A DNA stretch of 53,433 nt. Origin: Halorubrum yunnanense. Lineage in GTDB: Archaea > Halobacteriota > Halobacteria > Halobacteriales > Haloferacaceae. Location of the stretch: positions 8,640 to 62,072 of the forward strand of contig NZ_JAODIX010000023.1 of assembly GCF_026586675.1 (NCBI RefSeq). Direction: 5' to 3'. The notes below the pieces were generated by a model. The model searched no databases. It was not told the DNA's origin and saw only the letters and a list, made by a program, of their open reading frames with translations. The position numbers and the translations under genes were made by a program. Below are positions 1 to 53,433 of this stretch, one piece after another (positions within the stretch are counted from its first letter, which is position 1; each line of letters opens with the position of its first letter).

Positions 1-60
1 GCCGCTCGGCGGCGCGCCGCCGCCCTCATGTTATAAACAATGGCCGGACGTCTCTCGCGC

Positions 61-70
61 ATTTAAGTAT
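61..70 (+). promoter_or_regulatory. TATA-like box of the PHP-domain gene
   Basis: The AT-rich stretch ATTTAAGTAT stands alone in very GC-rich sequence and ends about 22 bp before the GTG start at 92. That spacing matches an archaeal TATA box with transcription starting at or next to the start codon, so a leaderless message is inferred. Confidence 0.55.
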
Positions 71-91
71 CTCCCGTCGCCTACTTCGAGT

Positions 92-1012
92 GTGTCCAGC
101 GTCACCGTCAGCATCGACACGCACGTCCACTCGGACGAGAGCTACGACGGCCACGAGCCGATCGAGCTCATCTTAGAGCACGCCGCGGAGATCGGTCTCG
201 ACGCGGTCGTGATCACCGACCACGACGTGATCGGCGAGTCGAAGCGGGCGGCCGAACTGGCCCAGGAGTACGGTCTGATCGGAATTCCCGGCGTCGAGGT
301 GTCGACCGCGCACGGCCACCTGCTCGCGGTCGGCGTCGAGCGCATGCCGCCGCGCCGTCGACCCTACGACGAGACGATCGAGTGGATCCACGAGCACGGC
401 GGCATCGCGATCGTCCCGCACCCCTTCCAGCGCTCGCGCCACGGCGTCCGCCAGCGCAACGTCCCGGTTCCGAGGTCGGACGACGACGCGGTTCCCGTCA
501 GCGACGGGTCGCGGGACTCCCCGCTCGCCGACCGGGACGCGGCGGAGGCGAGAGACGACACCGCCGAGGTCGGCGAGATCGACGCCGTCGAGGTGTTCAA
601 CGCCTGGCTGTTCACCGGCTACCGGAACCGCCGCGCGCGGCGCTTCGCGGCGGAGTACGACTACCCGGGCGTCGCCGCCAGCGACGCGCACCACCTGGAG
701 TACGTCGGGCGCGCCTTCACCGAGGTCCGGATCGAGGGGCGCGAGTCGGTCGCCGACGTCACCGCCGACAACGTCCTCGACGCGATCCGCGAGGGGACGA
801 CCACGGTCGACGGTCGCCGGGCCCCGATCCGGATGGCCGCGAAACACTACGTGGGGGCCGCGGGCCGCAAGTCAGGGTACTACGCACGGACCGGCGCGGT
901 CCGGACCGCGACCGCGGCGCGGCGGGGAGTCGTCGAGACGCTCTCGACCGCCCGCGTCGCGGCGATACAGGGGACGCACCGCGCCGCGCGGGTCCTCTCC
1001 TGGATCACGTAG
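92..1012 (+). CDS. PHP domain metal-dependent phosphoesterase
   Basis: A 306-aa PHP-superfamily protein, predicted to hydrolyse a phosphoester using a metal cluster; the substrate is unknown. Visible metal-ligand motifs are HVH at residues 11-13, the TDHD motif near 42-45, PGVEVS near 66-71, HGH near 74-76, VPHPF near 110 and SDAHH near 205. Residues about 115-165 form a charged, low-complexity insertion between the core motifs, probably a surface loop. The GTG start is chosen because a TATA-like box lies 22-31 bp upstream and the HxH motif begins only 10 residues later. It is transcribed in the same direction as the moeA pair downstream, but the 61-bp gap does not prove an operon. Confidence 0.85.
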   Translation: MSSVTVSIDTHVHSDESYDGHEPIELILEHAAEIGLDAVVITDHDVIGESKRAAELAQEYGLIGIPGVEVSTAHGHLLAVGVERMPPRRRPYDETIEWIHEHGGIAIVPHPFQRSRHGVRQRNVPVPRSDDDAVPVSDGSRDSPLADRDAAEARDDTAEVGEIDAVEVFNAWLFTGYRNRRARRFAAEYDYPGVAASDAHHLEYVGRAFTEVRIEGRESVADVTADNVLDAIREGTTTVDGRRAPIRMAAKHYVGAAGRKSGYYARTGAVRTATAARRGVVETLSTARVAAIQGTHRAARVLSWIT

Positions 1013-1073
1013 GGGTCCCCGTCCGACCGCTCGGAGAGCGGGGTTTTTGCACGCGGGCCCGAAACGAACGCCC

Positions 1074-2318
1074 ATGAGTCACGACAGACGCGAGGCCGGC
1101 TTCAAGCGGCGGACCCGCGTCGCGGACGCGCTGGCGACGCTGCTCGACGCCGCCGACCCCCACGGCCGGACCGAGTCGGTGCCGGTCGCCGACGCCGACG
1201 GCCGGGTCGTCGCCGAGCCGATCGACGCGCCCGCGCCGGTCCCGAGCTACGACCGGGCGGCGATGGACGGGTACGCGGTCCGCGCCGAGGACACCTTCGG
1301 CGCCTCCGACCGCTCGCCGGCGGTGCTCCGAGCCGCGGGGACCGAGCCCGAGTCGATCGCGCCCGGCGAGGCCGCGCGGGTCCACACCGGGAGCGCGGTC
1401 CCCGGGGGGGCCGACGCGGTCGTCATGATCGAGCAGGCGGAGACGGTCGGCGACGAGGTCGAGGCGTTCGACGCGGTCGCGACCGGGGAGAACGTCGGCG
1501 AGGCGGGCGAGGACGTCGCGGACGGTCAGCGCCTCTTCGACGCGGGCCACGTCCTGCGTCCCTCCGACCTCGGGCTCCTGCAGTCGGTCGGGCTCGACGC
1601 GGTCCCGGTCTACGAACCCCCGACCGTCGCCGTGATCCCGACGGGCGAGGAGCTGGTCCAGTCCGACCCCGGTCCCGGTGAAGTGATCGAGACGAACGGG
1701 CTGACCGTCTCGCGGCAGGCCGAGCGGTGGGGCGGCGAGGCGCGCTACCGCGACGTCGTCACCGACGACGAGGACGCGCTCGCGGCCGCGGTCGAGGCCG
1801 ACCTCGACGCCGACGTGGTCGTCACCACCGGCGGGTCGTCGGTCGGCGAGCGCGACCTGATCCCCGAGGTCGTCGACGACATCGGCGAGGTGCTCGTCCA
1901 CGGCGTCGCGCTGAAGCCCGGTCACCCGGTCTGCCTCGGCGTCGCCGACGGTACCCCGGTCGTCTCGCTGCCGGGCTACCCGGTCGCGTGCATCGTCAAC
2001 GCCGCGCAGTTCCTCCGGCCGCTCCAGAAGCACGTGGGGGGAACGACCGCCGACCCGTTCCCGACCCGACGCGCCGTCCTCGACCGGAAGGTGCCGAGCG
2101 AGCCCGGAACGCGGACGTTCGCGCGGGTGGCGCTGTCGGATGGTGAGGCCGACGACCGCGACGACGACCTCCCGACCGCGACGCCGACCCGCGCGAGCGG
2201 CTCCGGCATCCTGTCGAGCGTCTCGCTCGCGGACGGCTGGGTCGTGGTTCCGGAACCGCGGGAGGGGCTCGGCGCGGGCGACGTCGTCGACGTCGAGCTC
2301 TGGGAGGTGACGCCGTGA
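1074..2318 (+). CDS. moeA1: Molybdopterin molybdenumtransferase MoeA (first copy)
   Basis: MoeA inserts molybdate into adenylylated molybdopterin in the last step of molybdenum cofactor synthesis. The 414-aa product has the expected order: N-terminal region with MDGYAVRAEDTF near residue 63, the MoCF-binding domain with PTGEELV near 190 and TTGGSSVGERD near 250, GYPVACIVN near 300, and a C-terminal beta-barrel domain. An upstream TTG at 1047 is in frame, but ATG 1074 matches the family start (SHDRREAGFK then the conserved VADAL helix). Its stop overlaps the GTG of the next gene by four bases, so the two MoeA genes are almost certainly co-transcribed and translationally coupled. Confidence 0.92.
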   Translation: MSHDRREAGFKRRTRVADALATLLDAADPHGRTESVPVADADGRVVAEPIDAPAPVPSYDRAAMDGYAVRAEDTFGASDRSPAVLRAAGTEPESIAPGEAARVHTGSAVPGGADAVVMIEQAETVGDEVEAFDAVATGENVGEAGEDVADGQRLFDAGHVLRPSDLGLLQSVGLDAVPVYEPPTVAVIPTGEELVQSDPGPGEVIETNGLTVSRQAERWGGEARYRDVVTDDEDALAAAVEADLDADVVVTTGGSSVGERDLIPEVVDDIGEVLVHGVALKPGHPVCLGVADGTPVVSLPGYPVACIVNAAQFLRPLQKHVGGTTADPFPTRRAVLDRKVPSEPGTRTFARVALSDGEADDRDDDLPTATPTRASGSGILSSVSLADGWVVVPEPREGLGAGDVVDVELWEVTP

Positions 2319-4297
2319 GCGACCGCAAGGAGTTCCGCGACCTCGCGACGCCCGAGGCCGCCCGCGAGGCGATCGACTCGCTCGACCTCTCGCCGGAACC
2401 GGAGACGGTCCCGCTGGAGGAGGCCCGCGGGCGCGTCCTCGCGGAACGGGTCGACGCCGCGGTCGACGTCCCCGGCTTCGATCGGGCGTCGATGGACGGG
2501 TACGCGGTCCGCGCCGAGGACACCTTCGGCGCCGACGAGGCCGACCCCGCGGAGCTCGACCTCGCCGGGGCGGTCCACGCGGGCGCCGCGCCCCAGGTGA
2601 CCGTCGCGCCGGGGGCCTGCGCGGAGATCTCCACGGGCGCCGTGATGCCCGAGGGCGCCGACGCCGTGGTGATGGTCGAGCGGACCGACGAGATCGGCGG
2701 AGGTCCGGACGCCGGCTCCGACCCCGACCGGATTGCGATCCGGACCGCCGTCGCGCCGGGCGATCACGTGATGAGCGCCGGCGCGGACATCGCGGCCGGG
2801 GCCCGCGCGCTCGGCCCCGGGACGCGGCTGACGCCCCGCGAGATCGGGCTGCTCTCCGCGCTCGGCGTCGACGAGGTGCCGGTGGAGGGGAGACCCCGCG
2901 TCGGGATCGTCTCGACCGGCGACGAACTGGTACGCCCGGGCGAGGCGCTCGACCCCTCGCGCGGCGAGATCTACGACGTGAACTCGACGACGATCGCGGC
3001 TGGAGTCGAGGAGGCCGGCGGCGAGCCGGTCCTCTACCCGCACGCCGGCGACGACTACGAGGAGATGGAGCGGCTGCTCCGGCGGGCCGCAGACGAGTGC
3101 GACCTCGTGCTCTCGTCGGGGTCGACCTCGGCGAGCGCCGTCGACGTCATCTACCGGGTGATCGAGGAGCGCGGCGAGCTGCTGCTCCACGGCGTCGCGG
3201 TCAAGCCCGGCAAGCCGATGCTCGTCGGGTGCCTCGACCGGGGCGGGAGCGAGGCGGCCTCCGGGGGCGACGCCGACGCCCGAACCGGCGAATCGGCGTA
3301 CGTCGGCCTCCCCGGCTACCCCGTCTCCGCGCTCACGATCTTCCGGACGTTCGTCGCGCCCGCGGTCCGCGAGGCGGCCGGCCGGGCCGAGCCCGCGACG
3401 GCGACCGTCGAGGGACGGATGGCGGTCGGCGAGCGCTACGGCGAGGGACGCACGCGACTGATGCCCGTCGGGCTGCTCGACCTGAACGACGGCGACCTCC
3501 CGCTCGTCTACCCGGTCGACAAGGGCTCCGGGGCGACGACGAGCCTCGTCGAGGCCGACGGGGTGGTCACCGTCGAGCCGGACACGGAGTACCTCGACGA
3601 GGGCGAGCGCGTCTCGGTGCAGCTGTTCTCGCCGGACGTTCGCCCCCCGAGCCTGCTCGGCGTCGGCGAGGACGACCCGGCGCTCAACCGCCTGCTCGAC
3701 CGGTTGGAGAACCCGCGGTACCTGCCGGTCGGCTCCCGCGAGGGCCTCCGGCGGCTGCGCGACGGGGTCCCGGACGCCGTGGTCATCGCGGGACCCACCG
3801 ATCGCGAGGTCGAGTCGATCGACCTCGGCGGCTGGACGCGCGACTGGGGGCTCGTCGTCCCGGCCGGCAACCCGGCCGACGTGACGGGCCTCGACGCGGT
3901 CGTCGACCGCGACCTGCGGTTCGTCAACCGACCGACCGACTCCGGGCTCCGGCGGAGCCTCGACGACGCGCTCGACCGACTCGCCGCCGAGCGGTCGACG
4001 TCGCGGGCGGAGCTGACCGAGGGGATCGCGGGCTACGACCTGACGGTGCGGGCGTTCGAGAGCCCGGCCAGGAGGGTGATCGCCGGCGACGCCGACGTCG
4101 GCGTCGGACTGCGCGAGACGGCGAAGCGGCTCGACTGCGGGTTCGTGTCCCTCGGCGAGCAGTCGGTCGTCGTGCGGGCGGCGCCCGAGCGGGCCGACCG
4201 CGACGCGGTGAGGGAGCTCGCGGCCGCGCTCGACGATCCAGCTGACCTCCTCGAGGGCCTCGCCGGCTACTCGCGGAACAGCCGGAACGACCCCTGA
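2315..4297 (+). CDS. moeA2: MoeA fused to a periplasmic-binding-protein-like domain
   Basis: A 660-aa second MoeA paralogue. Residues 1 to about 400 are a full MoeA with MDGYAVRAEDTFGA near 60, STGDELVRPG near 205, SSGSTSASAVD near 268 and LPGYPVSALT near 330. Residues about 440-655 form an extra domain (VPDAVVIAGPTDREVES, LDAVVDRDLRFVNRP, DADVGVGLRETAKRLDCGF) of the LysR/solute-binding type found at the end of some archaeal and bacterial MoeA proteins; it may sense or deliver molybdate or tungstate, which is inference. The GTG start overlaps the moeA1 stop (GTGA). The 3' end overlaps the convergent thioesterase gene by 31 bp. Confidence 0.92.
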   Translation: MSDRKEFRDLATPEAAREAIDSLDLSPEPETVPLEEARGRVLAERVDAAVDVPGFDRASMDGYAVRAEDTFGADEADPAELDLAGAVHAGAAPQVTVAPGACAEISTGAVMPEGADAVVMVERTDEIGGGPDAGSDPDRIAIRTAVAPGDHVMSAGADIAAGARALGPGTRLTPREIGLLSALGVDEVPVEGRPRVGIVSTGDELVRPGEALDPSRGEIYDVNSTTIAAGVEEAGGEPVLYPHAGDDYEEMERLLRRAADECDLVLSSGSTSASAVDVIYRVIEERGELLLHGVAVKPGKPMLVGCLDRGGSEAASGGDADARTGESAYVGLPGYPVSALTIFRTFVAPAVREAAGRAEPATATVEGRMAVGERYGEGRTRLMPVGLLDLNDGDLPLVYPVDKGSGATTSLVEADGVVTVEPDTEYLDEGERVSVQLFSPDVRPPSLLGVGEDDPALNRLLDRLENPRYLPVGSREGLRRLRDGVPDAVVIAGPTDREVESIDLGGWTRDWGLVVPAGNPADVTGLDAVVDRDLRFVNRPTDSGLRRSLDDALDRLAAERSTSRAELTEGIAGYDLTVRAFESPARRVIAGDADVGVGLRETAKRLDCGFVSLGEQSVVVRAAPERADRDAVRELAAALDDPADLLEGLAGYSRNSRNDP

Positions 4298-4728
4298 CCG
4301 ACGACGACCTCGGCGGTGTCCCCGTTGGTCGCGCTGGTGACGGTCATGTCGCTGACGCCGATCGAGCCGCCGGACCTGACGATCGTCGCCTCGGCGCGGA
4401 GGTCGCCGGTCGCCGGGCGGAGGTAGCTCGCGTTGAGGTTCACTGTCGCGACCCCGCCGGAGAGCGGGTCCTCGAAGGCGGTGCGCTGGACGATCCCGCC
4501 GGCGGTGTCGACCAACGTCGCCGCCACGCCGCCGTGGATCGTGCCGCCGTCGCTGTTCGTCAGCTTGTCGTCGTACGGGATCGAGAGGACGACCCGCCCG
4601 CGCTCGACGACGTCGACCGACGTGTTCAGCCACGAGAGGTAGCCGTGTTCCTCCTCGATCCGCCGCTCGACGAGCGCGACCGCCTCGGCCGAGAGGGGGT
4701 CCAGATCCGCGACGTCTGTGCGGTCCAT
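4267..4728 (-). CDS. PaaI-family hot-dog thioesterase
   Basis: A 153-aa single-domain hot-dog fold protein of the PaaI/YbgC-like thioesterase group, expected to cleave acyl-CoA thioesters in the cytoplasm. The hallmark helix motif NSDGGTIHGGVAATLVDTAG lies near residues 57-76, followed by TVNLNASYLRPA near 95. The start is set at ATG 4728 because the reading frame further upstream lacks family similarity and reads through arginine-rich antisense sequence. It converges on moeA2 with a 31-bp tail overlap. The substrate cannot be told from sequence. Confidence 0.88.
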   Translation of the reverse strand: MDRTDVADLDPLSAEAVALVERRIEEEHGYLSWLNTSVDVVERGRVVLSIPYDDKLTNSDGGTIHGGVAATLVDTAGGIVQRTAFEDPLSGGVATVNLNASYLRPATGDLRAEATIVRSGGSIGVSDMTVTSATNGDTAEVVVGQGSFRLFRE

Positions 4729-4976
4729 ACCGCCCCGTCGCGAGGGCGCCGCTTGTAGCCCCCGAAACCCGAAACAACTGACCGGAGGTTGGCGACGGTG
4801 ACCCGGAGTCGCATCGCGGCGGGACCGGGCTGGCCGCTTATCACCGATGCCGAGCCAGCCGCCCCGTGACCTGACGGGTCGCCCGCGGCGGCCGAGACGG
4901 GCGTCCGGCGCACCGCCGCGAGGAGTCGTCCGCGCCGGCTGTTCGCCACATCGCCGTTCGCCCGCCCGCCGGTCTT

Positions 4977-5882
4977 TCACCCCACGCCGAGCCGGATCGG
5001 ATCGTCGCTCGGGACCACGTCGAGCGACACGGCTTCGCCGACCGCGAACTCGCGGTCCGGGCAGACGACCTTCGCGCCGTACCCGGGGTCCCGCGCCGCG
5101 AACAGCGACAGCCCCACCACGCGCTCGCCGTTCGCGAGCACGTCGACGGGGTCCCACGCGAGCCCGCGGCCGGCCGCGACGCCGACGCGGGTCCCCCACA
5201 GCGACGCCTCGGCGTCCGCGCCGAGGCCGTCGAAGGCGTCGCCCCGCCCGAAGGCACCCCCGCCGGGGTAGTGAGCCAGCCCGCCGTCGAGCGGGACTCC
5301 CTCGTCGCTCGCGAGCGCGGCGAACGACTCGCCCGGATCGGGGTGGACCGGCGCGTCGAGGACCACGTGCGTCGGACCCCGTTCGACCACGACCCCGTCC
5401 CCTCCCCAGGGGATCGGGGCGACCGGGACGTCGACGTCGACCGGGAGCGACCCGCTCGCCCTGAGCACGCTCGCGCCGGGGGCCCGGAACCCGAGGTGGA
5501 CGTGATCGTCGACCCACTGCCCGAAGAACCCGGAGCGTGTCGTGGGCCCGAGGTCGTCGCCGACGCCAACGCGATCGCCCGGCGAGACCTCCGGGATCAC
5601 GTGGAGGATTCGAGCGGTCGTCCCGGGTTCGGCCCCGCCCCGCCGGCACCACTCGTCGTCGAGGTCGACGACGATCAGGTGGTCCTCGCTCGCGGCGTAC
5701 GACCGGTCCGGACAGCCGACGGTCCGCGTCTCGCGAACGACGCCGGAGACGGGCGAGAACCCCCGCCCGTCTTCGGGATACAGGTCGACGGCGCGGCCGT
5801 CGTCGTGGGCGGGGTACGGGGAGTTGAACCGCGAAAACCGCCGAAATCCGTCGAGGGCGTCCGGCGGAAGCGTGACTGGCAT
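4977..5882 (-). CDS. Conserved haloarchaeal protein with M23/LytM-like beta-barrel features
   Basis: A 301-aa protein I do not recognise by name. Residues about 25-130 (HDDGRAVDLYP, FSPVSGVV, HLIVVDLDD, ARILHVIPEVSPGDRVGVGD, DDHVHLGFR) follow the plan of a peptidase M23/biotinyl-lipoyl-like barrel: an early H/D pair, the G-D-x-V loop and a late HVHLGF strand. These might form a metal site, but I see no signal peptide, so a cytoplasmic or non-peptidase role is possible. The second half is beta-rich with no known motif. It lies 66 bp downstream of the histidine kinase on the same strand; co-transcription is possible. Confidence 0.6.
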   Translation of the reverse strand: MPVTLPPDALDGFRRFSRFNSPYPAHDDGRAVDLYPEDGRGFSPVSGVVRETRTVGCPDRSYAASEDHLIVVDLDDEWCRRGGAEPGTTARILHVIPEVSPGDRVGVGDDLGPTTRSGFFGQWVDDHVHLGFRAPGASVLRASGSLPVDVDVPVAPIPWGGDGVVVERGPTHVVLDAPVHPDPGESFAALASDEGVPLDGGLAHYPGGGAFGRGDAFDGLGADAEASLWGTRVGVAAGRGLAWDPVDVLANGERVVGLSLFAARDPGYGAKVVCPDREFAVGEAVSLDVVPSDDPIRLGVG

Positions 5883-5948
5883 CGTTGTCTGTGCGAGGGG
5901 ACTTGATCGTCAAGTGACCGTCGACGGCGGCAGCGGGTGGGAGTCACC

Positions 5949-7622
5949 TCACCCGTCCGCGGGCTCGATGCCGTCGATCGCGAAGCGAGCGCCGCCCGAC
6001 TCGGACTCCTCGACGGAGAGCTCCCAGCCGTGCGCCTCCGCGATGTCGACGACGATCGCGAGCCCGAGCCCCGTTCCGTCTCCCAGCGAGACGCCCCGTC
6101 CGGTCACCTCCGAGCGCCGATCGGGCGGGACGCCCGGTCCGTCGTCGGCGACCGCGAACGCGACGCCGCCCGCTCGGCGTTCGGTCTCGACGCGCACCGC
6201 GACGTCGCTGCCGGCGTGTTCGATCGCGTTGCGGAACAGGTTCGAGAGCAGCTGTTCGAGCCGGTCGCCGTCGGCGAGCACCGTCGCGTCCGGTCCCTCG
6301 ACGGAGAGCGTCGCGTCCGCGGTCTCGAGTCGCGACCAGACCCGCCTGGCGGTCGCGTCGAGCGACACTCGCTCCACGGAGTCGACGGAGCGGCCCGCGG
6401 TCGCCAGCGAGAGGAGCCCCTCGATCAGGTCGTCCATCCGCTCGTGGGCGTTCGCTGCCCGGTCGAGCGCGTCGTCGTCGCCGTCGTGGCGCGCGAGCTC
6501 GACGGCAGCGGTCGCCGCGGCGAGCGGGTTCCGGAGGTCGTGAGAGACGACGCCGGCGAAATCCTCCAGGCGCTCGTTCTGGCGCTCCAGCTCCGCCTCG
6601 CGGCGCTGTAGCTCCGTCTGCCGTCGCTCCCGCTCGGTCACGTCCCGGAGCAGGAACACGTGCCCGCGATCCGTCCCGCGGGGGTCCGTTATCGGGTCCT
6701 CCTGGATGTCGAACTGCCGGTCGCCGATGGCGATCGGATGTTCGACGCCGGTCTCCAACCGCGGGAAGACCGCCGAGAGCGACGAACCGACCGCGTCTGG
6801 CGGGAGGAGTCCCTCGGCGGCGGGGTTGAGGTCGCGGATCCGACCGTCGGAGCCGGCCACGATCACCGGGTCCTGCATCACCTCGACGGCGGTGTCGCGG
6901 GCGACGACCGCGGCGTCGAGCGTCCCGAGCCAGAACACCGTCCCGTACAGGAAGACGCCGTGGACGACGAGCGCCGACGGGAACCACGCGAGGTTCGCGT
7001 AGCTGCCCAGGTCGACGACGGTGGCGATCCCGCCGAGGAACGGGAACAGCGTCCCGAGCAGGATCACGAACGTCTGGAGCCGGTATCGGTTCCCGGTCCG
7101 CTGGTAGAGGTCTACGACGACGAGGACGCCGACGACGCAGAGCGCGTAGGCGTACAGGACGAAGCCGATGTCGGCGAGGCCCAGGTCGAAGGAGAGCAGC
7201 GTAAACGGTCCCTCGGGGACCGGGGCGAGCGAGCGCCGGGAGAGCCCGTGCGTGGCGCTCGACCACGCGAGGAGCACCCAGACGAACGGGGGCGTCGCCA
7301 GCGCGACGATCCGGTGTTCCGTCCGCCACTGGTCGTGTCCGGCGAACGCGAGCGTGAACGCCGTCCAGATCCCGGGGACCGCGGCGATTAGCGGGGTCGT
7401 GAGGTTGAGCGTGACGACCATGGCGAGCTCGCTCCCGATCGCGACTCTGACGCCGTACAGGAGTGATATCCCGCCGCCGCAGAGCAGGTACAGTGCGACC
7501 TCGGTGCCGCCCGGCTGGTCGCGGTCCCGCCACGCGACTCGGCCGAGCCACAGCCCGATGACTCCGGCGAGCAGGCAGGCCGCGAGGTAGGCTCGCACCG
7601 GCAGCGCGCCGAGGTCGCTCAT
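5949..7622 (-). CDS. Membrane sensor histidine kinase with 7TM sensor, PAS, HisKA and HATPase domains
   Basis: A 557-aa two-component sensor kinase. Residues 1-225 form about seven hydrophobic helices, as in the histidine-kinase N-terminal 7TM domain. A PAS domain spans about 230-330, followed by a coiled linker. The HisKA H-box VVSHDLRNPL has its phospho-accepting His near 361. The ATPase domain is complete: N-box NLFRNAIEH near 462, G1 DDGPGV near 492 and G2 GDGTGLGLAI near 516. No receiver domain or response-regulator gene is adjacent, which is common for haloarchaeal kinases. The stimulus is unknown. It diverges from the lipoate-ligase-like gene. Confidence 0.9.
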   Translation of the reverse strand: MSDLGALPVRAYLAACLLAGVIGLWLGRVAWRDRDQPGGTEVALYLLCGGGISLLYGVRVAIGSELAMVVTLNLTTPLIAAVPGIWTAFTLAFAGHDQWRTEHRIVALATPPFVWVLLAWSSATHGLSRRSLAPVPEGPFTLLSFDLGLADIGFVLYAYALCVVGVLVVVDLYQRTGNRYRLQTFVILLGTLFPFLGGIATVVDLGSYANLAWFPSALVVHGVFLYGTVFWLGTLDAAVVARDTAVEVMQDPVIVAGSDGRIRDLNPAAEGLLPPDAVGSSLSAVFPRLETGVEHPIAIGDRQFDIQEDPITDPRGTDRGHVFLLRDVTERERRQTELQRREAELERQNERLEDFAGVVSHDLRNPLAAATAAVELARHDGDDDALDRAANAHERMDDLIEGLLSLATAGRSVDSVERVSLDATARRVWSRLETADATLSVEGPDATVLADGDRLEQLLSNLFRNAIEHAGSDVAVRVETERRAGGVAFAVADDGPGVPPDRRSEVTGRGVSLGDGTGLGLAIVVDIAEAHGWELSVEESESGGARFAIDGIEPADG

Positions 7623-7759
7623 CGATACGTGACCCAGTCAGAGGGCCGGCAAAACGTTTGGGTCATACGCCGAAGCGGCCGCGGTGGACGAGGCCGTAGC
7701 CGCGGGCGGGCCTCTTCGCCGGCCGAAACCGGCTTATTCGCTCCGTCCTGCAACCCGGT

Positions 7760-8464
7760 ATGCGCGTGCTCAGGGGGACCGCCGGCGACCCGGACGCGGA
7801 CCGCGAACGGACGGCGTCGCTGCTCGCGGCCGCGAGCGACGGGGACCCCGGGCTCCGCGTGTGGACCCCCGCCCGACAGGTCGCCTTCGGTCGCCGCGAC
7901 GCCCGCGCCGACGGCTTCGAGCGCGCCGAGCGGATCGCCGCGGACCGCGGATTTCGACCGATAGAGCGCGACGTGGGCGGGCGAGCTGTCGCGTACGCCG
8001 GCGAGACGGTCGCGTTCGCTCACGCGGTCTCGCCGGACGAGGACGAGTCGATCACCGAGCGATACGACCGGACCGTCGAGACGGTCGCCGACGCGCTCCG
8101 CGGCCTCGGTGCCGACGTTGTCGCCGGCGAGCCGCCGACGTCGTTCTGCCCGGGCGACCACTCCGTGCGCGTCGCCGGCGGCGGGAAGATCTCGGGGATC
8201 GCCCAGCGCCTCCGCGCCGACGCGGCGCTGGTCGCCGGGTGCGTCGTCGTCGCGCCGGGGGACGCGCGGGAGGTCGCCGCCGTCAGCGACGCCGTCTACG
8301 ACGCGCTCGACGTCGCCTTCGACCCCGAGAGCGTCGGCAGCGTCGCCGCCGCCGGGGGTCCCGGGGACCCGGGCCGGGTCGCTCGGGCGCTGGAGGACGC
8401 GTTCGTCGACGGCCCGTGGGGCGACGGGTCGCCTCGAGTCGAGCGGGTCGACGCCCAACGGTGA
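7760..8464 (+). CDS. Lipoate-protein ligase A family protein
   Basis: A 234-aa member of the biotin/lipoate protein ligase catalytic family, which attaches lipoate or octanoate to lysines of 2-oxoacid dehydrogenase or glycine-cleavage proteins. Family features are the glycine-rich VGGRAVAYAGETVAFAH segment near residues 73-90 and GGGKISGIAQR near 138-148, holding the conserved lysine. The protein is short for a full bacterial LplA (about 330 aa), matching the archaeal form that lacks the C-terminal accessory domain; whether it works alone or with a partner is not visible here. ATG 7760 is the only convincing start. Confidence 0.82.
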   Translation: MRVLRGTAGDPDADRERTASLLAAASDGDPGLRVWTPARQVAFGRRDARADGFERAERIAADRGFRPIERDVGGRAVAYAGETVAFAHAVSPDEDESITERYDRTVETVADALRGLGADVVAGEPPTSFCPGDHSVRVAGGGKISGIAQRLRADAALVAGCVVVAPGDAREVAAVSDAVYDALDVAFDPESVGSVAAAGGPGDPGRVARALEDAFVDGPWGDGSPRVERVDAQR

Positions 8465-8550
8465 GCGCCGGTCGGCGGGCCAGTTCGGAGCGGGACGTTT
8501 TCCGTCGAACCGGGGGCACGGGGCGATCGGGGACGGATCGAGGTTTCGAC

Positions 8551-8561
8551 GTGCTTTTTAT
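8551..8561 (+). promoter_or_regulatory. TATA-like box of rps6e
   Basis: A CTTTTTATT tract lies 23-30 bp before the rps6e ATG at 8584. Position and AT content fit an archaeal TATA box and a leaderless or near-leaderless ribosomal protein transcript. Confidence 0.55.
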
Positions 8562-8583
8562 TCGCGGGAGTCTCAGTTCGGCT

Positions 8584-8976
8584 ATGGCAGAATTCAAAGT
8601 CGTCATCGCCGACCCCGAGAGCGGCGAGACGTTCCAGCGAGAGGTCGACGGACAGGACGCCAACCGGTTCCTCGGTCGCGAGATCGGCGACGAGATCGGC
8701 GGCGACGCCGTCGGGCTCTCCGAGCACACGGTCGAGATCACCGGCGGCTCCGACGAGACCGGTCGACCGATGCGCGAGGACGTCTCGGGCACGCGCCTGA
8801 AGGAGCTCCTGCTGGAGGGCGGCGTCGGCTTCAAACCGTCCCGCGAGGGCGAGCGCAAGCGCGTCACCGTCCGCGGCCGCGAGGTCGACGACGACGTCGC
8901 GCAGATCAACGTCTCGGTCGTCGAGGGCGACGACGTCGCCGCCGCGCTCGGCGAGGGCGACGCCGACGAGGAGTAA
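8584..8976 (+). CDS. rps6e: Small-subunit ribosomal protein eS6
   Basis: A 130-aa archaeal/eukaryotic-type ribosomal protein S6e of the 30S subunit. Recognisable segments are the start MAEFKVVIADP, the FLGREIGDEI region near 30, ITGGSDETGRPMR near 50 and the basic KPSREGERKRVTVRG stretch near 80-95, all typical of S6e. Archaeal S6e corresponds to the N-terminal half of the longer eukaryotic protein, so the length is normal. The tail is very acidic (GDADEE), as expected for haloarchaea. ATG 8584 is preferred over upstream in-frame codons because it matches the universal start and the TATA spacing. Confidence 0.96.
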   Translation: MAEFKVVIADPESGETFQREVDGQDANRFLGREIGDEIGGDAVGLSEHTVEITGGSDETGRPMREDVSGTRLKELLLEGGVGFKPSREGERKRVTVRGREVDDDVAQINVSVVEGDDVAAALGEGDADEE

Positions 8977-8989
8977 ACGCCCGTTTTCG

Positions 8990-9454
8990 ATGCCCCGCGT
9001 TCCCTCCGACGGCGAGGGCGTCGCCTCGATACGCGTCTCGCTCGCCCGGAGCGGCGGCACTCGCCGCCCCTGCGTGCGGATTCCCGACGACGAGCTCGCC
9101 GACCGGGTCGAGTCCGGGAGCTGCGGGTCGCTGGCGGTCGACCCCGGCGACGTGATCCGGGTCGCGATCGAGCGCGAGGAGCACTACGCCCCCGTGACCG
9201 CCGACGGCTCGGGGCGGCTGATCCGCGGCGCGTTCGGTAACCGGCGGCTCGCGCGGGAGCCGGGCGAGGGGGAGAACCGGCTGGTCGCGTGGCTCGAGGC
9301 CAACGGCCGGGAGCCGGGCGACAGCGTCGTCCTCGACGTCGTCGTGCCGGGCGAGCTGTACGGGCTTCGGATCCCCGGCGAGCGGGTGGTGTACGAGGCG
9401 ACACGCGGACCGCGGTCGTCCCTGTCCGACATCGCGCGCGACCTGGACGGCTGA
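8990..9454 (+). CDS. Conserved haloarchaeal protein of unknown function
   Basis: A 154-aa acidic protein starting 13 bp after the rps6e stop, so probably co-transcribed with it. It is predicted to be mainly beta-strand: segments such as SIRVSLARSG, VRIPDDEL, DVIRVAIEREE, DSVVLDVVVPGELYGLRIPG look like a small barrel. There are no Cys pairs, nucleotide-binding loops or membrane segments. I do not recognise the function; position next to S6e is the only clue and is weak. Confidence 0.7.
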   Translation: MPRVPSDGEGVASIRVSLARSGGTRRPCVRIPDDELADRVESGSCGSLAVDPGDVIRVAIEREEHYAPVTADGSGRLIRGAFGNRRLAREPGEGENRLVAWLEANGREPGDSVVLDVVVPGELYGLRIPGERVVYEATRGPRSSLSDIARDLDG

Positions 9455-9539
9455 GGCGGCCGAGGGCCGCGGCTCCGGCGTCGCCGGTCCGCGGACCCGG
9501 GTCGGATCGCTTATTCTCGCTCGGACCCGATCCGGAGAC

Positions 9540-10625
9540 ATGAGAGAGGTCGACGCGGATCTGACGGCGCTCGACCGCGGGATCATCAACGCCTTCCAGG
9601 GCGGGTTTCCGGTGACCGAGCGGCCCTTCGAGCCGGCCGCGGCTGCACTCCGCGAGCACGGCGTCGACGTGACCGGGGCCGAGCTGTGCGAGCGCGTGCG
9701 CGAGCTCGACGACGAGGGAATCTTATCGCGATTCGGCGCGCTCGTCAACGCCGAGGAGATCGGCGGCGCGGCGTCGCTCGTCGCGATGCACGCGCCCGAG
9801 GACCGCTACGAGGAGATCGCGGACCTCGTCAACGAGTTCACCGCGGTCGCGCACAACTACGAGCGCGAGCACCCCCACCTCAACATGTGGTTCGTGGTGA
9901 GCGTCGCGGACCACCCGGACCCGGACAGGGACGGGGGCGATCGCGTCGAGGAGGTGCTCGCGGAGATCGAGGCCGCGACGGGCCAGGAGACGTTTAACCT
10001 CCCGAAGCTCCGCGAGTTCCACGTCGGCGCGAAGTTCCTTGTCGACGGGCCCGTCTCCGACGGCGACGTCGACCTGTCGGCCCTCGGCCCCGCCGTCACG
10101 CCGAGCGACCGGGGGACGCTCACGCGCGACGAGCGCGACCTCGTCGTCGAGATACAGGGCGGGCTCCCGATCACCGAGACGCCGTACGCCGACGTGGCGG
10201 CCGCGCTCGACGCCGACGTCGGCTGGGTGATCGAGACGGTAAAGCGGTTCGCGGCGGAGGGGAAGGTCCGCCGCGTCGGCGTCATCCCGAACCACTACGC
10301 GCTCGGGTACACGGAGAACGGGATGACGGTCTGGGACGTGCCCGAGGACGCCCTCGACGAGGTCGGCCCCGCGGTCGCCGCGCTCGGCTTCGTCACCCAC
10401 TGCTACGAGCGCCCCCGCCACGCGGGCGTCTGGGAGTACAACTTCTTCGCGATGACGCACGGGCGGACCGAGGCCGAGAGCGAGCGCCGCATCGCGGAGG
10501 TCAAAGAGGTGATGGACGAGTACTGGGACGTCGGGTCGAACGACTGGGACACGCTGTTCTCGACGCGGATCTTAAAGAAGACGGGGATCCGGATCGCCGA
10601 CCGGGCCGATAGCAACACGACGTGA
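9540..10625 (+). CDS. ahbAB: Siroheme decarboxylase, AhbA-AhbB fusion
   Basis: Siroheme decarboxylase removes two acetate carboxyls from siroheme to give didecarboxysiroheme in the alternative (siroheme-dependent) heme pathway. The 361-aa protein is a tandem of two homologous halves, each an Lrp/AsnC-like HTH plus ferredoxin-like domain: first half LDRGIINAFQGGFPVTERPF then HNYEREHPHLNMWFVV; second half LVVEIQGGLPITETPY then THCYERPRHAGVWEYNFFAM. In many organisms these halves are separate AhbA and AhbB subunits. The family is often mis-annotated as a transcription regulator. A CTTATT box lies 25-30 bp upstream. Its stop overlaps the next gene's GTG, forming the siroheme/heme operon. Confidence 0.9.
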   Translation: MREVDADLTALDRGIINAFQGGFPVTERPFEPAAAALREHGVDVTGAELCERVRELDDEGILSRFGALVNAEEIGGAASLVAMHAPEDRYEEIADLVNEFTAVAHNYEREHPHLNMWFVVSVADHPDPDRDGGDRVEEVLAEIEAATGQETFNLPKLREFHVGAKFLVDGPVSDGDVDLSALGPAVTPSDRGTLTRDERDLVVEIQGGLPITETPYADVAAALDADVGWVIETVKRFAAEGKVRRVGVIPNHYALGYTENGMTVWDVPEDALDEVGPAVAALGFVTHCYERPRHAGVWEYNFFAMTHGRTEAESERRIAEVKEVMDEYWDVGSNDWDTLFSTRILKKTGIRIADRADSNTT

Positions 10626-11317
10626 TCCCCCTCTACCACGACTTCGCCGGGGAGTCGGTGCTCGTGTTCGGCGGCGGCAGCGTCGGCGCGCGGAAGGCGT
10701 CGCGATTCGCGGACGAGGCCCGCGTCGTGGTCGTGAGCCCGGCGTTCGACGACCGCCTCGTCGACCTCGCGGAGGAGGGCGGCCGGAGCGGAGCCGGCGG
10801 TCCGGCGGTGGAGCTCGTCCGCGCCGCGCCGGACGCCGACGCGGTCGCCGGCTGGGTCGACCGAGTCGGACCGGCTCTCGTGGTCGCCGCCACCGACGAC
10901 GGGGCCGTCAACGCCGCGGCGGAGGCCGCCGCGCTCGACGCCGACCTGCTCGTCAACCGGACGGACGTGTCGGCCGCGGACGGCTCGGCGGGTCGGGAGG
11001 CCCGGAGCGTCGTCGTCCCGGCGACCGTCGAGGACGACCCGGTCAGCGTGGCGCTCTCGACGGGGGGTGCGAGTCCGGCGCTCGCGAAGGCGCTCCGCGA
11101 GCGCGTCGAGGCCGAGATCGACGGTGCCGGGGCGATGGCGGAGCTCTCCGGCGAGCTCCGCGCGGAGCTCAGAGAGCGCGGGATAGACCCCGAGGCGCGT
11201 CGGGAAGCGATCCGTCGCGTCGTGCGATCCGAGGGGGTTTGGAAGGGTTTACAAAAGGGGAGATCCAACGGTCGGAAAGAGGCGTATTCCGTGATCGAGG
11301 AGGAACTCAACCGATGA
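10622..11317 (+). CDS. sirC: Precorrin-2 dehydrogenase / sirohydrochlorin ferrochelatase-like (Met8/CysG N-terminal family)
   Basis: A 231-aa protein that should oxidise precorrin-2 to sirohydrochlorin with NAD+, supplying the siroheme used by the neighbouring decarboxylase. The N-terminal Rossmann motif VFGGGSVGARKASRF is at residues 14-28, VVAATDD near 88, and the substrate-side ALSTGGASPALAKALRE near 143-159. The length fits dehydrogenase-type (SirC/Met8 core) rather than three-domain CysG. The GTG start overlaps the ahbAB stop by four bases and the stop overlaps the hemA ATG, so the three genes are tightly coupled. Ferrochelatase activity is possible but not shown by sequence. Confidence 0.9.
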   Translation: MIPLYHDFAGESVLVFGGGSVGARKASRFADEARVVVVSPAFDDRLVDLAEEGGRSGAGGPAVELVRAAPDADAVAGWVDRVGPALVVAATDDGAVNAAAEAAALDADLLVNRTDVSAADGSAGREARSVVVPATVEDDPVSVALSTGGASPALAKALRERVEAEIDGAGAMAELSGELRAELRERGIDPEARREAIRRVVRSEGVWKGLQKGRSNGRKEAYSVIEEELNR

Positions 11318-12654
11318 AGGAGACGGGAGCCATCGCCGGCGTGAGCGTCGCTCACGCCCGCGCGACGGTCGACGAGATCGAGTCGGCCGGCGGCGACGGC
11401 GTCCGCGCGACCGTCTCGGACCTGCTCGCGCGCGACGGCGTCGAGGAGGCGTTCGCCCTCCAGACGTGCAACCGCTCGGAGGCGTTCGTCGTCACCGACC
11501 GGACCGTCGAGGGGGCCGACGCGCTGGCGTCGTTCGCGCCCGACGTCCGCGGTGGCTCGGTCCGCCGACTCGACCACGAGGAGAGCTTGGAACACCTGAT
11601 GCGCGTCGCCTCCGGATTGGAGTCGCTCGTGCTCGGGGAAGACCAGATCATCGGCCAGCTGCGGGAGGCGTACGAGGAGTCGAAGTCCGCGGGCGGCATC
11701 GGCCCGGTCCTCAAAGACGGGGTGACGAAGGCGCTCCACGTCGGGGAGCGCGCGCGGAACGAGACGTCGATCAACGAGGGGGTCGTCTCGCTCGGCTCGG
11801 CCGCGGTCCGGTTGGCCGCGACCGAGATCGACCTCACCGACGGGTCGGCGGTCGTCGTCGGCGCCGGCGAGATGGGGACGCTCGCGGCCCGGACGCTCGA
11901 CGACACGGCTGTCTCCGAGATCGTCGTCGCCAACCGAACGGTGCCGAACGCGGAGTTCGTCGCCGGGGAGGTCGACACGCCCGCCGAGGCCGTGCCGCTC
12001 GCGGACCTGCCGGCGGTCGTGCCGGACGCCGACCTCGTGATCACGGCGACCGGGAGCCCGGAGCCGATCGTCGGAGCGGAGCACCTCAAGGACGCGGGGC
12101 GGCTCGTCTGTATCGACATCGCGCAGCCCCGGGACGTCGACCCCGCGATCGCCGAGCGCGACGGGCTCACGCTGTACGACATCGACGCGTTAGAGGACGT
12201 GACGCGGCAGACCCGCGAGAGCCGCGAGGCGGAGGCGCGCGACGTCGAGGCGATCATCGACGAGGAGCTCGACCGCATCCTGCAGGCGTACAAGCGCAAG
12301 CGCGCGGACGACGCCATCTCCGCGATGTACGCGGGCGCCGACCGCGTGAAGGCCCGCGAGGTCGACCGCGCGCTCTCGAAGCTGGAGTCGCAGGGCGGGC
12401 TGACCGACGAGCAGCGCGAGACCGTCGAGGACATGGCGGACGCGCTGGTCGGCCAGCTGCTCGCGGCTCCCACCAGCTCGCTGCGCGACGCCGCCGGCGA
12501 GGACGACTGGGAGACGATCCGGACCGCGCTCCGCCTGTTCGACCCCGAGTTCGACGCGCCGCCAGACGTCCTGGGCAGGGGGTCGTCGAGCGAGGGGGGC
12601 GCCCCCGAGCTCGACGGCCCGCCGGAGTCGGTCGCCGAAGAGCTGGACGATTAG
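11314..12654 (+). CDS. hemA: Glutamyl-tRNA reductase
   Basis: HemA reduces glutamyl-tRNA to glutamate-1-semialdehyde, the first committed step of tetrapyrrole synthesis. The 446-aa protein has the catalytic-Cys motif QTCNRSEAF near residue 50, the signature GEDQIIGQLREAY near 108, ERARNETSINEGVVSLGS near 145-163, the NADPH Rossmann loop VVGAGEMGTLAART near 185, and a C-terminal dimerisation helix ending in an acidic, disordered tail. ATG 11314 overlaps the preceding stop (ATGA) and starts the family sequence; the in-frame ATG at 11239 lies inside the upstream gene. HemA being third in the operon links tetrapyrrole entry to siroheme-branch genes. Confidence 0.95.
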   Translation: MKETGAIAGVSVAHARATVDEIESAGGDGVRATVSDLLARDGVEEAFALQTCNRSEAFVVTDRTVEGADALASFAPDVRGGSVRRLDHEESLEHLMRVASGLESLVLGEDQIIGQLREAYEESKSAGGIGPVLKDGVTKALHVGERARNETSINEGVVSLGSAAVRLAATEIDLTDGSAVVVGAGEMGTLAARTLDDTAVSEIVVANRTVPNAEFVAGEVDTPAEAVPLADLPAVVPDADLVITATGSPEPIVGAEHLKDAGRLVCIDIAQPRDVDPAIAERDGLTLYDIDALEDVTRQTRESREAEARDVEAIIDEELDRILQAYKRKRADDAISAMYAGADRVKAREVDRALSKLESQGGLTDEQRETVEDMADALVGQLLAAPTSSLRDAAGEDDWETIRTALRLFDPEFDAPPDVLGRGSSSEGGAPELDGPPESVAEELDD

Positions 12655-12713
12655 GCCGGTTCGAGCGCGGTCTCGGTGGGTTCCGTCGGAGCGGATTGAT
12701 CGGGACGTCTCGT

Positions 12714-12851
12714 CTATTTATAAGCGGTCGATCTGACGGCGGCGGTGAACGCCTCCAGCGGCCGGCCGCTCGCTTATAAGTAGTTGACGCCAGATCGACG
12801 AAGAACACCGCCAAAGCCCAAGCCTCGTCGCCGGCGGCTCTGCCGCCGGCT
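12714..12851 (-). repeat. Dispersed structured element, copy C (internally deleted, minus orientation)
   Basis: Read on the minus strand from 12850, this begins with a hairpin of two 9-base arms (12830-12838 and 12842-12850) around a 3-base loop, then CGACGAGGCT, then directly TTGGGCTTTGG and a GTGTTC box. It then has two modules of about 57 bp, each ending in a TTATAA box (12717-12722 and 12774-12779). The same blocks occur in copies A and B, but there they are about 150 bp apart, so this copy looks like a deletion product joined at a shared CTGGGG-like sequence. It sits between hemA and the Nif3-like gene and has no convincing ORF. Confidence 0.7.
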
Positions 12852-13000
12852 GTCAGAGGGATCTCCGGTCTCTCGCTACTCGCGCCCGTGGGGCGCTTGA
12901 GGGCGCGCGCCGGTACGGTGATGAGGTACGAGTTGTCCGCTGCGAACCTCGTCGTTCGACCGCAGGCCCGGCCGGATCCGGTGTCCCGAGCAGTTCGCCT
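12852..13000. other. Intergenic DNA without a recognised gene
   Basis: Between repeat copy C and the Nif3-like promoter. It contains short inverted GC-rich stretches (for example GCGCCC around 12884 and GGGCGC around 12892) but no ORF with haloarchaeal codon habit and no clear RNA gene. It may hold decayed parts of the copy C element. Confidence 0.4.
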
Positions 13001-13001
13001 T

Positions 13002-13010
13002 CTTTTAACT
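13002..13010 (+). promoter_or_regulatory. TATA-like box of the Nif3-like gene
   Basis: CTTTTAACT lies 23-31 bp before ATG 13033, an archaeal TATA box position consistent with a leaderless transcript. Confidence 0.5.
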
Positions 13011-13032
13011 CCCTCCGGCCGTACCCGCCGAC

Positions 13033-13809
13033 ATGCGACTCTCCGAGTACGCGGGACGGCTCGACGACGCGCTCGACACGGCGGCGTACGCCGACGTCGA
13101 CGCCAGCGCGAACGGGGTACAGGTCGGTCCGGACGACGCCGAGGTCGAGCGCGTCGCGTTCGCGGTCGACGCCGCGGCGGCGACGATCGAGGCCGCGGCC
13201 GACGCGGCCGCCGACGTCCTCGTCGTCCACCACGGGATCTCGTGGGGGGGCTTCGATCGCGTTACGGGCCAGACGTACGACCGGGTCGAGGCGCTGATCG
13301 AGAACGACATCGCGCTATACGTCTCGCATCTTCCGCTGGACGGCCACGCCGACCTCGGCAACGCGGCCGGCGTCGCCGGCGCCATCGGCCTGGAAGAGCG
13401 CGAGCCGTTCGGCGAGATCGGCCCGGTCACGATCGGGACGGTCGGGGAGCTGGCGGAGCCGCTCCCGGCCGCGTCGATCCGCGAGACCCTCGACGGGTTC
13501 GAAGGGCAGCCGGACGGCGAGGCGTCGCCGACGCGGGTGCTCGACTTCGGACCGGACGAGATCGAGCGCGTCGCGATCGTCACCGGTTCGGGCGTCGACT
13601 GGCTCGACGAGGCCGCGGAAGCCGGCGCCGACGCGCTGATCACGGGCGAGGGGAAAGGGCAGGTCTACCACGACGCGCGGGAGGCGGGGGTCACCGTCTT
13701 CCTCGCGGGCCACTACGCGACCGAGACGTTCGGGGTGCGGTCCCTCGAGTCGCTGTCGGCGGGGTGGGGACTGGAGACGGAGTACGTGAGCCACCCGACC
13801 GGGCTCTGA
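13033..13809 (+). CDS. Nif3-like dinuclear metal-centre protein
   Basis: A 258-aa member of the NIF3/DUF34 family, toroidal hexamers with a two-metal site whose biochemical role is unsettled (related proteins have been linked to GTP cyclohydrolase I-like chemistry and metal handling). Ligand motifs are visible: VLVVHHGISWGG near residues 63-74, YVSHLPLDGHADLGNA near 95-110, and the C-terminal GEGKGQVYHDAREAGV then LAGHYATETFG near 220-240 carrying the last His and Glu ligands. The length is that of the short family form without the inserted PII-like domain. It is followed by tgtA on the same strand after 105 bp. Confidence 0.92.
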   Translation: MRLSEYAGRLDDALDTAAYADVDASANGVQVGPDDAEVERVAFAVDAAAATIEAAADAAADVLVVHHGISWGGFDRVTGQTYDRVEALIENDIALYVSHLPLDGHADLGNAAGVAGAIGLEEREPFGEIGPVTIGTVGELAEPLPAASIRETLDGFEGQPDGEASPTRVLDFGPDEIERVAIVTGSGVDWLDEAAEAGADALITGEGKGQVYHDAREAGVTVFLAGHYATETFGVRSLESLSAGWGLETEYVSHPTGL

Positions 13810-13842
13810 GCGGGAGCCGACCGGTCGCGCGGCGCGGCCCGT

Positions 13843-13886
13843 CGTCCCCGAACGCAACCCCTGCCGTCCGTCCCCGAACGCAACCC
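13843..13886 (+). repeat. 18-bp direct repeat upstream of tgtA
   Basis: CGTCCCCGAACGCAACCC occurs at 13843-13860 and again at 13869-13886, 26 bp apart. The second copy runs straight into the CTTACC box that is the likely TATA region of tgtA (start 13915). This may be a promoter duplication; no regulator is known for it. Confidence 0.6.
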
Positions 13887-13914
13887 TTACCGCCCGCGTC
13901 CGCCCACTCCGGGT

Positions 13915-15432
13915 ATGCGCGATCACTTCGAGGTCCGGGACCACGACGCCGCCGGGCGGATCGGCCGGCTGGAGGTCCCCCGCGCGGGCGTCACCGTCGA
14001 GACGCCCGCGTTGCTGCCGGTCGTCAACCCCAACGTGCTCACGGTCGAGCCGTCGCGGCTCCGCGAGGAGTTCGGCGCGGAGATGCTGATCACGAACTCC
14101 TACATCATCCGGAGTACGGACCGGATCCGGGATCGGGTGCTGGAGGAGGGGCTCCACGACTTCCTCGGCTTCGACGGCGCGATCATGACCGACTCCGGCT
14201 CCTTCCAGCTCGCCGAGTACGGCGACATCGACGTGACCACCGCGGAGATAATCGAGTTCCAGCGCGAGATCGGCAGCGACGTGGCGACCCCCGTCGACGT
14301 CCCGACGCCGCCCGACGTCGACCGCGAGCGCGCCGAGCGGGAGCTGGAGACCACGGAGCGCGCCCTCGCCGACGCCGAGGCCGCGGAGACGGGCGACATG
14401 CTCGTTAACGCCCCCGTGCAGGGGTCGACGTTCCCGGACCTCCGCGAGGCGGCGGGGCGACGCGCGACGAACACCGACCTCGACGTGTTCCCGGTCGGCG
14501 CGATGGTCCCCCTGTTGAACTCCTACCGCTACGCCGAGGTGGTCGAGGCGGTGCGCGCCGCGAAGCGCGGGCTCGATCCGGACGCGCCGGTCCACCTGTT
14601 CGGCGCCGGCCACCCCATGATGCTCGCGCTAGCGGTCGCCGCCGGCTGCGACCTGTTCGACTCGGCGGCCTACGCGCTGATGGCGCGCGACGGGCGCTAC
14701 CTGACGGTCTCCGGGACGGAGCACCTCGAGGAGATGGAGTACTTCCCCTGTTCGTGTCCGGTCTGCGCCGAGCACACGCCGGCGGAGCTGCGGGCGATGG
14801 ACGGGAACGACGGCGCCGACGAGGGCGACGCCGACGCGTCCGCCGAGCAGCTCCTCGCCGAGCACAACCTCCACGTCACCTTCGAGGAGCTCCGCCGCGT
14901 GAAGGCCGCGATCCGGTCGGGGAACCTCCTCGAACTGGTCGACCGGCGCGCCCGCGGCCACCCCGCGATGCTCGACGGCTACCGCGCGCTGCTGGACCAC
15001 GCCGACGAACTGGAGCGCATCGACCCCGTCTCGAAGGACGCGTTCTTCTACACCTCCCACGAGTCGGCCCGGCGCCCGGAGATCCGGCGCCACCGCGACC
15101 GGCTCGCCCGACTCGAGGTACCGGACCACCTGCTGCTCACGGAGTCAAACGCGCCGTCGACCCACGAATACGACGCGGTGTGGCGCGTGAAACCGCCCTT
15201 CGGGCCCTTCCCGCGGGCGCTCTCGGAGACGTACCCGCTCACCGCGGAGGTCCCGGAGCGGCTCGACGACGCGGCGCGGGTCGCCGCAGCCGAAGGCGTC
15301 GCCGCCCTCGCGTCGGCGAACCCCGACTCAGAGGTCACCCTCGGTCACGACGGGTGGCCCGAGGCCGCGCTCGACGCCGTCCCCGACCGCGTCGAGACGG
15401 AGGACCTGCGGACCCTCGGGCGGTCGGAGTAG
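13915..15432 (+). CDS. tgtA: tRNA-guanine(15) transglycosylase (archaeosine pathway)
   Basis: TgtA exchanges guanine-15 in the D-loop of archaeal tRNA for preQ0, the first tRNA-bound step to archaeosine. The 505-aa protein has the TIM-barrel start [27 protein letters not shown] near 94 with the proton-relay Asp just before, the nucleophile region [11 protein letters not shown] near 168, [10 protein letters not shown] near 236 and the zinc site [10 protein letters not shown] with a later His in LAEHNLHV near 280-325. Length is typical of a haloarchaeal TgtA without the PUA tail seen in some archaea. A PUA-bearing paralogue, arcS, lies 578 bp downstream. Confidence 0.95.
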
Positions 15433-15474
15433 CCCGGGGCGGCGGTGGTCGGGGACCGGCCGCCGGTCGACCCC

Positions 15475-15906
15475 TCACATCCGCTCCGAGTAGTCCCAGG
15501 TGTGAAGTCGCTCCGGCTCGATCCGGATCTGGACCTCCTCGCGCTCCGGACGGAGGAGCCGCTCCCCGGTCGGGTTGTCGGCGCCGCCGAGGTAGCGCTC
15601 CAGCAGGGCGCGGAGCAGCTCCTTGTCCGCGTCCGGGGACACCGTCGCGCGGCCGCGTCCCCTGACGCCTTTATACGGCGGGTCGTTCGTCGACACCTCG
15701 AATGAGACGTGGTCGTCGTGCGCGAGGAACGAGACGAGGTCGGCGTCGGCGCTCGTCGCGCAGTTGACAGCGCCGTCCCACGAGAACCACAGCGAAACGA
15801 GCCACGGGTCGTCCGCGGGAGTGTGACAGCCGAGGCGGACCGGTACGCGCGCGTCGGTCAGGAACTCGTCGACGCGGTCGCGGTCCCACGGGCCGGAGGG
15901 GTCCAT
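15475..15906 (-). CDS. Pyridoxamine 5'-phosphate oxidase-fold (split-barrel FMN-binding) protein
   Basis: A 143-aa protein with the split-barrel fold of the PNPOx-like flavin-binding families. Segments VDEFLTDARVPVRLGCHT, PWLVSLWFSWDGAVNCAT, DHVSFEVSTNDPPYKGVRGRGRATV and a C-terminal WDYSERM follow the strand order of haloarchaeal and actinobacterial small PNPOx-like proteins; it may bind FMN, F420 or heme rather than make pyridoxal phosphate. ATG 15906 is preferred because sequence upstream in the frame is antisense-like and arginine-rich. It is inserted on the opposite strand between the two archaeosine genes, with no clear functional tie. Confidence 0.8.
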   Translation of the reverse strand: MDPSGPWDRDRVDEFLTDARVPVRLGCHTPADDPWLVSLWFSWDGAVNCATSADADLVSFLAHDDHVSFEVSTNDPPYKGVRGRGRATVSPDADKELLRALLERYLGGADNPTGERLLRPEREEVQIRIEPERLHTWDYSERM

Positions 15907-16010
15907 GCTATCTATTCGGCCGGTTCCGCCGTAACGATTGCGGCCGGATCCGTCCCGACGCTCCCGGCCCGGAACACAAGAGAATTGACCGTCCCCGCGC
16001 GAGAGAGCGT

Positions 16011-17813
16011 ATGACCGATTACTTCGAGGTCCACGAGCGCGACGGCGCCGCCCGACTCGGGGAGCTGCGGCTCGCCGAGCCCGCCGCGACGCCGGCGCTG
16101 GCGGACCCGTTCCTCGAGGACGCGGGCAGCCTCTGGGCCGGCGACCGCGAGGTGCCTGACGGCGACAAGGCGTCGCTAACAATCCTGCCGCACCGCTCGT
16201 TCCCCGCGGGGACCCGCGAGGAGGTCCGCGAGTCGTTCGCGGTCGGCCACCCGGACGTCGACTACCCCTCCGCGGCGGTCGTGGACAGCCGGAGCGCTCG
16301 GGACGTGGGCGCCGACGCGTACCTGCTCTCGGACGCGGCCGGGTTCGTCGGCCACGGCGAGGGGTTCCGCGACGCGGTGGTGGCGGCGAAGGAGGCCCTC
16401 CCGGCCGACACGGCCCTGATGCTTTCGGGTGTCGCCACGCCGCGGAACGTCGCGCTCCTCGCGTACGCCGGCGTCGACCTCGTGGACGCGACGCTCGTCC
16501 GGGCAAAGGGGACGCAGGGAATGTACCTCACCGCCGACGCCGAGCACTTCCTCGAGGACCTCGACGAGCTGCCGTGCGCCTGCCCCGCCTGCGCACAGCC
16601 CCGCGACGAGTTCACCCGCGCCGACTGCGCCGAGCACAACGTCAACGCGCTCCGCGCCGAGCTCCGGCGGGTCCGCGAGCGCATCCGCGCGGGTCGCCTG
16701 CGGGATTACATCGAGGGGCAGACTCGTCACGAGCAGTGGCTCACGGCCGCGTTCCGCGAGTTCGACGACCAGTGGGGGTACATGGAAGAGCGGACCCCCC
16801 TCATGCGCGACGCCGAGGTGACCGCGGCGACCGCGGAGACGCTGGACCGCGTCGAGATCCGTCGGTTCGCCGACCGGGTGACGAGCCGGTACCGGAACCG
16901 GTTCACGGACCAGCCGCTCGTGTTGGTTCCCTGCTCGGCCACGAAGCCGTACAGCGACTCGCAGAGCCACGGCCAGTTCCACGACGCGATCCAGTGGCGC
17001 GGCCACACCGTCTCGATGACCTCGCCGATCGGCGTGGTCCCCCAGGAGCTGGAGACGACCTATCCGGCCCAGCACTACGACGCGGTCGTCACCGGCGACT
17101 GGGGCGAAGACGAGATCGGCTTCGTCGCCGAGGCGCTCCGGCGGTATCTGGAGCGGAACGACTACTCCCGAGTGATCGCGCACATCCCGGAGGACGGCTA
17201 CCGCGAGATCTGCGAGCGCGTCGAGAGCGACCCCGCGATCGACATCGCCTTCGAGTACACCTGCGTCGGCCATCCGACGAGCGACGAGTCGCTCGGTGAG
17301 CTCAACGCCGCCCTGCAGGGCGAGCCCGCCTACAGCAAGCGCGAGCGCGAACACAACACGGTTCGGGCGATCGCCGACTACCTCCTCGGCGACGGCGCCG
17401 GCGACGACCTGTTCGGCGGGCCGGGCGAGGCCGACATCCGCACGACCGGGCGCTACCCCAAGCTGCAGGTGTGGGGCGACGACCCCGACGCCGGCCGCGA
17501 GGGCGAGCCGGGCGAGCAACTCGCGACGATGGTGCCGCAGTACGGTACCCTCTCTTTCACCCTTGCCGGCGCGCGCCGGTGGGTCGCGAGCGACGCGCCC
17601 GCGAAACGGGTCGAGATCGACCGGTTCGTCCCCCACGGCTCCGTGCTCGCGCCCGGCGTCGTCAACGCGGACGACGAGATCCGGGTCGGCGACGAGGTCG
17701 TCATCGAGGGGCCGAAGGCGTTCGCGGTCGGCCGCGCCGAGATGTCCGGCCCGGAGATGGTCGACTCGACGCGCGGCGTCGCCAGCGAGGTCCGGCACGT
17801 CGACGAGAAGTAG
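16011..17813 (+). CDS. arcS: Archaeosine synthase ArcS (TgtA2)
   Basis: ArcS converts preQ0-15 in tRNA to archaeosine by amidation, completing the pathway begun by TgtA. The 600-aa protein retains a diverged TGT-like N-terminal half with a zinc site (CACPACAQ near 188 and a later His in AEHNVNAL) but lacks the TGT catalytic context. The ArcS-specific block PCSATKPYSDSQSHGQF lies near 304-320, and a PUA RNA-binding domain occupies about 520-600 (VLAPGVVNADDEIRVGDEVV, AVGRAEMSG). ATG 16011 begins the family N-terminus. Having TgtA and ArcS within 4 kb is common in haloarchaea. Confidence 0.94.
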   Translation: MTDYFEVHERDGAARLGELRLAEPAATPALADPFLEDAGSLWAGDREVPDGDKASLTILPHRSFPAGTREEVRESFAVGHPDVDYPSAAVVDSRSARDVGADAYLLSDAAGFVGHGEGFRDAVVAAKEALPADTALMLSGVATPRNVALLAYAGVDLVDATLVRAKGTQGMYLTADAEHFLEDLDELPCACPACAQPRDEFTRADCAEHNVNALRAELRRVRERIRAGRLRDYIEGQTRHEQWLTAAFREFDDQWGYMEERTPLMRDAEVTAATAETLDRVEIRRFADRVTSRYRNRFTDQPLVLVPCSATKPYSDSQSHGQFHDAIQWRGHTVSMTSPIGVVPQELETTYPAQHYDAVVTGDWGEDEIGFVAEALRRYLERNDYSRVIAHIPEDGYREICERVESDPAIDIAFEYTCVGHPTSDESLGELNAALQGEPAYSKREREHNTVRAIADYLLGDGAGDDLFGGPGEADIRTTGRYPKLQVWGDDPDAGREGEPGEQLATMVPQYGTLSFTLAGARRWVASDAPAKRVEIDRFVPHGSVLAPGVVNADDEIRVGDEVVIEGPKAFAVGRAEMSGPEMVDSTRGVASEVRHVDEK

Positions 17814-17830
17814 CGGCTGCGGCGAGAGTT

Positions 17831-18238
17831 ATTTATAAGTAATCGAGAGGACGACTATTTATAAACCGAATTGCGGTGGCGCGAGCAGCACCGCGCGAGG
17901 GAGTGGGTCGTCCGGAGCAACGCGGAGGACGACAGACAGGGCGAGAGCGGAGCTCTCGCTTGCAACCGGCGCTACGCGCCGGTGACAGCGTGGCGCATAG
18001 CGCCACGGGCAGCCGGCGACTCCGCCGCCGGCGACGAGGCTGGGGAGGGGTGAGGCTGCAGTTGCGGGACGGGGCGTGACTCAAACGGGCAGTCGCGAGG
18101 ACGAAGCACGCTGCAGCAAGCACCGCAAGGAGCGAGTGTAACGAGCGACGGAGGAGCACAGCAAAGCGCGCGAGTCGTCGCGACTGGGGCTTTGGAGCCG
18201 TTTACCGGCGATTCATGAGGAGCGGTTTAAAAATAATC
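17831..18238 (+). repeat. Dispersed structured element, copy A
   Basis: A gene-free stretch with two TTTATAA boxes (17832-17838, 17858-17864), box GGTGGCGCG (17875-17883), GCGAGGGAG, then a hairpin with arms 17907-17913 and 17927-17933 enclosing the loop GGAGCAACGCGGA. Next come four hairpins with 7-8 bp stems at 17941-17959, 17965-17983, 17989-18007 and 18012-18032; the first three have 3-base loops. CGAGGCTGGGGAGG and GGGCGTGACTCAAA follow, then a long-range stem (18090-18098 with 18178-18186) and finally CTGGGGCTTTGGAG before a TTTAAAAATAA tract. The boxes recur in copy B with different stems that still pair. ORFs here lack coding character. Confidence 0.8.
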
Positions 18239-18296
18239 AACCGGGTACGACCGGTGAATCAGTAGCTTCAAATCCGCGCCGGACGGAGCCGCGGGC

Positions 18297-18461
18297 ATGG
18301 CGCTCGAAAAGGACGTGGACTGCCCCTCCTGCGGGGAGACCCAGTCGTTCTACCGGACCGCGGCGATGACCCTCCACCTCGGCGAGAAGACGAAGTGGCG
18401 CTGCCCCGAGTGCAACTACGGCTACGTCGAGATCGACGGGATCGACACGCTTTCGACGTAA
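18297..18461 (+). CDS. 54-aa CxxC zinc-ribbon protein
   Basis: A very small protein beginning MALEKDVDCPSCGETQSF with a second pair in WRCPECNYGYVEI, giving a C-x2-C (residues 9 and 12) and C-x2-C (36 and 39) rubredoxin-like zinc knuckle pair. Hydrophobic residues and the GYVEIDGID tail fit a single zinc-ribbon fold. Third codon positions are almost all G or C, so it looks genuinely coded. It stands alone between repeat copy A and the end of aceA, which converges on it. Possible roles include RNA or DNA binding; none is shown. Confidence 0.78.
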   Translation: MALEKDVDCPSCGETQSFYRTAAMTLHLGEKTKWRCPECNYGYVEIDGIDTLST

Positions 18462-18546
18462 GCGAACAGACGTCAACGCCGTCCGGAGGTCTGTTCGGGA
18501 AAAAGAGCCGCAACCGAGTGGATCCGACGATCCGCGCTCGCCCCGG

Positions 18547-19590
18547 TCAGTCGTCGTCGGTCTCGGAGGCCGTGATGGGGTCGCTCTCCTCGTCGGTGAA
18601 GCCGGCGGACTCCTCGTGCCGGGCCGACGCGTCGGGGTCGAACCGCTCCTCGATGTCCTGGTACCGCGGGACGAAGGAGAGCTCGTGGTGGCTCTCCGTC
18701 TCGTGGCCGAGGTACCGGTCCTCGAGGTCGAACTGCGCCTGCTCGGCGTTCTCGGCGATGTTCTGCATGTCCTCGTACACAGCGTGGGCGCCCGAGTGGA
18801 GCCCGTAGAGGGTGATGAAGATGTACTGGTAGCCGAGGTCGCCGAGCTCCTCGAAGGTGAGCGGGTCCTCCTCCTCGCTCCACGCGAACGACGAGGAGTA
18901 GTTGAACGCGAGATCCAGATCGGGGTGCGTCTCGTGGATCGTCTCGGCGTACTCGATCGCGTCCTCGCGGGACGGGTCGGGCATCTCGGGCCAGACGAGG
19001 TCGACGCCGGCGTCGGCGTAGATCCGGCCGCGCTCGAGGTGGTCCTCCCAGTCGCCGTTGGCGGAGCCGTACGAGTCGATACGCGCGATGATGACGGTGT
19101 CCTCGCTCTGCTTTGCGTCGACGGCGGCCTCGAAGCGCGCCCGCGCCTGCTCCTGGGAGACGACTTCCTTGCCGGCGATGTGCCCGCAGCGCTTTGGCGT
19201 CGTCTGGTCCTCGATGTGGATCGCCGCGACGCCGGCCTTCTCGTACTCGCGGACCGCGCGCCGGACGTTGTGGACGCCGCCGTAGCCGGTGTCGGCGTCG
19301 GCGATCACCGGGAGGTTCGTCGCCTCGACCATCCGCTTCGCATTCTCGACCATCTCGGTCATCGAGACCATCTCCAGATCGGGGAAGCCGAACTGGCCGA
19401 GGACGGTCGAGTAGCCGCTCATGTAGGCGGCGTCGACCCCCGCCATCTCAGCGAGGCGGGCGTCGAGCGCGTGGTAGATCCCGGGGGCGAACGTGTAGTC
19501 CTGCTCCTCGAACAGCTCGCGGAGCCGACGGCCGGCCGGGTTGTCGATATCTCTCGTGAAGACGTCGTCGTCGAGTTCTTCTGGGTGCAT
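18547..19590 (-). CDS. aceA: Isocitrate lyase
   Basis: AceA cleaves isocitrate to glyoxylate and succinate in the glyoxylate bypass, needed for growth on acetate or fatty acids. The 347-aa haloarchaeal-type enzyme has the signature [13 protein letters not shown] near 130-142 with the catalytic Cys, DADTGYGG near 97, [10 protein letters not shown] near 165 and [10 protein letters not shown] near 225. The start is ATG 19590 ([15 protein letters not shown]), matching the family N-terminus, rather than the GTG at 19599. Malate synthase, its usual partner, is not next to it. Instead two small ORFs lie directly upstream with a 5-bp gap, apparently in the same transcript. Confidence 0.95.
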
Positions 19591-19595
19591 AGGTG

Positions 19596-19733
19596 TCACT
19601 CCGCGGTGTCGCCGTCGGTGAATCGGTCGGTCGCCGCTCGGTCCGCCGCGTGCCGGTCGGTGGCGCCGCGCGTGAACGTCGTCGGATCGGGGCGCGGCCC
19701 ATCGCCGGTCCTGGCCATCGGGACGGCGCTCAT
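19596..19733 (-). CDS. Small hypothetical ORF immediately upstream of aceA
   Basis: A possible 45-aa product ([17 protein letters not shown], then an Arg/Asp/Ala/Thr-rich tail ending FTDGDTAE). Its stop is 5 bp before the aceA ATG and its ATG overlaps the stop of the upstream ORF as ATGA, an arrangement usual for truly translated operon genes. It has no recognisable domain, no Cys pair and no membrane helix, and its composition is low complexity. It could be a leader-type ORF that couples translation to aceA, or chance. Confidence 0.45.
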
Positions 19734-20146
19734 CGTGATCCCCCGTCGGTCCGCGGGCGGCGCGTCGGACGCAGGTCCGGGACGAGCGGCGCGTCTCGCT
19801 CCGCGTCGGTCGGCGGCGAGCTCGGGCGCCGAGGGTCGTCGGTCGCGGTGGCGGTGGCGCCGTCCGTCGAGGTCTGGATCGGCGGAACGAGCGGCGCGCC
19901 CGCTTCCTCGGTGATCGGCGTGCGGCCGGGGATTCGCTCGGTAGAAGTGTCGGCGGTCGGCGCGCGATCGGTCGCCGGTCGGTCGCCGGTCGTCGTCCGC
20001 TGGTCAGTCGCTCGGGTCGTCTCGGTCGTCGTGGTCGTGTCAGATGTCGTCATCGGGTCGCGTGGGTGGTTGCGGCGGTCGTCTGATGATCGGTCGGTTG
20101 GCGCGCCGGGCTGCGGCGTGTCCGCGTACAGATACTGACATTGCAC
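19730..20146 (-). CDS. Low-complexity Thr/Pro/Asp-rich hypothetical protein at the head of the aceA transcript
   Basis: A 138-aa predicted disordered protein. It starts at GTG 20146, 25 bp after a TTTATT box on the minus strand, so a leaderless start is plausible; ATG 20053 is an alternative. The middle is a Thr/Asp/Arg-rich run and the C-terminal half contains two copies of an APLVP motif (GAPLVPPIQ and DAPLVPDLR), suggesting an internal duplication. Third codon positions are mostly G/C, in favour of coding. No family is recognised. Its overlap with the next ORF, which abuts aceA, suggests it is transcribed with isocitrate lyase. Confidence 0.45.
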
Positions 20147-20168
20147 TCAGTGAGTTCGGACGACCGGC

Positions 20169-20174
20169 AATAAA
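20169..20174 (-). promoter_or_regulatory. TATA-like box for the aceA-leading transcript within an AT-rich intergenic patch
   Basis: On the minus strand TTTATT is centred 25 bp before GTG 20146. The surrounding 20165-20215 segment is strikingly AT-rich (AATGATTGATAATGATAATATT) against the genome background and separates the aceA transcript from divergent thiL, so it probably holds control sites for acetate-regulated expression; that last point is inference. Confidence 0.45.
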
Positions 20175-20322
20175 CATAATGATTGATAATGATAATATTC
20201 GTTAATGTGTATTACGCCCTTAAATGATTCGTGCTATCACGCACCACGGGCGGTCGCGCGAGCCGGGCGATCGACGCGGCGGACCGATCCTTTCTAATCG
20301 GTTCCGGCGCGTTTGACCGCCC

Positions 20323-21216
20323 GTGAACGAGCGCGACGCGCTTCGCCGGCTCGCCGCCGACCTCCCGCACGCGGGCGACGACGCCGCCGTCGTCGGCGAC
20401 ACCGTCATCACGACAGACATGCTCCACGAGCGCACCGACTTCCCGCCGGGGACGACCCGGTACACCGCCGGGTGGCGCGCGGTCGGCGCGTCGCTCTCGG
20501 ACGTGGCGGCGATGGGCGCGAGCGCGACCGCGGCGGTCGCGGTCTACGCCGACGCCGCCTTCGACCCCGGCCAACTCGACCGGTTCGTCGCCGGCGCGGT
20601 CGACGTCTGCGAGGCCGTCGACGCCGAGTACGTCGGCGGCGACCTCGACTCCCACGGGGAGTTCACGACCGCCTCGACGGCGATCGGGGACGTCGCGGGC
20701 GCCGAGCCGGTGACGCGCGCCGGCGCGAGCCCCGGCGACGCGCTCTGCGTCACCGGCGAGTGGGGCCGGTCGGCGGCCGCGCTCCGGCTGTTCGAGCGCG
20801 GCAACGAGGGCTCGGTTGAGCGCGCCGACGACCTCTTCCGGTTCACGCCCCGCGTCGCCGACGGCGTCGCGCTCGCCGGGCGCGCGACGGCGATGATGGA
20901 CTCCTCGGACGGGCTCGCGCGGTCGCTCCACCAGCTCGCGGAGGCGAGCGAGGTCGGGTTCGCCCTCGACCGCGACCGGCTCCCCGTCCACCCCGCGGTC
21001 GACGACGTCGCCGAGGGGGCGGCGGACCGGTTCGAGCTGGCCGCGCACTTCGGCGAGGACTTCGAGCTCGTCTGTGCGGTTCCCGAGGACGACCTCGACG
21101 ATGCCCGCGAAGCGTGTCCCTCCGGGCTCGTGCGGGTCGGGACCGTCGTCGACGCTGCGGACGGCGTGACCGCCGACGGCGACACCCTTCCCGACCGCGG
21201 CTACACGCACGGGTAG
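20323..21216 (+). CDS. thiL: Thiamine-phosphate kinase
   Basis: ThiL phosphorylates thiamine monophosphate to thiamine diphosphate. The 297-aa protein belongs to the AIR synthase/PurM-like ATP-binding fold: GDDAAVVGDTVITTDMLHE near 19-38 carries the metal-binding Asp cluster, GWRAVGASLSDVAAMGA near 50-66, YVGGDLDS near 103, MMDSSDGLARSLHQLAE near 190-206 and HFGEDFELVC near 240. The GTG start sits 25-32 bp after a TTTCTAAT box, consistent with leaderless transcription. It diverges from the aceA group. Confidence 0.93.
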   Translation: MNERDALRRLAADLPHAGDDAAVVGDTVITTDMLHERTDFPPGTTRYTAGWRAVGASLSDVAAMGASATAAVAVYADAAFDPGQLDRFVAGAVDVCEAVDAEYVGGDLDSHGEFTTASTAIGDVAGAEPVTRAGASPGDALCVTGEWGRSAAALRLFERGNEGSVERADDLFRFTPRVADGVALAGRATAMMDSSDGLARSLHQLAEASEVGFALDRDRLPVHPAVDDVAEGAADRFELAAHFGEDFELVCAVPEDDLDDAREACPSGLVRVGTVVDAADGVTADGDTLPDRGYTHG

Positions 21217-21253
21217 CGGGCGTCGACGGGCGGATCGAGCCACCGAACCACCG

Positions 21254-21266
21254 ATGTATTATAAAT
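21254..21266 (+). promoter_or_regulatory. TATA-like box of the sugar acetyltransferase gene
   Basis: ATGTATTATAAAT lies 21-33 bp before ATG 21287. Its AT core TTATAA is centred about 25 bp from that ATG, which argues that the in-frame ATG inside this box (21254) is promoter and not the start codon. Confidence 0.6.
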
Positions 21267-21286
21267 CGGCGCCCGTCACTCCGACC

Positions 21287-21844
21287 ATGTCGACCGAGAC
21301 GGAGCGGATGCTGGCGGGAGAGCTCTACGACCCGAGCGACCCGGCGCTCGCCGCCGACCGCGTCCGCGCCCGCGACCTCGCCCGCCGGTACAACGCGACG
21401 AGCGGACCGGAGCGAGACCGGCGCGAGCGGCTCCTCCGCGAACTGTTCGACGCGGTCGGCGAGAGCCCGACCGTCCAGCCGCCCGTCCGCTGCGACTACG
21501 GCTACAACGTCGCCGTCGGCGACGACTTCTTCGCGAACTACGGCTGCGTCCTCCTCGACTCGAACCCGATCGAGTTCGGCGACCGCTGCCTGCTCGGACC
21601 GGGCGTCCACGTCTACACCCCGACGCACCCGATCGACTCCGACGAGCGCGCGACCGGCCGCGAGCGCGCCGAACCGGTGACCGTCGGCGACGACGTCTGG
21701 ATCGGCGGGCGCGCCGTGCTCAACCCCGGCGTGACCGTGGGCGACGGCGCGGTGATCGCCTCGGGCACGGTCGTCACCGGAGACGTGCCGGCGCGCACGA
21801 TGGTCGGCGGGAACCCGGCGCGGGCGATCCGGGAGATCGAGTAG
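21287..21844 (+). CDS. Maltose/galactoside O-acetyltransferase family (left-handed beta-helix)
   Basis: A 185-aa acetyl-CoA-dependent sugar O-acetyltransferase of the LacA/Maa/NodL group. The N-terminal MLAGELYDPSDPALAADR helix region is typical, followed by CDYGYNVAVGDDFFANYGC near 68-86, HPIDSDERATGRE near 116 and the hexapeptide-repeat beta-helix ending in GDDVWIGGRAVLNPGVTVGD, VTGDVPARTMVGGNPAR. The active-site His lies in YTPTHPID. The start at ATG 21287 is decided by the TATA box position. The acceptor sugar cannot be inferred. After its stop the base composition drops sharply. Confidence 0.92.
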   Translation: MSTETERMLAGELYDPSDPALAADRVRARDLARRYNATSGPERDRRERLLRELFDAVGESPTVQPPVRCDYGYNVAVGDDFFANYGCVLLDSNPIEFGDRCLLGPGVHVYTPTHPIDSDERATGRERAEPVTVGDDVWIGGRAVLNPGVTVGDGAVIASGTVVTGDVPARTMVGGNPARAIREIE

Positions 21845-22206
21845 GCGGCCTCGTTGAGGTCCCGTTCTGCAGACGGGTCTTGTCCCGAAACAGGTGGTCA
21901 ACAAAGGGTACGTGTCGATCCCCGAGTTTCTACCAATTTAAATATATTTTTCGGCAGCCGTGCGAGGTGCAAAACGCGAATCTCGCACAGAGTTATTTCC
22001 AGATCCGATCAGATCGGATCGGTCAACACAGGGAGAAGAATGTAACACTACAGACCACAATACATATACGACCTGTGAGGAAACCGATGCCATGCGTAGA
22101 GGATAAATACTGGGAACCAACCTCGGTTTTGTTCATCGAAGCGCTCTAAACCAGCCCAATTGTCGAACCTGTGGGACTATCATAGATTACCGACCCGCAA
22201 CATGTC
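21845..22206. other. AT-rich intergenic region at the left edge of the low-GC island
   Basis: About 360 bp without a convincing gene. The first ~50 bp keep the normal composition, then there is a clear fall in GC. It contains AT runs (AATTTAAATATATTTTT around 21935-21951), a perfect palindrome at 22002-22020, and possible promoter-like tracts. Short ORFs in all frames lack haloarchaeal codon habit. It marks the left boundary of apparently foreign or relaxed DNA running to about 24,600. Confidence 0.55.
22002..22020. repeat. Perfect 9-1-9 palindrome
   Basis: GATCCGATC and GATCGGATC are exact reverse complements separated by one A. It lies about 217 bp upstream of the kinase gene start in otherwise AT-rich DNA. 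It could be an operator for a dimeric regulator or part of an element end; neither is shown. Confidence 0.6.
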
Positions 22207-22214
22207 CTTTATAT
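22207..22214 (+). promoter_or_regulatory. TATA-like box of the low-GC sensor kinase
   Basis: CTTTATAT lies 23-30 bp before ATG 22237, fitting an archaeal TATA box with a leaderless transcript. Confidence 0.55.
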
Positions 22215-22236
22215 GACGGCGGCGGAATAAAGCCGT

Positions 22237-23685
22237 ATGAATGTCCGCGAAGGTGCGGTCCCAATACTAATTCTCGGCAGCCTGTTGTTATTAGTTGCCA
22301 CGCTCTATCATGCTAATGAGATAATATCATTGGGAGTAGTCGCAGGACCAGTTGTAGCGTTGCTGTTAGATGGAGGACTGGCTGTCGGCGTAATTTATAT
22401 TGGGTGGCATCTGCGAGACACCGAATTTATCGAATCGGAATACAGTATGATTCGGCGGTGGGCAGTTTCCGGTTTCGTCATCGGTGGTGGGTTAATTGGC
22501 CTGACGTTTGTCGTGTGGACTGTTGAAGGACGGTCAATAATCGAACCACAGTTTCTGCTACTCATTGGAATGAACGGGGGTACGCTGGCGGGTACACTCG
22601 CTGGCTATTATGCTGGCCGGTCAAGGGCAACTGCACGGAAGTATGAACAGATTTTTGATAATACGTATCAGCTCACCGGCCTCCTTGCCCGAGATGGTAC
22701 ACTTATCGAAGCAAACGCTACAGCCCTCAGGTTCGGAGAGCTGGATCGAAATGATGTCATCGGGGAACACCTCAGTGAGTCATACTGGGTACAGCCGTAT
22801 CCAGAGTCACAACAAGTAGTTGAACAAGCAATAACCAAAGCGCAACAGGGAGAGTTGTTTAGGGACCAAATTCGAATCCAAGGGAAAGCCGGAAGTGCGA
22901 TGATTGACTTTTCTATTCGCCCGCTACACAACGGATCTGGCGAAGTAGCGCAATTGATAGTCGAAGGACGGGATATCACGAAAATCAAACGTCAGCAAGA
23001 GCATCTCAGCGTCCTCCACACGTATCTCCGCCACAATCTCCGAAATGATGTGAATATCATTCGGGGATATTCTGCTTTATTACTTGATAAGTTGGAAATG
23101 GACCCACATACCGATCGTGTTGAGACAATCCACGAAACAGCGACGGATTTGAGAGACTCTTCGGAGTTAGTAAAAGAGTTCGCCGATACAACACCTGCGG
23201 ATAGCGGTGAGACATCTGCACACCGACTCAAACCAATCGTGGAAGAGGTGTGTGATAGGGCAGCGATTTCGACATCACAGCTCAATATTGATATCTCTCC
23301 TGACCAATCAGTTTACGTTGACGAACGGATTCATTTGGTGTTCGAAGAATTTCTGAAGGCACTCGAAAGTCATCTTGAGAGTAGAGGTACGCTCAAAATT
23401 ACGGACAACACGTTAGATGATAAAATAGAGGTAGAGATTGTGGGTGCTGGACTCGATATTCCCTCAGCCGAACTCTCAGCGTTCGACCAACCGGCTGAGC
23501 GGTCAAAAACGAACCATCCAGATGGTATTCGATTCTGGCTCATGAAATCAACCATGAAAGATCACCGTGGCGATATAACATATGATGACAATTCAGATAG
23601 TGAGACAAAAATAACAATAAAATTCGATCGCGCCCCCACCAACGAATTGTCGACCTCGTCACTCAGACCCCAGAGCAGTGCTTAG
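22237..23685 (+). CDS. Membrane PAS sensor histidine kinase-like protein with degenerate ATPase domain, low GC
   Basis: A 482-aa protein with four hydrophobic helices in residues 5-125, a PAS domain about 135-255 (EQIFDNTYQLTGLLARDGTLIEAN), and a haloarchaeal H-box TYLRHNLRNDVNIIRG near 262-277 whose His could be phosphorylated. The ATPase domain is unusual: the N-box region reads FEEFLKALESH with no conserved Asn, the G1 loop is VGAGLDIP, and the G2 position reads GIRFWLMKSTMKDHRGDI without the Gly-rich loop. Autophosphorylation may therefore be lost. Codons use A/T in third positions far more than neighbours, suggesting recent transfer from a less GC-rich source. Confidence 0.83.
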   Translation: MNVREGAVPILILGSLLLLVATLYHANEIISLGVVAGPVVALLLDGGLAVGVIYIGWHLRDTEFIESEYSMIRRWAVSGFVIGGGLIGLTFVVWTVEGRSIIEPQFLLLIGMNGGTLAGTLAGYYAGRSRATARKYEQIFDNTYQLTGLLARDGTLIEANATALRFGELDRNDVIGEHLSESYWVQPYPESQQVVEQAITKAQQGELFRDQIRIQGKAGSAMIDFSIRPLHNGSGEVAQLIVEGRDITKIKRQQEHLSVLHTYLRHNLRNDVNIIRGYSALLLDKLEMDPHTDRVETIHETATDLRDSSELVKEFADTTPADSGETSAHRLKPIVEEVCDRAAISTSQLNIDISPDQSVYVDERIHLVFEEFLKALESHLESRGTLKITDNTLDDKIEVEIVGAGLDIPSAELSAFDQPAERSKTNHPDGIRFWLMKSTMKDHRGDITYDDNSDSETKITIKFDRAPTNELSTSSLRPQSSA

Positions 23686-24182
23686 TCTGGAGGGAGGATG
23701 GATTGCGTCGGGACATTCACCTGTACCCAGTGGACTATTGTCAACAATTGGAATGCAGATCGCAGCAGTCGTGACACAGGGTCGTCCCGTATCAAACGAT
23801 TCGACCCAGCACCTGCCCCTCGGAAATCAGTGACCAGTAGTCGTGTTGCATCCTGCACACCGTCCAGAACGTCACTTAGAAATGACAGGATTTCATCGGT
23901 CAGTTCGCAGGCACGTTCTATCGGCTAATTCAGGATCCGTTTTGAGAAAACAGCGCAGTCCGCGTGCTGACTGCCTCCTCTGAGTCGGTCACGACCCTGC
24001 CGACAGACTCCAAGTAGTTCATTGAGCTACCGCTGAATACCCAGCGCGGATGCGGCACGAACCGAGGCCGATCTACGAGAGAGTGATCGCTCAGTACGAC
24101 TGAACTACGGACCGCTCAGTGTTCTCTCCCACATGGTGTGGAAACCCTTATCACAATTTAGTGTATAATCATTCGTACATAA
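23686..24182. other. Low-GC intergenic stretch with possible gene remnant
   Basis: About 500 bp with no intact gene. On the minus strand a frame open from about 23925 down to 23687 reads like protein (for example ELTDEILSFLSDVLDGV and LLTIVHWVQVNVPTQ) but has no good start and follows a stop, so it may be a fragment of a decayed gene. On the plus strand a 76-codon frame at 23698-23928 has unconvincing, Ser/Arg-rich composition. The region also holds the first arm of a diverged direct repeat (23907-23984). Confidence 0.4.
23907..23984 (+). repeat. Diverged direct repeat, arm 1
   Basis: This arm contains GCAGGCACGTTCTATCG (23907-23923) and CGTGCTGACTGCCTCCTCTG (23963-23982). The second arm has GCAGGAACGTTCTATCG and the identical 20-mer at exactly the same 56-bp spacing. 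The colinear spacing shows a duplicated segment of about 76 bp rather than chance. Confidence 0.7.
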
Positions 24183-24332
24183 ATGTCCGACCGGAATCCC
24201 TGTACTCACTGCGGAGGGCTTCCCGCTGAGAAAAAGTCTCTCGTGTTTGAAGAACAGCTGAAATCAAGAGAAATGACTCTCATCTTATGTCAACGCTGTA
24301 TTGAGTTGCTTCTGGACGACCCAGATATTTGA
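24183..24332 (+). CDS. 49-aa zinc-finger protein in the low-GC island
   Basis: A tiny protein reading MSDRNPCTHCGGLPAEKKS, then a charged helix and LILCQRCIELLLDDPDI. The C-x2-C at residues 7 and 10 plus C-x2-C near 36 and 39 suggest one zinc site bridging two knuckles, and the final helix is amphipathic. A TATAAT-containing tract lies 15-25 bp upstream. Such small zinc proteins are abundant in haloarchaea and often of unknown role, some affecting regulation. It sits between two arms of a 76-bp direct repeat, so it may have moved or been duplicated with that segment. Confidence 0.65.
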   Translation: MSDRNPCTHCGGLPAEKKSLVFEEQLKSREMTLILCQRCIELLLDDPDI

Positions 24333-24418
24333 AGGCCAGATTGAATATCGTTATCCACCTTCTCTGGGAAAATCACGCCGATAGAACTGAGTTTGAAACT
24401 TGTAGCGGTGATCAATGC

Positions 24419-24496
24419 GCAGGAACGTTCTATCGATCGGTTCCGGATTCAGATGAAGAGTATGGCGGAGTTCCCGTGCTGACTGCCTCCTCTGTA
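24419..24496 (+). repeat. Diverged direct repeat, arm 2
   Basis: Second arm of the 76-bp duplication, offset 512 bp from arm 1, with 16 of 17 bases matching in the first block and 20 of 20 in the second block (24475-24494). The two arms bracket the 49-aa zinc-finger gene. The DNA returns to ordinary high GC shortly after this arm. Confidence 0.7.
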
Positions 24497-24614
24497 CTCG
24501 CACGCTGTCGGGTGGTCAGTGCTCTCCGTCGGCATTCGAATCCCCGTATGGACCGCAACCGCGGGAGGGGGCGATCGTATCAGATTCCGGGGTATTCGAC
24601 GACGCCGAGTCGGA

Positions 24615-25469
24615 CTATTCGAGCGCGTCGGCGAGCGCGGGCGCGACGCTGACGACGCTGCAGCCCCGCTCGATGGTGTCGCTGCCGACGATTCGATCGA
24701 CGCCGGCCCCGCGGAGCTTCGTCACGGCGTTGGCGGCGAGCATGGGGTGGACGCAGACCGCGAACACCCGCGCCGCGCCGCGGTCGTTCAGCACCCCGAC
24801 CGACTCGCTCATCGTCGATCCGGTGGCAACGATGTCGTCGACGACGACGACGTCTCGGCCCGAGACGGCGGCGTCCGAGGGCGACACGGCGACGGCGCCC
24901 GTCTCGCGGTCGCGGTGCTTCTCGAAGTAGTCCGTCTCGCCCGCGCCGTACGCGTCCCGGACCGTCTCGGCGATGGCGATCGCGCCCTCGTCCGGGGCGA
25001 GGAACAGCGGCTCGGTGAGGCCCTCCGGGAGGGGGTCGGCGAGGACGGCCGCGGCGTCGACCGCTTGGACGGGGACGTCGTAGAAGTCGGCGACGCCGGG
25101 CTCGTGGGGGTTGACGAGGACGACGCGGTCCGTGCCGGTCGAGATCGCCCGCGCCATCGCCCGCGCCGAGACGGGCTCGCCGTCGCCGAACGACTCGTCC
25201 TGTCGGGCGTATCCCATGTACGGGACGACGGTCGTCACGCGCTCGGCGCCGGCCTCGCGGACGGCGTCCTGGAGCTGGAGCAGTTCGACCCACGCCTCGT
25301 CGGAGTCGGTCGCGGCGACGACGGTCGCCTCGTCGCCGTCGAACTCCGGTACCGTCGCGAGCGTCTCGCCGTCCGGGAACCGGTCGTAGGTCGGCGTCGC
25401 CAGCGGTCGACCCGTCTCCTCGGCGAGCGCGGCCGCGAGCAGCTGTGAGCTGGATCCGGGAACGATCAT
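24615..25469 (-). CDS. prs: Ribose-phosphate pyrophosphokinase (PRPP synthase)
   Basis: Prs transfers pyrophosphate from ATP to ribose 5-phosphate, giving PRPP for nucleotides, histidine and other pathways. The 284-aa protein has the N-terminal FPDGETLATVPEFDG region, the VTTVVPYMGYARQDESFGDG catalytic flexible-loop zone near 88-107, and the PRPP-binding loop DVVVVDDIVATGSTM near 195-209. Length suits the shorter archaeal class. ATG 25469 begins MIVPGSSSQLLA, typical for the family. It ends just inside normal-GC DNA next to the low-GC island, which therefore has not damaged it. Confidence 0.95.
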   Translation of the reverse strand: MIVPGSSSQLLAAALAEETGRPLATPTYDRFPDGETLATVPEFDGDEATVVAATDSDEAWVELLQLQDAVREAGAERVTTVVPYMGYARQDESFGDGEPVSARAMARAISTGTDRVVLVNPHEPGVADFYDVPVQAVDAAAVLADPLPEGLTEPLFLAPDEGAIAIAETVRDAYGAGETDYFEKHRDRETGAVAVSPSDAAVSGRDVVVVDDIVATGSTMSESVGVLNDRGAARVFAVCVHPMLAANAVTKLRGAGVDRIVGSDTIERGCSVVSVAPALADALE

Positions 25470-25619
25470 GGGCGTCCGTTCCCCGGACTCCGATAAACCA
25501 GTTTCCTTACTCCGGCGGCGGCCCGGCCCCGGAGCCAGTCCGCCGCCCCCCACGCGAGCGCGTGACGCACCGCGACCACAGGGGCGGATATTTACGCGAG
25601 CGGCGGATACGACGCCGTA

Positions 25620-26270
25620 ATGACCGAAACAGGAGACCGAGTCGGCCTCCCCTGCCCGTCGTGTTCGCCGGGCGAGGAGACCGTCCACGAAGTGCTGCGG
25701 CCCGGCGGACAGGCGACCGTCCGCTGTACCGGCTGCGACCACACGTACAAGACCGAGATCCCCGAGGCGGAGACCGTCGGCCTGAAGATCGTCGTCTCGC
25801 AGGACGGCGACTCGTTCACGACCCGGATGGACGTGCCCGCGGACACCGACGTCGCGACCGGCGGGGAGTTCGTCGTCGACACCCCGGACGCGCTGATGCA
25901 GGTCCGAGTGACCGGGATCGAGGTCGGACCGGAGCAGCGCGTCGAGGAGGCCGGCGTCGAGGAGGTCGAGACGCTGTGGACGCGCGCGGTCGACAACGTC
26001 TCCGTGCCGGTGACGCTGCACCCGAAGGACGGGAACGCCGACGAGACGCGCTCGGTCCGGGTGAACGTCCCCGGCGACTACGAGTTCACGGTCGGCGAGA
26101 CCGTCGAGTTCGGCGACGAGGAGTTCGCCGTCGAGGGCGTCCAGATCCGCGAGGACGCTCCCGAGTACCGCCACGAGAAGCTCGACCACGACGGCGACTT
26201 CGCGTACGCCAAGGACTGCAAGCGCGTGTACGGCCGCGACGAGAGCCTGACGGCGTGGTCGGCCTGGTAG
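25620..26270 (+). CDS. HVO_0476-family zinc-finger protein
   Basis: A 216-aa haloarchaeal protein with an N-terminal zinc ribbon: CPSCSPGEETVHEVL with Cys at about 12 and 15, and TVRCTGCDHTYKTEI with Cys near 36 and 39. The rest is beta-rich and acidic, ending in AKDCKRVYGRDESLTAWSAW. It corresponds to the conserved HVO_0476-type family, whose molecular role is unknown; RNA or ribosome association would be a guess. It diverges from prs with a 150-bp spacer. Confidence 0.88.
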   Translation: MTETGDRVGLPCPSCSPGEETVHEVLRPGGQATVRCTGCDHTYKTEIPEAETVGLKIVVSQDGDSFTTRMDVPADTDVATGGEFVVDTPDALMQVRVTGIEVGPEQRVEEAGVEEVETLWTRAVDNVSVPVTLHPKDGNADETRSVRVNVPGDYEFTVGETVEFGDEEFAVEGVQIREDAPEYRHEKLDHDGDFAYAKDCKRVYGRDESLTAWSAW

Positions 26271-26393
26271 GGGAGGGGGAAGTCGAACGAGGCGGCCGCT
26301 CCCCGGAAGCCCTGTAAAAAACGGTGGCACCGATGGGGGCGACCCACATCGAACACCGTCTGTGAGTACGACCGCGGCGTGGTCGAAGCGGCG

Positions 26394-26783
26394 TTAGATG
26401 ACGCGGTTCTGCAGGTAGTCGAGGTGTTTCGCGTTGTAGACGATCTTGACCTCGTCGGTGGCCGGACTACCGATACAGGTCAGGCGCACGTCCTCCTCCT
26501 CGACCTCCTCGTCGGAGAGGATCTGCTGCATGTCCATCTCGATGTCGCCTTCCTTCACGATGGACGCGCAGTTCGCGCAGGCGCCGGCGCGGCACGAGAA
26601 GGGCCAGTCGTAGCCCTGAGCCTCGGCGGATTCGAGGATGTACTCGCCCTGGTTCACTTCGAGGCTACCGTAGTCTTCGCCGTCGAGGTCGGCGCCGGCC
26701 GCCTCCTCGAACAGGTCGTCGTCGTCCATCGACCAGCCGTGGTCGTCGAGCACTTCGTAGTTGAGGTATTCTACTGTGGGCAT
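26394..26783 (-). CDS. fer: Halophilic plant-type 2Fe-2S ferredoxin
   Basis: A 129-aa soluble electron carrier, used in haloarchaea by 2-oxoacid:ferredoxin oxidoreductases. Cluster ligands are in [11 protein letters not shown] near residues 63-73 and the last Cys in [12 protein letters not shown] near 102. An acidic insertion ([23 protein letters not shown], split here as residues about 17-39) is the known haloarchaeal addition near the N-terminus. The protein is extremely acidic. ATG 26783 gives the standard [14 protein letters not shown] start. It diverges from cheF with a 203-bp spacer. Confidence 0.96.
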
Positions 26784-26986
26784 CACCTGATGGTTAGGTG
26801 CCCTCCTCATTAGGCTTTGCTGTTCCTCGCCTCTCGGCGCCCGATCGATCGGCCGATCGAGGCCGGACGGGGCCGAGGGACCGCCGAACACGTTCGTTCG
26901 CGTCCCGCGGCGCGCTTGACAGTTTGTTATCACGACTGATACGCCGTGGGTAACAGTAAATAGCGAACGGCGCATATCGTGGTCCG

Positions 26987-27856
26987 ATGGAAGAGTCCGT
27001 CGTCGCCGACTTCGTCGGCCGCGTCCACACCCCCGAGATCGGAAGCGACGAGCCGGTGACGGGGCGGGTGCTCCTGAGCCAGCGACGACTGGTGCTGGCG
27101 ACGGACGACGGGAAGACGACGGTCCCCCTGTCGGGGGTGTTCGACGTGGTGGTCGGCACGGTTCCCGGCGACCTCCAGTCGTTTTTCAGCGACAGCGTCA
27201 CCCTCGCGTACGAGCGGCGGGGAGAGCGGCGCACGGTCCTCGTTGAGGGGGAGCCGGAGGACATGGACCGGTTCACTCGCCTGCTGTTCAAGGCCCTGCT
27301 TCGCGACGTGACAGTCACCGTTCGCCACCCCGCGAAGGTCGGCGGGCGGGTCACGGACGCGTCGGACCACACGGCGTCGGTGACGCTCTCGTCGGGCGCG
27401 ATCGGCTTCGTCGACTGCCCCGACCCGTTCGAGGTCGACCTCTCCGCCGTGATCGACTACGAGCGGACCGGCCGGACGCTCGCCGGCACGCGGCGGCCCG
27501 CGCTCGTGTTCCGCCATGTCGTCGACGGGCGGACCGTCACGTCGATCGCGACCGTCCCGAACGATCGCACGCTGAACGTGCTCGGCCGGTACATCAAACT
27601 TGAGTACGACGACGCCATGGAGGACCTGGAGTCGTTCGACCCGACCGAAGAGCAGCTGGAGATCCTCGTGTCGATCTACTCGGCCGGCGGCGAGGCGAAC
27701 ATCGCCGATGTGGTCACGGGCGACGTCACGCAGACGTCGATGGTCCTCGATACGCTCCGGGAGGCGGAGCTCGTCGTCGACGGCGAGTCGGGTGCGGCGC
27801 TCACGCGCAAGGGCCAGATGATCGTCACCTCCTACCTGGAGTCCGTCAACGCCTGA
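26987..27856 (+). CDS. cheF: Archaeal taxis protein CheF
   Basis: CheF proteins link the bacterial-type Che phosphorelay to the archaellum, binding CheY and the archaellum switch proteins. The 289-aa product shows the family N-terminal half ([37 protein letters not shown]) and the C-terminal half with [17 protein letters not shown] near 226 followed by a winged-helix-like segment. Length is standard. In most haloarchaea cheF lies in the che/arl cluster; here no che or arl genes adjoin, so this is either an orphan paralogue or a displaced single copy. Confidence 0.88.
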
Positions 27857-27964
27857 CCGGCGCGACGCCCGGCGCATACGGGGGTCGCTCGGAGAGGGGT
27901 TCCGCCCCGAGTCGACGGCCGCACTCGGCCGAACGACTATGCGTTCGCGGCGCTTACTGCGGGT

Positions 27965-28141
27965 ATGGGATTCAAAGCCGACCTGAGCAACGGGATCATC
28001 TCGCTCGTCGTCAGCCTCGTCGTGACCGCCGCGGCCGCGCGCTCCGAGGCCGACGACGACTGGTCGACGGGCGAACTGCTGGCCGCGGTCGGGATCGCCT
28101 CGTTCCTCTCGGGGTACCTGACCAGCTACTTCGCCAAGTGA
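27965..28141 (+). CDS. 58-aa membrane miniprotein
   Basis: A small protein starting MGFKADLSNGIISLVVSLV with two hydrophobic helices (about residues 9-26 and 38-54) separated by an acidic turn (ARSEADDDWSTGEL) and ending LTSYFAK. It looks like a helical hairpin membrane protein. Codon use is haloarchaeal. Function unknown; it lies between cheF and an HMA-like membrane protein on the same strand. Confidence 0.65.
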   Translation: MGFKADLSNGIISLVVSLVVTAAAARSEADDDWSTGELLAAVGIASFLSGYLTSYFAK

Positions 28142-28229
28142 GGTGAGCGGGGCCCGGCGGCCGCGGGACGGTCACGCCGGGACCGGAGCGGGGGGAAGTT
28201 TCATGCCGGTTCGGACGTAGGTAGTTCAC

Positions 28230-29126
28230 ATGCCAGACGACCGCCACGGGCGTTCGACGCGGCTCGACGCCGCGGCCCGCGAACGGGGGATCGCCGCGCC
28301 GGTGGGTGGCCGCCCCGACGCGTCGCCCGACGACGCGGGGCCGCGCACGGCGCGAGTCCCGGAGCCGCACGTCCACGACACCTTCTCGGTGGACGGGATC
28401 GAGACGAAACGGCGGGAGGGACTGCTCGAGGCCGTCCTCCTCGACCGCGACGGCGTCAGCGCCGCCTCGGCGACGAGGCGGAACGGGACGGTCGGGATCC
28501 ACCACGACGCCGACGTCTCCCGCGCGGAACTCCGGGACGCCCTGGAGGCCTGCGGGCTCGTGGTCGCGCCCGGCGACGCGGCGTTCGAGGTGCGGCGCGC
28601 CGCGCAGTTCGCCTCCGCCCGCGTCGCCGTGGCCGTCCTCTTCGGGCTGATGGTGGCGACGCCGTACATCGCCGTCCTCTACCCCACGCGGATCGAGTGG
28701 CTGTTCTACGACCCGGTGACGGTCCAGTACCTCCAGTCGATCCTCGACTCGAGCGTGGCGACGCACTTCTTCGTCAACCTCGGCTCGCTGTCGGGCATCG
28801 CGTTCCTCGTCGCCTGCGGCCCGATGATAAAGCGGTCCCTCGCCGCGGCGACCGCGGGCAGGGTCACGAACGAGACCGCGTTCGTGGCGGGCGTCGTCGC
28901 GCTGTTCGGCTACAGCACGCTCGCCGCGTTCACCGCGTTCGAGGGGGCCGTCCACTACGACCTCGTCGCGTACGCGGTCGCCGGCGTCACCCTCTGGAAC
29001 CACTTCGGCGTCGGCGAGACGACGCCCGACACCGCGAGCGTCGAGGAGCCTGTCGCCGACGGGAGCGACGCCCCCGCCGACGCCGCCGAGGAGGAGCCGG
29101 TCGCGATGACCGACGGCGGTCGGTAG
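28230..29126 (+). CDS. Membrane protein resembling the N-terminus of a copper P-type ATPase, without catalytic domains
   Basis: A 298-aa protein. Residues about 45-118 follow the heavy-metal-associated domain plan (HDTFSVDGIETKRREGLLEA, then DGVSAASATRRNGTVGIHHD and LRDALEACGLVV), but the metal-binding C-x2-C is replaced by E-T-K-R. Residues about 128-250 contain four membrane helices like the first helices of CopA-type ATPases (FASARVAVAVLFGLMVATPY). No P-domain DKTG motif or N-domain follows; the protein ends in an acidic tail. It is either a repurposed domain pair or a degraded transporter, and may be an accessory or sensor protein. Confidence 0.65.
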   Translation: MPDDRHGRSTRLDAAARERGIAAPVGGRPDASPDDAGPRTARVPEPHVHDTFSVDGIETKRREGLLEAVLLDRDGVSAASATRRNGTVGIHHDADVSRAELRDALEACGLVVAPGDAAFEVRRAAQFASARVAVAVLFGLMVATPYIAVLYPTRIEWLFYDPVTVQYLQSILDSSVATHFFVNLGSLSGIAFLVACGPMIKRSLAAATAGRVTNETAFVAGVVALFGYSTLAAFTAFEGAVHYDLVAYAVAGVTLWNHFGVGETTPDTASVEEPVADGSDAPADAAEEEPVAMTDGGR

Positions 29127-29152
29127 TCGCCGACTGCGGTCGGTAGTCGCCG
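29116..29152 (+). repeat. 17-bp tandem repeat, period 20
   Basis: GCGGTCGGTAGTCGCCG occurs at 29116-29132 and 29136-29152. The first copy includes the stop codon of the preceding gene, so the duplication adds a second, out-of-use copy of the gene end. Confidence 0.6.
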
Positions 29153-29210
29153 CCGGTCGCTCGGCGCGGTTTCTTTTAAATATCCTCGTCAGTTCGGACT
29201 CGCTGAACGC

Positions 29211-30092
29211 TCAGTACGGTTCCCCGTCGAGCGCCTCGACGCCCTCGATTGACACCTCGTCGCCGACCGCGAGGGTCGACTCCCACCACTCCTCCGGAAC
29301 GGCGGTGTTCACCATCAGCCGGAAGTCGTGATCGAACCGGTCGCTCTCGGTCCAGTCGGGGAGCGTCGCTCGCCGGTTATTTATAAGCGTCTCGCGAAAC
29401 CCGTCGATCCCGGCGCCCGTATCCGGGTCTCGTGACGGGACGACACAGCGCTGACAGGGGGTGACCCCGAGCAGCTCGGCGTCGCCCGCGGCGAACCGGA
29501 CGGCCTCCCCGCGGTCGGCGAACAGCCGGTCCTCCCAGAACGCGGGGCAGTCGTCGAGGACCACGTTCGGGCGGAGCCGCCGCCGCATCTCCGTCGCGTC
29601 CGCGACCGCGTCGAACCAGCCGGCGACCGTCTCCAGCGTCGCGCGCGAGACCACCGTCGGTCCGCGGGCGCTCCGGTCGTCTGGGAGCCCGCCGTCGGGC
29701 TCGCGGGCCAAGTCGACGGCGTAGCCGAGGTAGTCGCCGACCCACGCCGCCAGCGCGTCGCCCTCGTCGGGGAGCGCGAACGTCCGCTCGGCCGCGACGG
29801 TCCCCGTCTCGGCGCGGGCCGGCCGCGAGAGGGTCACCGCGGTCGGCGTCGCGTCTCCCCGACCGGCGACTTCGTAGCTCGCGCGGAGCCCGTGGACCGC
29901 GGGCTCGCGCTTCCCGTTGACGTACCCGCCGCCTTCACCGACGGAGGCCTCGTGCGGGTCGACGCCGGCCTCGACGAGCGCGTACGTGCGGTCCCCCCGG
30001 AGCGCGCCAGCCGGCCCGAGTTCCGCGCGGTCGAGGGCGACGCCGTCGTTCGACTTCAGCGGGTAGGCGACGAGTTCCGCGATGCGTGCCAT
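29211..30092 (-). CDS. MOSC domain protein (YcbX/mARC-like)
   Basis: A 293-aa protein with the MOSC N-terminal beta-barrel (residues 1 to about 110, starting MARIAELVAYPLKSNDGVAL) and a C-terminal MOSC domain. The segment LLGVTPCQRCVVPSRDPDTG near 212-231 includes the Cys that coordinates molybdenum in mARC/YcbX enzymes, which reduce N-hydroxylated compounds using the sulfurated molybdenum cofactor. There is no 2Fe-2S domain, so electrons must come from a partner such as the ferredoxin nearby (inference). The MoeA genes in this window supply the cofactor pathway. Confidence 0.9.
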   Translation of the reverse strand: MARIAELVAYPLKSNDGVALDRAELGPAGALRGDRTYALVEAGVDPHEASVGEGGGYVNGKREPAVHGLRASYEVAGRGDATPTAVTLSRPARAETGTVAAERTFALPDEGDALAAWVGDYLGYAVDLAREPDGGLPDDRSARGPTVVSRATLETVAGWFDAVADATEMRRRLRPNVVLDDCPAFWEDRLFADRGEAVRFAAGDAELLGVTPCQRCVVPSRDPDTGAGIDGFRETLINNRRATLPDWTESDRFDHDFRLMVNTAVPEEWWESTLAVGDEVSIEGVEALDGEPY

Positions 30093-30146
30093 GCTCCGCG
30101 TTCGACGGGGCGGGAGAAAAGCGATCGGCCGAGAGGGGCCACGGCG

Positions 30147-30899
30147 TTACTCGTCGTCGTCCGCGTCGGCGTCCTCGTCGTCACCAATCCCGGCCGCCTC
30201 GAACGACTCGGCGACCTCGTCGCCGGGGACGGTCCGGTAGCCGTCCTCCTCGGTGATCGTCGCGACCGCGACGTCGTCGGGCTCGAACTCGTCCTCGTGG
30301 GCCGCGAGCGCGGCGAGGCCCAGCTCGATGCCGGCGGCCAGCGAGAGGTCGTCGGTCCACTCCTCCTCGAGGTGGCCCTGGATCTCCTGCCGGCCGCCGC
30401 CGATGACGGTCGCCTTCCACTCGTTCGGGGTCCCGGAGGGGTCGGCCGCAAACAGACGCGGCTCGCCGTTGTCGATGCCGCCGATGAGGAGCGCGGCGCC
30501 GTACGGCCGGGTGCCGCCGCGCTGGGTGTTCTCCTGGATGTGGTCGGTGACGAACTTCGTCAGCGTCTCGACCCCGACGGGCTCGCCGTAGCGGAGCCGG
30601 TTCCCCTGCGACTGCCGGCGCGCGAGGTCGATCAGCTGTCGCGCGTCGGCAACGTGGCCCGCGCTGGCGGTGCCGAGGTGGTCGTCGAGCTTGTGGAGCT
30701 TCTCGATGCTCTCGGCCTCCATCAGGGTCGAGGAGGCGCGGGACATCGCGACGAAAACGACGCCCTCGGCGGTCCGGATCCCGACGCTCGGCGCGCCGCG
30801 CGAGACCGCCTCGCGGGCGTACTCGACCTGGTAGATGCGTCCATCGGGCGAGAACAGCGACGTCCCGCGGTCGTACGCCTGCTGGTCGTTACCGCCCAT
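30147..30899 (-). CDS. psmA: 20S proteasome alpha subunit
   Basis: Alpha-ring subunit of the archaeal 20S proteasome. The 250-aa protein has the alpha-type N-terminal helix and signature YDRGTSLFSPDGRIYQVEYA near residues 8-27, VAMSR and IEKLHKLDDHLGTASAGHVADAR near 60-85, RPYGAALLIGG near 126 and the standard beta-sandwich. The C-terminus is acidic and presumably interacts with the PAN-type ATPase. Two adjacent ATGs (30902 and 30899) exist; 30899 gives MGGNDQQAYDRG, which best matches relatives, but 30902 cannot be excluded. It is not next to a beta-subunit gene here. Confidence 0.94.
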   Translation of the reverse strand: MGGNDQQAYDRGTSLFSPDGRIYQVEYAREAVSRGAPSVGIRTAEGVVFVAMSRASSTLMEAESIEKLHKLDDHLGTASAGHVADARQLIDLARRQSQGNRLRYGEPVGVETLTKFVTDHIQENTQRGGTRPYGAALLIGGIDNGEPRLFAADPSGTPNEWKATVIGGGRQEIQGHLEEEWTDDLSLAAGIELGLAALAAHEDEFEPDDVAVATITEEDGYRTVPGDEVAESFEAAGIGDDEDADADDDE

Positions 30900-31105
30900 C
30901 ATCGCCGATCCTCCGCTCTCGCGGTGTCGCTTTGGCTCATTACACGTACTTACGCCGGACGGTTGAAAAAGCATCCGTAACCGGTATGTCCCGGCCGCGG
31001 CCCGGGAGCCTTTATTCGCCCGCGGTCGGCGGAGACGAGGCGCCCACCCCCGCACCGCGCGCCCGCCGCAGCGAAACGCGCGGCGTCGACCTCCACCTGC
31101 GACGG

Positions 31106-31113
31106 ATATATTA
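31106..31113 (+). promoter_or_regulatory. TATA-like box of the exported protein/ABC operon
   Basis: ATATATTA lies 21-28 bp before TTG 31134 and about 27 bp before a second in-frame TTG at 31140, which supports a leaderless TTG start for the operon's first gene. Confidence 0.5.
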
Positions 31114-31133
31114 CGATCGGTCCCCTAGCGGGC

Positions 31134-32543
31134 TTGACATTGATTTCAACACGAACGACAGCCGTGCTGACGGCCCTCCTCGCGCTGTTCGCGGCCGTCG
31201 GCGGGGCCGCGGCGGTGCCCGACGCGCGGATCGCGATCGACGGGGTCGAGACGAGCACGACCGAGCCGGTCGTCGGCGAGCGCACGAGCCTGAACGTCAC
31301 CGTCTCGAACTCCGGCGGCAGCCCCGCCGCCGCCGACGTGACGAGCGTCAGGGTCGTCGGCGCGGGCAACGACGCCGAGCCGCTGGACAAGGCGACCGCG
31401 GTCGGCGCGCTCTCGGCCGGCGACTCGCTCGACGTCGAGCTGTGGACGCGGTTCGACGAGCCCGGCGAGCGCCGGCTCACCGTCGAGGTCGTCGCCGAGG
31501 CGGAGGCGACGGGCGGCGACGAGGAGGGGGAGACCGTCACCGTGACGCGGGACGTCGTCGTCGACGTCCAGCCGGCGGAGGTGACGCTCGACCTCCGGAC
31601 GCGCGGGCTCGCTCCGGAGGACCTGCAGAGCGACGAAGAGGAGGGGAACGCCGGCGGCGTCGGCGTGAGCGGCATCGAGGGGATCTTCGGCGGCGGTGGC
31701 GGCGGGCTGGACACGGGCGAGGACGCGGAGGAGGCCGTGCTGTCGGCCGACTCCCCGGTGGCGGTGACCGTGGTCAACACGGGGACGACGACCGCCGACC
31801 GCGTGAGCCTGACCGCGGTCGGGGAGCCGATCGCGGGCGGTGTGACCGACGGCGAGGGAGGCGCGGACGACGAGGGGAGAGCCGGGATCGAGGCCGGCCC
31901 GTACGTCGTCGAGGACGTCGCGCCCGGCGAGGAGCGGCGCGTCGTCGTTGACCTCGGTCCGCTCGACCGCCGCTCGGCGGTGACGTTCACGGCGGCGTTC
32001 CGGTCGGGCCTCGACGCGCAGGCGGGCGCCGGCGCGGAGCGCACCGCGACGTCGACGCTCCGGTACCCGACGCACGACGCGGCGCCGGCGGTCACGGACG
32101 CGACGGTCGAGACGACCGGCGGCGGGGAGGTCCTCGTCGACGCCAACCTCGGGAACGCCGGCGGCGGCGAGCTGGAGGGCGTCGTCGTCTCCGTGGAGGA
32201 GGCCCCGGGAGTCGCGCCGACGCCGGCGGGCGGCGAGTACTTCGTCGGCGCCGTCGGCGCCGGCGACTTCGTCGCTTTCGACCTGCGGACCACCGCGAAC
32301 GCGTCGGTCGCGTCGGCGGTCCCGATCCGGATCGCGTACACCGAGCGCGGCGTGCGGTACGTCGAGACCGACGCGGTGGCGATCCCCGACGCCGAAGGGG
32401 CCGGAAGCGGGGGGTCGGGTACCGTGGGGACCCTCGGCTCCGCGGGCGGACTCGGCTCCGTCGGCACGCTCGGGGCGGTCGGCCTTGCCGGCGCCGCAGG
32501 GCTCGCAGTCGTCGGCGGCGTGGTGCGTCGGCGCGATGTATAG
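31134..32543 (+). CDS. Exported membrane-anchored beta-sandwich protein (COG1361-like)
   Basis: A 469-aa protein with a signal sequence (TTAVLTALLALFAAVGGAAA), several CARDB/COG1361-type beta-sandwich repeats (ERTSLNVTVSNSGGSP, SPVAVTVVNTGTTTADRVS, GEVLVDANLGNAGGGELEG), a Gly-rich stretch near residue 183, and one C-terminal helix followed by RRRDV, so it is anchored facing outward. It starts with TTG at 31134 or 31140. Its 3' end overlaps the ABC ATPase gene by 8 bp, so the three genes form one operon. It probably acts as the extracytoplasmic partner of the MacB-type transporter; cargo unknown. Confidence 0.8.
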   Translation: MTLISTRTTAVLTALLALFAAVGGAAAVPDARIAIDGVETSTTEPVVGERTSLNVTVSNSGGSPAAADVTSVRVVGAGNDAEPLDKATAVGALSAGDSLDVELWTRFDEPGERRLTVEVVAEAEATGGDEEGETVTVTRDVVVDVQPAEVTLDLRTRGLAPEDLQSDEEEGNAGGVGVSGIEGIFGGGGGGLDTGEDAEEAVLSADSPVAVTVVNTGTTTADRVSLTAVGEPIAGGVTDGEGGADDEGRAGIEAGPYVVEDVAPGEERRVVVDLGPLDRRSAVTFTAAFRSGLDAQAGAGAERTATSTLRYPTHDAAPAVTDATVETTGGGEVLVDANLGNAGGGELEGVVVSVEEAPGVAPTPAGGEYFVGAVGAGDFVAFDLRTTANASVASAVPIRIAYTERGVRYVETDAVAIPDAEGAGSGGSGTVGTLGSAGGLGSVGTLGAVGLAGAAGLAVVGGVVRRRDV

Positions 32544-33270
32544 CCTCGAACTCCGGGGGGCGACCAAGCGCTACCCCGGCGGGGGCGCCGAGCCGGTGGT
32601 CGCGCTCGACGACGTCGACTTCGCGGTCGAGCCCGGCGAGTTCGTCGCGGTCGTCGGCCCCAGCGGCTCCGGGAAGTCGACGCTGTTGAATGTGCTCGGA
32701 CTCCTCGACGACCCGACCGAGGGCCAGCGACTCCTAGACGGGACGGACGTGACGAGCCTCTCGGTCGCCCAGCGCACGGCGGCGCGCAAGGAGTCGATCG
32801 GGTTTGTCTTCCAGGACTTCCACCTGTTACCGACCCTGACGGCGGTCGAGAACGTCGCGCTGCCGACCGCGTTCGATCCCGGCGACGCGAGCGACCGCGC
32901 CGCGGACCTCCTCTCTCGGTTCGGCCTCGGCGACCGGCTCGGCCACGAGCCCGCCGAGCTGTCGGGCGGGCAGAAACAGCGGGTCGCCATCGCTCGGTCA
33001 CTGATCAACGAGCCGGCGGTGCTGCTCGCGGACGAGCCGACCGGGAACCTCGACACGGAGACGGGCGAGTCGATCCTCGCCGAGTTCGAGCGGGTGAAAG
33101 AGGAGGGCGTGGCGGTCGTCGCGGTGACGCACGACCCGCTCGTGGAGGGGTTCGCCGACCGGGTCGTTGAGCTCACCGACGGCGTGCTCGTCGGCGGAGT
33201 CCCGGACGGTGGGGAAAGGGCGGACGAGCCGCGCCCCGGTCCCGAGACGGCGACCGCGGGGGATCGATGA
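32536..33270 (+). CDS. ABC transporter ATP-binding protein, MacB/LolD type
   Basis: A 244-aa ATPase with Walker A GPSGSGKST near residue 42, Q-loop VFQDFHLLP near 93, signature LSGGQKQRVAIARSL near 145-159, Walker B VLLADEPTGNLD near 166 and switch His in AVTHDP near 201. The EPTGNLD ending and short length are typical of the MacB/LolD/FtsE class that energises mechanotransmission rather than substrate passage through the membrane. ATG 32536 lies inside the end of the upstream gene; the 3' end overlaps the permease start (ATGA). Confidence 0.95.
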   Translation: MYSLELRGATKRYPGGGAEPVVALDDVDFAVEPGEFVAVVGPSGSGKSTLLNVLGLLDDPTEGQRLLDGTDVTSLSVAQRTAARKESIGFVFQDFHLLPTLTAVENVALPTAFDPGDASDRAADLLSRFGLGDRLGHEPAELSGGQKQRVAIARSLINEPAVLLADEPTGNLDTETGESILAEFERVKEEGVAVVAVTHDPLVEGFADRVVELTDGVLVGGVPDGGERADEPRPGPETATAGDR

Positions 33271-34442
33271 GCCGAGCCGACCCGTCGACGCCCTCGGGGC
33301 TCGCCGGGCGGCTCCGCGGCTGGGGTCCCGCGGTGGCGATGGCCGCGCGAAACCTGCGTCGGAACCGGGTGCGGACCGCGCTCGCGGTGCTCGGGGTCTG
33401 CATCGGCGTGCTCGCCGTCGCGGCGCTCGGGATCTTCGGCAACGTGCTGGCGCTCGGCGCTCAGGACGCGATCGGCGACATCGGCACGCAGGTCGTCGTC
33501 TCGCCGAACGCCGACGCCGGGGTGGAGTCGCTCTCGGACGCCGACGTGGCGGACATCCGGCGTGCGGTGGGCGGGCCGGCGGTCGTCCCGCTACACTCGG
33601 ACAACGCGGTCGTTTCCGGCCAGAGCGCCCAGCAGTTCGCGACCATCTACGGCGTCGAGGAGCCGGCGCTCGCGTTCGAGGCCGCGGAGGGGCGGCTCCC
33701 CGAGCGCCACCGACAGGGCGCGATCGTCGGCGCGGGCGTCGCCGAGGACCTCGGGGTCGGCCCGGGCGACACCGTCGGGATCGGCGGGGCGCAGGTCAGG
33801 GTCGTCGCGGTGCTCGTCGAGAGCCAGACGTTCAGCCCGGTCGCGCCCGACGACGCCGTCTTCCTCCCCGAGTCGGCCTTCTCGGCGGACGGGTACGGAC
33901 GGGTCCTCGTCGTCGCCGAGTCGGGCGAGGCGGCGCGGGCCGCGGCCGACGACATCCGCGCGGAGGTGAACGCCCGCGAGGAACGCGTCGAGCTGTTCGA
34001 GCTCGTCGCGATCGTCGACGAGATAAACGGCTTCTTCGGCCTGCTCAGCACGTTTCTCCTCGGGCTCGGCGCCATCTCGCTCGTCGTCGCCGGCGTCTCG
34101 ATCCTCAACGTCATGCTGATGAGCACCGTCGAACGTCGGCAGGAGATCGGCGTGATGCGCGCGGTCGGCGTGACGCGGCGGGACGTGTTGCGCGTGCTGC
34201 TCGCGGAGGCCGGCCTCATCGGCGCGGCCGGCGCTGCTGCGGGGACTCTCCTGACCGTCCTGCTCGTCGCCGGGCTCGTCGTCTCGACGCCGGAGGTCGA
34301 CGCCGCGCTCGCGCTCGACCCGACGAACGGCCGCTACCTCCTCCTCGCGCTCGGCTTCGGCGTCGGCGTGGGGCTCGTCAGCGGCGCCTACCCGGCCTGG
34401 AAGGCCGCGAACGAGCGACCGGTGGAGGCGCTCCGAAGCTGA
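33267..34442 (+). CDS. ABC transporter permease, MacB/FtsX family
   Basis: A 391-aa membrane protein: one N-terminal helix (ALAVLGVCIGVLAVAALG near 40-57), a large extracytoplasmic MacB periplasmic-core-like domain (about 65-250), then three C-terminal helices with the FtsX signature LNVMLMSTVERRQEIGVMRA near 281-300 and VGVGLVSGAYPAWKAA near 370. The ATG overlaps the ATPase stop by four bases. Together with the exported protein it forms a tripartite-like system in a cell without an outer membrane, so surface remodelling or peptide/lipid release is likelier than classical efflux. Confidence 0.93.
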   Translation: MSRADPSTPSGLAGRLRGWGPAVAMAARNLRRNRVRTALAVLGVCIGVLAVAALGIFGNVLALGAQDAIGDIGTQVVVSPNADAGVESLSDADVADIRRAVGGPAVVPLHSDNAVVSGQSAQQFATIYGVEEPALAFEAAEGRLPERHRQGAIVGAGVAEDLGVGPGDTVGIGGAQVRVVAVLVESQTFSPVAPDDAVFLPESAFSADGYGRVLVVAESGEAARAAADDIRAEVNAREERVELFELVAIVDEINGFFGLLSTFLLGLGAISLVVAGVSILNVMLMSTVERRQEIGVMRAVGVTRRDVLRVLLAEAGLIGAAGAAAGTLLTVLLVAGLVVSTPEVDAALALDPTNGRYLLLALGFGVGVGLVSGAYPAWKAANERPVEALRS

Positions 34443-34476
34443 GCAGCGGCGGTCCGTCCGGTATCACCCCCCGCCG

Positions 34477-34653
34477 TCACCCCGCCCAACCAGCCCGCAT
34501 GTCGTCGGTCACGCGGTCGCGCCACGTCTCGAAGGCGTCCCGGCACTCCGGGCTCTCATCGATGTGACGGACGAACCCCGCGCCGGGGGACGCCAACTCC
34601 GCCTCGCAAAACGGGCACCGCCTCGGTTCGACGGTCGACTCGGCTAATGGCAT
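34477..34653 (-). CDS. 58-aa C2HC-type zinc-finger protein
   Basis: A small protein MPLAESTVEPRRCPFCEAEL followed by VRHIDESPECRDAFETW. The C-x2-C near residues 13 and 16 with the later His and Cys in RHIDESPEC make a C2HC zinc finger, followed by an amphipathic helix. ATG 34653 is chosen over an upstream GTG-type extension because the sequence before it is hydrophobic and unlike the rest. Similar small zinc proteins are numerous in haloarchaea; function not known. Confidence 0.72.
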   Translation of the reverse strand: MPLAESTVEPRRCPFCEAELASPGAGFVRHIDESPECRDAFETWRDRVTDDMRAGWAG

Positions 34654-34787
34654 GACAACACGTACCAAGACACACGGCAAAAAGTGTTGTTACGCAGAAT
34701 AAATTAGGGAGGAACCACCAGCTCTACGTAGGTATTTTTCTATTAATTCTGGGATAGCAAATTATATGAGATATAAAAGCACGTACG

Positions 34788-35378
34788 TCAGTCAGCTGCT
34801 CGCTCGTAGGTGACGAACGCGAGGTCGCCGTCGCCCTCGGTCTCGGCGTCCGCGACGACCTCGCGGTCGACTTCCCGCCACGCGGCGGCGTCCCAGTCCG
34901 GAAACCGCGTGTCGCCGTCGGGGCTCCCGGGGACCTCCGTCAGGACCATCCGGTCGGCGCGGTCGAGGAGCCCCTCGTAGACGGTCGCACCGCCGATCAC
35001 GTGGGCCTCGTCGACGCCCCGGTCGGCGGCGTCCGCGGCTGCGAGCGCGACCGCCTCGTCGAGGTCGTTCGCGACGACGGCCCCCGCGGGGAGGTCGAGG
35101 TCGCGCGTCGTCACCACGACGCTGGTGCGGTCGGGGAGCGGGCCGCCGACCCGGTCGGCGATGCTCTCGTAGGTCGTCCGGCCGACGATGACAGGGTGAC
35201 CGGTCGTGAGCCGCTTGAAGTGCGCGAGGTCGGCGGGGAAGTGCCACGGCATCCCGCCGTCGTCCCCGATGACGCCGTTCTCGGCGACGGCGGCGACGAC
35301 GACGAGGTCGAGGTCGGCGTCGGCGGGATCCGGCTCGGCGTCGGCGCCGTCACCGGCGGACGCGTCGTCGGGCATCAC
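34788..35378 (-). CDS. folA: Dihydrofolate reductase
   Basis: FolA reduces dihydrofolate to tetrahydrofolate, regenerating the cofactor oxidised by thymidylate synthase. The 196-aa protein has an acidic N-terminal extension (about 22 residues), then VVAAVAENGVIGDDGGMPWHFPADLAHFK near 27-55 with the active-site Asp in the following helix, VIVGRTTYESI near 63 and VIGGATVYEGLL near 126. Start could be ATG 35378 or 35375. Its start overlaps the thyA stop, so thyA-folA is a coupled dTMP cycle operon. Gene order thyA then folA is seen in other haloarchaea. Confidence 0.94.
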   Translation of the reverse strand: MMPDDASAGDGADAEPDPADADLDLVVVAAVAENGVIGDDGGMPWHFPADLAHFKRLTTGHPVIVGRTTYESIADRVGGPLPDRTSVVVTTRDLDLPAGAVVANDLDEAVALAAADAADRGVDEAHVIGGATVYEGLLDRADRMVLTEVPGSPDGDTRFPDWDAAAWREVDREVVADAETEGDGDLAFVTYERAAD

Positions 35379-36403
35379 TCCGCGACCCCGAACGAGAGCC
35401 CGTCCGCGGAGTCGTAGTCGACGAGCTCGACGTCCTCGTAGGTGAGCTCGTCGAGGGGGGCGTCGGCGATCTCGATCCGGGGACGGTCGCGCGGCTCCCG
35501 CGAGAGCTGTTCGAGCAGGCCGGGGACGTGGTCGTACCCGGCCTCGCCGTCGGCCTCGTCGGGGGCGGTCCGCTCGACCCAGTCTTTCACGTCAAGGTAG
35601 TCGGCCTTGCGCTCGACGCTCGCGAGCCGTTCCTGGACGTACGGCAGGTTGTTCGCGTACCACTTCCCGCGCTCGCCGCGGCCGCAGTAGACGTGCGCGT
35701 CGACGACGGTGTGCCCGAACTCGCCGACCTCGAACCCGGTCCGCTGCGCGAGCGCGTTTGCGAGCAGCGCGTACGCGGCGATGTTGAACGGCACGCCGAG
35801 CGCGATGTCGCCCGAGCGCTGCGTGAGGTGGAGGTTCAGGCGGCCGTCCTGGACGTTCACGACGAACGTGTAGTGACACGGCGGGAGCGTCGAGGTCGCG
35901 GCGTTGGCGGGGTGCCACGCGTTCACGACCATCCGGCGCGAGCGCGGGTTCTCCGCCAGGGTGTCGAGCACGTACTGAATCTGGTCGAACGTCCGTCGCT
36001 CGGTCCCGTCGGGGCCCGCCTCGACGGTCACCCAGCGGTGCGCGTCGTCGGGCCACGTCTCGCCGGGGAGCGCGGCGTCGTCGTCCGGAACGGGGAAGCG
36101 CCGCCAGAACCGGCCGTACGCGGTGTCGAGGCGTCCCTCGTCGTCGGCCCACGCGTCCCAGATCTTCGTCTCCTCGCGGAGGGTCCGGACGTGCTCCTCG
36201 CCGGAGAGGTACCACAGCACCTCGTGGATGAGCGAGTTCCAGCGGTAGCCGTCCATCTGCTTGGTCGTCAGGAGCGGGAACCCCTCCGCGAGGTCGACGG
36301 TATACTGCCCACTGAACGACGCGATCGTGTCGACGCCGGTCCGGTTCGGCTTGTACGTGCCCGTCGACAGGGTGTCGTCGACGAGATCGAGGTACTGTTG
36401 CAT
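35375..36403 (-). CDS. thyA: Thymidylate synthase ThyA
   Basis: ThyA methylates dUMP to dTMP with methylenetetrahydrofolate. The 342-aa enzyme includes FPLLTTKQMDGYRWNSLIHE near 36-55, the nucleophile loop STLPPCHYTFVVNV near 179-192 with the catalytic Cys, the RSGDIALGVPFNIAAYALL motif near 204-222 and DAHVYCGRG near 246. A haloarchaeal insertion near 265-320 (RKADYLDVKDW, GEAGYDHVPGLLEQLS) lengthens it relative to the 264-aa E. coli enzyme. ATG 36403 (MQQYLDLV) is the family start. The folA gene follows with a 4-bp overlap. Confidence 0.95.
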   Translation of the reverse strand: MQQYLDLVDDTLSTGTYKPNRTGVDTIASFSGQYTVDLAEGFPLLTTKQMDGYRWNSLIHEVLWYLSGEEHVRTLREETKIWDAWADDEGRLDTAYGRFWRRFPVPDDDAALPGETWPDDAHRWVTVEAGPDGTERRTFDQIQYVLDTLAENPRSRRMVVNAWHPANAATSTLPPCHYTFVVNVQDGRLNLHLTQRSGDIALGVPFNIAAYALLANALAQRTGFEVGEFGHTVVDAHVYCGRGERGKWYANNLPYVQERLASVERKADYLDVKDWVERTAPDEADGEAGYDHVPGLLEQLSREPRDRPRIEIADAPLDELTYEDVELVDYDSADGLSFGVAE

Positions 36404-36534
36404 TGGTGGTCGGCGTCGCCCCCGTCCGACGAGCACGCGAGGCGACTGTCTATCGAGTCAAACGCGCCGCGGAAAGTAAGTGTGTCGCGACGGAATGCGG
36501 CGAGTTGCCAACACACACAGTGGCATCGCACGAT
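36404..36534. other. Upstream region of thyA
   Basis: About 130 bp between repeat copy B and the thyA start, read on the minus strand as its promoter region. It includes CACTGTGTGTGTTGGC and an ACTTACTTT tract (minus strand) about 65 bp before the ATG. No ORF or RNA gene is seen. Confidence 0.4.
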
Positions 36535-36956
36535 AATTTATAAGCGATCGAAGCGGTGGCGCGCCTCCGAGCGGTCGCCGCCGGCGACCGCGAGGAGCCC
36601 GCGAGGGAGTCAGTCGCCCGGAGCAACGCGGAGGGCGACTGACGAGGCTGGGGAGGCGTGAGGTCGTGCGGTCGCGGTGCGGGGTGGGACTCAAAGGGGC
36701 AGCCGTGAGGCGGGCGCAGGCGACGCAAGGACCACAGGGAGCGAGCCACGCGAGCGACCGAGGACCGCAGCGAGCGTACGCCCGCCTCACGGCTGGGGCT
36801 TTGGAGGTGTTCACCGCCGATCCGTGCTCGTCTATCGATAAGCAAGCAGCTGGGGCTTCGGAGGTGTTCACCGCCGATCCAGTATCAATCGTTTATAACC
36901 AAGCGACCGGAGCGTCGGAAGCCTTCGCCCCGTAGTCAACGACTTATAAGCAACCG
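36535..36956 (+). repeat. Dispersed structured element, copy B, with tandem 3' modules
   Basis: Begins with TTTATAA (36537-36543) and GGTGGCGCG (36555-36563). A hairpin with 9-bp arms (36571-36579, 36583-36591) and 3-base loop follows, then GCGAGGGAG, then a 9-bp hairpin (36611-36619, 36633-36641) with the loop GGAGCAACGCGGA, CGAGGCTGGGGAGG, GGGACTCAAA, and a 15-bp long-range stem (36700-36714 with 36781-36795). From 36792 there are two GCTGGGGCTT modules 57 bp apart, each with GGAGGTGTTCACCGCCGATCC, and a third degenerate module; each ends in an ATAA/TTATAA box (36837, 36892, 36943). No coding potential is visible. Confidence 0.82.
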
Positions 36957-36977
36957 ACGACAACGTGGAAAGTCAAT

Positions 36978-37376
36978 TCATATAGCCGTCACCCAGGCCC
37001 GGTACCCCTCGTCGAGCCCGTACACCTCGCGGAACGCGCGCTCAATGAACCCCGCCACGCGGTTCGCGTCCGAGCGCGCCGTGACGACCGCGTTCGTCCC
37101 CTCGGCCTCCTCCGGGCTGACGAGCTCGTCGATCCGGAACTCGGGGAACTCGCCGAGCAGCTCCTTCAGCCGGTCCAGCTCGCCGTCGGTGCAGTCCAGA
37201 ACCAGCTCCGTGCCGGCGAGCTGGACCCACGGCGGCACCTCGCCGCCCTCGGTGACGTCGCTGTCGGGGTCGACGTCGACGGTCATCACGTCGCTCGACC
37301 GGGTGCGGTGGGCGGTCGCCCCGTCCGCGAACAGCTTCAGCCGCTCCGCCTCGGTGGCGGCGTCAAATCGGGTCAT
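36978..37376 (-). CDS. Conserved haloarchaeal protein of unknown function
   Basis: A 132-aa acidic protein: MTRFDAATEAERLKLFADG, then beta segments VMTVDVDPD, VPPWVQLAGTELVLDCTD, a helix ELDRLKELLGEFPEF and NAVVTARSDANRVAGFIERAFREV. The pattern of alternating strands and helices suggests a small alpha/beta (ACT- or ferredoxin-like) fold. No metal or nucleotide motif. ATG 37376 is chosen since further upstream in the frame lies arginine-rich antisense-like sequence. It follows the 394-aa coiled-coil gene on the same strand (68-bp gap). Confidence 0.75.
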   Translation of the reverse strand: MTRFDAATEAERLKLFADGATAHRTRSSDVMTVDVDPDSDVTEGGEVPPWVQLAGTELVLDCTDGELDRLKELLGEFPEFRIDELVSPEEAEGTNAVVTARSDANRVAGFIERAFREVYGLDEGYRAWVTAI

Positions 37377-37443
37377 ATCACCACGTCGGCGCCGGCGGCT
37401 CTTGAAAGGCCGCGACTCCTCGTCGCGTTTATTTAAACGCCCG

Positions 37444-38628
37444 CTACCGCTCCGTCTCCGCCAGCACGTCCTCGACGACGTCGAGGGTGCGCTCGGCCTC
37501 GCGCACCCGGTCGTCGATGACGCCCGTTCGGACGAGCTCCAGCTCCGGCCTATCGAGCGCGTCGCGCACCTCGGCGGCACGGCGGAGCCGCTCGTACTCG
37601 TCGTCGCGCGCGAGGTCGCGGACCGCCCGCAGCGTCGCGACCGTCTCCTCGCCGGCGACCCGCGAGACCAGCGGGATCAGCTCGTCGATCTCGTAGGCGA
37701 GCGCGTCGCCGGCGGCGGGCGGCCAGTCGAGCGTCAGCGGCTCGCCGTCGATCCGCTCGGCGTAGGTGCGGTGGACCGCGACCGCGGTCCGGAGCGCGCC
37801 GGGGTCGTCGACGTAGTGCTCCAGCTTCGAGTTCGAGTAGTCCGCGTACTCCAGCAGGGTCGGCAGCGGCTCCTCGCCGGCCTCGTACTCGGCGACGTAG
37901 TCGGCCAGGTCCGTCGGCGGCACGTCGACGTCGACGAAGGGGGTCGCGTCCGCGCGGTCGAGGAAGGCGAAGGCCTCACGGGCCGACGCGGACTTATAAA
38001 AGGCGGCGAACGACTCGCGGACCGCCTCGTTGTACGTCTCGACCGGCTCGCGGAGGCGGTCGACGTCGGCGTCGAGGTCCGCGTCCGCCATCGCCGCGAC
38101 CTCGCGGAGCTCGTCGAGCCGCGCGGCGAGGGCCTTCCGGGCCTCTCGGGCGTCCTTGCGGGCGACCCGGTAGTCGTCGAGGGCCTCGTCGCGATCGCCG
38201 AGGAGGTCGACGTACTCCCCGGCGGGGTCGAGCGCCTCGCGGGCCGCCTCGAAGTCGCGCTCGGAGAGCCGCTTCTTGTCGACCGCCTCGTCGGCGGCCG
38301 CGAACGCGTCGGCCGCGAGCGCGTCGTCGTCGACGTCGACCGCGTTCGCGAACTCCCCCTCGAACTGGACGTACGCCGCGAAGTCCCCGCTGCCGACCGC
38401 GTCCTCCTCGTACTGGTCGAGCACGCGGTGGGCCCGCCGGTACGTGTCCGCCGCGGCCTCGACGCGCTCGCGGCCGAGGTCGGCGATCCGGCCCTCGAGC
38501 CGGCGGAGCTCGTCGTAGCGCTCGCGGAGCGTCGCGGCCGCCTCGCCCGCCTCGGCGACGGGGTCGGTCTCTGCCGTCGCGCCGCTCGCCGTCGCGTCCG
38601 CCGCGCCGCCCCCCGCCGCGCCGCCCAT
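37444..38628 (-). CDS. Conserved haloarchaeal coiled-coil protein
   Basis: A 394-aa, strongly acidic, almost all-helical protein. Long charged helices such as RERYDELRRLEGRIADLG, AADTYRRAHRVLDQYEED and KALAARLDELREVAAMAD suggest several coiled coils; there are no Cys pairs, membrane helices or nucleotide-binding loops. The C-terminal third contains SNSKLEHYVDDPGALRTAV and EIDELIPLVSRVAGEETVATL, probably a separate helical domain. ATG 38628 lies directly after the hisI stop on the same strand, so it is probably co-transcribed with hisI. No function can be assigned. Confidence 0.78.
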   Translation of the reverse strand: MGGAAGGGAADATASGATAETDPVAEAGEAAATLRERYDELRRLEGRIADLGRERVEAAADTYRRAHRVLDQYEEDAVGSGDFAAYVQFEGEFANAVDVDDDALAADAFAAADEAVDKKRLSERDFEAAREALDPAGEYVDLLGDRDEALDDYRVARKDAREARKALAARLDELREVAAMADADLDADVDRLREPVETYNEAVRESFAAFYKSASAREAFAFLDRADATPFVDVDVPPTDLADYVAEYEAGEEPLPTLLEYADYSNSKLEHYVDDPGALRTAVAVHRTYAERIDGEPLTLDWPPAAGDALAYEIDELIPLVSRVAGEETVATLRAVRDLARDDEYERLRRAAEVRDALDRPELELVRTGVIDDRVREAERTLDVVEDVLAETER

Positions 38629-39036
38629 TCAGTACACCTCGTCCGGGTCGAAGACGCGCTCCCCGACGTGCTCGCCGTCGATGGTCCGGTGGAAGCAGGA
38701 CCGATGACCCGTGTGACACGCCCCGACGCTCTGGTCGACGAGGTACAGGAGCGTGTCGGCGTCGCAGTCGACGCGCACCTCGCGGATCGCCTGCGTGTGG
38801 CCGGAGGAGCCGCCCTTGTACCACAGCTCGTCGCGCGACCGCGAGTAGTAGTGCGCCTCGCCCGTCTCGCGGGTGCGGTCGAGCGCCTCCGGCGAGACGT
38901 ATGCGAGCATCAGCACCTCGCCGGAGTCGGCGTCCTGGGCGACCGCGGGGACGAGCCCGTTCTCGCCGAAGTCGACCCCGATGTCGTCGTCCTCGCCCTC
39001 GCCCGCTCCTCCCGTCTCCGCGTCGGCGTCGCTCAT
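38629..39036 (-). CDS. hisI: Phosphoribosyl-AMP cyclohydrolase
   Basis: HisI opens the adenine ring of phosphoribosyl-AMP in histidine synthesis. The 135-aa protein has [19 protein letters not shown] near 41-59, [20 protein letters not shown] near 63-82, the metal-binding [14 protein letters not shown] near 89-102 and the zinc ligands in [13 protein letters not shown] near 105-117. There is no HisE domain, as usual in archaea. ATG 39036 gives an acidic leader of about 25 residues. The stop directly adjoins the next gene's ATG. Confidence 0.96.
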
Positions 39037-39096
39037 GCCCCGACCGAAGCGCGGGGCTCGAATAGTCCTTTTGTCTGTCCGCCCGCGCGATCGACC

Positions 39097-39573
39097 CTAC
39101 TCGCGGCGCAACACGAGCGCGTCGCCGTCGGCGTACGCGTCGGTGCGCCGGTCGACGACCGCAAAGCCGAGCCCCTCGTACAGCGCGAGCGCCGCGTCGT
39201 TGTCGGGGTGCGCCTGCAGCGTCACGGGGCCGTCGGCGCCCGCGATGGCCGCCGAGACGAGCCCCCGGGCGCGACCCTCGCGGCGGTGGTCCGGGCCGAC
39301 GGCGAGCTCGGCGAGGTGGACGCCCGGTCGGTTCGGGGCGTCGACCGGCAGCAGGTAGCCGACGGTCCGCCCGTCCGCGGCGCTCACGAGCGCCGACCCG
39401 ACCGCGAGCCCGTACTCCAAGAGGTCCGGGTTCGGCTGCCGCAGGAGCGACTGGAGCTCGCGGATCCGGTCGGCGTCGGCCGGCCGGGCGGCGCGGACGC
39501 GCGGGTCGGGAGCGGCGGGGTCGGCGTCCCCGGCGCCCGGGCCCTCGTCGTCCGGGTCGGGCGACCGGGTCAC
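39097..39573 (-). CDS. GNAT-family N-acetyltransferase
   Basis: A 158-aa acetyl-CoA-dependent acetyltransferase. After an acidic N-terminal stretch come VRAARPADADRIRELQSLL (N-terminal helix of the fold), TVGYLLPVDA and HLAELAVGPDHRREGRARGL near 92-111 with the R/Q-x2-G-x-G/A acetyl-CoA loop, then VTLQAHPDNDAALALYEGLGF near 124-144. It resembles RimI-like protein N-terminal acetyltransferases, but the substrate is not certain. The GTG start at 39573 overlaps the DUF92 gene stop (GTGA), so the two are coupled. Confidence 0.85.
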   Translation of the reverse strand: MTRSPDPDDEGPGAGDADPAAPDPRVRAARPADADRIRELQSLLRQPNPDLLEYGLAVGSALVSAADGRTVGYLLPVDAPNRPGVHLAELAVGPDHRREGRARGLVSAAIAGADGPVTLQAHPDNDAALALYEGLGFAVVDRRTDAYADGDALVLRRE

Positions 39574-40964
39574 AGCAGCGCCACCCCGAGCGCGACGGCG
39601 ACCGCGGCCCCGGAGAGCGTCGCGAGGAAGTTCACGGCCTGGTTGCCGACGCGGTCGCCCTCGACGACCGCGCCCAAGACGCTGTCGACGGTCATGCCCG
39701 CGACCCCCGCCAGGACGACGATCGCACCGCCGACGGCGAGGTCGCCGACCGGCATCCCGACCGCGGCGATGCTGCCGACGAGGAGCGCGCCCGTGAGGCC
39801 GGCGAGCTCCCCTTGCCACGTGATCGCGCCGTCGGTTCCGGGGTCGACCCGCCGGAGGGTCGTGACGAGCCGCGGGCCGTCGAACAGTCCGCCGATCTCC
39901 GAGGAGAGCGTGTCGGCCATCGCGGTGGCGGTCGCCCCGGCGAAGGCGAACGCGAAGGGAGCCGGCGGCAGGCCGAGGTGGGGGGTCGCCGCGTAGCCGA
40001 CGAGCGCGACGAGCGCGACCGCGGAGTTCGCCAGCACGTTCCCGGTGCCGCGGGCGCCCTCGTTCTCCTGGGCGACGCCCCGGTCCGCCTTCTCGTCGAA
40101 CCGGTACTTCGAGGCGAGGCCGCCGACGGCGTAGAAGGACATCAGCGTGAGGAACCACCCGACGCCGCCGAGAACGACCGCGAGCAGCGCCGAGAGCACG
40201 CCAGTCAGCATGCCCGGGACCGAGGCGGTGCCGAGCGCGAAGGAGATATACCCCAGGGCGGCGGTCACGCCGAGCCCGAAGGCGACGAGGGGGACGGTGA
40301 CCGCGGGGTCGAGCGCGACGAACCCCCAGACCGCGAACGCGACGAGGATCACCGTGATGTGCGCGTCGCGGTCGAACACCAGCGACCGCACGAGCGCGGC
40401 GGTCAGCCCGGCCACGGACGCGAGGAAGACGAGGTCGGGAAGGGCGGTCGCCAGCGACGACGCCGTCCCCGCGGGGTCGACGCTCGCGACGGGGACGGGC
40501 CCGTCGAGGGAGAACCCGCCGTCGGTGCCGAGGAGCTCGGTCTGGATCCGGACCGCGACCTGTCCGGCGAGGGACGCGAGCGCCCCGACGCCGACGTAGC
40601 CGGCGACGAGCGGGAACTCGTCGGTCGAGCGGCGGGCGACGAACTCCCGGCCAAGTCGCCCGCCCCCGACGGCGAGCGCCGCCCCCGCGAACGCCTCGTA
40701 GGGGAGGGGAGCGCGGGGGAGGGAGGCGAACAGCGCGAGGCCCGCGGCGGCGACCGAGAAGGCGACGAGGCCGTACAGCCGCTCCGCCTCCCGGTCGCCG
40801 GGCAGCGCGAGCGTCTCGAACCACTCGCCGTCGCGGACCCCGAAGAACGCGAGGCCGGCGACGGCGAGGAAGGGCACGACGGCGGCGTCGCCGAGCGTCG
40901 GCGCGAGGGCCGCGAGCGCCGCCACGGCGGCGAAGGTACTCGCGCGTCGGAGCCTCTGTATCAC
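39570..40964 (-). CDS. DUF92/TMEM19 family membrane protein
   Basis: A 464-aa polytopic protein. The C-terminal half is DUF92, with FALGTASVPGMLTGVLSALL, SKYRFDEKADRGVAQENEGARGTGNVLANS and ATATAMADTLSSEIGGL, a family related to plant VTE6 phytyl-phosphate kinase and CDP-alcohol or polyprenol kinases; a role with isoprenoid phosphates is therefore a reasonable inference. The N-terminal half adds about six more helices. Start GTG 40964 (VIQRLRRASTFAAVAAL) is preferred; extension upstream runs into a 23-bp tandem repeat. A GNAT gene follows with a 4-bp overlap. Confidence 0.83.
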   Translation of the reverse strand: MIQRLRRASTFAAVAALAALAPTLGDAAVVPFLAVAGLAFFGVRDGEWFETLALPGDREAERLYGLVAFSVAAAGLALFASLPRAPLPYEAFAGAALAVGGGRLGREFVARRSTDEFPLVAGYVGVGALASLAGQVAVRIQTELLGTDGGFSLDGPVPVASVDPAGTASSLATALPDLVFLASVAGLTAALVRSLVFDRDAHITVILVAFAVWGFVALDPAVTVPLVAFGLGVTAALGYISFALGTASVPGMLTGVLSALLAVVLGGVGWFLTLMSFYAVGGLASKYRFDEKADRGVAQENEGARGTGNVLANSAVALVALVGYAATPHLGLPPAPFAFAFAGATATAMADTLSSEIGGLFDGPRLVTTLRRVDPGTDGAITWQGELAGLTGALLVGSIAAVGMPVGDLAVGGAIVVLAGVAGMTVDSVLGAVVEGDRVGNQAVNFLATLSGAAVAVALGVALL

Positions 40965-40989
40965 GCCTTCGGCTACCCGGGACGAACAC

Positions 40990-41229
40990 TTAACGGTCCC
41001 GACACCGGCCGGTGGCACGCCGCCGAGACCGGTCGGTCCGCGCGCCCGCTCGGCACCGGTCCGCGCGCCCGCTCGGCACCGGTCCGCGCGCCCGCTCGGC
41101 ACCGGTCTGCGCGCCCGCTCGGCACCGGTACTCGTTGAACCGGACCGCGTGCCCCTCGATCACGCGCACGGGACGCTCCGGGTCCTCGTCGTCCCCGGTA
41201 GCCTCCTCGTGAGTGTCAACATCAAACAT
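40990..41229 (-). CDS. Small hypothetical protein whose C-terminal half is encoded by tandem repeats
   Basis: A 79-codon frame starting MFDVDTHEEATGDDEDPERP and VRVIEGHAVRFNEY, an acidic, haloarchaeal-looking N-terminus of about 34 residues. The rest (CRAGAQTGAERARG and on) is basic and low complexity because it reads across four 23-bp repeats in rotating frames. The promoter supports expression: TTTATA on the minus strand (41254-41259) is centred 27 bp before the ATG, as for leaderless genes. The original C-terminus may have been replaced by repeat expansion; it stops 25 bp before the DUF92 start. Function unknown. Confidence 0.45.
   Translation of the reverse strand: MFDVDTHEEATGDDEDPERPVRVIEGHAVRFNEYRCRAGAQTGAERARGPVPSGRADRCRAGARTDRSRRRATGRCRDR
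41037..41128. repeat. Four tandem copies of a 23-bp GC-rich unit
   Basis: Units start at 41037, 41060, 41083 and 41106; the first three are identical and the fourth has one C-to-T change. The unit contains GCGCGCCCGCTCGG and ends CACCGG. Twenty-three is not a multiple of three, so each copy shifts the reading frame. The array separates the promoter and N-terminus of a small ORF from the DUF92 gene on the minus strand. Confidence 0.9.
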
Positions 41230-41253
41230 GACCGAGGGGAGGCGAATTCTAGT

Positions 41254-41259
41254 TATAAA
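41254..41259 (-). promoter_or_regulatory. TATA-like box of the small repeat-containing ORF / DUF92 region
   Basis: On the minus strand ATTTATAACT places TTTATA centred 27 bp before ATG 41229, surrounded by AT-rich sequence. It is likely the promoter for the small ORF and the following DUF92-GNAT genes. Confidence 0.55.
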
Positions 41260-41339
41260 TGTTGGCCACAGAGCGGAAGTGACGAGCGGCGTGAGAGCGG
41301 GTCAGCGGTCGAGAATCGGACGTATCGCCGCCGGCCCGA

Positions 41340-42119
41340 TCAGCCCAGGACGCGGTCGATGTCGCCGAGGTCGTCGAGCACGTAGTCGGGCGTGACGTCG
41401 GCGGCGGCGAGCCGGTCCTCGTCGGTGACGCCGGTCCTGACGAGGGCGGTGGTCATCCCCGCGCGCTCGCCGAGCGCGACGTCCGTGTTCAGGCGGTCGC
41501 CGACGACGAGACACTCCTCGGGCGGGTAGGGGAGGCGCTCGCGCACCATCTCGATCGCGGTGTCAGACGGCTTGCCGAGGACGACGTCCGGCTCGCGCTC
41601 GGCGACGCCGGCGACGGCGTTGATCACCGCGCCGGAGCCGGGGACGTCGCGTTCGGGGGCCGGGATGACGACGTCGGGGTCGGTCCCGATGAACGGCACG
41701 TCGCGCTCCAGCGTCCACATGGCGGTACAGAGGTCGTCGTAGTCGAAGCCGCGGTCGATTGAGGCGACGAGCGCGTCGGCGGCGTCGACGTCGTCGGTCG
41801 TCGAGAGGCCCGCGTCGGCGAACTGGTCGAGCAGCCCCGACTCGCCGATACAGAGCAGCTCGTCGTCCGCGTGGTGCTCCCGGAGGTACCGGGTCGTCAC
41901 CGTGCCGGCCGTGAAGACGCTGTCGACGTCGACGTCGTACCCGGCCGCCCCGAGTCGGTCGATGTACGCCGCCGGCCCCTTCGTCGGGTTGTTCGAGACG
42001 AACAGCGTCTCGATTCCGGCCTCGCCGAGCCGCCGATAGCCGGCCGGCGCGCCCGGGATCGGATCGTTGCCTCGCACGACCGTGCCGTCCACGTCGAGGA
42101 CGGCGCCGCTGAAGCCCAT
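41340..42119 (-). CDS. HAD-IIA family hydrolase (NagD-like phosphatase)
   Basis: A 259-aa haloacid-dehalogenase phosphatase. Motif I is AVLDVDGTVVRGND at residues 6-19 (nucleophile Asp), motif II FVSNNPTKG near 40, the C2-type cap lies between, motif III lysine is in VVLGKPSDTAIEM near 183 and motif IV is ECLVVGDRLNTDVALGERAGM near 202-222. Related enzymes act on small phosphates such as p-nitrophenyl phosphate, glycerol phosphate, 2-phosphoglycolate or nucleotides; the physiological substrate is not clear from sequence. ATG 42119 is a standard family start. Confidence 0.93.
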   Translation of the reverse strand: MGFSGAVLDVDGTVVRGNDPIPGAPAGYRRLGEAGIETLFVSNNPTKGPAAYIDRLGAAGYDVDVDSVFTAGTVTTRYLREHHADDELLCIGESGLLDQFADAGLSTTDDVDAADALVASIDRGFDYDDLCTAMWTLERDVPFIGTDPDVVIPAPERDVPGSGAVINAVAGVAEREPDVVLGKPSDTAIEMVRERLPYPPEECLVVGDRLNTDVALGERAGMTTALVRTGVTDEDRLAAADVTPDYVLDDLGDIDRVLG

Positions 42120-42262
42120 GGTCCCGGTCGGGGCGCCACGGCCGTAGTGGTTGCGGGGCCGCCGCCGGGTCGTCGCAGAGACGCGAGTTCCAGATTCGGG
42201 ACGAGTTTCACCTTCGAGATAACGGAAGCGTAAAGCGGCGCGACTCCGTAACGACGGTTACT

Positions 42263-43036
42263 GTGACGACGACCCAGGTGACCCTCGTCCAGATCGACAA
42301 CTACGGGCCGTGGACGACGACGCCGGAGCCGCGCCGAGAGATGGACCTCCAGACGCTCCAGTCGCGGCTCTTCGCTGACATCGCCCAGTTCCTCGGCCAC
42401 CGCGACGCGTACGTCTTCTTCACGCGCTTCGACAACATGATCGCGGTGACGAACGGCGTGGACGGCGCGGCCCACGCGGCCCTCCAGGAGTCGATCGGGA
42501 ACCGGTACCCGGTGACCGTCAGCCTCGGCACCGCGGTCGCCGAGCGACCGGTCGACGCCTTGGAGGCCGCGAACCGGCAGCTCCAGGTGGAGGGGAGCGC
42601 GCAGGACGAGCACCGGACCGAGGTGCTCGCCGGCGAGTACCTCGCGGAGACGACCCCCTCGGATCTCCAGGTCGCGCACTTCGACGTCGTCAACGCGACC
42701 GGGAAGTACACCGATCAGCTCAACGAGTTCGACACGTTCATCAACATCGAGCGGGCGTACGGCTCCCTGATGCGCCACCTCCGGGAGCGGCACGGCGCGC
42801 TCTCCTTCTTCGTCGGCGGGGACAACATCGTCTCCGTCTGCTCGGACCTTCCCGAGGGCGCGTTCGCCGACGCCGTCTCGCACGTCGGGGAGGACGTCGA
42901 CGTGGAGCTGCAGGTCGGCGTCGGCCGCGGCGCCTCCGCCCACGAAGCGGGTTTCGCCGCCAAGCACGCCTTGGAGGACTGCCGCCACGACGGGACGAGC
43001 GTCGAGCTGTTCGGGGCTCCCGCCGCCGGCGACTGA
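42263..43036 (+). CDS. arfA: GTP cyclohydrolase III (archaeal type IIa)
   Basis: This archaeal enzyme converts GTP to the formylamino pyrimidine FAPy, the first step toward riboflavin and F420 in archaea. The 257-aa protein matches the family throughout: TQVTLVQIDNYGPWTTTPEP at 4-23, FADIAQFLGHRDAYVFFTRFDN near 38-59, ALQESIGNRYPVTVSLG near 77, SFFVGGDNIVSVC near 179 and LQVGVGRGASAHEAG near 212. The two halves are related nucleotidyl-cyclase-like folds. The GTG start fits the family N-terminus. It diverges from the HAD gene with 143 bp between. Confidence 0.94.
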   Translation: MTTTQVTLVQIDNYGPWTTTPEPRREMDLQTLQSRLFADIAQFLGHRDAYVFFTRFDNMIAVTNGVDGAAHAALQESIGNRYPVTVSLGTAVAERPVDALEAANRQLQVEGSAQDEHRTEVLAGEYLAETTPSDLQVAHFDVVNATGKYTDQLNEFDTFINIERAYGSLMRHLRERHGALSFFVGGDNIVSVCSDLPEGAFADAVSHVGEDVDVELQVGVGRGASAHEAGFAAKHALEDCRHDGTSVELFGAPAAGD

Positions 43037-43147
43037 GCCGAGGTCCGGACCGCGTCGGACGGATGAGGACCGGTGACGCTCCTCGTTATCTCATCTGATA
43101 ATTAAGTCTCCGGATTTATGTAGGACGACCGGGAATTTCCCGTCAAC

Positions 43148-43384
43148 ATGTCCGATAATATAGTGTTCGTCTGCACGGCGGACGGCTGCGACGAGGGACC
43201 GTGGGAGGGCTCGCACGACGCGATGGCCCACTGCGCCGAACACCCCGACCACGGGTACACCGGCCGACCGCGAAGCGAGGTCGACGCCGACACGGTCATC
43301 CCGGCGACGGCGACCCGGAAGCGAGACAACCGGAACCTCCAGCACAAGGGGCACCCGAAGGGCGCGCTCGCGCAGGACGACTGA
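43148..43384 (+). CDS. 78-aa zinc-binding small protein
   Basis: Begins MSDNIVFVCTADGCDEGPWE and continues DAMAHCAEHPDHGY. The Cys and His residues (C-x4-C, then H-x3-H-C and nearby His) could form a C2H2-like zinc site; the C-terminal half is polar and basic (TRKRDNRNLQHKGHPKG), unusual for an acidic proteome and suggestive of nucleic-acid or protein binding. It follows an AT-rich stretch (TAATTAAGTCTCCGG), 20-60 bp upstream. Not recognised as a named family. Confidence 0.65.
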   Translation: MSDNIVFVCTADGCDEGPWEGSHDAMAHCAEHPDHGYTGRPRSEVDADTVIPATATRKRDNRNLQHKGHPKGALAQDD

Positions 43385-43449
43385 GAGAGCCGAGAGCGAC
43401 GCGTCGGTGACGGCGGCGTCGCCTCGGGCGGCGAACCGCTTCTCCCCGC

Positions 43450-43656
43450 CTACGCCTCGTCGAAGAGCCCGAGGTCCTCGGCGACGAGGTCGGCGAGTTG
43501 GTCTTTCAGCGCGGGGTCGACCTCCGCAATCTCCTCCCCGTCGTGTTTCCCGTCGTTGTGTTTGGCGAGCGCGTCCGCCACGTCGGACAGGGGGACGCTG
43601 GTCTCCGTGTCGCACTCGGTACACACGATCGGGACGGACGGTTCGTCGGTGGACAT
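43450..43656 (-). CDS. 68-aa CxxC zinc-finger protein
   Basis: MSTDEPSVPIVCTECDTETS then VPLSDVADALAKHNDGKHDGE. One C-x2-C (near 12 and 15) together with the two His residues in KHNDGKH near 32-37 makes a compact C2H2 zinc site, followed by an acidic amphipathic helix. ATG 43656 is chosen; upstream residues are proline- and arginine-rich. It converges on the previous small zinc protein, with 65 bp between stops. Confidence 0.72.
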   Translation of the reverse strand: MSTDEPSVPIVCTECDTETSVPLSDVADALAKHNDGKHDGEEIAEVDPALKDQLADLVAEDLGLFDEA

Positions 43657-43793
43657 ACGTCGGGTAGTCGCGGGTGGGGGGTATATGCCTTCGGGGCGCG
43701 GGCGGGGGCTTCCCCCGAACACGTTACCCCGCTTCGGGTCCGGCCCCGACCCGAACCGCCAGCGTCACCCGTCCCCGGGGGGTAGCGAACGCC

Positions 43794-44609
43794 ATGCGCG
43801 TCCTCGTGACCGGAGCGGCCGGCGGGATCGGCGGCGGCGTCGTGCGAACGCTCGCGGCCGCCGGCCACGACGTGATCGGGCTCGACCGCGACGCCGACGG
43901 GCTGGCCGATCTCCCCGAGACCGCGGAGACGCACGCCCTCGATCTGCGCGACGGCGACGCGGTCGAGACTCTCCTCGCCGACTGCGAGTTGGACCGAGTC
44001 GTCTCCTGCGTGGGCGGGTACGATATCGCGGCGGTCGAGGACACCACCGTCGACTCGTTCCGGCGGCAGCTCGACACGAACCTGACCGCGGTCCACACCG
44101 TCGTCAGGGCCGCCCTCCCGTCGATCCGCGAGCGCGGCGGCCGGATCGTCGTGGTCGGGTCGATGCTCGGGTCGACTGCGCTCCCGTACCACGGCGCCTA
44201 CAGCGCCGCGAAGGCCGGGCTGCGCGGGTACGTCGACGCCCTCCGCCGCGAGGTCGAGCCCCGCGGGGCGACGGTCGCGTTCGTCGAGCCCGGCCCGGTC
44301 CCGACCGGGTTCAACGAGCGCGCGGCCGCCGAGATCGCGGAGCGGAACGCGGACGCGGACCCCGACGGCCCCTACGCCGACGCCTACCGGGCGTTCGAGG
44401 GGTACGCGCCCGCCGCGACCGACCTGGAGACCGTCGTCGAGCGCGTCGTCGTCGCGGCCACGACGGAGCGGCCGCGGGCCGTCTACCGGGTGAGCCGCCG
44501 CGCGCGCTGGCTCCCGCGGGCCGCCGCGGTGCTCCCCGACCGGCTGTACGACCGCCTGATTCGCGCCGGGCTACCGGGCGGGATACTCGGGCGGCTGATC
44601 GATCGGTAG
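43794..44609 (+). CDS. SDR family NAD(P)-dependent oxidoreductase
   Basis: A 271-aa classical short-chain dehydrogenase/reductase. The nucleotide loop VTGAAGGIGGGV is at residues 5-16, the acidic residue after strand 2 in VIGLDRD suggests NAD(H) preference, VVSCVGGY replaces the usual NAG region near 66, catalytic Ser lies in VVVGSMLGSTA near 121, and YHGAYSAAKAGLRGYVDALR near 132-151 has the Y-x3-K pair. PGPVPTGF near 168 is the typical later motif. Substrate unknown. ATG 43794 begins the Rossmann strand directly, so the longer in-frame extension is rejected. Confidence 0.92.
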   Translation: MRVLVTGAAGGIGGGVVRTLAAAGHDVIGLDRDADGLADLPETAETHALDLRDGDAVETLLADCELDRVVSCVGGYDIAAVEDTTVDSFRRQLDTNLTAVHTVVRAALPSIRERGGRIVVVGSMLGSTALPYHGAYSAAKAGLRGYVDALRREVEPRGATVAFVEPGPVPTGFNERAAAEIAERNADADPDGPYADAYRAFEGYAPAATDLETVVERVVVAATTERPRAVYRVSRRARWLPRAAAVLPDRLYDRLIRAGLPGGILGRLIDR

Positions 44610-44632
44610 CGGCGTCGCTGTCGGTGGCCCGT

Positions 44633-45829
44633 TCACGGGCGAGAGCCGCTCCGAGACGCGTCGTCCGACTCGCTCGAGAGCGTCCGGATTGTCTCGTGGA
44701 GGCCGAGGACGAGCGCCGGCACGACGATCATAAAGAGGTGCTCCTCGATCGGGATCCCGAACAGGTCGTACCCGGTGCGCAGCGTGATCTCGAAGACGCC
44801 GACCTCCAGCGTGTACCAGTCCCAGAGGTACGCGATCGGGTACAGGGCGGCGACCGTCCGAGCCGCCTCCCGGAGCGCGCCGGCGTACCGGAGCAGGCCG
44901 AACGCGAGCGCGCCGAAGACGACCTCGGTGGCGAGGTACGTGTACGGCCCGAGAACGGTGATGTCCGGGAGCGCGGTGCCCGACAGCGGTCGGAACCAGA
45001 CGGCCACGAGCAGGAGGGCGAGGAAGACGTAGGCGCCGCGAATCAGCAGCATCGTCGCGATCGTCGGACGGGCGCGGCCGGCCACCAGCGCTACCGAGCC
45101 GAACGCGAGCGCCGCGGCCGGCGCCGACGGGGGAAAGAGCCCGCCGACCGTCCCCCAGAGGACGCCGACGAGCCCGGTCGACAGCAGGGAGAACGCCAGC
45201 GTCCGGGCCCGCGCCCGGCCGAGCAGCACCGAGACGGTCCGCTTGTCGATCGACTTGTCGTACGCGTAGTCCTGCTCGTCGTCGATGATCTTCACCCCGG
45301 CGAGCGTCGCAAGGAAGACGAGCGCGAAGCCGAGCACCGTCGCGGTCACCTCGCCCGCCTGGACGTAGAACCCGCCGAGCAGCGCGAGCGCGATCCCGGT
45401 CGGGTACCCCAGCGTCGTGGTGATCGGGTTCGTGTCGAGCTGCGGCGCGTGGAGGTACCCGACGAACCAGGTCGGCAGGGTGACGAGCGCGGCGCCCGGG
45501 CCGACGAGGGCACCGAGCGCGAGCGTGCAGGCGGCGAAGCCGACGCCCGCGGCGAGGAGCGAGAGGCGACAGCCCCGGACCGTCATCGGGTGGTCGTCGT
45601 CCTCGCCGCGCCGGTGGAAGTCGACGTAGCCGTCCTTCACGTGAGCCGTGTACACCGCGAGGAAGATCGCGGTCATGTGGATCGCGCCGACCGAGAGCGC
45701 GAACTCGCCGGCGACGGCCGCGCCGAACCACGAGGCCGCGAGCGGCGGCAGCATGAACACCGGATGGACCTGCGAGAGCAACGCCCGCAGGTCCGCCCGT
45801 CGTCCGCGTTCGTGCCGGGCGATCGCCAT
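44633..45829 (-). CDS. UbiA-family prenyltransferase fused to a lycopene cyclase-type domain
   Basis: A 398-aa polytopic protein. Residues about 15-280 are a UbiA-superfamily transferase with the first Asp motif in VKDGYVDFHRRGEDDDHP near 64-81 and the second in KIIDDEQDYAYDKSIDKRT near 175-193. Residues about 290-385 form a second unit with YPIAYLWDWYTLEVGVFEIT and FGIPIEEHLFMIVVPALVL; the P-x-E-E-x-x-F motif is that of CrtYc/CrtYd lycopene cyclase domains. The fusion points to carotenoid or other isoprenoid chemistry at the membrane, perhaps related to bacterioruberin synthesis. Activity is inferred, and no other carotenoid gene is adjacent. It diverges from pitA. Confidence 0.85.
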   Translation of the reverse strand: MAIARHERGRRADLRALLSQVHPVFMLPPLAASWFGAAVAGEFALSVGAIHMTAIFLAVYTAHVKDGYVDFHRRGEDDDHPMTVRGCRLSLLAAGVGFAACTLALGALVGPGAALVTLPTWFVGYLHAPQLDTNPITTTLGYPTGIALALLGGFYVQAGEVTATVLGFALVFLATLAGVKIIDDEQDYAYDKSIDKRTVSVLLGRARARTLAFSLLSTGLVGVLWGTVGGLFPPSAPAAALAFGSVALVAGRARPTIATMLLIRGAYVFLALLLVAVWFRPLSGTALPDITVLGPYTYLATEVVFGALAFGLLRYAGALREAARTVAALYPIAYLWDWYTLEVGVFEITLRTGYDLFGIPIEEHLFMIVVPALVLGLHETIRTLSSESDDASRSGSRP

Positions 45830-45971
45830 GGCTGACTAAGGCGCTGGTCGCGATTAATACTGTTGGAGTTTTCACGGGAATGACTACCCAGATCGTCGAA
45901 ACGACGTCCGTCCCGGAGACGCAGCGGCGACGACCCGCAAACGCCTAACCCCCGGCGACCCAAGCCGACGT

Positions 45972-47561
45972 ATGGTCGAGGCACCACAGACCGAGGAGGG
46001 GTGGTTCGCGCTGCACGACTTCCGGTCGATCGACTGGGACGCGTGGCGCGACGCCCCCGAACGGGAGCGGGAACGGGCGATCGAGGAGGGCAAGCGCTTT
46101 CTGAGACACCGCGAACAGGTCGCCGACGCCGACGAGGGCGACTCCGGGCTGTTCTCCGTGCTCGGGCACAAGGCCGACCTCCTGTTCGTCCACTTCCGGC
46201 CGTCGCTCGACGACCTCTCGTCGATCGAGCGCCGGTTCGAGGACACCGCGCTCGCGGGGTTCACGGAGCGGACGACCTCGTACGTCTCCGTGACCGAGGT
46301 CTCCGGCTACGTCTCCGACGCGTACTTCGAGGAGGGCCCGGAGGAGGTCGACGCCGGCCTCCGTCGCTACATCGAGGGGAAGCTGACGCCGGAGATCCCG
46401 GACGACGAGTACGTCTGCTTCTACCCGATGAGCAAACGCCGCGGGGAGGAGTACAACTGGTACGACCTCGACTTCGAAGACCGCGCGGACCTCATGGCCG
46501 GCCACGGCGAGGTCGGCAAGGAGTACGCGGGCAAGATTAAGCAGGTGATCGCCTCCTCAGTCGGCTTCGAGGGCCACGAGTGGGGCGTCACGCTGTTCGG
46601 CTCGGACCCCACCGACATCAAGGACATCGTCTACGAGATGCGGTTCGACCCCGCCTCCTCGCGCTACGGTGAGTTCGGGGAGTTCTACATCGGGCGGCGG
46701 TTCCCGCCCGCGGACCTGGGCGCGTACCTCGCGGGCGAGACGGTGCCCGCGGACGAGGGGAGCGCCGAGGACGCCCACGCGGGCCGCGCCCACGGGGAGG
46801 GCGGCCACCACGGCGACGGCGACGACGGTCACGGCTACGGCGGGGGCCACGACCGCGCCGGCGCCGGCGGGGGCTCGGCACACGGGGACCACCCGCACGG
46901 CGACGAGGACGCGGGCAGCGAGGGCGACCACCCGCACGGCGACGAGGCGGCGGACGACGGGGGGGACGGCGTCGCCGACGAGGACATCCGCGGCGAGCTC
47001 GCGGACCTCGACATCTACGCCGGGAAGCCCCACGGCGAGGACGTGTACGCCACCGTGCTGTACAGCGAGGCCGACGTCGACGAGCTGTTCGACGAGGTCG
47101 AGGGGCTCCGCGGCAACTTCGACCACTACGGCACCCACGTGAAGACGGCGGTGTACGAGGGCCGGCACACCGACCGCGCCGCGGTCGTCTCCATCTGGGA
47201 CACCGCGTCCGCGGCCGAGACCGCGGCCGGCTTCCTCTCGGAGCTCCCGGACGTCGTCGCCCGCGCCGGCGAGGAGTCCGGCTTCGGCACGATGGGGATG
47301 TTCTACACCGTCAAGCCCGACTACCGCGAGGAGTTCGGCGACACGTTCGACGACATCGGCGAGATCCTCGCGGAGATGGACGGCCACGTCGAGACCGACC
47401 TGATGGCCAACGTCGAAGACGAGAACGACATGTTCATCGCCAGCCAGTGGGAGGCGAAGGAGGACGCGATGACGTTCTTCGGCTCCGACGAGTTCCGCGA
47501 GACGGTCGAGTGGGGTCGCGAGGTGCTGGCCGACCGGCCGCGGCACGTCTTCCTGGCGTAA
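45972..47561 (+). CDS. pitA: PitA: chlorite dismutase/HemQ-like domain fused to an ABM domain by a His-rich linker
   Basis: A 529-aa haloarchaeal fusion protein. Residues 1 to about 255 are a chlorite-dismutase-like heme-binding domain (EEGWFALHDFRSIDWDAW, SKRRGEEYNWYDLDFEDRA, HGEVGKEYAGKIKQ, FEGHEWGVTLFGSD), the fold also used by coproheme decarboxylase. Residues about 265-335 are a Gly/Asp/His-rich linker with two GDHPHGDE units. Residues about 345-529 are an antibiotic-biosynthesis-monooxygenase-like region, which looks like two related halves (FDHYGTHVKTAVYEG; MANVEDENDMFIASQWEAKED). PitA is abundant and conserved in haloarchaea; a heme-related role is likely but not settled. Confidence 0.92.
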   Translation: MVEAPQTEEGWFALHDFRSIDWDAWRDAPERERERAIEEGKRFLRHREQVADADEGDSGLFSVLGHKADLLFVHFRPSLDDLSSIERRFEDTALAGFTERTTSYVSVTEVSGYVSDAYFEEGPEEVDAGLRRYIEGKLTPEIPDDEYVCFYPMSKRRGEEYNWYDLDFEDRADLMAGHGEVGKEYAGKIKQVIASSVGFEGHEWGVTLFGSDPTDIKDIVYEMRFDPASSRYGEFGEFYIGRRFPPADLGAYLAGETVPADEGSAEDAHAGRAHGEGGHHGDGDDGHGYGGGHDRAGAGGGSAHGDHPHGDEDAGSEGDHPHGDEAADDGGDGVADEDIRGELADLDIYAGKPHGEDVYATVLYSEADVDELFDEVEGLRGNFDHYGTHVKTAVYEGRHTDRAAVVSIWDTASAAETAAGFLSELPDVVARAGEESGFGTMGMFYTVKPDYREEFGDTFDDIGEILAEMDGHVETDLMANVEDENDMFIASQWEAKEDAMTFFGSDEFRETVEWGREVLADRPRHVFLA

Positions 47562-47610
47562 GGCGACGCGAGCGCGGCGGTGTTCGGAGTTCGGGTTCGA
47601 GGAGTAGAGT

Positions 47611-47646
47611 CCGCGGGATTCAGGCCCGCGGGATTCGGATCCGCGG
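47611..47646 (+). repeat. 15-bp tandem repeat, about 2.4 copies
   Basis: CCGCGGGATTC recurs at 47611 and 47626 and a partial CCGCGG at 47641, period 15, in the gap between pitA and the HalOD1 gene. Each unit contains the CCGCGG palindrome. A CCTTATAACC promoter-like box follows at about 47657. Confidence 0.65.
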
Positions 47647-47784
47647 AAATCACTGTCCTTATAACCGACTAACTCCGTCGGGACCCGCTGCGGTCGAGGG
47701 GCGCCGACCCCGCGGTCGGTGCGGGTAACGACGACGTCAGCTACTGGTAACAACGGACTTCCGGCTGATGGCCGACCCCCACGT

Positions 47785-48054
47785 ATGGACGACGCGAGGG
47801 AGTTCTACTACGAGCCGGACGAGACCGAGGAGCTGAGTACGGAGGTCGTCACGGCGGTCGCGAAGGCTCACGACGAGGACGTGCTCGATCAGCTGTGGCG
47901 CATCAGCGAGGACATCAACACCGACGCGCTGGACGGCCTCTTCCAGGATAACAACCTCAAGATGACCCTCCGGTTCGAGGCGGACTCGACGACGGCGACG
48001 ATCATCGCCGACACGAGCGGAAGCCCAGTGATCAAGATCGAATCGCACCGGTAG
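47785..48054 (+). CDS. HalOD1 output-domain protein
   Basis: An 89-aa stand-alone HalOD1 domain, an output module found fused to response regulators or alone in haloarchaea. Diagnostic segments are ELSTEVVTAVAKAHDEDVLD near 18-37, ISEDINTDALDGLFQ near 41-55 and LRFEADSTTATI near 63-74. ATG 47785 is preferred to an upstream GTG-type start at 47719 because the domain begins about 15 residues later and the extension is not conserved-looking. Role probably regulatory; DNA or protein target unknown. Confidence 0.82.
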   Translation: MDDAREFYYEPDETEELSTEVVTAVAKAHDEDVLDQLWRISEDINTDALDGLFQDNNLKMTLRFEADSTTATIIADTSGSPVIKIESHR

Positions 48055-48150
48055 GCCGGGAACGCCGCCGCGCCCGCGCCGATCGCTGATAAACCACAGC
48101 ACCGCCGCACCCGCGCTTCCCGCCGCCACGGCGTCGGAGTCGACCGCCTG

Positions 48151-48159
48151 TTTTTAACT
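48151..48159 (+). promoter_or_regulatory. TATA-like box of the UspA gene
   Basis: TTTTTAACT lies 24-32 bp before ATG 48183, consistent with an archaeal TATA box and a leaderless transcript. Confidence 0.5.
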
Positions 48160-48182
48160 GTCGGCTCGGCGAACGGGGGCGT

Positions 48183-48647
48183 ATGTTCGACACGATCGTG
48201 GTCGCGACCGACGGCTCCGACAGCGTGCGCCGAGCCGTCGACGTCGCGGTCGACGTCGCGGCCCGCTTCGACGCCGAGGTCCACGCTATCTACGTCGTCG
48301 ACAGCGGCGAGGTCGAGTCCACGCCAGACGAGGTCCGCGAGGACCTCCGCGACGCGCTCGATGACCACGGGGAGTCGGCGCTCGAACAGGTCACCGAGGC
48401 CGCGGGGGAGCGCGACTCCGAACTGGACGTGACCGTCGAGGTGCGCGAGGGGCGACCGGCCGGCGAGATATCCGGCTGCGCCGGGGACGTCGACGCCGAC
48501 CTCGTCGCGATGGGGACGCGCGGGCGACACGGGGAGAACCGGTTCCTCATCGGCTCCGTCGCGGAGCGCGTCGTGCGCACCTGCCCGGTCCCCGTGCTCA
48601 CCGTCCGCCAGCTCACCGACGAGGACCCGCGGCGGACGACGATATAG
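48183..48647 (+). CDS. Universal stress protein UspA family
   Basis: A 154-aa single-domain Usp. The strand-1 motif IVVATDGSDSVRRAVDVAV at residues 5-23, the AVHAIYVVD strand, and the ATP-binding loop MGTRGRHGENRFLIGSVAERV near 115-135 (G-x2-G-x9-G-S pattern) with PVPVLTV strand indicate an ATP-binding Usp. Such proteins are numerous in haloarchaea and respond to stress or bind partner transporters. It is followed by the DHH gene on the same strand after 75 bp. Confidence 0.95.
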   Translation: MFDTIVVATDGSDSVRRAVDVAVDVAARFDAEVHAIYVVDSGEVESTPDEVREDLRDALDDHGESALEQVTEAAGERDSELDVTVEVREGRPAGEISGCAGDVDADLVAMGTRGRHGENRFLIGSVAERVVRTCPVPVLTVRQLTDEDPRRTTI

Positions 48648-48722
48648 GCCCTGCGACGCGGCGTCGCGCGCTTCGGCCGTCGAGAACGGCGGAGTTTTCC
48701 CGCTCCCGCCCGGGGCGACTGT

Positions 48723-49982
48723 ATGGACGACGACCTCATCGACGAGGCGGGGATCCCCCGCTCGCGGTACACGCGGCTGCCCGGCAAGGGCTTCTTCTAC
48801 CCGGACTCGCTGGACGAGGAGCGCGCCGAGCGGAAGGCGAAAGAGGCGATTGAGGGGAGCGAGGCGGTTGTGATCGCCGACGGCGACGCCGACGGGCTCG
48901 CCTGCGCGGCGATGATCCGGGAAGCGTACGACGCCGCCCTCGACGTCGCCGACTTCGAGGCCGCCATCGCGGCGCGGCTCGGGGACGGGGCGGATGCGGA
49001 CGGGGAGGATGAGGATGAAGGGGGAAGCGACGGGGACGACGCCGACCCCACCGCCGACGCTCACACGCGGTCGCCGGTCGGGCTGGTCTCGGCGGGCCCG
49101 TACTCGCTCGACACCTCGCTCGAGCGCGTGCTCGCGTACGCCGACGACGACGTCGACCTGTTCGTCTGCGACCTCTGTCCCGACGACTACGACTGGATCG
49201 CGGAGCCGCTGGAGGCGCTCGCGGGGGAGACCGCCTCGATCCGCTGGTTCGACCACCACCAGTGGGACGACGAGACGGCGGCGGCCGTCCGCGACCTCGG
49301 CGTCGACCTCGTGATCGGCGAGTCGGACGAGGAATGCACCGCCGACGTGACGCTCCGCTCGCTCGACCACGCGTTCGACGACCGGTGGGCCGAGCTGGCA
49401 GTCGCGACCCGCGACCACGACCTCTGGATCAAGGCGGACCCGCGCTCGGACGACCTGGCCGACTACTCCTACTGGGCCGGCAGCGAGGAGTACGCGACGG
49501 TCGCGGGCGCGTACGGCGCCGATCTCCCTGAGACCGTCGAGAGGTTCGTCGCCGACCGCCGCGTCGAGAAGGAGGCCCGGATCGACGCCGCCGTCGACCG
49601 CGCGGTGACCCACGAGGTCGGCGAGTGGACGGTCGCGGTGACGTACGGCCGGTGCTCGCAGAACGAGGTCGCGGAGACGCTCCGCGGCGAGGGCGCCGAC
49701 GCCGCGGTGATCGTCAAGCCCGCGGGCTCCGCGTCCATCCGCGGCTCGGAGGAGTTTCAGCACGCCCACGAGGTCGCCGGCAAGGTGAACGGCGGCGGGC
49801 ACCCGCAGGCCGCCGGCTGCAAGCCGGAGATCTACGACGACATGCTCGACTACGCCAACCACTGGACGACCGAGGGACAGGCCTGCAAGCGGGTCATCCT
49901 CGCGGCGTTCGAGGCGGTCGCCGAGGAGGTCGCGGCGGCTGACGGGGAGTCGGACGGCTCGGATTCCGACGACGAGGAGTAA
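48723..49982 (+). CDS. DHH-family phosphoesterase (RecJ/GAN-like)
   Basis: A 419-aa DHH/DHHA1 protein of the archaeal RecJ-like/GAN group. Motif I is IADGDADGLACAA near residue 51, motif II VCDLCPDD near 146, motif III WFDHHQWDD near 177 and a later TRDHDLWIK near 222 supply metal ligands; the DHHA1 RNA/ssDNA-binding motif GGGHPQAAG lies near 357. Residues about 85-112 form a highly acidic insertion typical of halophiles. Related enzymes are single-strand nucleases or nanoRNases; some associate with the replicative CMG complex. The exact activity cannot be told here. Confidence 0.88.
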   Translation: MDDDLIDEAGIPRSRYTRLPGKGFFYPDSLDEERAERKAKEAIEGSEAVVIADGDADGLACAAMIREAYDAALDVADFEAAIAARLGDGADADGEDEDEGGSDGDDADPTADAHTRSPVGLVSAGPYSLDTSLERVLAYADDDVDLFVCDLCPDDYDWIAEPLEALAGETASIRWFDHHQWDDETAAAVRDLGVDLVIGESDEECTADVTLRSLDHAFDDRWAELAVATRDHDLWIKADPRSDDLADYSYWAGSEEYATVAGAYGADLPETVERFVADRRVEKEARIDAAVDRAVTHEVGEWTVAVTYGRCSQNEVAETLRGEGADAAVIVKPAGSASIRGSEEFQHAHEVAGKVNGGGHPQAAGCKPEIYDDMLDYANHWTTEGQACKRVILAAFEAVAEEVAAADGESDGSDSDDEE

Positions 49983-50066
49983 GCGGCCGTCCGCGGGCGA
50001 GAGGCGAGCGAGGGAGGGGCCGGCGAATCGCACACTTTCACGTCGCCCGGCGCCTCCGTCTCTCGC

Positions 50067-51053
50067 ATGGCGGAGATCCTCGTGGCCGGCGAGACGCTGA
50101 TCGACCTGCTCCCCGGGCCCGGCGAGACCCTTCGCGACGTCGACGGCTTCTCGCACCGACCGGGCGGCGCGCCCGCCGACGTCGCGGTCGGGCTCGCCCG
50201 GCTTGGCGCGGCGCCGACGTTTTGGACCCGACTCGGGAGCGACCCGTTCGGCGACTTCCTGCGCGAGACGCTCGTCGCCGAGGACCTACCGACAGGCGCG
50301 TTCGAGCGCGTCGACGGCAACACCACCCTCGCGGTCGTCTCGCCGCCGGGCGTGGAGGGCCGGCGGTTCCGGTTTTATGGCTCCGGGGACGCCACGTTCG
50401 GCTTTGATCCGGACTCGGTCTCGGTCGCGGCGCTGGCGTCGGCCTCGTGGGTCCACCTCGGCGGCGTCGCGCTGACGCACCCCGACGGCCGGGAGGCGAT
50501 GCGCGAGCTGGCCGCGGAAGCCGGCGAGCGCGGCTGTACGGTGTCGTTCGACGTGAACTACCGCGAGGACCTCGTGCCGGACGGCGAGCGCGAGGCCGTC
50601 GTCGACGCGGTCCGCGCGATCGTCGCCGACAGCGACGTGGTCCTCGCCAGCGACGAGGACGTGGCGGCGACGGGGCTCTCGTCGGGGGAGGGCGACAGGG
50701 AGGCTCTCGGCCGCGATCTGCTGGCTCTCGGCCCGCACACCGCCGTCGTCACGCTCGGGGAAGCGGGCGCGATCGTCGCGAGCTCGGCGGCGGCGCCGTG
50801 GGGCGAGCGGACCGCTCGCCACGACGGGTTCGCGGTCGAGGCCGTCGACGCGACCGGGGCCGGCGACGCGTTCACCGCCGGGCTGGTCGCGCGGCTGAGC
50901 GAGGGGGAGAGCCGCGTCGACACCGGCGTCGATCTGGTCGACGCGGTCGCGTTCGCCAACGCGACGGCCGCGCTCTCGGTGCGAAAAGAAGGCGGGATGA
51001 CGGCACTCCCCTCCAGGGCGGACGTGGAGTCGTTCCTCGGCGAGCGACGGTGA
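50067..51053 (+). CDS. PfkB-family carbohydrate kinase
   Basis: A 328-aa ribokinase/fructokinase-type sugar kinase. Features are the N-terminal substrate Gly motif HRPGGAPADVAVGLARLG near 31-48, LASASWVHLGGVAL near 125, SFDVNYRE near 163 and the PfkB signature 2 VDATGAGDAFTAGLVARL near 262-279 with the catalytic Asp. The overall layout is most like fructokinase or 2-keto-3-deoxysugar kinases; substrate specificity is not decided by what I can see. It stands 84 bp after the DHH gene. Confidence 0.92.
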   Translation: MAEILVAGETLIDLLPGPGETLRDVDGFSHRPGGAPADVAVGLARLGAAPTFWTRLGSDPFGDFLRETLVAEDLPTGAFERVDGNTTLAVVSPPGVEGRRFRFYGSGDATFGFDPDSVSVAALASASWVHLGGVALTHPDGREAMRELAAEAGERGCTVSFDVNYREDLVPDGEREAVVDAVRAIVADSDVVLASDEDVAATGLSSGEGDREALGRDLLALGPHTAVVTLGEAGAIVASSAAAPWGERTARHDGFAVEAVDATGAGDAFTAGLVARLSEGESRVDTGVDLVDAVAFANATAALSVRKEGGMTALPSRADVESFLGERR

Positions 51054-51130
51054 GCGGTCGCGGCGTGAGCCGGAGGCGGACCCGGGACCGCGGTCTGGGC
51101 CTGGACCGGCGTCGCGGGCGCGCCGCCGAG

Positions 51131-51724
51131 CTAATCGTTCCGACCGTGGACGTACGTCTGGTCGTGGTCCGGGAACACCTCGTCGACGGTCGCCTCGCCG
51201 TGCTCCTCGGCGATGAGGGTCCGGAGCTCGTCCTCGTAGTCGGCCTTCGGCACCTCCTCGCTCGGCCCCTGCTGGACGTCGAACGTCTCCTCCACGAGGC
51301 GGTCGACGGCGTGGCGGCCGAACCCCGACAGCGGAGAGATGTAGTCGACGCCGTGGCGGTCCTCGAGGCTCTGCGCCTGCGCGCGCGAGACTGTCGGGAC
51401 CCGATCGTCCCGGCGCGTGCCGTCCGCGATGGCGTCGACGTCGCGGTCCGCGATCGCGTCGAGCGCGTGCTCGTGGACGCGCTGGATTCCGTTCCGCGGG
51501 TAGCCGTCCTCGAGCATGGTCGCGGCCGCCTCGTCCGCCACCTCCCGCTCCAGCTCGACGCGCTCGAAGGGGAAGCCCAGCTCCGCGGCCGCGCGTTCGG
51601 CGTGTTTCCAGTCGTCGGTGAGCCCGAAGCTCCCGGTGACGCAGCGCACGTCGTAAAACCGGTCGAGCAGGTGGGCGGCGAGCGAGGAGTCTTTTCCCCC
51701 GCTGTACAGCAGCGCGAGCTCCAT
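51131..51724 (-). CDS. PP-loop (N-type ATP pyrophosphatase) family protein
   Basis: A 197-aa protein with the PP-loop LLYSGGKDSSLAAHLLDRF at residues 5-23, which binds ATP and adenylates a substrate in tRNA-modifying and amidating enzymes. Further conserved-looking parts are IADGTRRDDRVPTVSR near 100 and DYISPLSGFGRHAVDRLVEE near 128. It lacks the Cys motifs of TtuA/TtcA thiolases, so a thiolation role is not supported; the substrate is unknown. ATG 51724 is one base from the stop of the upstream PDCD5-like gene, so both are in one operon. Confidence 0.85.
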   Translation of the reverse strand: MELALLYSGGKDSSLAAHLLDRFYDVRCVTGSFGLTDDWKHAERAAAELGFPFERVELEREVADEAAATMLEDGYPRNGIQRVHEHALDAIADRDVDAIADGTRRDDRVPTVSRAQAQSLEDRHGVDYISPLSGFGRHAVDRLVEETFDVQQGPSEEVPKADYEDELRTLIAEEHGEATVDEVFPDHDQTYVHGRND

Positions 51725-52078
51725 CTATCGCCGCTGGATGTCGAAGCTCTGCTGGTCGGGCTGGAGTTCCTTCAGGAGGTCGCGCATCTGGTCTTCGTCG
51801 ATCTGTCCCTGGATCCGGCCGCTCTGCGCGAGCGCCGCGACCTGCTGTTTCACCTTCTCGCCGAACTCCGGTTTCGACATCGCGACCGCGTTGAGACGCT
51901 GGCGCGCGCCGTCCGTGAGGTACTGTTTGAGCACGGCCTCCTGCTGGGCCTCAGCTTGTTCCTGGGCCTCCTGCTGGGCCTGAGCGTCGCCGCCGCCGCC
52001 CTGCTTGCGCTCGCGGAGCTCCTCCATCTTCTTCTCTCGCAGTTCCTCGAGCCGTTCGTCGTCGGGATTCTCGCTCAT
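51725..52078 (-). CDS. PDCD5-family DNA-binding protein
   Basis: A 117-aa archaeal homologue of PDCD5/TFAR19. The N-terminal [20 protein letters not shown] and a Gln/Ala/Glu-rich helix ([20 protein letters not shown]) precede the conserved core [20 protein letters not shown] near 55-74, [14 protein letters not shown] and [15 protein letters not shown] near 94. Archaeal members bind DNA in vitro and fold as a three-helix bundle; biological role is uncertain. In many archaea the gene lies near rps19e and rpl39e; here it is paired with the PP-loop gene. Confidence 0.93.
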
Positions 52079-52202
52079 ACGGGGGCTTTCACGGTCCGTG
52101 CGAAAAACGATTTCGGAGGGATAGGCTCAGAGACGCGCCCCGGCCGTGTCGGTCGAGGCGGGTCCGCGCCGCTTAAACGCCTCCTCGGCGTAGCCGCCGG
52201 CA

Positions 52203-53309
52203 ATGAGCGAGTCGCGGGAGTTCTGTCCCCGGTGTGGCGGCGCCGTCCCGGAGCGGCGCGAGCCGCTTCCGGGCGACCCCGGCGGGCGGGACGCGCTGCT
52301 GTGTGACGACTGCTACTTCGAGGACTTCGAGCTGGTCGACGCGCCCGACCGGATCGAGGTGCTGGTCTGTTCCGGCTGCGGCGCGGTCCGCCGCGGCGAG
52401 TCGTGGCGGGATGTCGGCGCGCGCGACTACACCGACGTCGCCGTCGACGAGGTTGCGGAGGCGCTCGGCGTCCACGTCGACGCCGAGGAGGTCGAGTGGG
52501 GCGTCGAGCCCGAGCAGGTCGACGAGAACAACGTCCGGATGCATTGTCACTTCTCGGGCGTCGTCCGCGGGACGCTCCGATCCGCGGAGGTCACCGTCCC
52601 GGTGAAGATCTCGCGGGGGACCTGCGACCGGTGCGGGCGGATCGCCGGCGGCTACTACGCCGGCACGGTGCAGGTGCGCGCGGACGAGCGCGATCTGACG
52701 CCCGCGGAGCGCGCCGAGGCGCTCGACATTGCCGAGTCGTACGTCGCAGACCAGGAGGCCGACGGCGACCGCGAGGCGTTCATCACCGAGGTGAAAGAGA
52801 CCGACGACGGCCCGGACGTCAAGCTCTCCTCGAACCGGCTCGCGCAGAACGTCGCGACCCGGATCACCGACGCGCTCGGCGGGAGCTTCGAGTCGTACCC
52901 GACGCTCGTCACCGAGGACGGCGACGGCAACGAGGTGTACCGGGTGACGTTCGCGGTCCGGCTCCCCCGGTACGCCGAGGGGGAGATCATCGATCCCGAG
53001 GACGGCGACGGCCCCGTCCTCGTCACGGGGGTCTCCGGGCGCCTCCAGGGCGTCCGGCTCGCGACGGGCGAGGCGTACACCTCCGAGTTCGAGGAGGCGG
53101 CGGCGCCGGACGCGATCCGCCTCGGCACCCGGGGCGACGCGGCGGAGACGACGGTGGTGACGGTGGAAGACGAGAACGCGATCCAGGTGCTCGACCCGGT
53201 CACTTACGAGGCGAAGACGGTCCCGAACCCCGACTTCGTCGGGGGCGACGCCGACAGCGTCCTCGCGTTCGAGCACGGCGGCGAGGTCCACCTCGTCCCC
53301 AAGGAGTAG
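52203..53309 (+). CDS. nmd3: NMD3-family ribosome-associated protein
   Basis: A 368-aa archaeal homologue of the eukaryotic 60S nuclear-export adaptor NMD3; in archaea it presumably helps late large-subunit assembly or quality control. The N-terminal zinc region has four Cys pairs: CPRCGG near 8, CDDCYF near 36, CSGCGAVRRG near 56 and CDRCGRIAGGYYAG near 141. The central domain (SYVADQEADGDREAFI, KLSSNRLAQNVATRITDALG) and the C-terminal eL22/eIF5A-like beta region (VYRVTFAVRLPRYAEGEII, GDGPVLVTGVSGRLQGV) follow. A GCTTAAAC box lies about 30 bp upstream of ATG 52203. Length fits archaeal NMD3. Confidence 0.93.
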   Translation: MSESREFCPRCGGAVPERREPLPGDPGGRDALLCDDCYFEDFELVDAPDRIEVLVCSGCGAVRRGESWRDVGARDYTDVAVDEVAEALGVHVDAEEVEWGVEPEQVDENNVRMHCHFSGVVRGTLRSAEVTVPVKISRGTCDRCGRIAGGYYAGTVQVRADERDLTPAERAEALDIAESYVADQEADGDREAFITEVKETDDGPDVKLSSNRLAQNVATRITDALGGSFESYPTLVTEDGDGNEVYRVTFAVRLPRYAEGEIIDPEDGDGPVLVTGVSGRLQGVRLATGEAYTSEFEEAAAPDAIRLGTRGDAAETTVVTVEDENAIQVLDPVTYEAKTVPNPDFVGGDADSVLAFEHGGEVHLVPKE

Positions 53310-53361
53310 GTCGTCGGTGACGATACGGTAGTTAACTATCCGCGAGCGGCCGCGACTGTCA

Positions 53362-53433
53362 CTTATAAATGGTGTAGTAAACGGTGCGGTGGCGCGCCCC
53401 GGTGAGCGGCCCTTCGGGCCGCGAGCCGACGGC
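53362..53433 (+). repeat. Dispersed structured element, copy D (5' part, cut by window end)
   Basis: Begins with CTTATAA (53362-53368), then GCGGTGGCGCGCC (53386-53398) and a hairpin with 7-bp arms at 53406-53412 and 53416-53422 around a TTC loop, followed by GAG. Copy B has the same order, box then GA then a triloop hairpin then GAG, but with different stem bases that also pair. The remainder lies outside the window. Confidence 0.68.

Follow-up and report, generated by a model that had tools for sequence, protein, structure and literature searches.

The window, a 53,433 bp stretch of the Halorubrum yunnanense genome, was found to contain two copies, A and B, of a dispersed element together with the beginning of a third from 53363. 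All three are members of one family, for which the window's genome returned 114 matches to R1, a covariance model that was built from 30 copies and describes the conserved 3′ core. A BLASTN search of this genome with only copy A as the query gave 50 matches. The preliminary description had made its reading of a dispersed family turn on the existence of such further copies. The features of the three copies were as follows, with the basis of each assignment in parentheses.

17858..17864, + strand: TATA-like box TTTATAA of copy A (sequence; clustering of the motif upstream of GGTGGCG in 44 genus copies)
17875..17903, + strand: 5′ domain X of copy A, with boxes GGTGGCGCG and GCGAGGGAG and hairpin P1, which is shortened in A (sequence; G·U and A·C counts in the X stem)
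17907..17933, + strand: second hairpin of copy A, GTCGTCC / loop GGAGCAACGCGGA / GGACGAC (sequence, folding)
17938..17988, + strand: double-hairpin module nested in copy A, GGCGAGAGC..GCTCTCGC plus CCGGCG..CGCCGG (14 places in the genome)
17990..18033, + strand: two extra hairpins of copy A, ahead of box 4 (sequence, folding)
18035..18048, + strand: box 4 of copy A, CGAGGCTGGGGAGG (sequence)
18077..18199, + strand: core domain Y of copy A, GACTCAAA ... CTGGGGCTTTGGAG, a long hairpin with tandem G·A internal loops (R1, 134.5 bits)
36537..36543, + strand: TATA-like box TTTATAA of copy B (sequence)
36555..36607, + strand: 5′ domain X of copy B, hairpin P1 with a tandem GA internal loop (sequence; X-stem counts)
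36609..36643, + strand: second hairpin of copy B, GTCAGTCGCCC / GGAGCAACGCGGA / GGGCGACTGAC (sequence, folding)
36643..36656, + strand: box 4 of copy B, CGAGGCTGGGGAGG (sequence)
36687..36808, + strand: core domain Y of copy B (R1, 114.2 bits)
36803..36919, + strand: 57-nt tandem tail of copy B, which repeats the 3′ arm GGCTGGGGCTT.GGAG (sequence)
53363..53433, + strand: third copy, TATA-like box and start of X, with its core Y at contig position 62127, past the end of the window (model match)

From 5′ to 3′, a copy in this genus consisted of the TATA-like box, domain X, core Y and, often, 57-nt tandem repeats. Domain X was ordered as GGTGGCGCG, a hairpin, GCGAGGG, a second and highly variable hairpin and CTGGGGAGG, and core Y was ~115 nt in length. 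The elements examined were ~250–420 bp long, which, as in IS6-type MITEs, is too short for a transposase. The arms of the second hairpin of copy A (17907-17913 and 17927-17933) and the stem CAGTCGCCC/GGGCGACTG of copy B enclosed the identical loop, and the long-range stem of copy A was CAGTCGCGA/TCGCGACTG. The stems around this loop and at long range that the preliminary description had reported were present in both copies, and its invariant boxes were all in place and in the same order. The extent that it gave to the shared copy held for the boxes and had to be amended at the 5′ end, as the sequence common to unrelated loci begins at GCGGTGGCGCG (17873 in A, 36553 in B) and not at the TATA-like box. 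The box itself was positioned, as had been suggested: TATA-like motifs were found 12–24 nt upstream of GGTGGCG in most of the 44 genus copies and none at -120 to -60. It could be a relic of a terminal repeat.

The insert at 17938-18033, made up of the double hairpin and the further hairpins, was present in copy A and absent from copy B. The double-hairpin module (GGCGAGAGCGRAGCTCTCGCTTGCA plus CCGGCG..CGCCGG) was nested in element stems in the window and also at loci L312-L321, and 11 of its 14 places in the window's genome were within ~200 bp of a core copy. The 57-nt tails of copy B and of L009, L010, L027 and L029 were near-identical within a locus and differed between loci, each unit repeating the 3′ arm GGCTGGGGCTTTGGAG and usually also TTTATAA. 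The cores of L134, L138, L166 and L180 had the usual outer ends and an unrelated inner part common to the four (e.g. GGTCGNCTGAGCGACCCCTAT ... ATATGTCGCTC), which indicates a swap of the inner module. In L008 and L028 an IS1341/TnpB-type transposon end (GACATCCTCCCCGCGCTGAAGCGCGAGGATTCC) adjoined the element 3′ of the core. Runs of N in the assembly were located inside the second hairpin (L004, L007, L009, L011, L020), so the elements break short-read assemblies and account for repeats that interrupt haloarchaeal assemblies.

A search of Rfam at the gathering score gave no match in the window or in the cores of 10 loci from other genera, in agreement with the earlier statement that no known RNA family fits. 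At E <= 1 the copy A stretch gave sub-threshold matches to unrelated models only, and a search for tRNA and tmRNA genes returned none.

Structure of core Y and the constrained strand

RNAalifold predicted core Y to be one long hairpin with 34 paired positions. Its loops were symmetric and of purines (GGG/GGG, GA/GA and a conserved A·A), its apical ladder was made of 2-bp steps alternating with G·A pairs, and these internal-loop motifs were conserved across the class. The outer stem was CTGAAAG/CTTTC, with CTCAAAG/CTTTGGAG in the window's genus, a swap from G-C to C-G at the genus level. A CRISPR origin was considered, as the start GGGACTGAAAG resembles a crRNA handle, and was rejected because it pairs with CTTTC and swaps with CTTTC by genus. 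A coding remnant was also rejected, since core length ranged from 100 to 128 nt in steps that are not multiples of three and the pairs vary freely.

In a class-wide alignment of 132 cores from 100 loci, which was fitted to the model and is hence biased towards it, 33 of the 34 core pairs had changed on both sides and 95.4% of 4174 cells were paired, compared to 36–43% when the partner was slid by 1–3 columns. Counting the second stem directly from the sequence, independently of the model, gave 1931 Watson-Crick cells out of 2025, with 41 G·T and 11 A·C. Covariation measures exceeded those of 500 out of 500 shuffles both class-wide and within the window's genome, and folding against dinucleotide shuffles gave z = -4.3 for copy B and z = -3.6 for copy A. 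The pairs therefore covaried beyond chance on one strand, as judged from shuffles and G·U/A·C counts, and the preliminary description of a dispersed non-coding family with compensatory changes was upheld. Core Y is one strand-specific fold maintained by selection.

The strand was judged from the counts of G·U and A·C. G·U (G·T) outnumbered A·C by 132 to 31 class-wide (p = 5e-16), by 35 to 4 within the window's genome (p = 3e-7) and by 12 to 2 in the domain X stem across copies. Two pairs supplied 63 of the 132 G·T cells, and the excess persisted without them (69:30 in the per-pair table). This excess argues that the + strand is constrained in an RNA-like manner and that the element is not a DNA palindrome. 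The constrained strand was the one given in the preliminary description, as an RNA predicts; single-stranded DNA is formally possible, and we know of no use of single-stranded DNA by IS6 transposition.

The same counts bear on a reading at the DNA level, in which the arms of a palindrome are copied by template switching or repair, or a cruciform is read by a DNA-binding protein, and the RNA has no role. Such a reading would accommodate the strong predominance of two-sided over one-sided changes, the perfect palindromic modules nested in the element and the fact that the elements are transposons in some lineages. However, arm copying predicts perfect palindromes, and strand switching or DNA repair acting on a palindrome should yield G·T and A·C equally, whereas both ratios were strongly skewed and the symmetric mismatched loops persist throughout the class. 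We consider a DNA-level palindrome unlikely.

Orthologous loci and neighbouring genes

The element was present at locus B in six species, with flanks of ~93% identity, and at the orthologous site of locus A in several species. At the locus B orthologs of other species the second hairpin had a different sequence that was still self-complementary. Changes in pairing at locus B were two-sided in 18 cases, one-sided in 6 and broken in 1, and at locus A the corresponding numbers were 32, 6 and 4. The large surplus of two-sided changes at orthologous loci suggests block exchange between copies besides stepwise compensation, which is a caveat for the event counts and not for the pairing. Neither A nor B had a clean empty counterpart in relatives, whose sites were occupied by the element or by another gene or had rearranged flanks. 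In L089, L091, L100 and L101 the interval orthologous to the site of copy A held a regulator-like gene without the element.

The copies were intergenic, and the orientations of the neighbouring genes, called with a simple codon-usage script and not taken from curated annotation, matched the background in all four classes. This absence of bias speaks against the element acting as a leader or terminator of an adjacent gene, and a riboswitch or leader element was rejected on this ground. It also weighs on a cis-acting terminator or 3′-end stabiliser of neighbouring genes, similar to REP/BIME, which the long stable hairpins between genes would suit and for which the inverted Y′-Y pairs would place a sense hairpin in transcripts entering from either direction. 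As a U-tract at the 3′ end was not seen either, we regard this role as very doubtful.

Distribution and terminal repeats

The element was detected in 51 of 52 genomes of the window's genus, 138 of 170 genomes of the family and 333 of 391 sampled genomes of the class (~85%), representing 76 of 86 genera, and in none of 85 more distant genomes from elsewhere in the phylum. Carriers included Haloarcula, Natrinema, Natronococcus, Halorussus, Haladaptatus, Halosimplex, Halobaculum and Halonotius. Plasmids gave three partial matches and phages none. Copy numbers per genome, which in the genus, family and class surveys are lower bounds (at least the number stated), lay between 1 and more than 100 in carriers, and the element was absent from some genomes. 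Most genomes of the window's genus had tens of copies; G042, G050 and G026 had one each, weak in two of them, and these genomes are natural near-knockouts of the family.

Copy number is also relevant to a multi-copy family of host ncRNA genes, whose small RNAs would act in trans with a host RNA-binding protein and for which the MITE ends would be a spreading route only. The positioned TATA-like box, the maintenance of the element and its pairing at orthologous loci, the class-wide internal-loop motifs and the lack of orientation bias, by which it is not a leader element, are all consistent with such a family. Against it, more than 100 near-equivalent copies would be unusual for a regulator, and the number varies from over 100 down to 1, and to zero in some genomes. 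This is a serious possibility, although on balance an improbable one.

In three genomes of other lineages (G122, G125 and G110) the element usually consisted of two inverted cores between the terminal repeats GGTACTGTTTAGATTAGCG / GGTAGTGTTTAGATAAGC. The gene for an IS6-type (PF13610) transposase in G110 was bounded by GTGTTCAGATAAG, as the element ends are, and a transposase locus of G122 had matching motifs on both sides. Terminal inverted repeats (TIRs) were recognisable at both ends of 26 of 28 entries from these three genomes and of 19 of 110 entries class-wide, with almost none in shifted control windows of the class-wide set. Perfect 8-bp target duplications (8/8) were found at 10 distinct insertions, compared to 15 of 2000 randomly paired ends of different copies. 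In several lineages the element is thus a MITE, mobile now or until recently, with IS6 (ISH14-like) ends and 8-bp duplications. At L238-L241 near-identical interiors occurred with two types of terminal repeat in varying combinations, which suggests that copies have exchanged sequence.

A search for IS6 ends in the window's genus was negative (0 of 41 right ends), and no target duplication was found there; as the ends are unrecognisable, a MITE origin in this genus rests on homology of the core. The preliminary description had set a structured family against a transposon. The structure was retained, and the transposon, an IS6-type MITE with TIRs and 8-bp duplications in several lineages, had not been foreseen; 'transposon' and 'structured RNA' are not alternatives for this element. 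The earlier reading was therefore partly supported, the class-wide span of the family being likewise unforeseen.

The terminal features also separate the element from PATEs and other IS605-type (TnpB-linked) elements, whose RNA would be an omega RNA. PATEs are abundant, palindrome-bearing elements of haloarchaea, and at least one, in the Halorubrum virus HRTV-DL1, is transcribed (PMC3119063, PMC10544981). However, the PATEs of Haloquadratum have neither TIRs nor target duplications (PMC3119063), both of which the element has in several lineages, and the PATE region of HRTV-DL1 (record OP630574) gave background scores only with model R2. This identity was rejected as largely refuted and highly improbable.

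Interpretation and known systems

We propose that A and B probably belong to a family of miniature elements that spans the haloarchaeal class, is RNA-structured, is a MITE with IS6 ends in several lineages and immobile in the window's genus, and is predicted to be transcribed and to function as a folded RNA. An IS6-type transposase would move the element in trans, and copies would be transcribed from the TATA-like box in the window's genus and elsewhere by read-through, with the folded RNA as the putative selected product. Its most likely role would be that of a stable hairpin limiting damage by, or controlling the decay of, transcripts that cross the element, with binding of a small RNA by a host protein as the second possibility. 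Copies in the window's genus would now be immobile, staying at orthologous sites and being homogenised as they exchange sequence. Of the two roles we thus favour the hairpin of an adapted selfish element, embedded in transcripts, over a family of ncRNA genes acting in trans. More speculatively, and we think rather improbably, the class Halobacteria may have an unnamed RNA at up to ~100 loci per genome that spread on transposon ends and is kept in place and folded by the binding of a host protein, that is, a mobile-element-derived RNA regulon.

The element is among the most widespread repeats of a whole archaeal class and appears to be unclassified as an RNA structure. The interiors of MITEs are usually not conserved. 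In this family conservation lies in the interior, which is under constraint as a folded single strand, and this poses directly the question of whether selection can act on a transposon passenger as RNA. The models, the coordinates and the ~100 copies per genome make the family testable in laboratory haloarchaea. Searches of the open literature with the boxes as strings returned unrelated papers only, and neither the RNA structure nor the class-wide range of the element was found in them.

To our knowledge, the sequence of the element is unrelated to those of ERIC/IRU, Correia (CREE) and NEMIS repeats. These are similarly short, intergenic and MITE-like, with an RNA able to form a long hairpin (PMC2649163, PMC10969869), whereas the element is archaeal and has class-wide covariation, a tandem G·A ladder, an additional 5′ domain and 57-nt tails. 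REPINs (PMC3116915) share inverted pairs of hairpin units and a high copy number, but their units are 20–40 bp compared to ~115 nt, and they have RAYT-linked tags in place of IS6 ends. The PATEs and SMRs of Haloquadratum walsbyi (PMC3119063) are transposase-free and of high copy number, and the insertions of SMR-A into PATE palindromes resemble the small palindromic modules nested in the element; PATEs differ in their IS605-type ends.

The closest likeness is to haloarchaeal MITEs of the IS6 family, with which the element shares TIRs, 8-bp duplications, the lack of a transposase and ends like those of IS6-type genes in the same genome. Archaeal IS6-like sequences are ~697 bp long, with TIRs of 14–17 bp and mostly 8-bp duplications, and ISFinder holds an IS6-type haloarchaeal MITE, MITEHarch3, the parents being ISH14/ISH29-like (PMC6807381). 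MITEHarch3 could belong to the present family, part of which may already carry a repeat name. The element differs from these MITEs in that its interior is conserved class-wide and covaries, and in that its ends are unrecognisable in the window's genus. It is best filed as a new, class-wide, RNA-structured MITE family.
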